Source of the DNA: a virus
Virus record (IMG/VR): IMGVR_UViG_3300040806_000201
Coordinates: 1 to 28,110 of that record
Length of the DNA stretch: 28,110 nt
Strand: one strand, 5' to 3'
Positions 1 through 28,110 of this stretch are shown here, piece after piece. The notes beneath the pieces were generated by a model. It made no database searches and was not told where the DNA came from. It worked only from the letters and a program-made list of their open reading frames with translations. A program made the position numbers and the translations under genes. Each line of letters starts with the position of its first letter. Within the stretch, counting starts at the first letter, position 1.

Positions 1-921
1 AAGAGATAGGGCAAATGTGTCATTCAAGTCATCTCTAGCAATAGTAAAACTTGCAGGTGATGATCCGTCACCACCACTTAGAGTGATTTGAGTTGTGTCA
101 TTGATGCTTGAGGAGTATCCTGAGCCACCATCTAGTAACGAGAATGTGATAGCACCATTCAGATCGACCGTTTTAGTTACAACGATTTTACCAAACTTAC
201 CTTTATCCGATGAGATAATATCGACAACATCACCCGGATTGTATCTACCACCGGGAGATACAATAGTGAAGCCTGCGATACCAGCCTCAATGATAGGAGT
301 ATGTGGTGTTCCGCTATCGGTTGCTTTAAGTTTAATCGGCTCTAAGTGATTGAAAGATCCTTTTAGATTTGACAAATAAATCTGATCAATAACTCTGCCA
401 CGAATGGATCTTTTTACAACATTCTCAACAAGTGCTTCAGCACCAGAGTCATTACCTTTGATAGTCTTACCTATAAACCGCAGATTGTTTTGGTCATGGC
501 CTGTTGTTAGATATCTGTCAATACGCCAGTCACCATCAGAAATTTTTAGAATTTGATCTGCGGGATAGTTGACCTCAACATCTTCATTATATAAAATTCT
601 GAAAAGTAACTTATATGATGCAAGTGTGCCCTTTGACTGATAGAAATCTTTAATATGCTTTGCTAATAATCTTTTATCAGCAACAGCATTTTCTGGCACT
701 TCTGCCATGACTGTTCTGCGAAAATATTCAATGTACTCATCAAGCGTATCATCAATATCTTTATATTCAACAAGTTTCTTTAACTCATGCTGTGTCTGAT
801 CTGTTGTTTCCATCCACTCATAATAAGCCTTAATAAAGGCCATAAAGTTTTCGCCCTCTTCATTATAGAAAGAAGGAAACTGACTTTGAACGAGAGTAGA
901 TAGTTTTTCGCTGATTGCCAT
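1..921 (-). CDS. Large virion structural protein of the baseplate region (C-terminus beyond window)
   Basis: The reading frame is open from an ATG at 921 to the left edge (307 codons), so only the N-terminal part is present. The start MAISEKLSTLVQSQF lies one base after the gp6 stop, which suggests translational coupling. The N-terminal ~130 residues are acidic and probably helical (for example FIKAYYEWMETTDQ and LLAKHIKDFYQSKG). They are followed by beta-rich, glycine/serine-rich sequence such as VSPGGRYNPGDVVDI. I recognise this as the type of large structural protein that follows gp6 in marine T4-like phages. By position it may do the job of T4 gp7 or another wedge component, but I see no T4 gp7 signature, so the role is inferred from neighbours only. 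Confidence 0.7.
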   Translation of the reverse strand, partial: MAISEKLSTLVQSQFPSFYNEEGENFMAFIKAYYEWMETTDQTQHELKKLVEYKDIDDTLDEYIEYFRRTVMAEVPENAVADKRLLAKHIKDFYQSKGTLASYKLLFRILYNEDVEVNYPADQILKISDGDWRIDRYLTTGHDQNNLRFIGKTIKGNDSGAEALVENVVKRSIRGRVIDQIYLSNLKGSFNHLEPIKLKATDSGTPHTPIIEAGIAGFTIVSPGGRYNPGDVVDIISSDKGKFGKIVVTKTVDLNGAITFSLLDGGSGYSSSINDTTQITLSGGDGSSPASFTIARDDLNDTFALSL

Positions 922-922
922 T

Positions 923-2650
923 TTAATTTATCTCGGGTACCGCAGTGATTGTTGCATCAGAACCATGCATGATTAAGATTTGTTCACGCACAGGTGTTAC
1001 ATCTAGACTTACTGGCTGAACAGAAACTTTAATTTCAATGCCATCATATGCTGAAGGATTAAATGCTTCAATTTCAACGAGACCTGTGTCGTAGTTTATT
1101 GAACCGATTGCAGTGACAATATTAACTTTCTGCTTATCAGCATTGAAACGAAAAATATTAATATTGCCTAAACCATCATCATCTAAGAATGCATCAAATC
1201 CGTTGAAAGTAAATCTGGTAGAAGATAGTGTGCCTGTTCTGATAGAATTATTAAATCTTAGGGTGACTTTTTCAGCGACTTGAGTATTAGGCACAAATCT
1301 CTTTTGAATATTGATAGTTACATTGTTATTCAAAATACCTTCATCTGTATTATCAAGAGCCCGAACAAATCTAGAAAATCTTAGTTTATTTCCAAATCTT
1401 TCCAAATTCTTCTCATCAAAAGAATCAATGGCCGCTCTAATAGATGCTGTTGTTGATGATGCAGTTACTATTGGAATAATAAAGATATATTCTGGATCAA
1501 TAATTACAGGATCAATTCCAAGAGGCGTTCTGTCCAAGATAGTCTCTCTGATCTCTTGCTTTCTCAATGCGGTTGAAAATTGCTCTTGAAATGGCTTAAT
1601 TGCAATAAACACTTTACCAAAAACAGCAGGTTCTGCCTGCTCTCCGCCAAATGCAGTTACAGATTGAAGATCAGTATTCTCATTTAGAAGTATTCTTTGA
1701 TAGTCATTATTTACAACCGCACGATTCTGAACTTCAAAATTTCGTGGGGCATTAAACTTGATGGAATCAACAGTTTCAATAGGGTGACCACCCCTAGCGA
1801 CAGAGTTTACTAAAATTGATGCTGAGGTATAGTTGGGTGTAATATTGAGTGTATCAATAGTAAATGTATTAGCGCCATTCGTTTCATTTCCATTACATAC
1901 ACGATAGTCCACAATTACAATCTGATTATTCTTCAAAGGTTTACCTAACGCACCAGTTGAGAAGTATAACTCATATTGCTGATCCGCACACTCTTGCAAA
2001 TAATAAACTGTTGACGATGAGTTTACTTCACGAATATTAGTCGCTTCTGTGAATACTGTATTTGCTAAATTTGATGAAGATTCTTGAACTCTAACAGAAA
2101 TACTGCTTGTGTCGATATTCTTGTTAGGCAAAACATATTTTACAGGATTAGAAGTATTAACTACAAATCTATGAGTTAGGGGTTCACCCTCTGAAATAGT
2201 AATCGCTTTGCTAAATGTGTTTGCAGAATTTTCTACAGTGAAAGCCTGGGGTGTTACAAACGTATATGCAATATCGTCAATCGTTGTAGTAAATTTACTA
2301 TTCTTTGGAAGAATAAATTCGTTGGTCGTATTTGCGATACCAGTAAATGTAAGAGTGACATTCGCTGAAGCGCCTCTCGCAGAACGAGTTACATAGCCAA
2401 GTTCTTTTGCTCTTGATACGACACTATCTCTTTGTTGTGCAGTGTCCAAGAACATTTCATTGGCAATCATGTTTGTATAGAATGCATTATAATGAGTATT
2501 ATAAGCGAGAAGATCCAAAAGCACAGCCATGTTACTACCTTCAAAGTCGTAGTCTTGAAACTGTGTTTGTGATCCTAGATATGTTTTTAGATTACTACGA
2601 ATGTCCTCAAAATCGACATCCGTTACTTCCAGATATGTATTAGCGGCCAT
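923..2650 (-). CDS. 6: Baseplate wedge subunit gp6
   Basis: 575 residues, somewhat shorter than T4 gp6 (about 660). The N-terminus (YLEVTDVDFEDIRSNLKTYL, then a segment about bringing monomers together, YNTHYNAFYTNMIANEMFLD) is typical of gp6 and the related gpJ-like baseplate family. gp6 dimers form the continuous ring of the baseplate and link the wedges, and the ring rearranges when the sheath contracts. The start codon overlaps the gp25 stop by one base (TAATG), as expected for the T4-like pair 25-6. It is cotranscribed with gp25 and the downstream structural gene. No defect is visible. Confidence 0.92.
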   Translation of the reverse strand: MAANTYLEVTDVDFEDIRSNLKTYLGSQTQFQDYDFEGSNMAVLLDLLAYNTHYNAFYTNMIANEMFLDTAQQRDSVVSRAKELGYVTRSARGASANVTLTFTGIANTTNEFILPKNSKFTTTIDDIAYTFVTPQAFTVENSANTFSKAITISEGEPLTHRFVVNTSNPVKYVLPNKNIDTSSISVRVQESSSNLANTVFTEATNIREVNSSSTVYYLQECADQQYELYFSTGALGKPLKNNQIVIVDYRVCNGNETNGANTFTIDTLNITPNYTSASILVNSVARGGHPIETVDSIKFNAPRNFEVQNRAVVNNDYQRILLNENTDLQSVTAFGGEQAEPAVFGKVFIAIKPFQEQFSTALRKQEIRETILDRTPLGIDPVIIDPEYIFIIPIVTASSTTASIRAAIDSFDEKNLERFGNKLRFSRFVRALDNTDEGILNNNVTINIQKRFVPNTQVAEKVTLRFNNSIRTGTLSSTRFTFNGFDAFLDDDGLGNINIFRFNADKQKVNIVTAIGSINYDTGLVEIEAFNPSAYDGIEIKVSVQPVSLDVTPVREQILIMHGSDATITAVPEIN

Positions 2651-3048
2651 TACCTAACTCTCTCTAATATTACATTTAGAACAACAGGGTTTACATCATT
2701 ACGAATACTGAAAGCAACCGTAACAGATAATGCATTTAGTTCAGAGCGATCTTCAACCAAAACCTCAAGAACATCGGCTCTAGGCTCATAGTTGTCAATT
2801 ACTTCACGAATTGCATTTTCCATTGTTTGCTTGAGAGCAGGTGACCACAATTCAAACAGATAGTAACGAATAGAACAACCAATGTCAGACTTAAAAGGAC
2901 GCTCAAAATAGTCAGTAAGAATTAGATTCTTTACAGACTGCTTTACTGCTTCTCTATTTGTTTTTCGTATCAGTTGCTTAGTGATAGGATTTGGAACAAA
3001 CAAACTATCCAAATCACTGAAGACAACTTTCTTTTTTGCGCCTGCCAT
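2650..3048 (-). CDS. 25: Baseplate wedge subunit gp25
   Basis: 132 residues, the same length as T4 gp25, and of the GPW/gp25 family. Family features visible are an N-terminal segment ending in RPFKSDIGCSIRYYLFELW, a central AIREVIDNYEPRADVLEV stretch and a C-terminal beta segment. gp25 sits at the inner ring of the baseplate and is thought to nucleate sheath assembly. The ATG at 3048 is preceded by AAAGAGAAT, a modest ribosome site. The gene is followed by gp6 with a one-base overlap. A late-promoter-like CATAAATA lies just upstream. Confidence 0.93.
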   Translation of the reverse strand: MAGAKKKVVFSDLDSLFVPNPITKQLIRKTNREAVKQSVKNLILTDYFERPFKSDIGCSIRYYLFELWSPALKQTMENAIREVIDNYEPRADVLEVLVEDRSELNALSVTVAFSIRNDVNPVVLNVILERVR

Positions 3049-3063
3049 TTAATTCTCTTTTAC

Positions 3064-3071
3064 TATTTATG
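3064..3071 (-). promoter_or_regulatory. Possible late promoter (CATAAATA) before gp25
   Basis: The minus strand reads CATAAATA, one base from the T4-type late box TATAAATA. It overlaps the stop codon of the small upstream gene and lies 16 bases before the gp25 ATG. The implied leader is only about ten bases, which makes it doubtful. Confidence 0.35.
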
Positions 3072-3234
3072 AGGCATTCTTTGAATCTTGAATTTCTTTG
3101 CGTCTGTCTTTACAGAGTTTTGAAATTTCAGCAAGAGCTTTTCTCGCTCTTGTACCTGCAGTTTTGTTTCCGCTTTCAAACTTCTCGCTTTCAGCGATAT
3201 AAGTTTCAAATAAATTTACTAGATTATCGTGCAT
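3067..3234 (-). CDS. Small basic histone-H1/Hc1-like protein
   Basis: This 55-residue reading frame fills the space between gp5 and gp25. It starts MHDNLVNLFETYIAESEKF and contains the basic block NKTAGTRARKALAEI followed by KDRRKEI. The TRARKAL...I.K pattern is what annotators call histone H1-like or Hc1-like in marine T4-like phages. The start at 3234 is preceded by a weak AAGAGAAAAG. A role in binding nucleic acid is only suggested by the charge pattern. The gene is downstream of a strong terminator, so it needs its own transcription or readthrough from gp5. Confidence 0.65.
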   Translation of the reverse strand: MHDNLVNLFETYIAESEKFESGNKTAGTRARKALAEISKLCKDRRKEIQDSKNAS

Positions 3235-3259
3235 TTTTTCACTTTTCTCTTGACAAATT

Positions 3260-3296
3260 AAAAAAACCTGATAGAATAGATTCTGTACTCTATCAG
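3260..3296 (-). terminator. Rho-independent terminator after gp5
   Basis: On the minus strand a perfect 8-bp stem (CTGATAGA paired with TCTATCAG) with a 13-base loop is followed by G and seven T residues. It begins 20 bases after the gp5 stop codon. Confidence 0.8.
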
Positions 3297-3315
3297 AACT
3301 ATTAGTATCTACTAT

Positions 3316-4167
3316 TTAGTCTCCAATAAAGACCGTCTTAGAACCATTCTCAATAACATTACTACCGTCTGTACCTGATACTCCTGGTGGATCATCACCA
3401 GTATCGGCTGTATCTCCTATTCTGGCAGCTCCTTGAGTGCCACTATTGAGATTGATAGTCTTGCCATCTATTGTAATGTTGCCGTCTGCAACAATATTTA
3501 AATCACCAGTCACATGCAGTTTGTCATTACCAGTCACAGTTCTAAAACCGTTTTGATGATGAGTAACAACATCTCCATTCGGATGCATCTCAACAAAAGT
3601 TCCTGACTTGTGATATATATGAATACGCTCTGCATTAGGCGTATCATCAAATTCAACCACATGACCGCTTTCAGTTTCAGTCACATGATTTTTTGGATAC
3701 TGGGCAGCATAAGGTGAAGGAGGTTCAGAGTTGGTACCATCAATCGTCTTTGTAATAGTGTTGGTACCTCTTGCTAACCTATTTACATCACTCTCATCTT
3801 TATAGAGAGGATACACGCCATTAGGATCATTAAATCCTTTTGTCATATCAGCAAGTGATTCTGGTATACCTGCTAGACTTCCCATGATAATAGGTTCTTG
3901 GGCCCGTTCGCCATCTGCAAAGAATCCAATAACCCAAGACCCCTCAACTAATCCTGTTGGCGAGGTGCCCTTTCCGCTAACAGCCGCAGATGTGACATCT
4001 TGAACGACTTGAGCGAATGGGAGGTGTCGAGTAGGTATCTTGTCTTTATCATCGGTGTGCCAACCATAACACCGTACACGGACTCTTCCGAGTTGTATAG
4101 GGTCGTTACGGTCCTCCACGACACCGAAAAACCATGTAAAATCATTTCTGCCTAGGAAGTTGTTCAT
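3316..4167 (-). CDS. 5: Baseplate central spike gp5 (VgrG-like, no lysozyme domain)
   Basis: 283 residues. The N-terminal ~100 residues form the gp5/VgrG OB-fold domain (FFGVVEDRNDPIQLGRVRVR, then CYGWHTDDKD and EGSWVIGFFADGERAQEPII). The rest has the short repeating beta pattern of a triple-stranded spike (VTGDLNIVADGNITIDGKTI). T4 gp5 is about 575 residues and has a lysozyme domain between these parts; here it is absent. The protein should trimerise below the hub and puncture the outer membrane. The start at 4167 has AGGTGG upstream and lies inside the end of a small overlapping ORF. Confidence 0.88.
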   Translation of the reverse strand: MNNFLGRNDFTWFFGVVEDRNDPIQLGRVRVRCYGWHTDDKDKIPTRHLPFAQVVQDVTSAAVSGKGTSPTGLVEGSWVIGFFADGERAQEPIIMGSLAGIPESLADMTKGFNDPNGVYPLYKDESDVNRLARGTNTITKTIDGTNSEPPSPYAAQYPKNHVTETESGHVVEFDDTPNAERIHIYHKSGTFVEMHPNGDVVTHHQNGFRTVTGNDKLHVTGDLNIVADGNITIDGKTINLNSGTQGAARIGDTADTGDDPPGVSGTDGSNVIENGSKTVFIGD

Positions 4168-4348
4168 CTTCCACCTTTTCTACATACTTTAGAAAACTTA
4201 AAAGGCCATTTTTCAATGTCTCTTTTTGCTTTTCTTTTTCTTCTACCCAATCACTCAGATGATCAATGCTTTGGCTTGAATCTGATTGTGTTACTTGTTG
4301 TTCTTCTTGTGATTCTGTTTTTAGGTAGTTGTCCTGCTGGTGTAGCAT
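4142..4348 (-). CDS. Small overlapping ORF, hypothetical
   Basis: An open frame whose C-terminal half (DHLSDWVEEKEKQKETLKNG, then LLSFLKYVEKVED) is charged and helix-forming. I place the start at the ATG at 4348 (MLHQQDNYLKTES), with GAGG nine bases upstream; an earlier ATG exists at 4378. It overlaps the end of the proline-rich ORF by 86 bases in another frame and the gp5 start by 26. It could be a separate small protein or the extension of the upstream ORF by a frameshift. Function is unknown. Confidence 0.4.
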   Translation of the reverse strand: MLHQQDNYLKTESQEEQQVTQSDSSQSIDHLSDWVEEKEKQKETLKNGLLSFLKYVEKVEDEQLPRQK

Positions 4349-4514
4349 CTTCAATGACCTCTTCAACTGCTGGTGCAAGGGGAATCTGTACTTCAGGCTC
4401 TACAATTTCTTGTAGTACTTGTGGTACAGATGCCTCTTCAACTACTGGTGTTGGTTCTACAATTTCTTGGAGAACCTGTGGTTTTTTATTTCTAGGGGAT
4501 CCTGGTAGTGGCAT
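4263..4514 (-). CDS. Proline/valine/glutamate-rich small protein
   Basis: 83 residues starting MPLPGSPRNKKPQVL, preceded by a strong AAGGAG. It contains two near-copies of PQVLQEIVEP, joined by acidic proline-rich sequence (EPTPVVEEASV, EPEVQIPLAPAVEEV), and ends in a basic tail (RITRRTTSNTIRFKPKH). This looks like a flexible linker or tether with a basic end. It lies between a P-loop protein and gp5 in the baseplate operon, so a structural or assembly role is possible. No family is recognised. Confidence 0.7.
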   Translation of the reverse strand: MPLPGSPRNKKPQVLQEIVEPTPVVEEASVPQVLQEIVEPEVQIPLAPAVEEVIEDATPAGQLPKNRITRRTTSNTIRFKPKH

Positions 4515-4517
4515 TGT

Positions 4518-5393
4518 TTACTCCTTTGGTTCGTCAATAGCCTTTAGTGCGGTTTCAGGAACATTGTCCTTGATCCACTGATAGATTTGCTGTTGGACAG
4601 ATGCTTCTCTTCTGAAACGCTTGCCCTCTTTCTTCAAATTAATATATGTGAAATCCTTCACAACAATATTGCCCGCTGAGGTCTTAATTGGCTTTCCGTC
4701 TTTGTCTGTCCATGGAATAGTATTTTCTCTATTGTTCAGAATTACGTTGACGGCACCATTAACACCTCTTGGCATCTTACCTTTAATAATATCTGACATT
4801 GTTGATGATGCACCCTCATGCGTCTTCAACAAAATGTCTCCTGGTACAACCCTACTACGATTAGCATTATTCTTCACCGCTGTATGATAGTCTGTAAGTA
4901 CCCATGTAATATGTATGTTCTCTGGTTTATAGCCTGCCGATCTAAGTTGTGGCAGAACACTTGTAATATCACTAATATCTTTTAGTGTAATATCAAAGAT
5001 GATATTTGGCAGTGTACCCTTTGATGCGGCGCCTGAGCGTACTAAGTCGTCCAACATTACTTTTAGTGTGTTCTCTTTAATACCGGCCTTCTTTACAAAC
5101 ATATGCAACTTAAAAACATCTTTAGGCTTACGCAAGTCTAGACCACGAATCTCTGGGTACTTTTTCTTCAATTCGTCAATTTTTTGAAATGCTTTCTTCC
5201 ACTCATCTACATCACGAATCTTAAACTTATCGCCTTCCATAAAGTTGCTGATAGCAAAGCCTTTGCCTGATCCAGCGCCGCCAGCTAAGAAAACAATCTG
5301 ACCATATCTCTTGCCCTGATTGTACATGATGAGTTTTTCATCTAGTTGCTGAAACAACTTCTGTGTAAAATATTCTTTTAGTCCTAGTATCAT
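4518..5393 (-). CDS. P-loop protein, zeta-toxin/kinase-like, in the baseplate operon
   Basis: 291 residues. A Walker A motif is at residues 38-45 (GGAGSGKG after a beta strand QIVFLA), followed by ISNFMEGDKFKIRDVDEWKK. This resembles zeta-toxin and small kinase P-loop proteins. Later segments LPNIIFDITLKD and YKPENIHITWVLTDYHTAV fit the second and third strands of such a fold, and NRSRVVPGDIL could hold lid arginines. The start overlaps the hub gene stop (ATGA), so the two are coupled. The substrate is unknown. Its position between gp27-like and gp5 is typical of marine T4-like phages in my recollection, but its virion role is not established. Confidence 0.65.
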   Translation of the reverse strand: MILGLKEYFTQKLFQQLDEKLIMYNQGKRYGQIVFLAGGAGSGKGFAISNFMEGDKFKIRDVDEWKKAFQKIDELKKKYPEIRGLDLRKPKDVFKLHMFVKKAGIKENTLKVMLDDLVRSGAASKGTLPNIIFDITLKDISDITSVLPQLRSAGYKPENIHITWVLTDYHTAVKNNANRSRVVPGDILLKTHEGASSTMSDIIKGKMPRGVNGAVNVILNNRENTIPWTDKDGKPIKTSAGNIVVKDFTYINLKKEGKRFRREASVQQQIYQWIKDNVPETALKAIDEPKE

Positions 5394-6727
5394 TTCTTAA
5401 ACCCTGTGTCTTTACAGCATTCAAACACTGTTACAAATGTTTCTTTATCGAATTTATGTCTCAACGAGGTAATCAAATGTTTACCTGTCATATATTTATC
5501 TTCTCTCTGGCCATCTTCTGTAGTACTAGCCACAGGTATACTCAAGAACACCACATCACCAACATTCAATTCAGAGTTGCCGTGTACTGCAACCTCAAGA
5601 GTTTTATTATAGAGATGATGATGATAGCCTCTCTTAAATGCTTTCATTCTTTCAGATGACTTAGGTCTTACAACCTCTTCATTGAACATAGGCAGTTGAT
5701 CATGCTGAAATCTTGTTGTAGTCAGGTCAATCACTGCATCTTTACTTGAGTTTCCTGGTATATGAAAATCTTGCAGTTTACTAAATTTATTATGCACACT
5801 AGCATAACTGTATGTTCTCTCAATAGACTTCTTTCGTAGAGGATCAATCAAAATACTTCTAGAGCCATACAATCCACTAACCATATTATCAAGCATGTCT
5901 GCATCCCTTAAAATCTCAAACGAAATAATCTTGAATGCATCTGTAAACGGTGCGTCTGCTTTTTTGCCACCTTCGTGATAATTAGATGGCTCATACTGAT
6001 ACGTTGCTTTGATATCTTGTTCAACTAGATTTGCAATATTTCTAAAGTTAAAACCATGGGTATCTTCATAAAATACAAAATAAGAACCAAGTTTATCGCT
6101 TGTCGCTTCGGTTCTAAAAAACTCAATAGCACTACTAACTGTCATTCTCGGTATAACAAACTTGTGCAGACCTTTTGTGGTATCAACCGTTATTTTTTTC
6201 TTTATTGCAAAGTTCACTTGGCTTATATCTGTGTAAGTCTTTTTGATCGCCTCACTCTGATAAAATTCTTTGATCAGGCTAGTCATCATTTTTTCGATTG
6301 TATTGCCGTTATCGCCACCATAACTCCGTGAAATCTTTTTATCGACTGTAGCAAAGGTTTCTAATGATACTCCCTCAATGATAAATACTTCAATCTTTTC
6401 ATCAATTCGCTTTCTATTGTCGATGCTGTTTACAACAAACAAATGCTTTTTGATGTTATTCTCTTCTGATGGTGTTCTATATTGCAAAAGAATTACTTCT
6501 GAACCAGCCAAGCCACCAACTTCATTATTAACAGGCTTTATAGCATCAATCAAACCTGTAGCATCAGACATAACAATTTCGCATGTAAGATTCTTATCAT
6601 ACAAGTTTTGAAATATGCTTATCTCAAGCATAAGTTCTGTGATATCAAACATCTGCCCTGATCTTGTAATCAGAGTTAATTGTTTTAGTTCAATATCACC
6701 AGCGTTTCTGTAACCCTCATTGGCCAT
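5390..6727 (-). CDS. Baseplate hub protein, gp27-like
   Basis: 445 residues, soluble, with no signal peptide. The N-terminus (LKQLTLITRSGQMFDITELM, then EISIFQNLYDKNLTCEIVMSD) and later VHGNSELNVGDVVFLSIPV, ending in TSLRHKFDKETFVTVFEC, follow the pattern of gp27/gp44-type hub proteins that form the trimeric ring joining tail tube and gp5 spike. The C-terminal segment resembles the closing beta strands of these hubs. AGGA precedes the ATG at 6727. It sits between gp53 and the P-loop gene, upstream of gp5, consistent with a hub-spike pair. Assignment to gp27 rests on pattern and context, not on strong residue identity to T4. Confidence 0.65.
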   Translation of the reverse strand: MANEGYRNAGDIELKQLTLITRSGQMFDITELMLEISIFQNLYDKNLTCEIVMSDATGLIDAIKPVNNEVGGLAGSEVILLQYRTPSEENNIKKHLFVVNSIDNRKRIDEKIEVFIIEGVSLETFATVDKKISRSYGGDNGNTIEKMMTSLIKEFYQSEAIKKTYTDISQVNFAIKKKITVDTTKGLHKFVIPRMTVSSAIEFFRTEATSDKLGSYFVFYEDTHGFNFRNIANLVEQDIKATYQYEPSNYHEGGKKADAPFTDAFKIISFEILRDADMLDNMVSGLYGSRSILIDPLRKKSIERTYSYASVHNKFSKLQDFHIPGNSSKDAVIDLTTTRFQHDQLPMFNEEVVRPKSSERMKAFKRGYHHHLYNKTLEVAVHGNSELNVGDVVFLSIPVASTTEDGQREDKYMTGKHLITSLRHKFDKETFVTVFECCKDTGFKK

Positions 6728-6728
6728 A

Positions 6729-7301
6729 TTATGTATCCTGTAGTATTGTCTCTACTTCATCAATTGCTTGTGAGACATATCTAGGCTCTAGTAAGCGAAT
6801 TTGTTTTCGTTCTTCATTTCTTTTGACTTCAAAATCGTATGCACTTTCAATTCTTCTCACATTGGCAGCAAGTGAATTGTATGTGGTCAGATCAACAGCC
6901 AGTTCTACCTTTTCCAATCGTGTGCCAATATTGAGTACTTTAGCCTCTCTGATAATCTTGTAGTAATTCTTGACTGTAGATTGGGCGGATGACAGACTGC
7001 CGTATTTACCAATAATGAATCTTCTAAAGTCATTACCAAATAAAGGCCAATCAAAAAATGGATCAATGATATCATTATAGTGTAATACAATCCATGCATA
7101 ATTAGCATTGCCATAAAACTTCTCAGCGATTATGTCTGGTCTATCACCATCTTGTATACTATACTCATAAAAGATATCTGCACGATCTTGCAAAACATCC
7201 CTTACCTTAAATCTACGGAGAATGTTCGTTACTTGTGTCTTACTACCCGTGTTTCGTAAGTCGTGAAATGTATCTGGAAAATATGAAAAATATCCTGCCA
7301 T
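6729..7301 (-). CDS. 53: Baseplate wedge subunit gp53
   Basis: 190 residues, close to T4 gp53 (about 196). The family signature is clear: YFSYFPDTFHDLRN at the N-terminus, then the LysM-like core YEYSIQDGDRPDIIAEKFYG and NANYAWIVLHYNDIIDPFFD, then WPLFGNDFRRFI. gp53 clamps gp6-gp7-gp25 units during wedge assembly. The ATG at 7301 is preceded by AAGGAT. The downstream hub gene starts two bases before this gene ends on the complementary coordinate, so translation is probably coupled. Confidence 0.92.
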   Translation of the reverse strand: MAGYFSYFPDTFHDLRNTGSKTQVTNILRRFKVRDVLQDRADIFYEYSIQDGDRPDIIAEKFYGNANYAWIVLHYNDIIDPFFDWPLFGNDFRRFIIGKYGSLSSAQSTVKNYYKIIREAKVLNIGTRLEKVELAVDLTTYNSLAANVRRIESAYDFEVKRNEERKQIRLLEPRYVSQAIDEVETILQDT

Positions 7302-7323
7302 TAGAATGATCCTTCTGTGCTAC

Positions 7324-8424
7324 TCATATCTGTATATCCGCTTCATACTCAATCTCATCGAATCCATTTCTAGTAAGGATTCTTGTCTCTTGGAAAGACA
7401 TAGTAATATCAATAGAAACAGGAGCACCAGTTGTTTCATAAAAGGTTGGCACTCCTTCACCATTATAGTTGACAGATAGTCCTGTCATAACGGATGTCCC
7501 GATATCATATAAATAAGGCTTTATCTTGTCTGCAAATTCGATTGTAAATTCGTCAGGGTACTTAAATGCGAGTCCTGCTCTCTCTGTGCCAAATTCATAT
7601 TCTGGAAGCATGTACTTCTTCATTACATTGATAAGTAACTTCAGCCTATCACTTTCTACCTGATTTTTAGCAATGAATTTATATTGAAATTGGTGTGTTC
7701 TGAAATCTACACCTTGAAATACTACAGCCATATGTGGATTGATAGCAAGTCCTTCATTCTGAACAAAACCAGTAGCAACTCCTCCAAGACCTCCGGCTGC
7801 CAATGCACCACCAAGTAAGCCAGCCCCACCGATAGCACCCGTAACAGCGGCCCCGGCAGCACCAATAGCCGCTGCCTTTGTAACTGCATCACTTGTATCA
7901 TTCTTAAAGGCATTTTTTGCTGCCACAAAAGAATTTGAAATTGCCTCTCCAGCATCTCCTAAAGCGCCTTTTAGTTCTGTACCACCAATAGAGCCTTGAG
8001 ACATAGCACCTAAAACCCCTAGCGATTCGTTTGAATAGCCTGCGGCATATTCTACACCAAGATTCGATGGAACTGGTAGTACGATACTGTGAAAAATACG
8101 AGTTGTGCCTTCATTCTTTTGACTTGGTCTGCGTCTTTTGACAACATTATAAATCATGTAATGTTCATCATCTAAGTCCATAGGATAAATGATTGGATGA
8201 TTTATTTTACCACCCTGAGGCCTGTAGAGTTTTGCTAAAGGCCCTCTAGTGACGTTTCTGTTTACGACACGATTTTGAAGTTCTCTAAAATTTAAACTGC
8301 CTGAAATCCCGTTTGGGCCAGCAGATAAAGAGTACGCTCCAGTACCACCAGACGCATCTAGTGTGCCTGATACAGTAACTTGCTGTCCTCTAGTGTTTAT
8401 TGTTGGTTTCTTAAATATTGACAT
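7324..8424 (-). CDS. 48: Baseplate tail tube cap gp48
   Basis: 366 residues, matching T4 gp48 (364). The C-terminal part carries the expected pattern (VSIDITMSFQETRILTRN, similar to the gp48 end ITMREI...LNR) after YNGEGVPTFYETTG. A middle segment is strongly alanine/glycine-rich (AAIGAAGAAVTGAIGGAG). gp48 sits on the hub-wedge baseplate and starts tube polymerisation with gp54. The start at 8424 has only a weak GGAT site and lies 12 bases from the divergent gp4 start. Confidence 0.8.
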   Translation of the reverse strand: MSIFKKPTINTRGQQVTVSGTLDASGGTGAYSLSAGPNGISGSLNFRELQNRVVNRNVTRGPLAKLYRPQGGKINHPIIYPMDLDDEHYMIYNVVKRRRPSQKNEGTTRIFHSIVLPVPSNLGVEYAAGYSNESLGVLGAMSQGSIGGTELKGALGDAGEAISNSFVAAKNAFKNDTSDAVTKAAAIGAAGAAVTGAIGGAGLLGGALAAGGLGGVATGFVQNEGLAINPHMAVVFQGVDFRTHQFQYKFIAKNQVESDRLKLLINVMKKYMLPEYEFGTERAGLAFKYPDEFTIEFADKIKPYLYDIGTSVMTGLSVNYNGEGVPTFYETTGAPVSIDITMSFQETRILTRNGFDEIEYEADIQI

Positions 8425-8436
8425 CTAAATATCCAT

Positions 8437-8877
8437 ATGGCTTATAAAGGTAAATTTCGTCCAAAGCATCCTAAAAAATATCGTGGAGATCCTACAAAGA
8501 TTATTTATCGTTCTTTGTGGGAACGAAACTGTATGCGCTACTTTGATGATAATCCAAATGTATTGAAATGGTCATCTGAAGAAGTTATCGTTCCGTATAA
8601 GTCGCCACTTGATGGTCGCTATCACCGTTACTTTCCTGACTTTCTTATCCGTATTAAGAATAAGCAAGGTCAACTTGAAACTATTATGATTGAAGTGAAG
8701 CCTTTCAAGGAGACTAAAGAACCAAAACCACAAAAGCGTTTGTCTAAGAACTATTTATACGAAGTAAAAACGTGGAGTATAAATAAGAGTAAATGGGAAG
8801 CGGCGATTGAGTTCTGTAAAGACAGAAAATGGAAGTTTATGATTATTACCGAAAAAGAATTAGGAATTAAGTACTAA
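8437..8877 (+). CDS. 4: Head completion protein gp4 (PD-(D/E)XK/TnsA-like)
   Basis: 146 residues, about the T4 gp4 length (150). The start MAYKGKFRPKHPKKYRGDP and the core YRSLWERNCMRYFDDNPNVL are typical of gp4. A nuclease-like active site is visible: Glu29, Asp68 in YFPDFLI, and Glu86-x-Lys88 in MIEVKPF, the TnsA-type arrangement. gp4 (also called gp50/gp65) acts at head completion, when the filled capsid is made competent for tail joining. No clear ribosome site precedes the ATG. It is the first gene of the rightward block and overlaps the next gene by one base. Confidence 0.88.
   Translation: MAYKGKFRPKHPKKYRGDPTKIIYRSLWERNCMRYFDDNPNVLKWSSEEVIVPYKSPLDGRYHRYFPDFLIRIKNKQGQLETIMIEVKPFKETKEPKPQKRLSKNYLYEVKTWSINKSKWEAAIEFCKDRKWKFMIITEKELGIKY
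8778..8785 (+). promoter_or_regulatory. Possible late promoter (TATAAATA) inside gp4
   Basis: A perfect TATAAATA lies on the coding strand about 90 bases before the next gene start. Because the box is inside coding sequence and AT-rich, a chance match is possible. Confidence 0.35.
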
Positions 8878-9464
8878 TGGCAACAGTTTTTGATGATCTA
8901 TTGCTCAGAGGTGTTCGTTCTGGTGAAGCTCCAGCACGAACTCAAGCATCTAGAGATTGGTTCAGACAACAAGCACGACAGACACGAGGCGCAAGACCTA
9001 CAGAAATTTCTAGGGATAGAGATCGTCTGGTAAATCGTGCGGGCATTGGTCGAATGTATTTCTTTTTCTACGATCCAAAAACTAAAGCGGATCTACCATA
9101 CTACGATACATTCCCACTCATCTTCAAAGTGGCAAATACAAAAGGTGGCTTTTACGGCATCAATCTACACTATCTGCCATACAAACTTAGGGCTAAGTTG
9201 ATGGACTCTCTGTATGAAATATCTAATAATAAAAAATATGATGATACAACGAGAATCACATTATCATATAGATTATTAGACAGTGCGTCTAAATATAGAT
9301 ACTTCAAACCTACGTTCAAAAAATATTTGAATAGTAATGTTCGTTCAAGGTTTATAGAGATTAATCCATCAGAATGGGACATCGCATTGTTTCTTCCAGT
9401 CGAGAGATTTGAGAAAGCAAGCAAGTCACAAGTCTGGAAAGATAGTAGGAATATGATTGCATGA
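8877..9464 (+). CDS. Conserved T4-like virion protein, possibly gp2 (DNA end protector)
   Basis: 195 residues. The N-terminal ~50 residues are arginine-rich and probably flexible (RQQARQTRGARPTEISRDRD). The core contains GRMYFFFYDPKTKADLPYYD and GGFYGINLHYLPYKLRAKLM, a pattern conserved among T4-like phages. In T4, gene 2 (DNA end protector, required for head completion) adjoins gene 4, and this gene directly follows gp4 with a one-base overlap. The gp2 call is therefore a context-based suggestion, since this protein is shorter than T4 gp2. The end overlaps the next gene by an ATGA. Confidence 0.5.
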   Translation: MATVFDDLLLRGVRSGEAPARTQASRDWFRQQARQTRGARPTEISRDRDRLVNRAGIGRMYFFFYDPKTKADLPYYDTFPLIFKVANTKGGFYGINLHYLPYKLRAKLMDSLYEISNNKKYDDTTRITLSYRLLDSASKYRYFKPTFKKYLNSNVRSRFIEINPSEWDIALFLPVERFEKASKSQVWKDSRNMIA

Positions 9465-10153
9465 CTTTCAATGCTCAATCAATTATCGCATCACTCAATA
9501 AATCTGGTGTTGCAAAGGCTTCACATTTTGAAGTTCAGATCACTGGCGTTGGTGCTACTGATCTAGAACGTGATATGATGTTTCGCTGTGATAGCGCCGA
9601 ACTACCTGGGCGCACTATCACATCCGCAGAACATAGAATCTATGGACCAATTCAAAAGATTCCATATGGTTCACTTACTGGCGATTCAAATCTCACATTT
9701 CTTCTTAGTGAAGACTTGAGAGAAAAGGAATATTTTGATCAGTGGCAATCTAAGATAGCGGGCGTTAATACCTTCGGTCAAGGCCGTTCAAAGTATAATG
9801 TAGATTACTACGACACTATCACGGGCCAAATCATTATTCGTCAGTATGGGGAAGCAGGCCAACTAAGTAGTATTCACACTCTACTCGAAGCATATCCACT
9901 ATCAATAGGACCAGTGGCAATGGCGTGGAGTGATGATACTATAGCAAAACTAACAATCACATTTGCATTTAAAGATTATAAAGTGGTGTATAATCGTTCA
10001 AATCAACCAGGTCTTGGCCAATCATTTGGCTTCTCGTTTGGCCCTGGAGGGTTTGCGGCTTCAGCGAGAAATCAAGTAGGAAATCTAGCAATCGACAGCG
10101 CATTGGGCGCAGTAGGACAAGTGAATACACCATTTGGAGCGATTAGACTTTAA
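9461..10153 (+). CDS. Tail-tube-fold protein, gp54/gp19-like
   Basis: 230 residues. ASHFEVQITG, CDSAELPGRTITSAEHRIYG and PIQKIPYGSLTGDSNLTFLL are hallmarks of the T4 gp19/gp54 tail-tube family, in which a beta-barrel ring stacks on the baseplate. It is longer than the main tube protein gp19 (163) and shorter than T4 gp54 (320). Given its neighbours gp48 (opposite strand) and gp26, I favour the tube initiator gp54 over the major tube subunit. The C-terminus is glycine/phenylalanine-rich (SFGFSFGPGGFAASA). It overlaps the preceding gene by ATGA. Confidence 0.72.
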   Translation: MTFNAQSIIASLNKSGVAKASHFEVQITGVGATDLERDMMFRCDSAELPGRTITSAEHRIYGPIQKIPYGSLTGDSNLTFLLSEDLREKEYFDQWQSKIAGVNTFGQGRSKYNVDYYDTITGQIIIRQYGEAGQLSSIHTLLEAYPLSIGPVAMAWSDDTIAKLTITFAFKDYKVVYNRSNQPGLGQSFGFSFGPGGFAASARNQVGNLAIDSALGAVGQVNTPFGAIRL

Positions 10154-10173
10154 TTATATTATAGGAGAATATT

Positions 10174-10869
10174 ATGGCACTACCAGTGATCTCTACACCA
10201 GAGTTCTTTGATGCGCTACCCTCAACAAATGAGGAAATTAAGTACAGACCATTTCTTGTGGGTGAAGAAAAATCTCTTCTCATTGCAATGGAAGGTCAAG
10301 ATCAAAAAGAGATATCAAATGCAATTCTAAATCTATTGAAGAATTGCCTTATTACAGACCTTAATATTAATAAACTTGCTACATTCGACATCGAATATCT
10401 GTTTCTAAAGATCAGAGGCAAGTCGGTAGGTGAGATTATTAATGTACAAATGACACATACGGAAGGCGACTGCGAACACCGAACTGAAGTGCAGGTTAAC
10501 CTTGATGACATTAAAGTACAAGGCGAAGTGAAAGATTCAAAAGTGATGATTACCGATGATATTGGTGTCTCTCTAAAGTATCCAACACTCGCAAGCATTA
10601 TGAATATGAAGAACGATGGCGCAGATGCCATGTTCACCATGATTTGTGAGAATATCGAATACATTTATGATAGTGAGCAAGTATACAATGACTTCTCACA
10701 GCAAGAAATTGAAGAGTGGGTAAACGGTCTAGGACAGGCTCAATTTAGAAAAATCACAGAATTTTTTGAGGGCATTCCTAAACTATCACACACTGTTGAA
10801 TGGAAGTGTCCTAAGTGTGGTAAAGAAGATTCAGTAGTGCTGGAAGGGCTACAGAGTTTTTTTACCTAG
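10174..10869 (+). CDS. 26: Baseplate hub assembly protein gp26
   Basis: 231 residues (T4 gp26 is 208). The pattern LPSTNEEIKYRPFLVGEEKS, LLIAMEGQDQKEI and the C-terminal zinc-knuckle-like CPKCGKEDSVVLEGL match the T4 baseplate protein gp26 family. AGGAG lies nine bases before the ATG. The family acts in hub assembly rather than as an abundant structural part. The last codons run through seven T residues in the exact register of a -1 slippery heptamer, and the -1 frame continues without a stop into the gp51-like ORF. A 291-residue fusion is therefore predicted as a second product. Confidence 0.85.
   Translation: MALPVISTPEFFDALPSTNEEIKYRPFLVGEEKSLLIAMEGQDQKEISNAILNLLKNCLITDLNINKLATFDIEYLFLKIRGKSVGEIINVQMTHTEGDCEHRTEVQVNLDDIKVQGEVKDSKVMITDDIGVSLKYPTLASIMNMKNDGADAMFTMICENIEYIYDSEQVYNDFSQQEIEEWVNGLGQAQFRKITEFFEGIPKLSHTVEWKCPKCGKEDSVVLEGLQSFFT
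10857..10863 (+). promoter_or_regulatory. Candidate -1 ribosomal slippery heptamer T TTT TTT
   Basis: In the gp26 frame the sequence reads AGT TTT TTT ACC TAG. The heptamer fits the X XXY YYZ rule exactly, six bases upstream of the stop by codon count (TTT, ACC, TAG). After slipping, the frame reads TAC CTA GCA TTG and stays open for 61 codons to TAA at 11046. Confidence 0.6.
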
Positions 10870-11048
10870 CATTGATACACGACTCTCTGAGTAATATGTA
10901 TCAAATGAACTTTGCACTTATGCAACATCATAAATATTCGTTGACTGAACTTGATAATATGATTCCCTTTGAAAGGGACATATATGTGACTTTGTTAAGA
11001 CAATATCTTGAAGAAGAAGAAGAGAAACACAAAGCACGAAAGAGGTAA
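10863..11048 (+). CDS. gp51-like hub assembly protein, probably expressed by frameshift from gp26
   Basis: The -1 frame yields YLALIHDSLSN followed by MYQMNFALMQHHKYSLTELD and PFERDIYVTLLRQYLEEEEE. The 'P(F/W)ERDIY..LL...L.EE' pattern is the kind found in the downstream ORFs of tail-assembly chaperone pairs and in proteins called gp51 in marine T4-like phages. A stand-alone start is possible at the ATG at 10896, but no convincing ribosome site precedes it (GAGT only), and the residues before that Met look like coding sequence. I infer either a gp26-gp51 fusion by -1 frameshifting or weak independent initiation. Confidence 0.62.
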   Translation, partial: YLALIHDSLSNMYQMNFALMQHHKYSLTELDNMIPFERDIYVTLLRQYLEEEEEKHKARKR

Positions 11049-11053
11049 GTCAA

Positions 11054-11389
11054 ATGGCTGAAGAAAATAAAGTAACCATTGATGCAGATGCAGTAGCAGG
11101 CGCAGATAAGAATGGTGATGGACACGTTTCTAAAGAAGAGATGGAGATGCATTTGGAATTTAAACGTAGAGAACTTGAAGATAAAGACGCACAAAGAGAT
11201 GCTATTCGTAAGATGGCATGGTTTTCTTTGATTGGTTTATTGGTATATCCAATTGGTATTGCAGTAACTTCTGTGCTAGGTCTAGATAAAGCCGCAACGC
11301 TCATTGCAGACATTGCGCCAACATACTTTGCATCTATTGCTGTATTGGTTTCAGCATTCTTTGGTGCGGATGCATTCAAAAAGAAATAG
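11054..11389 (+). CDS. Small EF-hand membrane protein
   Basis: 111 residues. Residues 18-29 form a complete canonical EF-hand loop, DKNGDGHVSKEE, with ligands at positions 1, 3, 5, 9 and 12 and glycine at 6. A charged helix follows (HLEFKRRELEDKDAQRD), then two predicted membrane helices (about 54-76 and 86-105). AGAGG precedes the ATG. There is no signal peptide; the N-terminus probably faces the cytoplasm or the inside of an assembly. The gene lies between gp26/gp51 and the tape measure. A calcium-responsive membrane protein or holin-like role is possible but not shown by the sequence. Confidence 0.7.
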   Translation: MAEENKVTIDADAVAGADKNGDGHVSKEEMEMHLEFKRRELEDKDAQRDAIRKMAWFSLIGLLVYPIGIAVTSVLGLDKAATLIADIAPTYFASIAVLVSAFFGADAFKKK

Positions 11390-11397
11390 GATAACCT

Positions 11398-13428
11398 ATG
11401 GCCGAACTACCTAAAGTAGATGTTGTCTCTGAAGAGGCTGTAAACGACATCACTGAAAGCAATAAAGATAATCGGGAACGCTTGCAAAGGAGCATGAGAG
11501 GCGGTCTTCTCAATGTCCGCAAGTCTGTCGATAATCTTAATGCTACAGTGCAACAACTACTAGAACTACAACAAGCGGGTTGGGATGCCCAAAGACAAAA
11601 AGCAGGTCTTGATCTTGAAGCATCCCGTGAAGCCGCTAGAGCCGCTAGAGGAGTAGACGGCGGTGGTGATGGTGATGTTACTGTAAATGGTGACGTTACT
11701 GTTGACGCTAATAAAGGCGGCGGCGGTCTGTTCGGCAAAATAGGTAAAGCAATTGCAGGCGGCATCGGCGGCATGTTATCAGGACTTGGTATTGGTGGCG
11801 GTGCGCTACTTGCTGGTGCCGGTATTCTTGCTGGCGGTGCTGGCTTCCTTCTCAAGCAGATCAATGAACTAGACGGTAAAGCAATCAGAGCCAATGTCCA
11901 AGAACTTCTAGGCATCAAAGATGACTTTGGTGGAATGGGCAACTTCTTCTTAGAGGGTGGCGCATTTTTCTTAGCAATGACAGGAATTGGTTTAGGTCTT
12001 GCGGCTTTCTCTCTTGGCACTGGTGTTGCGGCAGCCGTAGATTACTTCACACAAGATTCAAACTTTGCTGAAAACATCAAACAAAATGTTCTTACACTTC
12101 TAAGTATTGGCGATGCCGCAGGCGGCAATCTGTCAATGTTGGCAGACAGTGCTTCCTTTGCCGCAGCCATGGCAGGATTAGGACTTGGTCTTTTAGCATT
12201 TTCTATTGGTAATATTGCAGGTAGCGCAGCCTCAGGTATTGGTGATGCTATCGACTACTTCACTGGTGGTAACTGGGCAGAGACAATAAAAAAGAATGTC
12301 CTCACTCTCTTATCAATCAAAGATTCAGCAGGTGGCAATCTATCATTCTTAGCAGACTCAGCAGTGTTTGCGGCTGCTATGGCAGGACTGGGATTTGGTC
12401 TACTTGCATTCTCTGCTGGATCTGTTGCTGGAGTGGCCTCATCTGGTATTGGTGAGGCAATTGATTACTTCACAGGTAGTAATTGGGCAGAAATTATTAA
12501 AGAGAATGTGATGACATTACTGTCTATCGCACAATTGCCTGGCATTGGCACTGATACTGCAATCTTTGCCGCAACAATGGCTGGTATTAGTCTAGGTCTT
12601 GTTGCGTTTGCTTTTGGTCAAGGTGCCTCTAATGTTGCCAATGCTATTGGAAAATTTACAGATGAAGAAGACTTTGCTGAAAGAATTAAAAGACAAGTTG
12701 GTGTTCTCTTATCAATCACAGATGATCCTGGTATTAGTCCAGCCAAAGCAACAGAGTTTTCAAAGACATTAGGTATCATGGGTGCAGGCCTTGCTTCCTT
12801 TGCTGGTGGTCAGTTCATTGGCGCACTCGCAAATGCCGCATCAAGCATCATGGGCTTTTTGACTGGATCAGATTCTCCTATTGAAGAAATGGTTGCAATT
12901 GCAGATAAAGCAGATGACTTAGAACGTGGTGCTACTGCACTAGAAAAGATTGGTGATGCATTGAATAGCATTGCTGGTCTACGTTTTGATGGATCATCTC
13001 TTAACATCAAAGACTTTGCACAAGACTTGATGGAATCAATCCCAGCAATCGAAACTGCTATTATGGGCGGCACAGTAGGAGCAGGATTCCTCTCTTCTGG
13101 TATACAAATCAAGGGTTTAGCCTCACCAGATATAGATTTTGAATCTGCTACGAAACGACTAGGTGAATTGCGAAACGCTATGGTGGCTAATCCTACCGTG
13201 GCTACGGGTGCGGAGGTAGACGTTAGAAGCACTACTATCGCTGATGCAGAAACAGCCACAGGTGGAGATGTTATCACTTCTGCACCAACTGTTGTCAACA
13301 ATGTAAGTAATAGTCAACAGAGTACAACTGTCGCACCAGCAAGAGCATCACGCAGAACAAGACGCTCTGAAATCAGAAGCGGTGCTACAGAATACACAGG
13401 CAATAATCCAACTGCACTTGCCTTCTAA
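11398..13428 (+). CDS. Probable tail tape measure protein (gp29 equivalent)
   Basis: 676 residues. An N-terminal helical part with NLNATVQQLLELQQAGWDAQ is followed by a glycine/alanine-rich hydrophobic centre made of five tandem repeats and a low-complexity C-terminus (ATEYTGNNPTALAF). Length, hydrophobic repeats and position beside hub assembly genes and the tube protein fit a tape measure, which sets tail length and passes into the envelope at infection. T4 gp29 is about 590 residues, so this tail may be slightly longer. I see no direct similarity to T4 gp29, so the call rests on architecture and context. AGGA precedes the start at 11398. Confidence 0.72.
   Translation: MAELPKVDVVSEEAVNDITESNKDNRERLQRSMRGGLLNVRKSVDNLNATVQQLLELQQAGWDAQRQKAGLDLEASREAARAARGVDGGGDGDVTVNGDVTVDANKGGGGLFGKIGKAIAGGIGGMLSGLGIGGGALLAGAGILAGGAGFLLKQINELDGKAIRANVQELLGIKDDFGGMGNFFLEGGAFFLAMTGIGLGLAAFSLGTGVAAAVDYFTQDSNFAENIKQNVLTLLSIGDAAGGNLSMLADSASFAAAMAGLGLGLLAFSIGNIAGSAASGIGDAIDYFTGGNWAETIKKNVLTLLSIKDSAGGNLSFLADSAVFAAAMAGLGFGLLAFSAGSVAGVASSGIGEAIDYFTGSNWAEIIKENVMTLLSIAQLPGIGTDTAIFAATMAGISLGLVAFAFGQGASNVANAIGKFTDEEDFAERIKRQVGVLLSITDDPGISPAKATEFSKTLGIMGAGLASFAGGQFIGALANAASSIMGFLTGSDSPIEEMVAIADKADDLERGATALEKIGDALNSIAGLRFDGSSLNIKDFAQDLMESIPAIETAIMGGTVGAGFLSSGIQIKGLASPDIDFESATKRLGELRNAMVANPTVATGAEVDVRSTTIADAETATGGDVITSAPTVVNNVSNSQQSTTVAPARASRRTRRSEIRSGATEYTGNNPTALAF
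11893..12890 (+). repeat. Five tandem protein-coding repeats (63-70 codons each)
   Basis: Units begin near 11893, 12085, 12295, 12505 and 12694 at the pattern NV(L/M)TLLSI or its variants (NVQELLGI, QVGVLLSI). Each unit then has a hydrophobic AAMAGLGLGLLAFS segment and ends with DYFT...WAE.IK or similar. Units 2 and 3 are most alike, which suggests a recent duplication. Confidence 0.85.
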
Positions 13429-13429
13429 T

Positions 13430-13455
13430 AAAAAAGGGCGACCCGAAGGCCGCCC
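13430..13455 (-). terminator. Rho-independent terminator after gp32
   Basis: On the minus strand an 8-bp GC-rich stem closes a TTCG tetraloop in the very stable C(UUCG)G context, followed by six T residues. It lies 30 bases after the gp32 stop and also abuts the convergent tape measure stop. Confidence 0.93.
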
Positions 13456-13484
13456 AGTGACTTGCGTAGGAAAGAAGTTGACGG

Positions 13485-14399
13485 TTAGTCTTCTTCAGCA
13501 AGTTTCTCAAAAAAGGAGAGTGTATCATCATCGTCATCGGCTACATTAGAAGTAACTGATTCCTGCTTTGGTGCAGGAGCAGACTTTGCAACAACTGGTG
13601 CTGGTGCAACATTGTCTTCTGCCGTTGTAGTCGGCTTTGCTGATGAACCATCTAAACCAAGAACACGATTTAGTTTCGCTTGCAATTCTGCATACGACTT
13701 AAAGTTCTTTCGGTCTAGAAAATCTTGAAGTGAGAATAGACCTTCATAGACTTTCTCTAATTGATCATCATCACCATCAAGCAGTGCAGAAGAACTATCA
13801 AACTCGGACTTATCATAGTTACGATAGCCTTCTACTTGACGAATCTTCAACTTGAAATCAGCACCTTCCCAGAAGTCAAATGGGTTGATCGGTGTCTCAT
13901 CTTCAAACTCTGGGTTCATAGATTCGTTCAGTTTATCGAAAATCTTTTTACCAAACTTGTAAAGATATACCTTACCTTCGGACTCTGGATTTGCTGGGTC
14001 TTTTACCACATAGATGTTAGCGATATAAGACAGACGGCGCTTTTGTTTACGAGCCTGCTCTTTACCAGCCTCAGTGCCGTTATTCCACAGAGTAGAGTTA
14101 TACTCTGATACTGGATCTTTCTCATTCAACGTAGTCAGAGAGTTCTCAATATACCAGCCACCGGGCCCTTGAAAGCCATGATTAAACGTGCGAACCCACG
14201 GAAGGTCTTCACCCTTTGGCTCAGGAAGAAAACGAATCACTGCATAACCATTGCCTGCTTTATCGACAGTAGGTTTCCAGAAGCGGTCATCACCAGATGA
14301 ACCCTCGTTTTGTGGTGTGTTGATTTTTGTTGTCTCTGTTACGAGTTTGCTCAGTGAAGCCGAGCGAGACTTTTTTAGTGCGGCGAAATCTGTTGCCAT
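13485..14399 (-). CDS. 32: Single-stranded DNA-binding protein gp32
   Basis: 304 residues from the ATG at 14399, which has AAGGAG ten bases upstream; the longer open frame upstream (to 14528) crosses the promoter and is not used. T4 gp32 features are the N-terminal basic LAST-like segment (KKSRSASLSKL), the core with GNGYAVIRFLP, PGGWYIEN and KVYLYKFGKKIFDKL, and an acidic tail (DDDDDTLSFFEKLAEED) for protein contacts. It coats ssDNA in replication and recombination. Unlike T4 gp32 it has no cysteine at all, so the Cys3-His zinc site is lost. It has its own sigma70-type promoter and a strong terminator. Confidence 0.93.
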   Translation of the reverse strand: MATDFAALKKSRSASLSKLVTETTKINTPQNEGSSGDDRFWKPTVDKAGNGYAVIRFLPEPKGEDLPWVRTFNHGFQGPGGWYIENSLTTLNEKDPVSEYNSTLWNNGTEAGKEQARKQKRRLSYIANIYVVKDPANPESEGKVYLYKFGKKIFDKLNESMNPEFEDETPINPFDFWEGADFKLKIRQVEGYRNYDKSEFDSSSALLDGDDDQLEKVYEGLFSLQDFLDRKNFKSYAELQAKLNRVLGLDGSSAKPTTTAEDNVAPAPVVAKSAPAPKQESVTSNVADDDDDTLSFFEKLAEED

Positions 14400-14448
14400 G
14401 TTGTATTCTCCTTGTATAGCGGTGTATGTTTCGTATTTAATTTTGTCC

Positions 14449-14477
14449 AATATATCATAATGTAAACGGTGTGTCAA
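14449..14477 (-). promoter_or_regulatory. Sigma70-type promoter for gp32
   Basis: The minus strand reads TTGACA, a 17-base spacer and TATATT, about 50 bases before the gp32 ATG. Confidence 0.85.
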
Positions 14478-14491
14478 GACATATTTGTGTT

Positions 14492-14680
14492 TTATTTTGG
14501 TTCCCATTCGCAATCGTGTAGAAACCATTGCACATTATAATGCTTTTCACTGGGTGTTTGATACTCATGGGCTTTCCAAGCAGTATCAATTTCGTAATTC
14601 TTTAATTTGGCCTTAAGAGATTCATTCTCCTCTCGTAGTTTTTTAAGTTCACCTACATATGTTTCTACTTCATTGTTCAT
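14492..14680 (-). CDS. Small coiled-coil protein between gp59 and gp32
   Basis: 62 residues. The first half (VGELKKLREENESLKAKLKN) is a short leucine-heptad coiled coil; the second half is aromatic and charged (YNVQWFLHDCEWEPK). GGAGGT precedes the ATG at 14680 at good spacing, and the start overlaps the gp59 end by 11 bases. A promoter of the TTGACA-N17-TATAGT type lies within gp59 just upstream. The function is unknown. Its place in the replication cluster and its coiled coil suggest a partner for a replication or transcription protein, but this is inference. Confidence 0.75.
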   Translation of the reverse strand: MNNEVETYVGELKKLREENESLKAKLKNYEIDTAWKAHEYQTPSEKHYNVQWFLHDCEWEPK

Positions 14681-15272
14681 TGAAGACCTCCAAAGTTAGT
14701 TTCTTACATTTTGCTTTGTCGATATTAGTATAACTATACAGAAACTTTGGGTATTTGTCAAGCAATTTCACAAAATCATTTATCATCATATCGTCTTGCT
14801 TGCGCCATAGACTGCCATAATTTACTAAATCATTCAGAATTACACAAGTATTTATATGTACTTTTTTACGCAGATACAGCCTGAACAACAATGGATGTCC
14901 ACTCTTGTTTATGAACACATTGTTGAAGTTGGATTCAAAGTCGTAGATAGTCTCTAAGTCTTCTTTGAAATTGTATGTAAGTGCTTCTATGTTTTGCACA
15001 TATTTCTTATAGGTGATTTCACCCTTGCCTCCCATCATATTACCGATCCATGTATTCTCTGAATCTTCTATGATATTAGAGACAAGGTATTTAATGAAAT
15101 CTTCTCTATTGAAACGCTTGGCACACTTCTCAAATGTGTAACGATCCTTTCGACCAAGATAAGAACTTTCGTTCACTTTCATCTTACCATTATATCGAAA
15201 GAAATCGTAATTCGCTTGTCGAAAATGATTCGTTACTGCCAAGTAAGTTTGATATGCCTCAAAGCCATTCAT
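14670..15272 (-). CDS. 59: Helicase loader gp59
   Basis: 200 residues (T4 gp59 is 217). The family pattern is clear: AYQTYLAVTNHFRQANYDFF, KMKVNESSYLGRKDRYTFEK, then LVSNIIEDSENTWIGNM, which aligns in order with T4 gp59 (YKLYLMIKQH, RDKYFFQKL, FISNLVANQDAWIGDI). gp59 loads the gp41 helicase onto gp32-coated ssDNA at forks. The start overlaps the gp33 stop (ATGA), so translation is coupled; no separate ribosome site is seen. The order 33-59-32 is conserved with T4. Confidence 0.9.
   Translation of the reverse strand: MNGFEAYQTYLAVTNHFRQANYDFFRYNGKMKVNESSYLGRKDRYTFEKCAKRFNREDFIKYLVSNIIEDSENTWIGNMMGGKGEITYKKYVQNIEALTYNFKEDLETIYDFESNFNNVFINKSGHPLLFRLYLRKKVHINTCVILNDLVNYGSLWRKQDDMMINDFVKLLDKYPKFLYSYTNIDKAKCKKLTLEVFNEQ
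14733..14761 (-). promoter_or_regulatory. Sigma70-type promoter inside gp59
   Basis: TTGACA, 17 bases, TATAGT on the minus strand, placing a start site about 45 bases before the coiled-coil ORF. Confidence 0.72.
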
Positions 15273-15493
15273 ATGGGCAGTTTAGCAGTCTTAGGAAGAA
15301 AGTTAAGGTTCTGTGCTTCTGCCTCAATCTTTGATTTTAATACGGCACTAATCAACTTGGCTGCCACCTCTACTTCTACATCCTCTTGTTCACAGTACCA
15401 TACAACAGCATCCATATACGGTATACGTTTATCTATCGCTAGTTCTTCTATCATTTGAGAGAACTTAGCGGTTGTCATTACTTCAAGAGCCAT
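15269..15493 (-). CDS. 33: Late transcription coactivator gp33
   Basis: 74 residues from the ATG at 15493 ([18 protein letters not shown]), with AAGG nine bases upstream. The pattern [20 protein letters not shown] parallels T4 gp33 VEEFGMSYLEATTAFLEEN. gp33 links RNA polymerase with the sliding clamp and, with gp55, activates late promoters. The protein is shorter than T4 gp33 (112) at both ends. It explains how the TATAAATA boxes in this window could be used. Its start lies inside the end of guaC, and a dedicated TTGACA promoter lies 30 bases upstream, also within guaC. Confidence 0.82.
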
Positions 15494-16673
15494 TTTCAAA
15501 TACCTTGTTATGAGTGTTATTTACTTTAACAAAAGTTGTACACTTTGTCAAGTCCTTTATTTTCGATGCTCCGACATATGTACATGCCGATCTGATTCCT
15601 CCAAGAATATCTTGCACAGTATCAGCAACGCTTCCTCTGTAGGGAATAGTGACTTCTTTTCCCTCTGCGGCTCTATAGTCTTTGAGTCCACCAAAATGTT
15701 TTTCATTTGCAGTCTCCGATGACATTCCATAGAATTTTACAAAATATTTTTCTTCAAAGTGTGGTATGTAATATTTGTCATTTATTTTAGTATATTCACC
15801 ACTGGCATAATGTTTTGTTACTTCTTCACTACCACCTTCGTCATGTCCAGCAAGCATGCCGCCAAGCATTACAAAGTCAGCACCTGCCCCAAACGCCTTA
15901 GCAACATCTCCAGAATTGGTGCATCCGCCATCTGCAATAATATGGCCGCCAAGACCGTGAGCAGAGTCAGCACACTCAATAACTGCACTAAGTTGAGGAT
16001 AACCAACGCCGGTCTTGATACGAGTTGTACAGACGCTCCCAGGACCGATGCCAACTTTAACAATGTCTGCTCCATTTAGAATTAGTTCCTGTGTCATATC
16101 TGCCGTTACAACATTACCAGCAATGATTATAATGTCTGAATGATTTAAACGCAACTGATATATAAAGTTGCTGAATGCTTCTGTGTATCCATTTGCAACA
16201 TCTACGTTCAGAAACCTAACACCACCATCTGTTAGTTCTTGTACATCCCGAAACTTTTGATAGTCTGCATCAGTAGAGCCAATAGACATAGCAACATGAA
16301 ACTGTCTCTGACCAATTGCCATACCTTCTGGCAAATTATCAATATGCTTATCAAAGTATTCAACAAGTTCATTTACAGAATAAGTCTTTTTTAGACAAGT
16401 GAACATTTCTCGCAGTGCAAGAGCATCTGCCATTTCAAATGTACCAACACCGTCCATGTTAGCTGCCATGATTGGAATACCACGCCAATGCCTATATTGT
16501 TCTTGTACTACTGGATATCCGTCTGGTAGTACATCTGTTGCTACATAAGGTCTGTAGTTCCTGAATGTAAATCCACGTTTTAGATCAACTTCTTTTCTAC
16601 TACCAAGTGTACTACGTTTAGGCTTAATCAATACATCACTAAAGTCAAGTTTTATTTCATTCTCAATTTGCAT
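15483..16673 (-). CDS. guaC: GMP reductase (GuaC-type)
   Basis: 396 residues from the ATG at 16673 ([20 protein letters not shown]), preceded by AGGTGG. GMP reductase converts GMP to IMP with NADPH. The active-site loop [20 protein letters not shown] (Cys about 215), [32 protein letters not shown] and FYGMSSE match bacterial GuaC rather than IMP dehydrogenase, and there are no CBS domains. It is about 50 residues longer than E. coli GuaC (347), with insertions near residues 38-62 and before FYGMSSE. All catalytic motifs appear intact. It lies between sleB and gp33 and overlaps both, so it is integrated in the phage operon. A role in steering purine nucleotide pools during infection is inferred. 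Confidence 0.93.
15523..15551 (-). promoter_or_regulatory. Sigma70-type promoter for gp33-gp59
   Basis: TTGACA, 17 bases, TAAAGT on the minus strand. It lies inside the 3' end of guaC, about 30 bases before the gp33 start. Confidence 0.7.
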
Positions 16674-17160
16674 TTTCCCACCTATAGAAAATATGGTCTT
16701 CAATCTTTGCTGTACGAGTCTTAGTCTTTGCCCATGCAGGGCTTACATAATAAGCATGATAATGTGTAGCACCATCTGTAAAGTCAATCAAATCATCATA
16801 CTTGAGTATGAATGTAAACGCCATGCCCTTTATTTCATCGTATAAATCCTTATCAATCTCTGGTATTTCATCTGATTTACCATCACAGTACCAAGAGAAC
16901 TGGCATCTATTTTTGATAGGATACGTTACAAGTGGGTCCTTCCAACTACGTCTTGTTGGGCCCTGGTGTACTACTTCACAAATAGTATTAGGAAACCGTG
17001 CGTCATTTACACGATTCATCACTACAAAAGATGTTGCAATCTGTGCGGCACGACTTTGATTTCGTGCTTCCCAATACATATTATCTGCAAGACAAGTTGC
17101 TTCGTCCGCATACGCTGGAGTAGACAACAGAACGGCTAAAGCCATCAATACTTTTTTCAT
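16663..17160 (-). CDS. Secreted SleB-type cell wall hydrolase (putative endolysin)
   Basis: About 165 residues from the ATG at 17160. The N-terminus [18 protein letters not shown] is a signal peptide with cleavage before DEAT. The SleB/Hydrolase_2 signatures are complete: [20 protein letters not shown] with the catalytic Glu, [16 protein letters not shown] and [13 protein letters not shown]. It should cleave peptidoglycan in the periplasm after Sec export. Since gp5 lacks a lysozyme domain, this is the only cell-wall enzyme visible here and is probably the endolysin. An in-frame ATG at 17178 exists, but it lies upstream of the expected transcription start. Confidence 0.9.
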
Positions 17161-17166
17161 GCTCTT

Positions 17167-17195
17167 ACTATACATCAATATAGAGTAAATGTCAA
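17167..17195 (-). promoter_or_regulatory. Sigma70-type promoter for sleB (probably leaderless)
   Basis: TTGACA, 17 bases, TATAGT on the minus strand. The -10 box ends six bases before the sleB ATG, so the mRNA is expected to start at or next to AUG. The -35 box contains the TGA stop of the upstream gene. Confidence 0.75.
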
Positions 17196-17437
17196 TACAC
17201 TTTTACAGTCTTGTCAATCTGGTCAGACCGAATCATCTTAGGCACACAATAGATAGTGGCTCTATCTTTAGGATCCATGTAATCCACATACTGATAATTA
17301 CCGTAACGCTTTGCTGATTCTTGAGCAAAGAAATTACATTCTGTGATAGAGTAGAAATGCATATCACCTGATATGAGTGTTCTTTCTTTTCCAGTACCTA
17401 GATACAGCATCATAGCAAAAACGTGTATTAATTCCAT
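17192..17437 (-). CDS. Small hypothetical protein with hydrophobic N-terminus
   Basis: 81 residues from the ATG at 17437, with GGAG seven bases upstream. The N-terminus MELIHVFAMMLYLG is hydrophobic and may be a short anchor or uncleaved signal. The rest is polar, with ITECNFFAQESAKRYGNYQY and a final EKMIR-type charged end (VPKMIRSDQIDKTVKVY); two cysteines are present (ITECNFF and IYCVPK). Such small proteins with YC.PK near the end recur in marine T4-like phages in my recollection. Function is unknown. It lies next to sleB and downstream of a combined sigma70/late promoter. Confidence 0.75.
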   Translation of the reverse strand: MELIHVFAMMLYLGTGKERTLISGDMHFYSITECNFFAQESAKRYGNYQYVDYMDPKDRATIYCVPKMIRSDQIDKTVKVY

Positions 17438-17467
17438 CAATTTTCTCCATTACGAATCACTTACTCT

Positions 17468-17498
17468 TACTTATAGCAAATCCATAAGCGTTTGTCAA
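17468..17498 (-). promoter_or_regulatory. Combined sigma70-type and late-type promoter
   Basis: TTGACA (17493-17498), 17 bases, TATAAG (17470-17475) on the minus strand. The -10 region also reads TATAAGTA (17468-17475), one base from the late box. It begins directly after the TAG stop of the upstream gene and serves the ORF starting at 17437. Confidence 0.8.
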
Positions 17499-17987
17499 CT
17501 ACAAAAGACCATTCTTGGCGGCGTAAGCAAACCATACAATCAAGACAACACCAGTAGAAAAGAATACAATACCAAAAAGAATACCAATAACTTCCATAAA
17601 TTTTCTTCTGCGTTCTGCCTGCTTGTAGATAGTCTCCTGACGTTCTTTTCTTATCTTACCTTCCATAGCAATCAATTCTTCCCAAGCACTCGCACCCATA
17701 GTATATTGAATATAAACTTTGAGTTGGGCCCTCTGGTCTTCCGCTTTCTTCTTGGCGGCAAACATTGCCATTGCTTCTTCTTCTATTGATCCAGCAAAGA
17801 ATAATCTCTTGAAGATGGGCGGGTTCTGGGCTTGCTTTTCTGCTTCTGAAATATCTGATATGGCGGACATCCATCGCCCGAGATCACTGGCCATAGACTC
17901 AATGTCTCTGCCGATTTCAAAACCTTTTTTGATTGTGTTGAATGCAGTAGTAGCGCCTGCAAGTGCGGTGAAAGGATCAATCATCAT
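17499..17987 (-). CDS. Conserved marine-phage membrane protein
   Basis: 162 residues. The N-terminal half is an amphipathic helical region (DPFTALAGATTAFNTIKKGF, then IGRDIESMASDLGRWMSAIS), followed by a charged helix rich in Ala/Glu/Lys (MAMFAAKKKAEDQRAQLK). A single strong membrane helix is near the C-terminus (about 134-155, GILFGIVFFSTGVVLIVWFA). Two adjacent ATGs exist (17987 and 17984); AGAGG is better spaced for the second. It follows a late promoter and precedes the sleB region. A holin or spanin-like lysis role is possible but unproven. Confidence 0.75.
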   Translation of the reverse strand: MMIDPFTALAGATTAFNTIKKGFEIGRDIESMASDLGRWMSAISDISEAEKQAQNPPIFKRLFFAGSIEEEAMAMFAAKKKAEDQRAQLKVYIQYTMGASAWEELIAMEGKIRKERQETIYKQAERRRKFMEVIGILFGIVFFSTGVVLIVWFAYAAKNGLL

Positions 17988-18049
17988 TGCCTCTATGAGA
18001 ATTATAGTAACAATAATATAATCACAAATTTAAATGATGTATCTTCTCG

Positions 18050-18057
18050 TATTTATA
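18050..18057 (-). promoter_or_regulatory. Late promoter TATAAATA
   Basis: A perfect T4-type late box on the minus strand in the 111-bp gap between genes, about 65 bases before the start at 17984/17987. Confidence 0.75.
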
Positions 18058-18098
18058 TATTCTTTCAGTCGGCAAATATTTTTAAGTACTCATTTCGA

Positions 18099-18725
18099 TT
18101 AGTTTGCTAATGGATTATCCAATGCTCTTTGCAACTTATTGCCCAGTCTCTTCTCTAGGTCTTCTATGTCTCTCTCTACCTTGTTTCTAAGGTCATCACT
18201 GTCTGTCTTGTTCTGTTGTGCTATACGATCCTTTGCTTGATCATAGTCATTCTGGAGAGCATCCCTTTTGTTTTCAAATCTTTCTTCTGCGTTTTGAATC
18301 ATTTGACGGACATCAGCCTCTACTTCTTTGATATCGTCTTCTACTTGATCCATTACTGCTTCTACTCTTTTGATATCATCTCTGATACCATTCTTCATAT
18401 CCTTTACATACTCTATCTGTTCGTCTGCACTCTCTTTGATATATTGTATTTCTTCTTTGAATAGAGCAATCTCTTTACTTACAAAAGACATATGTTCTTC
18501 TACTGTGTTTTGATGTTCTAGAAGGACTTTGAGTTGAGTATCAAGGCCTGATAGATCGGGTGCGACATAGTTTTGGATCTGTTCTTTCATGTCTTGATAG
18601 TCTTTCCAAAACTCAAATGCGGCGTATGCACCACCGCCTAATGTTGACAGTGCAGTAAGGACTAAGAATATCTTACCACCTTTGAATTTTACTCCAGCGA
18701 TTTCCATTTCTGTTTGTTCGGCCAT
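18099..18725 (-). CDS. Membrane-anchored long coiled-coil protein
   Basis: 208 residues. A membrane helix lies at about 17-37 (KIFLVLTALSTLGGGAYAAF); the rest is almost entirely a charged coiled coil (for example EAVMDQVEDDIKEVEADVRQ and DLRNKVERDIEDLEKRLGNK). The orientation is probably N-in, with the coil in the periplasm. The start overlaps the previous stop (TAATG), with AGGAGA upstream. It is the last gene of the secreted operon. The architecture is like an inner-membrane spanin or a tether spanning the periplasm; no outer-membrane lipoprotein partner with a clear lipobox is seen. Confidence 0.8.
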   Translation of the reverse strand: MAEQTEMEIAGVKFKGGKIFLVLTALSTLGGGAYAAFEFWKDYQDMKEQIQNYVAPDLSGLDTQLKVLLEHQNTVEEHMSFVSKEIALFKEEIQYIKESADEQIEYVKDMKNGIRDDIKRVEAVMDQVEDDIKEVEADVRQMIQNAEERFENKRDALQNDYDQAKDRIAQQNKTDSDDLRNKVERDIEDLEKRLGNKLQRALDNPLAN

Positions 18726-19156
18726 TACTCTGCTTCTCCTGCTAACTCTCTAAGTCTCTTGAGTTCTTCTTCTAGTTTCATCACTTCAAGTCTTTTCTTC
18801 TTGAGTTCTAGTTGGTATAGTGTGTTACAGTTGATTCGTTCTTTAGGCTTATCTAGTGGTATTGTAACCCTTGCATATACGCCAATATCTTTAGTAGATG
18901 AGCCCGCTGATGAGTCCTTGTCGCCCAGTAATCCTACATGATTGTCGATGATGCCTGTGACACCAAACTCAAAGTTTGTTGCACCACCAATAGCGTTAGA
19001 ACAATCGAGGTCGCCCGCACGAAACTTATCGTTGGCGAAATTACTATTAGCGTTTGGTAACTGTAGATTTAAGGAATTGGTTTCTGCGTGTGCAGATGAT
19101 GTTATGCATAGTAGTGCGACAGCAATCAAGAACTTCATACTATAGATTTTTTGCAT
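18725..19156 (-). CDS. Secreted protein with beta domain and C-terminal coiled coil
   Basis: 143 residues if started at 19156 (MQKIYSMKFLIAV); an ATG six codons later (MKFLIAVALLCITSSAHA) gives a clean signal peptide with cleavage at AHA before ETNS. The mature part has a beta-rich section (DLDCSNAIGGATNFEFGVTG, VYARVTIPLDKPKERINC) with two cysteines that could form a disulfide, then a helical end (LELKKKRLEVMKLEEELKRL). I see no lipobox. It directly follows the PapD-like gene (5 bases apart) and couples to the coiled-coil membrane gene. No named family is recognised; similar periplasmic proteins seem to recur in marine phages. Confidence 0.75.
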   Translation of the reverse strand: MQKIYSMKFLIAVALLCITSSAHAETNSLNLQLPNANSNFANDKFRAGDLDCSNAIGGATNFEFGVTGIIDNHVGLLGDKDSSAGSSTKDIGVYARVTIPLDKPKERINCNTLYQLELKKKRLEVMKLEEELKRLRELAGEAE

Positions 19157-19160
19157 TAGC

Positions 19161-19553
19161 CTACTCTCGTTTGAACTTGGAGCATATCATAGAAGTGATT
19201 GATGAAAGTGTCTTATCTTCATCTCTGAGTTTAGACCTAGAACATACATATACTGCCCTCTCTTTGTCTTTCGCTCTAATATAAACATCAAATTTAACAC
19301 GACCCAAGTATTCTAGTTTGAACACACTGTATGATGACACGAAAGGGATTGGTCTAAATTCATTGTCAAATACAGCGATCTCATAATACTCTACATCTTT
19401 TCTCTTATTGAATAGTTCTAGCGTTGTAACTAGAAGGCCACTCTGATAAGACTGCTCCAATACCGGATAAGTAGGCACCATTTCGTGGGCGTTTGCCTTA
19501 CTCATCCAGCATAGAAACAATAATGTAGATACTATTACTATATATCTGTTCAT
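19161..19553 (-). CDS. Secreted PapD-like (chaperone N-domain-like) protein
   Basis: About 130 residues from the ATG at 19553 (MNRYIVIVSTLLFLCWM, signal peptide to about KANAH). The mature sequence is predicted to be all beta: TTLELFNKRKDVEYYEIAVF, FRPIPFVSSYSVFKLEYLG, then RVKFDVYIRAKDKERAVYVC. Order and spacing resemble the N-terminal immunoglobulin-like domain of PapD/MSP-type proteins, which act as periplasmic pilus chaperones. The second domain of a true pilus chaperone is missing. It lies directly after a pilin-like gene. The chaperone idea is inference; the periplasmic beta-sandwich call is firmer. Confidence 0.62.
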   Translation of the reverse strand: MNRYIVIVSTLLFLCWMSKANAHEMVPTYPVLEQSYQSGLLVTTLELFNKRKDVEYYEIAVFDNEFRPIPFVSSYSVFKLEYLGRVKFDVYIRAKDKERAVYVCSRSKLRDEDKTLSSITSMICSKFKRE

Positions 19554-19558
19554 AATTC

Positions 19559-20059
19559 TTACTGTGCGACACACATGGCTGTGACTGATGCAGTGTATGT
19601 CCCGCCTGGGAATGCTTTGCTACCACCGTTTACTGCGCTTGATGTTGAAGTGAACCATGTTGAGCCAGTTGCTGTCAGATCATACTGTGTGGTCTGACCA
19701 AATGTAACTTTATTTGTTTCGTATGAACCCATGTTAGTTGAATCACTGACTGCGGATACTGATGTTGAGCCACTCCATGTCACTGTCTCTGAGAGTGATG
19801 GGCTTGTGTCGAATGATGTTGGTGTAGTAATCTGTGCATAGTAGGCATCAGCAAGTGTGACATCAAAACGAACAATAGGCTGAACACCACCGTCTACGGC
19901 CGCTGTTGTGAGGGTATATGAGTTAGGGTTTCCGTAAACACCTGGTGTATCAGTTGTAATTACACAGCGAGACTGAACACTGCCAGTGATGGGTACATTT
20001 TCTGCGTATGCACTAAATGCACATAGGCTCATTCCTGTAATGAGTAAGTATTTGAGCAT
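19559..20059 (-). CDS. Secreted pilin/fimbrial-like beta-sandwich protein
   Basis: 166 residues. MLKYLLITGMSLCAFSAYA is a signal peptide, cleaved before ENVP. The mature protein has a cysteine near its start (GSVQSRCVITTDTPGVYGN) and one just before the end (FPGGTYTASVTAMCVAQ), with Thr/Ser-rich beta sequence between. This is the general look of chaperone-usher pilins and spore-coat-U-like domains: an N-terminal C.I segment and a final GTYTA.VTA.C strand. AGGAGA precedes the ATG. It ends six bases before the start of the PapD-like gene. Family membership needs structure prediction. Confidence 0.68.
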   Translation of the reverse strand: MLKYLLITGMSLCAFSAYAENVPITGSVQSRCVITTDTPGVYGNPNSYTLTTAAVDGGVQPIVRFDVTLADAYYAQITTPTSFDTSPSLSETVTWSGSTSVSAVSDSTNMGSYETNKVTFGQTTQYDLTATGSTWFTSTSSAVNGGSKAFPGGTYTASVTAMCVAQ

Positions 20060-20070
20060 TAAGATTTCTC

Positions 20071-20982
20071 CTAGTTGTCGTATTGCATTTGCACCATTTG
20101 CTCATGCAGTAATTGTTGGGCTAATCCGTTTCTTAGGGCCTGTTTATTATCATTTATTATATTATCAACAAGTACAACATCTTCTTGATATGCACCGCCA
20201 TCTATCGTGGCATTCAAGTAACTATCATTCACCGCTATCTGAGTAGCATTATTCATTTGTTCTATTATCTGATTCTCAGCAAAATATGCCGCAGCCTCGC
20301 CAGCCGCCATCATTTGTTCTAATCTGTATTTACGCTTGGCTTCTTCTTCGGCCTCTTCTTCTTCTTGGTCGATATCTTCAAGCGTTTCTTCATTTTCATC
20401 TATGAGTGAGCGTTGTTCATTGTTGAGATTTGCATACTCATCCTCAGTAGCATCATATATTTCTATTGTCACAGTTATTGGAGGCACAGGCACTTTGTAT
20501 CCTGGGCACATAGGATCGAACTGTGGATTGTAGCACGGATCGACTTTGTATGAGTATATGACTGTAGCATCTTCTACAGTGCCATCACCTTCTACTTCTA
20601 TAGAGCCATTGCCCCATGCCTCTCTTGGTATATTAGCAAGACCAATAACTTTGCGAATCTCAATGCCACCCTGTACACCAGACCAATCGTCTGTTTCTCT
20701 AAATACATAACCAGAGCCATCTGCTTTCTGATTGCCAACATGAACTTTCATATCGGCATCAGTTTCTTTATTAGGCGTGTAACTATAAAATACACCATTA
20801 ATATCAAGGCCTGGAGGTGTAGGCAATATGTTATCCATTACCCACTGATGACCAGCAGAGGCAGCATTGCCCGTTGTACCGAAGTATGGAGTTAAATCCT
20901 CAGAGTAGGAGGAGGAAGCCCAACAAACCAAGCCCACCGAAAGTAGCACCCTTTTCAACGCTAATTCCTTCGTCTTTGCCAT
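20071..20982 (-). CDS. Large secreted protein, unknown function
   Basis: 303 residues. The start at 20982 has AAGGAAGAG upstream. The first 27 residues (basic KTKELALKR, then VLLSVGLVCWASSSYS) form a signal peptide. The mature part has an aromatic beta section (GVFYSYTPNKETDADMKVHV, GIEIRKVIGLANIPREAWGN), two cysteines (DPCYNPQFDPMCPGYKVPVP), then a very acidic stretch (EETLEDIDQEEEEAEEEAKR) and a helical tail (AAYFAENQIIEQMNNATQIA). The first 83 bases overlap the end of the upstream gene in another frame. No family is recognised. Confidence 0.78.
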   Translation of the reverse strand: MAKTKELALKRVLLSVGLVCWASSSYSEDLTPYFGTTGNAASAGHQWVMDNILPTPPGLDINGVFYSYTPNKETDADMKVHVGNQKADGSGYVFRETDDWSGVQGGIEIRKVIGLANIPREAWGNGSIEVEGDGTVEDATVIYSYKVDPCYNPQFDPMCPGYKVPVPPITVTIEIYDATEDEYANLNNEQRSLIDENEETLEDIDQEEEEAEEEAKRKYRLEQMMAAGEAAAYFAENQIIEQMNNATQIAVNDSYLNATIDGGAYQEDVVLVDNIINDNKQALRNGLAQQLLHEQMVQMQYDN

Positions 20983-21442
20983 TTAACTCTTCCTTATTTT
21001 TAAACTCATGCGATTCCCATCCAATCTTTGCTTCTTCACCAATCTTACCCTCATATGGGCATGGTGTGCCAGCCATCATCATAGCATCAAATGTTGCTTT
21101 GTCTTGACACATTACTGACACGGCGGCGACTTTCATGCCCATGTCGTATAGTGTTTTAGCCTTCTTTAGTCTTACGCAATTCTCTTCTGTAAATGTAGTA
21201 CCAGCAGAAATACCAAGGATCTGTGTTTGAACAGCACCAGCAACACCAACAGTACAAAGATCACTATTATTACCTCCACTAAACTGTGGCGAGATAGCAG
21301 ATGGTGGCGGTGACTTCACAGTTGTAGTCATGTCTCCTTTAGTAGTAACGGTACTATTAGAATCTGTAACGATTGTTTCGGCATATACAATATTCATACT
21401 AAAGATAGTAAAAGCCAATACAGTAACTAATTTTTTAATCAT
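20900..21442 (-). CDS. Secreted protein with C-terminal hydrophobic anchor
   Basis: 180 residues. The signal peptide MIKKLVTVLAFTIFSMNIVYA is cleaved before ETIV. The mature part starts Thr/Val-rich (TDSNSTVTTKGDMTTTVKSP) and has four cysteines (SDLCTVG, EENCVRLKKAK, VMCQDK, TPCPYEG) that may form two disulfides. The end FGGLGLLGFLLLL is hydrophobic with no charged tail, so it may insert in a membrane. It is the first gene of the secreted operon, 50 bases after a perfect late promoter. Unknown family. Confidence 0.78.
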   Translation of the reverse strand: MIKKLVTVLAFTIFSMNIVYAETIVTDSNSTVTTKGDMTTTVKSPPPSAISPQFSGGNNSDLCTVGVAGAVQTQILGISAGTTFTEENCVRLKKAKTLYDMGMKVAAVSVMCQDKATFDAMMMAGTPCPYEGKIGEEAKIGWESHEFKNKEELNGKDEGISVEKGATFGGLGLLGFLLLL

Positions 21443-21492
21443 AGTAATAATCTCTCTAAGTGATTGGGGTCACTCATATATATTATCTCTAG

Positions 21493-21500
21493 TATTTATA
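21493..21500 (-). promoter_or_regulatory. Late promoter TATAAATA for the secreted operon
   Basis: A perfect late box on the minus strand, intergenic, 50 bases before the first gene (start 21442). The six genes down to 18099 are nearly contiguous or overlapping, so this promoter can serve all of them. Confidence 0.85.
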
Positions 21501-21524
21501 CTGAGTCAAGATTTTGACACCCAT

Positions 21525-21568
21525 AAAAAAATGACTAGGGGTACCGTCACTATTACGACACACCCTAG
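21525..21568 (-). terminator. Probable rho-independent terminator
   Basis: On the minus strand CTAGGG pairs with CCCTAG, with an inner GTC/GAC pairing, followed by TCA and seven T residues. It lies about 50 bases after the stop of the membrane protein at 21621 and separates it from the secreted operon. Confidence 0.65.
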
Positions 21569-21620
21569 CCACTGTAAATTGAGCAGAGCCACGAAATAAA
21601 ATGTGGATGCGATGTATTAT

Positions 21621-22121
21621 TTATTCGTGTTCACCACCGGGATCACAAGGATCAAGTTCTACACGCTGACCATTGATCCACATATTTCCTCTGGTGCGGC
21701 TTACCGAGTGATAGCCCGGGCGCAAGTTAAAAAGTTGTGGATTTCTTTTAGCAATTTCAAAAGTGCCTACTGTCACTGCGATTGCGCCAAGCAATACCAT
21801 ATGAATAATAGCAGAGACACCAAAAATTGTCCAACTACTGACAATAAAACCAAATACAATGCACCACATCCAAGCTAATACTTGCATAATCATATGTCTT
21901 GTGCTAGTGTCTGGAATATTCTTTAGAGGATTATATTTTAGATTCATTACAGTGTTCCAACTGTCTACAACAAAACTTCTCATTGGGTATACTCCCTTTT
22001 CAAATGTCACTTTGAGTGGATAGTGTGCATCGACCCTGTCCTTAAAATCAATAGCATCATAGACATCAGTAAAATATCTAATGATATTTTGATTCTTAAA
22101 ATAACCTGTAACTCGGTACAT
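21621..22121 (-). CDS. Membrane protein with two helices, hypothetical
   Basis: 166 residues. The N-terminal ~75 residues are soluble and mixed (MYRVTGYFKNQNIIRYFTDV). Two membrane helices follow at about 80-98 and 102-122 (AWMWCIVFGFIVSSWTIFG, AIIHMVLLGAIAVTVGTF), then a polar tail (PGYHSVSRTRGNMWINGQRV). GGAG lies before the ATG at 22121. It is transcribed downstream of the tmRNA gene, with a terminator after it. Role unknown; such proteins are common in marine T4-like phages in my recollection. Confidence 0.78.
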   Translation of the reverse strand: MYRVTGYFKNQNIIRYFTDVYDAIDFKDRVDAHYPLKVTFEKGVYPMRSFVVDSWNTVMNLKYNPLKNIPDTSTRHMIMQVLAWMWCIVFGFIVSSWTIFGVSAIIHMVLLGAIAVTVGTFEIAKRNPQLFNLRPGYHSVSRTRGNMWINGQRVELDPCDPGGEHE

Positions 22122-22139
22122 ACTCTCTCCAAAATAAGT

Positions 22140-22405
22140 TGCCAGATTCTGTTTCGAGGCTCTGGCGGGCCCAGAGATTATGCCGCTAGGCGCATCTCAG
22201 GAGCAATGTTATCGTTTGCAATTACGTTTTTTGTTGCGATCAAGGTTGCTTCCGCACCTGTTCTCCACTTTTCTACTAACTACCAGTCGATCCTGTGTCG
22301 CCCCCATCATAAACACACTAAATCTTTTGCTTCAATGTGTTTATGGTGGAGGCGGAGGGTACCGCCCCCTCGTCCTGTATAGCGTCCGAATTGCTTCATC
22401 GAACA
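22140..22405 (-). ncRNA. ssrA: Permuted (two-piece) tmRNA
   Basis: On the minus strand the tRNA-like 3' part comes first. A T-arm (GAGGG, 7-base loop GGCGGTA, CCCTC; 22355-22371) leads into CGCCTCC and an encoded ACCA ending at 22344. A 38-base spacer with a perfect 8-bp hairpin (TAAACACA/TGTGTTTA, 22310-22343) follows. The coding piece starts at 22305 with GGGGGCG, which pairs over 7 bp with CGCCTCC (one G-U) to close the acceptor stem. It continues with GACACAGGATCGAC, the tmRNA D-domain consensus. CTGGTAG can pair with CTATACAG of the acceptor piece as helix 2. The tag ORF follows, then a stem CTCTGG/CCAGAG (22160-22176). This circularly permuted order is known from alphaproteobacteria and some cyanobacteria. 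tmRNA rescues stalled ribosomes and tags proteins for proteolysis. Outer ends are approximate. Confidence 0.92.
22178..22219 (-). other. tmRNA tag reading frame (ANDNIAPEMRLAA)
   Basis: The resume codon is GCA, preceded by CGTAATT and followed by AAC GAT AAC, like the E. coli context before GCAAACGAC. It encodes 13 residues and stops at TAA. With the alanine carried by the RNA itself, the tag would be AANDNIAPEMRLAA, resembling the Caulobacter tag AANDNFAEEFAVAA and ending in the protease-recognised LAA. Confidence 0.9.
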
Positions 22406-22409
22406 TCTT

Positions 22410-22440
22410 TATTTATACATGAAATGACTTTATTTGTCAA
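22410..22440 (-). promoter_or_regulatory. Combined sigma70-type and late promoter for the tmRNA
   Basis: TTGACA (22435-22440), 17 bases, TATAAA (22412-22417) on the minus strand. The same -10 bases are the start of a perfect late box TATAAATA (22410-22417). Transcription would begin near 22405, just ahead of the acceptor piece. The -35 contains the TGA stop of the small upstream ORF. Confidence 0.88.
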
Positions 22441-22601
22441 GCACTAATTACCCAAAAAGTAACATGACTGCTATTCCATTCACATTTATGTGTGATGTAT
22501 TGATTCTTAACTTTATGGGCACATTTCTCTACATGATCACGAGGATTAGTAAAGGGGCCGAATACAATTACAGTAAAGTCACCATCTTGTATCTTATTCA
22601 A
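22437..22601 (-). CDS. 54-residue protein with TTG start or readthrough extension
   Basis: The open frame reads (M)NKIQDGDFTVIVFGPFT, then NPRDHVEKCAHKVKNQYITH and ends KCEWNSSHVTFWVISA. Composition and alternating hydrophobic strands look like a genuine small folded protein with two cysteines. The only start near its beginning is TTG at 22601, with AAAGAG eight bases upstream. It is in the same frame as the preceding gene, separated only by TAA CCG, so readthrough would append it to that protein. Its TGA stop lies in the tmRNA promoter -35 box. No family is recognised. Confidence 0.6.
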   Translation of the reverse strand: MNKIQDGDFTVIVFGPFTNPRDHVEKCAHKVKNQYITHKCEWNSSHVTFWVISA

Positions 22602-22604
22602 CGG

Positions 22605-22964
22605 TTAGCTCTTTCCACCCAATAACAATTCTCTGATTTGTTGATCATCTACTTGAGCATCAAAATTATCACCAAGAGCAGTTACACATGCCCAGCTGTC
22701 TACTACAGATACTTCAATCAAAAGAAATTGACCCGTTTTAGGGTTCAAGAAATATATGATTGGAATAGTGAAGTCTACCATATTTTGTGTTCGTGAATTG
22801 CTCAGGCCAAAAAACATTGCCTTCAGTTCACTCGGATCAATATAAGCCTGATAAATTGATTGTATATTACCACACTGTACTGGTTTTTCTTGCCATGTTG
22901 GGCTCTCTTGAGCCTGCACAGTAAAACTAAAAAACATTCCCATTGCGATTAATAGGTTTTTCAT
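22605..22964 (-). CDS. Small secreted protein
   Basis: 119 residues. MKNLLIAMGMFFSFTVQA is a signal peptide cleaved before QESP. The mature part has PVQCGNIQSIYQAYIDPSEL, a beta segment PIIYFLNPKTGQFLLIEVSV and VVDSWACVTALGDNF, giving two cysteines for a likely disulfide. The start has AGGAAC upstream and overlaps the nuclease stop (ATGA). Similar periplasmic proteins occur in marine T4-like phages in my recollection; the function is unknown. The end is followed in frame by a further 54-codon open frame after TAA. Confidence 0.78.
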   Translation of the reverse strand: MKNLLIAMGMFFSFTVQAQESPTWQEKPVQCGNIQSIYQAYIDPSELKAMFFGLSNSRTQNMVDFTIPIIYFLNPKTGQFLLIEVSVVDSWACVTALGDNFDAQVDDQQIRELLLGGKS

Positions 22965-23620
22965 CTTTGCTGTTCCTTATAGATAGCAATCGTTTCTATA
23001 CAATCGTGTATATGATTGTCTCTCTTTTCTACGAATACCTGTGGTTCTTCTTCGTCTACTGCTATAAGAATGACGATTTGGTCTATAGGTATTCCAGTAC
23101 GCTCTTCGTACATTACACAATATGCAGATGCTTGTTGAAAGTAATTAGAGATCCACTCTTTTTTCTTTAACTTGCGAGAGGTTTTGAAGTCTATTACCGA
23201 CAGACGACCATCAAACTCTGCGATACAGTCTACTCTTCCAGCAACGCCAAGATAGTCTGAATACAAGGTCGCTTCTTGAGTATGTATATTATTTATGCGT
23301 TCATCCAGAATTGGCTTCAAAGTGCCAAACATTTCTTTATCAACTGGCATTGTTTTGTTAGTAATATATTCTTTGTTGTTTAGATAGTCTTCACACATTT
23401 GGTGTACGTTGGTACCCCGTCTAGCCGCTTTTGTTGATATCTTATTCGCTTCTTCTGCGCCCACACGTTTACGCCACTCCATGATTGCTTTCTTGGAGAG
23501 AATTGATAGTACTGTTGTGATAGATGGATATTTAACACCAGTAGGCGTCACATAGTAACGCCCACCGTTTATATTTTCTGTCCTGATCTCAGGAATATTC
23601 ACATTTACATGATTAAACAT
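22961..23620 (-). CDS. PD-(D/E)XK exonuclease (RecB/Cas4-like family)
   Basis: 219 residues. The catalytic core is visible at residues 125-147: GVAGRVDCIAEFDGRLSVID followed by FKTSRK, giving Asp131, Asp144 and Lys146. The upstream RRGTNVHQMCEDYL holds the histidine typical of this nuclease group, and the downstream QASAYCVMYEERTG matches the conserved Q...YA motif. No Cas4-type iron-sulfur cysteine cluster is apparent. Probable roles are host DNA degradation or recombination. It has a weak ribosome site and is coupled to the downstream secreted gene. Confidence 0.85.
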   Translation of the reverse strand: MFNHVNVNIPEIRTENINGGRYYVTPTGVKYPSITTVLSILSKKAIMEWRKRVGAEEANKISTKAARRGTNVHQMCEDYLNNKEYITNKTMPVDKEMFGTLKPILDERINNIHTQEATLYSDYLGVAGRVDCIAEFDGRLSVIDFKTSRKLKKKEWISNYFQQASAYCVMYEERTGIPIDQIVILIAVDEEEPQVFVEKRDNHIHDCIETIAIYKEQQR

Positions 23621-23652
23621 AATTTATCTTTTTAGTTTTTACTTAGGCTCTA

Positions 23653-24246
23653 TTAGCGTTTTAATAAGTCTTCAATAAACTCATTCATTTCATACTTACC
23701 ATTCTCCATATCAGCCTTAAGTTCTTTGATTGTTTCTTGCTGTTCTTTGATTGCCTCAATAAGTAGAGGTACAATTTTTTCATATGAGACTGTAATATAA
23801 TCTAGATTCTTATCCAAATGCTCTGGAGCATCATTGATAGGTGCAGGTGATACAACTTCAGGAAGAACTGATTGAACTTCCTGGGCGCTTACACCAACTT
23901 GCATTTTATCATTTTCGTATCCGAGTTCTTTGGCTTTATCATTTTCAGTGAACAAGTATCCATTTAGACTCATAATTTTGTCTAGTGCGTTTGGTATAGT
24001 ACCGTGAAAATCTTTTAATCTTTCGTCTGAAAAGAACGCAGTGATATTGTTGGTTGCACGAATTTCACCAGCAGTTCCAGAGGCGGCAGTACCAACACCA
24101 AGTGAGTTTACCTGTGCATTAGAATCTGTGGTAACTACAGCCGCATCATTTTGAAATGTGGTGACTGTTGTTGCGTCCATTCCTGTGATATTGGTTAGCT
24201 CTCTTGAATTATTGATGACATCGGTGCCAGCAATTTTGATAGCCAT
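23653..24246 (-). CDS. Short tail fibre protein with S74 chaperone domain
   Basis: 197 residues from the ATG at 24246, with AGGAGA upstream. The N-terminal ~65 residues are a short fibre-like section (Thr/Ala/Gly-rich, AQVNSLGVGTAASGTAGEIR). The rest is a peptidase S74 intramolecular chaperone domain: FFSDERLKD with Ser73 and Lys78 as the expected autocleavage dyad, YLFTENDKAKELGY, GVSAQEVQSVLPEVV and YEKIVPLLIEAIKEQQETIK. These domains trimerise fibres and then cleave themselves off. The protein is very short for an S74 fibre. It lies downstream of the adhesin genes and has its own late promoter. Confidence 0.9.
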   Translation of the reverse strand: MAIKIAGTDVINNSRELTNITGMDATTVTTFQNDAAVVTTDSNAQVNSLGVGTAASGTAGEIRATNNITAFFSDERLKDFHGTIPNALDKIMSLNGYLFTENDKAKELGYENDKMQVGVSAQEVQSVLPEVVSPAPINDAPEHLDKNLDYITVSYEKIVPLLIEAIKEQQETIKELKADMENGKYEMNEFIEDLLKR

Positions 24247-24285
24247 CGTCACTCTCCTTCTTCATTGACATTATTATTTATGATT

Positions 24286-24293
24286 TATTTATA
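24286..24293 (-). promoter_or_regulatory. Late promoter TATAAATA for the S74 fibre gene
   Basis: A perfect late box on the minus strand in a 105-bp intergenic gap, 40 bases before the ATG at 24246. A near match (CATAAATA) lies about ten bases downstream of it. Confidence 0.82.
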
Positions 24294-24351
24294 ATGCATG
24301 AATTTCATTCTATACCATTTGTATCATTTAGCATATAAGGTTTTGTTAGGC

Positions 24352-24714
24352 TTATGTTTTAGGATTGTCCGCTTTAATCTGGTTGACCTTCGCCACCCAC
24401 GCATCCAGCCCGTTTTCTGTAATGTACTCAATCTGGCTTTCAAGCGTTCCGTAGGCCGCTGCCCGATTCTGAATGTACTCAGGACGAGTATCGACATACT
24501 CTTCTGCTGGCTTCTCTGCCGCCGTTCGTGTTGCACCGGCAGATAAGAAAGATGGAGCTGTTCCACTAAGAAGGTGTGGAGGTGTCATACGATAAACGAG
24601 GTCATCAAGGTCTTCTGCCGTCATGTCCTCGGTCAGTGGGATAAATGTCCATGAATTATCAGGGAACACGATTTTAGCTAATCCGTCGTTAATTTCTGGG
24701 ATACTATATTCCAT
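24352..24714 (-). CDS. Putative tail fibre assembly/chaperone protein
   Basis: 120 residues. The N-terminus (YSIPEINDGLAKIVFPDNSW, TFIPLTEDMTAEDLDDLVYR) is acidic. The C-terminus (AYGTLESQIEYITENGLDAW, VAKVNQIKADNPK) has the AYG..ESQIEYITENG...IK...PK pattern found in proteins placed next to fibre and adhesin genes in marine phages and in tail-fibre assembly proteins. AAGGAGG precedes the ATG and the start overlaps the adhesin stop (TAATG), so the two should be made together. A chaperone role for the adhesin is inferred from this coupling. Confidence 0.65.
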   Translation of the reverse strand: MEYSIPEINDGLAKIVFPDNSWTFIPLTEDMTAEDLDDLVYRMTPPHLLSGTAPSFLSAGATRTAAEKPAEEYVDTRPEYIQNRAAAYGTLESQIEYITENGLDAWVAKVNQIKADNPKT

Positions 24715-25934
24715 TATGCTGTGCCTCCTTGCACTGTGCCATTATTTGTAAAAGTTATATTGCTGATGCCGCGGACATACTTACCGGCGGCGCCACCACC
24801 AGAGCCGCTAGACCCACCAGAGCCGCCGGAACCGCTTGTATGGTTGCCATTGCCTCCCGAGTTACCAGTTGCGCCACCATTTCCTGTTGAACCAGATGCA
24901 CCGTAGCCTCCACCGGAACCACCTGTTCCTCCAGTGCCACCAGTGCCGCCAGAACCAGCATTTGTGCCTCCACTGGATCCGCCGGAGCCACCACTGCCAG
25001 ATGAACCAGATGCGGAAGATTGACCATACCCTTGACCTTGTCCGCCAGCACCACCCGAACCGCCAGAACCGCCAGCGCCACCGTTGTAGTATGTGTAAGT
25101 GGTTACTGATTGTTGACGGCGGCGGAGGGAATGTATATAAACATTTAATTGGCCGTTCCAAACAATTCCGTAAGACGAATTTTTCTCATAGTCATACCCG
25201 CCATGTGAGATTGAATTGCCCGAACTGGACGACATACTTTGGTTCGACCCCCAATACCAACTGTAATACCATTGTCCTTCAAAATTATAGCGTTGCATTC
25301 CTATATAGCCCGGGCCGTAATAATTCGATTGCCATCCCGTCCAAGAACCGGGTGCGCTAGTAGATGTTTGACCTTGTCCACCAGTACCGCCAGTGCCTCC
25401 AGCGCCTCCAGCGCCGCCACCACCACCTCCGGCTCGTATCGTGCCGTTGTTGATGAGAGTGCAAGAGACATCGGCTTGAAACGCATCACCGCCAGCGCCG
25501 CCATTTGCGGCTCCACCAGCGCCGGACAATGTGCCGTTGTTGGTGATGGTTAGGCCACCAGATAGACCGCTATCTATCTGCAACGCCTCTTGTGATGTGC
25601 TGGTTGCACCTAGTTCAACACCGCTATCAATGACAATTTCTTTAGGATAATCCACAGCATAGTCGTCGCCAAAAACGGCAGACGCATCTTGGTTCGTTGC
25701 TCCGCTGCTATAGGTTTTGCGAAAGCCTTTTGCTTGTGAATAGAAATCAGCAAAATCTATTGCACCGCTTGATGGAATATTGGCCGCAAGATTAACGGCA
25801 TTGTTATTGACAGCTTTTGCCTTAATATTACTGCCGCCTCGATACAAGTCGCCGAGTGATATGGCAGATGAACCCCCTACGAACTCAGTCCGAAAGTCGG
25901 CAAGGCTCACTGCGCCTGATGATACAATAGCCAT
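24714..25934 (-). CDS. Glycine-rich receptor-binding tail fibre adhesin
   Basis: 406 residues. The N-terminal ~75 residues (SSGAVSLADFRTEFVGGSSA, SSGAIDFADFYSQAKGFRKT) carry two copies of an SSGA(V/I)..ADF motif used by marine phages at fibre attachment ends. After a beta section (TITNNGTLSGAGGAANGGAG) come long polyglycine stretches (about 137-200 and 285-390, such as GGAGGTGGTGGQGQ and GSGGTGGTGGTGGSGGGYG). These flank an aromatic, presumably exposed segment (YNFEGQWYYSWYWGSNQSM). Polyglycine sandwich folds are known from the T2/S16 gp38 adhesins that contact host receptors. The same role is inferred here. It is coupled to the next gene. Confidence 0.8.
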   Translation of the reverse strand: MAIVSSGAVSLADFRTEFVGGSSAISLGDLYRGGSNIKAKAVNNNAVNLAANIPSSGAIDFADFYSQAKGFRKTYSSGATNQDASAVFGDDYAVDYPKEIVIDSGVELGATSTSQEALQIDSGLSGGLTITNNGTLSGAGGAANGGAGGDAFQADVSCTLINNGTIRAGGGGGGAGGAGGTGGTGGQGQTSTSAPGSWTGWQSNYYGPGYIGMQRYNFEGQWYYSWYWGSNQSMSSSSGNSISHGGYDYEKNSSYGIVWNGQLNVYIHSLRRRQQSVTTYTYYNGGAGGSGGSGGAGGQGQGYGQSSASGSSGSGGSGGSSGGTNAGSGGTGGTGGTGGSGGGYGASGSTGNGGATGNSGGNGNHTSGSGGSGGSSGSGGGAAGKYVRGISNITFTNNGTVQGGTA

Positions 25935-26068
25935 TAGATTGATCCATATACTGTTAAATTTGATACGCTGAATACCGAATTCCTTGATCGGTCACCAATG
26001 TCCACAGTTACAGCGACTATTTTCTGTGAATTTTTAATAACATAGATTGCATCCATTTCAATTGACAT
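25934..26068 (-). CDS. Small protein of the fibre operon
   Basis: 44 residues: MSIEMDAIYVIKNSQKIVAV, then TVDIGDRSRNSVFSVSNLTV and YGSI. GGAG lies seven bases before the ATG at 26068. The stop overlaps the adhesin start (TAATG). It is the first gene after the late promoter at 26141, so it may lead the fibre operon. It looks like a short beta-rich protein. Role unknown. Confidence 0.72.
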   Translation of the reverse strand: MSIEMDAIYVIKNSQKIVAVTVDIGDRSRNSVFSVSNLTVYGSI

Positions 26069-26116
26069 GGCTACTCTCCATTTTTACTTAATGTGGTTTC
26101 GTTGTTCGATTATAGT

Positions 26117-26156
26117 TCATTGATTATAAATTGATACTTTTATTTATAATCAATGA
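26117..26156. repeat. Perfect 15-bp inverted repeat holding a late promoter
   Basis: TCATTGATTATAAAT and its exact reverse complement are separated by ten bases. The right arm overlaps the phoH stop codon. It can fold in either strand and may end or insulate phoH transcription. Confidence 0.85.
26141..26148 (-). promoter_or_regulatory. Late promoter TATAAATA for the fibre operon
   Basis: A perfect late box on the minus strand, about 75 bases before the 44-residue ORF and just after the phoH stop. Confidence 0.8.
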
Positions 26157-26905
26157 AATCCCAATTCCAACTTATTAATGATATATTCTTTAACCAATTC
26201 ACTTCGTACAATATCTTCTTGGTGAAATTCAACAAAATCAAACGATTTCATATTCTGAATGATCTTCATAAAGTCAAGAATACCTTTACGCTCATCTTCC
26301 CATCTAAAATCAGACTGTCTGAAATCACCACAGAATATAACACGGCAGTTATCGCCCAATCTAGTAATCACTGAATCTAGTTCGTGATACGTCATGTTCT
26401 GACATTCATCAACTATAACGATACTATCGTTGAATGTTATGCCTCTGACAAATGAAGTAGTTGTAAACTGTACTTGCCCTCTTGCTTTCAAATACTCATA
26501 TGCATCACCACGATTAAATAACTCATTGAAGATGGCATAGTATGGTGCTTCATACACCTTTGTTTTATCTTTTTGGGAACCTGGAAGAAACCCCATGTCT
26601 CTGGTTGGAACGACACTGCGTACAATTTGTAGCGTTTCTTTCTCATCATACTTGTCTATGATATCTCTGATTGCAAGATAAGATGAAATGAATGTTTTGC
26701 CGGTGCCTGCTACGCCGTGACACATTATATTCTGGCCGCTTAGATACGAGTCAAACACTTTTTGCTGTGTGTCTGTTATAGCCTCAATGTCGTTTAGTCG
26801 TAGGCTATTTTGTCCTCGTTGCTTTGATTTATTAAGTCTCTTTTGTTGCCTTTTAGAAAGTGGATAAATATTTTCGTCATATGCAATGTTTAGACTGTCG
26901 GGCAT
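26150..26905 (-). CDS. phoH: PhoH-like P-loop ATPase
   Basis: 251 residues, the usual length of phage PhoH. Walker A at about 64-71 (GVAGTGKT), Walker B in SIVIVDECQN, and the PhoH hallmarks RSVVPTRDMGFLPGSQKDK and FVRGITFNDS are present, as is CGDFRQSDF. The fold is the RecA-like core of superfamily 1 helicases. The cellular phoH is phosphate-regulated, but its role in phages is unsettled; RNA metabolism has been proposed. GGAG lies six bases before the ATG. It is widespread in marine T4-like phages. Confidence 0.93.
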   Translation of the reverse strand: MPDSLNIAYDENIYPLSKRQQKRLNKSKQRGQNSLRLNDIEAITDTQQKVFDSYLSGQNIMCHGVAGTGKTFISSYLAIRDIIDKYDEKETLQIVRSVVPTRDMGFLPGSQKDKTKVYEAPYYAIFNELFNRGDAYEYLKARGQVQFTTTSFVRGITFNDSIVIVDECQNMTYHELDSVITRLGDNCRVIFCGDFRQSDFRWEDERKGILDFMKIIQNMKSFDFVEFHQEDIVRSELVKEYIINKLELGFH

Positions 26906-26931
26906 GTGCGCTCCATAGAGATATGTTAGGG

Positions 26932-27243
26932 TTAAAGATCCATTGTATACTTCCCCTTTTTAACACCATGTTTTTCAAGCACAGCCGAAGTCTTGGCGGC
27001 CCGTATACCACGGCCACCCTGCTTGTCTGCGAGAGTAGAGTTGGGATGTGCTTCTGCGATGCGGGAAAGGTTTTCTTTCCAACCATCATCGTTCTTAATA
27101 CCTGATCCAGATACCATGTTCATCCGAGTGATGAGTTGTTTAATGTGCGGGTTCTCGGTCAGATACGTCACACGTTCACTCATTGTCATAATTTCGGTGA
27201 ACTCTTCACCAGTTTCACTATTCATAAAATCATATGTTGGCAT
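26932..27243 (-). CDS. Conserved T4-like phage protein resembling a cysteine-less FmdB domain
   Basis: 103 residues. The start MPTYDFMNSETGEEFTEIMT, followed by MSERVTYL, KQLITRMNM and VSGSGIK, parallels the FmdB zinc-ribbon pattern MPTYEY.C..C...F....+..R.I....GFKGSG, but all zinc cysteines are missing. A second half, NLSRIAEAHPNSTLADKQGG and EKHGVKKG, is phage-specific. AGGAG precedes the ATG and a late promoter lies 25 bases upstream. I recall similar proteins next to phoH in marine T4-like phages. Function unknown. Confidence 0.75.
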   Translation of the reverse strand: MPTYDFMNSETGEEFTEIMTMSERVTYLTENPHIKQLITRMNMVSGSGIKNDDGWKENLSRIAEAHPNSTLADKQGGRGIRAAKTSAVLEKHGVKKGKYTMDL

Positions 27244-27267
27244 TATATTCTCCTGACCAATTACAGT

Positions 27268-27275
27268 TATTTATA
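27268..27275 (-). promoter_or_regulatory. Late promoter TATAAATA
   Basis: A perfect late box on the minus strand, overlapping the stop of the gene at 27271 and flanked by a 7-bp inverted repeat (TTACAGT and ACTGTAA, 27261-27281). It serves the ORF starting at 27243. Confidence 0.78.
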
Positions 27276-27822
27276 CTGTAATGGTGTTGTACCAGTCTGG
27301 GACTGAACGATCTGTCCATTTAGCCATGCGTTCTTTGTACTGAACATAGTAGTCACGATACGCTTGAATAGGATCGCTATGCTTAACATCATCGGGCATT
27401 GCTAGATCATCAAAAGAAAAGGTAAATGGTTTATCTGGAATGTTTTGTGGTGGGTTCTTTAGATAATCATATCTCTCAAAACATTTGTGAATCTTACGAT
27501 AGCGATGTGTATACTCACCAAGCAGTTCTATCCACAGATTAAATAGCCACTCGTAGTTGCCCACTGACTTACGCAACCACTTGTTAGATGGATGATTCAC
27601 ATGAGATGCTTTCATCAAACCATTCTCCATGATCTGATCATCCATACGCCATCGTTTGATGCGTCTGTTATTTGCAGTGCGATCATAGTATTCTTCACCA
27701 TCAAGAACACGATGCGCTGTTGATAGAAGTTGAGCATACTCAACAATCATCTTAACACAATGTTTATCATTGTGCATCTGCGCCGCTGTTCGGGCATCTT
27801 CATGCAAATAAAATATATTCAT
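27271..27822 (-). CDS. Conserved marine phage protein, unknown function
   Basis: 183 residues, soluble. The N-terminal MNIFYLHEDARTAAQMHNDK, HCVKMIVEYAQLLSTAHRVL segment is strongly conserved in marine phages in my recollection and puts histidine and cysteine close together (DKHCVKM, STAHRV). A later HVNHPSNKWLRKSVGNYEWL and LIGEYTHRY-like stretch (LLGEYTHRYRKIHKC) adds more histidines. This could be a metal or catalytic site, but no named family is recognised. GAGG lies nine bases before the ATG at 27822, overlapping the upstream stop region. Confidence 0.78.
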   Translation of the reverse strand: MNIFYLHEDARTAAQMHNDKHCVKMIVEYAQLLSTAHRVLDGEEYYDRTANNRRIKRWRMDDQIMENGLMKASHVNHPSNKWLRKSVGNYEWLFNLWIELLGEYTHRYRKIHKCFERYDYLKNPPQNIPDKPFTFSFDDLAMPDDVKHSDPIQAYRDYYVQYKERMAKWTDRSVPDWYNTITV

Positions 27823-27828
27823 TGTTCA

Positions 27829-28053
27829 TTACCTCATCACCAGAATCACCTGTCCATCACCAGAATCATCAGGCAGAGTAATTGCTCTTATTGAAGAGTT
27901 ATCAAGGTAGTCACCATTTTCCCACCACTGGCGAGTAAAGATTTCTTCCCAGTATGAGCCATCTTCTCGCCTGACTGTGCGGCGATATTCCTCATGCCTA
28001 AGATCATGTGGGCTGTTTTCAATACCATCTTTGAACGGTCCTTCAGCAATCAT
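27829..28053 (-). CDS. Small hypothetical protein
   Basis: 74 residues with GGAGG eight bases before the ATG at 28053. It is charged and aromatic (NSPHDLRHEEYRRTVRREDG, YWEEIFTRQWWENGDYLDN) with a beta-like end (ITLPDDSGDGQVILVMR). Soluble, no motif recognised. It lies between two conserved small genes of the same strand and is probably cotranscribed with them. Confidence 0.72.
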   Translation of the reverse strand: MIAEGPFKDGIENSPHDLRHEEYRRTVRREDGSYWEEIFTRQWWENGDYLDNSSIRAITLPDDSGDGQVILVMR

Positions 28054-28054
28054 T

Positions 28055-28110
28055 TTACCAGTCCTCCATCATTGCTTCATATGCACCAATGACAGCACCA
28101 GCAAAGAATA
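28055..28110 (-). CDS. C-terminal end of a gene running in from the right
   Basis: The last 17 codons read FFAGAVIGAYEAMMEDW before TAA at 28055. The ribosome site of the next gene lies within them, so the two are coupled. Only the tail is visible, and no function can be assigned. Confidence 0.6.
   Translation of the reverse strand, partial: FFAGAVIGAYEAMMEDW

Follow-up and report, generated by a model that had tools for sequence, protein, structure and literature searches.

The G-T frameshift is described in a review as conserved in long-tailed phages with the exception of T4 (PMC5009743). For the T4-like phages, the tail chaperones were identified by Vladimirov, Gautam and Davidson (Virology 2022, 566:9-15), as cited in two papers (PMC10885494, PMC12846349). 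The second of these, on phage Adele (PMC12846349), credits the same study with the poly-T slippery sites in the TAC-N genes of T4-like phages, and PRFect gives its outcome as the presence, in some T4-like phages, of two copies, a short one and a long fused one. Going by these citations, the equivalence with gpG/gpGT is already published for T4-like phages, and it is because of that work that the core of the frameshift-chaperone idea is already known. The TAC locus of the Vandenendeviridae/Andersonviridae (phage Adele, PMC12846349) likewise carries a conserved poly-T stretch (GTTTTT) near the end of TAC-N with an open -1 frame downstream; these are other phage families with another motif than the one described here. 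In T4, assembly requires gp51, which is not found in the particle (PMC3004832).

The DNA studied here, referred to as the window, is a stretch of 28,110 nucleotides (IMG/VR record IMGVR_UViG_3300040806_000201) from an uncultured marine T4-like phage. Judged by gene order, its nearest relatives with an annotation belong to the marine T4-like phages, Pelagibacter phage HTVC008M and Methylophilales phage Melnitz among them. The gp26 gene and the gp51-like ORF that follows it (Table 1) very probably form one tail-assembly-chaperone gene, whose long form would be made by -1 ribosomal frameshifting. Programmed frameshifting joining these two ORFs had been proposed in a first-pass annotation, and the comparative sequence evidence given below strongly supports it. 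With the T4-like chaperones of Vladimirov et al., as they are cited, the locus has in common a gp26-family short form and a long form with a gp51-type extension. The window locus is accordingly a new member of that group, to which the hairpin and the codon statistics may add detail.

Table 1. Features of the gp26/gp51-like locus and its neighbours (window coordinates)
Feature	Position	Strand	Remarks
Tail tube protein gene	9461..10153	+	phrog_45, E 2e-27; directly 5' of gp26
gp26-like ORF, short form (gpG-like)	10174..10869	+	231 aa; matches PF12322 and phrog_150
SD-like tract GGAAGGG, possible 5' stimulator	10842..10848	+	8-9 nt upstream of the heptamer
Slippery heptamer T_TTT_TTT (T7)	10857..10863	+	exact X_XXY_YYZ register
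-1 frame extension (gp51-like; T domain of the long form)	10863..11048	+	61 aa + stop
Zero-frame stop TAG of gp26	10867..10869	+	a single sense codon (ACC) between heptamer and TAG
3' stem-loop, probable stimulator	10871..10905	+	core stem 10872-10879 with 10897-10904, TTGATACA/TGTATCAA; 8 nt past the heptamer
676-aa repetitive hydrophobic protein, candidate tape measure by position only	11398..13428	+	same place as the HTVC008M gene

The gp26 ORF ends in AGT TTT TTT ACC TAG. The run of seven Ts stands in the register reported by the first-pass annotation, which had made only a small miscount in placing it two sense codons, instead of one, before the end of the frame. Its reading of the -1 frame was also correct. 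This frame runs without interruption from 10824 until a stop at 11048, the product after the slip has 61 residues and starts with YLALIHDSLSNMYQ, and translation across the slip yields the predicted fusion of 291 aa. Upstream, the -1 frame offers two start-like codons only, TTG 10872 and ATG 10896, neither of them preceded by a Shine-Dalgarno sequence, in agreement with the earlier remark that the gp51-like segment lacks a good ribosome site.

The identity of both parts is clear from profile searches. The gp26 ORF matches PF12322 over residues 14-230 (E 1.1e-67; 228 bits against a curated cut-off of 24.5) and phrog_150 over profile positions 5-233 (E 1.9e-70). For the extension, matches were obtained to phrog_634, the gp51 family (E 8e-26), and also to the C-terminal end of phrog_150 (E 2e-6, positions 239-278 of 282), straight after the part matched by gp26. 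A search of NCBIfam gave no relevant family. Compared with gpG/gpGT of lambda, the N domain of the window protein has a zinc-ribbon-like motif (CPKCG, in the C-terminal part of gp26), and the searches made revealed no sequence similarity between the window proteins and lambda gpG. The slippery sequence differs as well, being of the T6N type in the window; that of lambda is GGGAAAG.

The structure of gp26 was modelled with AlphaFold2 from 45 gp26 sequences, with rows taken from the window and contig scans only, and the model is confident (mean pLDDT 88.7). No significant match was obtained when the PDB was searched with this model. Chains of the HK97 tail assembly chaperone 2ob9 ranked 5 and 6 (probabilities 0.28 and 0.20; E 1.1 and 1.9), and 0.28 was the top probability among the matches listed, which is below significance, so that the predicted fold is only suggestive of a likeness to the HK97 chaperone. 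PDB sequences searched by profile yielded no relevant match, and a search of viral predicted structures with the model returned gp26 relatives.

The order of the tail tube gene and gp26 is also found in HTVC008M, phiM12 and Vibrio K571, and is syntenic with the G/GT loci. This synteny, together with the architecture of T4 gp51 described below, supports the equivalence of gp26/gp51 to gpG/gpGT that had been put forward for this locus. Sequence homology searches with the candidate tape measure protein gave no match to a tape measure or any other protein; the HTVC008M record labels the equivalent gene 'putative tail tape measure'. Between the gp51-like segment and this gene lies a small ORF (11054-11389) that encodes an EF-hand-like calcium loop (DKNGDGHVSKEE) and, after it, two hydrophobic stretches, probably membrane-spanning. 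A similar protein occupies this position in HTVC008M, Melnitz, phiM12 and others (18 of the 101 loci scanned). The gene after gp51 in Synechococcus phage S-PM2 (L017:3173-6168) encodes a long protein with matches to the Pfam phage tail lysozyme (E 4e-21) and to ADP-ribosyltransferase (E 9e-6).

Relatives were collected mainly by gp26, the largest set (80 loci) through one N-terminal pattern distant from the site; six of the 21 named records entered via extension or DNA matches, which is a small bias. The first-pass annotation had proposed an alignment of relatives, and had named an interrupted T run accompanied by a start codon with a ribosome site as evidence to the contrary. The alignment did not overturn its reading: TTTTTTN occupies the register seen in the window in 113 of 117 relatives, between 0 and 9 nt ahead of the gp26 stop, the last base being C in 78, T in 31, G in three and A in one. 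After sequences of more than about 80% identity were dropped, the heptamer was found in register in 82 of 85. It is also present in all of 80 further loci, a set fetched by the extension and hence selected for it.

Codon usage at the site points to constraint on the nucleotides. In every one of the 82 representatives the codon before TTTTTT has T as its third base, against 48.5 expected (log10 P about -20), and the first Phe is encoded by TTT, against an expectation of 53.5 (log10 P about -17); both P values assume independent sequences, which the relatives are not fully. The preceding codons are AGT, GAT, TCT, AAT, GCT or GGT (Ser, Asp, Asn, Ala, Gly). Acidovorax phage ACP17, with a gp26 of 59% GC, has TTT at the site, in contrast to TTC for the 12 remaining Phe codons of that gene. 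Moreover, some relatives with TTTTTTA or TTTTTTG have changed FF to FL and have retained the T run, therefore it is the nucleotides that are kept and not the residue. The heptamer thus persists despite changes in the neighbouring amino acids, in the second Phe and in genome GC.

Four relatives have TTTTC only, without a canonical heptamer, namely CBA120, two other Ackermannviridae and Vibrio phage K355 (L024, L195, L197 and L198). All of them retain a homologous gp51-like extension in the -1 frame, and in three of the four the junction is a TAATG overlap, which may reflect a switch to reinitiation or a weaker slip site.

Such overlaps raise the question of whether gp51 is instead a separate small protein, made without any fusion, whether through an internal start or by termination-reinitiation. 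Public annotation gives gp51 its own CDS in the fetched records, and in 36 of 80 relatives an ATG lies within five codons of the slip, sometimes overlapping the stop (TGATG, TAATG). However, in 40 of the 80 representatives, the window included, the first ATG of the -1 frame lies at least 10 codons in, and a Shine-Dalgarno match of at least 4 nt stands ahead of that first ATG in only four of the 80. The codons before it are nevertheless conserved as protein. Over codons 1-17 after the slip, the entropy by codon position follows the order expected of protein-type constraint (position 2 < 1 < 3), a pattern like that of the rest of the extension domain. A fusion would be expected to leave just such a stretch, conserved as protein yet lacking a start codon. 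Separate initiation would, in addition, leave unexplained the invariant in-register T6N, the downstream hairpin and the contiguous gp51 of T4. We therefore regard a gp51 made without fusion as very unlikely. As a main route, separate initiation is unsupported, given the few Shine-Dalgarno sequences and the constraint from the first codon after the slip; in some lineages it could be an additional route beside frameshifting, and the 36 with a near ATG could make some separate gp51 product.

Downstream of the heptamer, the window can form a stem-loop (folding z -2.7) that is probably a stimulator, judging from its folding and covariation. When 50 nt from +6 (+6..+56) were folded in the 80 relatives, the mean z was -1.59 and 31 of the 80 fell below -2; eleven other offsets gave mean z values from -0.70 to +0.27, so this segment is the outlier of the 12. 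In the clade of the window (16 sequences), 86% of the cells of the TTGATACA/TGTATCAA stem are paired and four pairs show compensatory change. The covariation score of this stem was reached by none of 500 shuffles, with slid versions scoring far lower, and it includes the effect of relatedness among the 16 sequences. The pairing register of the stem-loop varies by clade, an 11-bp stem being found in the P-SSM2 type, for example, and a single stem-loop common to all lineages was not found.

Upstream, an SD-like match of at least 4 nt, mostly 8-10 nt from the site, occurs in 79 of the 82 representatives. Synonymous codon resampling predicts such a tract in 75 of the 82, and an independently selected signal is thus unsupported; conserved Glu-Gly codons largely account for the tract. 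The dnaX cassette of E. coli likewise has an SD-like tract upstream, a heptamer and a stem-loop downstream (PMC5009743), but its slip site is A_AAA_AAG, the shift yields a shorter product and the function is another.

The spacing and register of these elements also bear on whether it is RNA polymerase, and not the ribosome, that slips on the T run and changes the frame. The tract is a homopolymer, and transcriptional slippage is a known recoding route (PMC5009743). Against this, the tract is just six Ts in 82 of 113 relatives, mostly ended by C, its register is always X_XXY_YYZ, and the stem-loop stands at a spacing usual for ribosomal stimulators. Slippage by the polymerase consequently appears even less probable than a separately made gp51. 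Finally, a chance T run or a sequencing error, although the genome is AT-rich and has several T6 runs, can be rejected with hardly any reservation, because no other in-register T6N occurs in the 5,731 codon positions of the 18 long window ORFs checked, and because two independent contigs (L001 and L002) share an identical heptamer that many phage families conserve (113/117).

If the locus works by ribosomal frameshifting, as we propose, most ribosomes would read gp26 to its TAG and make the 231-aa short form, and a minority would slip by -1 on T_TTT_TTT to give the 291-aa long form with the gp51-like domain. The slip would be aided by the stem-loop about 8 nt downstream, and perhaps by the SD-like tract upstream. 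By analogy with gpG/gpGT, the short form may coat the tape measure protein and the extension of the long form may recruit tail tube subunits, with the ratio of short to long form presumably set by the frameshift efficiency.

T4 itself has two genes, 26 and 51, separate and divergently oriented, whereas the window phage has one gene with a frameshift layout. T4 gp51 (249 aa) matches PF12322 over residues 1-201, phrog_150 from 13 to 280 with the extension included, and also phrog_634; the phrog_150 match of T4 gp26 (208 aa) ends before the extension. T4 gp51 is, in other words, a full gp26-like domain with the same extension as in the window, and therefore T4 encodes the short and the long chaperone as two genes. 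The gp51 of cyanophages has been described as lacking the first ~200 residues of T4 gp51 (Sullivan et al., PMC3037559). Frameshifting would account for these "missing" residues, which would be those of gp26. Sullivan et al. 2010 (PMC3037559) also list the gp51 of Aeh1 as missing, yet it is present in the -1 frame. We lean towards a history in which the T6N frameshift, with a 3' stem-loop varying by lineage and possibly a 5' SD-like tract, would be ancestral in T4-like phages. The split genes of T4 would then be a derived duplication, and the Ackermannviridae, with the heptamer lost, a second departure.

The gp51-like extension is unannotated in the records of VH7D, Aeh1, CBA120, ACP17 and Cronobacter S13 (L022, L023, L024, L025 and L026). 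As gp51 is entered as a separate protein, or goes unannotated, in many public records (those of Aeh1, S13, VH7D, ACP17 and CBA120 among them), the true long product, if formed as proposed, would be absent from such records. Although T4 is called the exception (PMC5009743), the frameshift layout is retained in marine relatives of T4 that are very abundant.

Follow-up and report, generated by a model that had tools for sequence, protein, structure and literature searches.

The DNA analysed here, hereafter the window, is the whole 28,110-base contig of a T4-like marine phage, which also encodes baseplate-type genes, an ssDNA-binding protein and PhoH and carries many TATAAATA late promoters. A block of six genes, designated A to F, occupies the minus strand from position 21442 down to 18099; the A and B reading frames overlap by 83 nt, and the remaining operon junctions range from -1 to +11 nt. 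Pfam, NCBIfam and PHROGs returned no named function for any of the six, and public records label every gene found as hypothetical. The features of the block are as follows.

21493-21500, minus strand: late promoter octamer TATAAATA, from a motif match with comparative support
20900-21442, minus strand: gene A, 180 aa; putatively exported, with a Ser/Thr-rich linker, a four-cysteine domain and a hydrophobic C-terminus; PHROG 20531
20071-20982, minus strand: gene B, 303 aa; putatively exported, with a beta-rich N-terminal domain, an acidic coiled-coil middle and a conserved C-terminal helix
19559-20059, minus strand: gene C, 166 aa; predicted exported beta-sandwich, pilin-like by a weak fold match
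19161-19553, minus strand: gene D, 130 aa from ATG; predicted exported single PapD-type N-domain; PHROG 25455
18725-19156, minus strand: gene E, 143 aa; putatively exported, with two cysteines, short beta strands and a C-terminal coiled coil; PHROG 37374
18099-18725, minus strand: gene F, 208 aa; predicted N-terminal membrane anchor, periplasmic coiled coil and C-terminal DNPLA[N/D]

The window contains 10 TATAAATA octamers against 2.2 expected, a number reached in 0 of 100 shuffles of the window. Among same-clade relatives, 42 of 93 A genes had a T4-type late motif in the 120 nt preceding them, against 0 of 400 genes of the B to F families (random-window background, 0.94%), which supports a single late transcript. 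The open reading frames lay where they had been predicted, and the proposal of six adjoining or overlapping genes behind one late promoter, that is, of A-F as one late operon, is thus supported by comparison too. Signal peptides were scored by a crude simple rule and no trained predictor; this rule was passed by 34/48 members of the A family, 69/70 of B, 45/48 of C, 66/69 of D and 58/59 of E, and by 0/20 of the other genes in the window, so that the products of A, B, C, D and E look exported. The N-terminus of F consists of one hydrophobic segment followed by a coiled coil, and F is, by this predicted topology, an inner-membrane-anchored periplasmic coiled coil; many of its matches to named families proved to be coiled-coil chance matches and were discarded. 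Five secreted products and one anchored coiled coil, as originally predicted, therefore agree with both the export scores of most A-E family members and the topology of F.

Relatives of A (at least 599) and of C (at least 109) were present in viral contigs, and linkage was assessed at 119 loci in related contigs after duplicate removal, with adjacency counted where the contig was long enough. In these non-redundant contigs A and B were adjacent in 103/103 cases, B and C in 98/100 (with both others present in the remaining cases), C and D in 96/96, and D and E in 92/92. This linkage of A-E is far above chance, and the genes flanking the block differ between relatives; the long A/B overlap is also kept (median about 70 nt). 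F was not always beside E, the two being adjacent in 58/88 cases only. Conservation of the block had been proposed as a check on the original prediction, and within the clade A-E do not scatter independently. As a unit the block held up within the clade for A-E; across phage families it splits into A-B-F and C-D-E. Judged from gene content, the envelope module is therefore composed of two sub-modules, A-B-F and C-D-E, of which C-D-E is by the same comparison a mobile cassette, a finding new in the present analysis. Two bacterial genome scans revealed no relatives of C and D.

The conserved domain of A carries four cysteines (CTVG...C...MCQD...PCP), and a PDB profile search with A gave nothing useful. 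A is present without C-D-E in the cultured pelagiphages HTVC115P, HTVC023P, HTVC033P and Mosig and in roseophages. The B slot of the pelagiphages is filled by a different exported protein with a beta domain and an acidic coil, and the gene after A in roseophages encodes yet another protein; in both groups an F-like protein of the same topology, with an NPL-type C-terminus, then follows. Every group among 232 non-redundant loci contained A; members of the F family were present at 94 window-type loci and at 35 and 40 pelagiphage-type loci. Whereas A and F persist from one phage group to the next, the beta domain of B is swapped, which would suit a part that confers specificity. The window B protein itself had no tblastn match in 50,697 phage records.

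The D model (69 aligned relatives) reached a pLDDT of 91.1 and a pTM of 0.78, and its top 15 Foldseek matches in the PDB were all PapD-family chaperones (DraB, SfaE, FaeE; E 1.7e-4 to 8.3e-4). VIA Z values were 10.7 for Caf1M, 10.3 for DraB, 10.2 for FimC, 9.6 for PapD and 9.2 for CsuC, with an rmsd to Caf1M of 3.1 over 98 residues, and D always aligned to the chaperone N-domain up to and including strand G1 (model 22-128 versus chain 3-116). Other Ig-like domains (MSP, CsxA) scored nearly as high (Z 9-10), and the fold of D is therefore secure, its membership of the PapD family not. Mature D has about 108 residues, modelled as one domain, and the second (C-terminal) chaperone domain is absent. 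Sequence searches gave no corresponding match: PF00345 was detected in 0/69 members, a PDB profile search with D found nothing useful, hhalign against nine K-12 chaperones gave E 0.0046 and probability 7.6, and tblastn with the window D in 50,697 phage records found none. The proposed single PapD N-domain accordingly stands on structure prediction, Foldseek and VIA, without any Pfam or PDB sequence match, and the model assigns D a single PapD-type N-domain fold with high confidence. In every member a His directly follows the predicted signal cleavage site, and a pair of invariant cysteines is located in the final two strands. If started at an upstream GTG, D would have 137 aa.

Compared with the chaperones of chaperone-usher systems (PapD, FimC, Caf1M, DraB, CsuC), D corresponds in its model to their N-domain including G1, is likewise putatively exported and encoded beside a predicted beta-sandwich partner, and its Vibrio homologues have the C-terminal sequence CAKLRLYWP, similar to SRIKLFYRP, a motif of the chaperones; it differs in having one domain instead of two, in being phage-borne and in that no usher was found. 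Usher PF00577 and CsgG PF03783 were absent from 12 operon-carrying records of 69-328 kb, with the usher search positive on an E. coli control; these records may be fragments, and the absence is therefore no proof. An usher supplied by the host is possible.

The evidence on C was more equivocal. Its model (alignment of 48 relatives) had a pLDDT of 91.6, and the best Foldseek matches were CfaB, the PapG pilin domain, CS17, FimI and FimA, with a best E of 3.3e-3 and none below 1e-3; the best VIA Z, 7.3, equalled background, and the viral structure library likewise gave no E below 1e-3. PF00419 and PF05229 were found in 0/48 members and in neither of two Vibrio homologues, and a PDB profile search with C gave nothing useful. 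Just two cysteines of C are invariant: C32, on the first strand, and C163, on the last one. In classical pilins a disulfide joins strands A and B, and this A-B bond is absent from C, so that the "typical cysteine placement" ascribed to C was contradicted. The suggested fimbrial/spore-coat-U identity survives as a predicted beta-sandwich with pilins at the top Foldseek ranks, at weak scores, with background VIA values and with no PF00419/PF05229 match. Like the fimbrial and spore-coat-U subunits FimA, CfaB and CsuA/B, C appears to be a secreted beta-sandwich of about 150 residues, with the first-strand pattern I-x-G-x-V-x3-C; unlike them, it has its cysteines in the first and last strands, only weak fold scores and no Pfam or profile match. 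Given the best E of 3.3e-3 and Z values reaching only 7.3, the pilin likeness is a lead and not a result, and C may be pilin-like. Vibrio C aligned by hhalign to K-12 pilins with a probability of 80, which reflected aligned signal peptides and fell below 1 once these were removed.

The window C had no tblastn match in 50,697 phage records either. A weak E match led to Vibrio phage pVp-1, in which C- and D-sized genes lie directly before the E homologue. By hhalign, C matched Vibrio phrog_25895 with a probability of 96.8 (E 2e-10; 92.4 without signal peptides) and D its Vibrio counterpart with 93.7 (60.8 without signal peptides), and PHROGs 25455 (D) and 37374 (E) were common to the window and the Vibrio genes. 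A PDB profile search with E was uninformative, and an outer-membrane-efflux identity of one E homologue was a weak match that was not reproduced across the E family. Homologues of C and of D each occurred in 179 cultured Vibrio phage records, with an identical host breakdown; the carriers belong to unrelated lineages, comprising T5-like Demerecviridae, Queuovirinae and several other genome-size classes. On this profile evidence, a diverged C-D-E cassette is common to unrelated Vibrio phages.

The gene order C-D-E was kept in 8/8 Vibrio records read, and in all eight, whatever the genome position, two large genes without signal peptides, X and Y, stood before the cassette. Other phages have X-Y, without the cassette, next to the gene for the major capsid protein, which makes these products probable virion parts; X carries the annotation "structural protein" in phage KF-1, and X-Y are probably virion-fibre-like. 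Y was considered as an usher and rejected, having no signal peptide, a fibre-like character and membership of PHROG 10818. In 5/8 of the Vibrio records E overlaps at its end with a gene for a small lipoprotein. The T5-like Vibrio phages have the cassette ending one or two genes before a holin and an M15 endolysin; in the Queuovirinae it is embedded in the block of head and tail genes, and the 12-kb stretches read show no lysis gene. The open-access literature yielded no virion proteomics of a Vibrio carrier; in Alteromonas phage R7M, an abundant virion protein is encoded in the head-tail module (PMC8265664).

Collectively, these comparisons describe an exported, late-expressed set in many ocean phages that probably alters the envelope of the infected cell. 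We tentatively favour, as a reading somewhat short of probable, that the module alters the surface of the infected cell late in infection, most likely by masking or altering a receptor against rival phages and the phage's own progeny, or else by remodelling the envelope as the phage is released. D would bind C in the periplasm, giving it a strand or edge as PapD-type domains hold pilins, a pairing that we infer from fold and linkage. D would thus serve as a dedicated folding partner of C and, with no usher found to receive C, would probably remain in complex with it. E, together with a membrane-tethered protein (F in the window, the small lipoprotein in Vibrio phages), would hold C-D at the envelope, and A-B in the window or the fibre-like X-Y in Vibrio phages would add surface-binding specificity. 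With the receptor masked or altered, neither rivals nor progeny would attach to the dying cell or to the debris it leaves, so that competitors would be excluded and progeny protected. That C-D-E is a novel type of envelope machine, an usherless pair of single-domain chaperone and pilin-like protein building a late beta-sandwich complex on the infected cell, inherited as a cassette and plugged onto A-B in marine T4-like phages or X-Y in Vibrio phages, is possible, if somewhat doubtful. Against the favoured surface-change reading stands the weak pilin likeness of C.

Receptor blocking by exported lipoproteins is known from T5, where llp lies beside oad, and from phi80 and N15, where cor lies beside tail-fibre genes. 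The cassette would resemble Llp and Cor in that putatively exported products are encoded beside putative receptor-binding or fibre genes, with a small lipoprotein in the Vibrio version; it differs in being a multi-protein module with a late promoter and predicted Ig-like folds. Exclusion proteins described so far tend to be early products, and the late timing of the A-F operon counts against masking. Two further observations against masking are that the window operon encodes no lipoprotein and that marine relatives often lie near lysis genes.

This proximity bears on an alternative, in which A-B-F would form a spanin-like trans-envelope complex disrupting the outer membrane after the endolysin, with C-D-E as its outer-membrane part. 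A signal-bearing cell-wall hydrolase gene (Hydrolase_2, E 1.2e-18) lies close to the operon at 16663-17178 in the window, and lysis genes were found within about 6 kb at 16/38 window-type loci and at 16/18 and 7/21 loci of two separate pelagiphage-type groups, counting only loci with enough context. The genes counted were SleB, lysozyme, M15 peptidase and 3TM holin, and some clusters were identified by inspection. As in Rz/Rz1-type spanins, F has the i-spanin topology of an inner-membrane coiled-coil arm, and the small lipoprotein gene overlapping E in Vibrio phages resembles the arrangement of an o-spanin gene; the late promoter and the position of the T5-like Vibrio cassette just before holin and endolysin also fit. 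The phage block differs from such spanins by its additional exported globular proteins and by a cassette that in certain lineages is not tied to lysis genes, as in the head/tail block of the Queuovirinae. The inconstant E-F adjacency and the lack of a lipobox in all six window products argue further against a spanin, no spanin that we know of approaches six proteins, and to our knowledge the PapD-type fold has no role in lysis. Because the cassette comes after X-Y wherever these genes lie in the Vibrio records read, and lysis genes are in its vicinity in some cases only, a surface change is favoured over spanin-like lysis, which we consider unlikely.

Alternatively, C might form a thin polymeric fibre at the surface of infected cells that serves sibling capture or aggregation; D would then be the chaperone of C, and the fibre would exit through E or a channel of the host. 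The first rank of pilins among the Foldseek matches of C and the chaperone-type N-domain of D are in keeping with such an appendage, as is the nearest published precedent, the curli cluster borne by phages (PMC7029224, PMC9599517, PMC9004378). In pelagiphages this curli/type VIII secretion cluster has been proposed to act in sibling capture or aggregation (PMC7029224, PMC9599517), and its role is unsettled between lysis timing and aggregation (PMC7029224, PMC9599517, PMC9004378). Both are exported multi-gene envelope sets of marine phages with conserved order and spread between families; the proteins are different, and CsgG is missing from the 12 records, which may be incomplete. The same possibly fragmentary records lack an usher, and with neither usher nor CsgG found a true appendage becomes less likely. 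D moreover has no second chaperone domain, the C model has no long donor-strand extension, its cysteines link the first and last strands, and C is not significantly similar to K-12 pilins, all of which renders the appendage distinctly unlikely. Very unlikely, finally, is that C, D and E are virion-associated or virion-maturation proteins that decorate or process fibres, either in the periplasm or once the cell has lysed, as their strict neighbourhood to fibre-like X-Y in Vibrio phages and the common occurrence of Ig-like decoration domains on phages, one of which has been described (PMC13320782), might suggest, since signal peptides, found in none of the 20 other window genes, would route them to the periplasm, away from the cytoplasmic site of virion assembly.

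In line with the suggestion that the module could be an undescribed system, the open-access literature contained no description or function of the A-F system that we could find. If real as read, very different phage lineages have in common an unrecognised late route to changing the host envelope, in which folds otherwise known from the assembly of bacterial fimbriae are reused by phages. As 179 cultured Vibrio phage records, some on laboratory hosts, carry homologous cassettes, deletion mutants and not metagenomics could decide between lysis, masking and appendage.

The genes for the exported proteins A and B of the late operon overlap by 83 nt (20900-20982, minus strand), and this DNA encodes A's hydrophobic tail in one frame and B's signal peptide in another; a long A/B overlap was also found in relatives, with a median of ~70 nt (range 41-179). 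In D, the predicted exported PapD-type N-domain (19161-19553, minus strand), an invariant histidine lies immediately past the predicted signal cleavage site (AHEM/AHDM), and no second conserved histidine was observed in the protein. Histidine at such a mature N-terminus is known from some copper proteins. The D homologues of Vibrio phages lack this residue.

In the Vibrio phages, the 3' end of E, the coiled-coil gene following D, is overlapped by a small conserved lipoprotein gene, whose true start is overlooked or wrongly placed in some annotations, and in the eight Vibrio phage records examined two large genes, X and Y, precede the cassette (L-numbers denote stretches of other phage records, each in its own coordinates).

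Small lipoprotein gene:
L335 5293-5496
L344 7104-7307
L341 6996-7208
L342 6637-6822
L345 6625-6834

X-Y pair (PHROGs 22875 and 10818):
L344 312-5943
L341 2531-5890
L359 1310-4946

Y was present in 257 records, and the location of X-Y shifts between capsid and tail regions across unrelated phages; the pair probably encodes virion fibre or head-decoration proteins.

Two Roseobacter phage genes are annotated as "lysozyme".

L337 7213-7635, CRP-810
L338 3292-3873, CRP-207

This label looks wrong, because by sequence both products resemble F, the operon's last protein (membrane anchor, coil, NPL end).

Genes downstream of the operon include the following.

17499-17987, minus strand, tail-anchored protein (family PHROG 32327)
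16663-17178, minus strand, exported cell-wall hydrolase (Hydrolase_2/SleB family match)
15483-16703, minus strand, phage-encoded GMP reductase (NCBIfam PRK05096)

The tail-anchored-protein gene has a separate TATAAATA of its own at 18050-18057, and in Roseobacter phages CRP-1 to CRP-13 its homologues adjoin terminase genes. The hydrolase, two genes away from the operon, is probably the endolysin. GMP reductase, a purine-metabolism gene unusual in T4-like phage, was called at 494 bits against a cut-off of 397.
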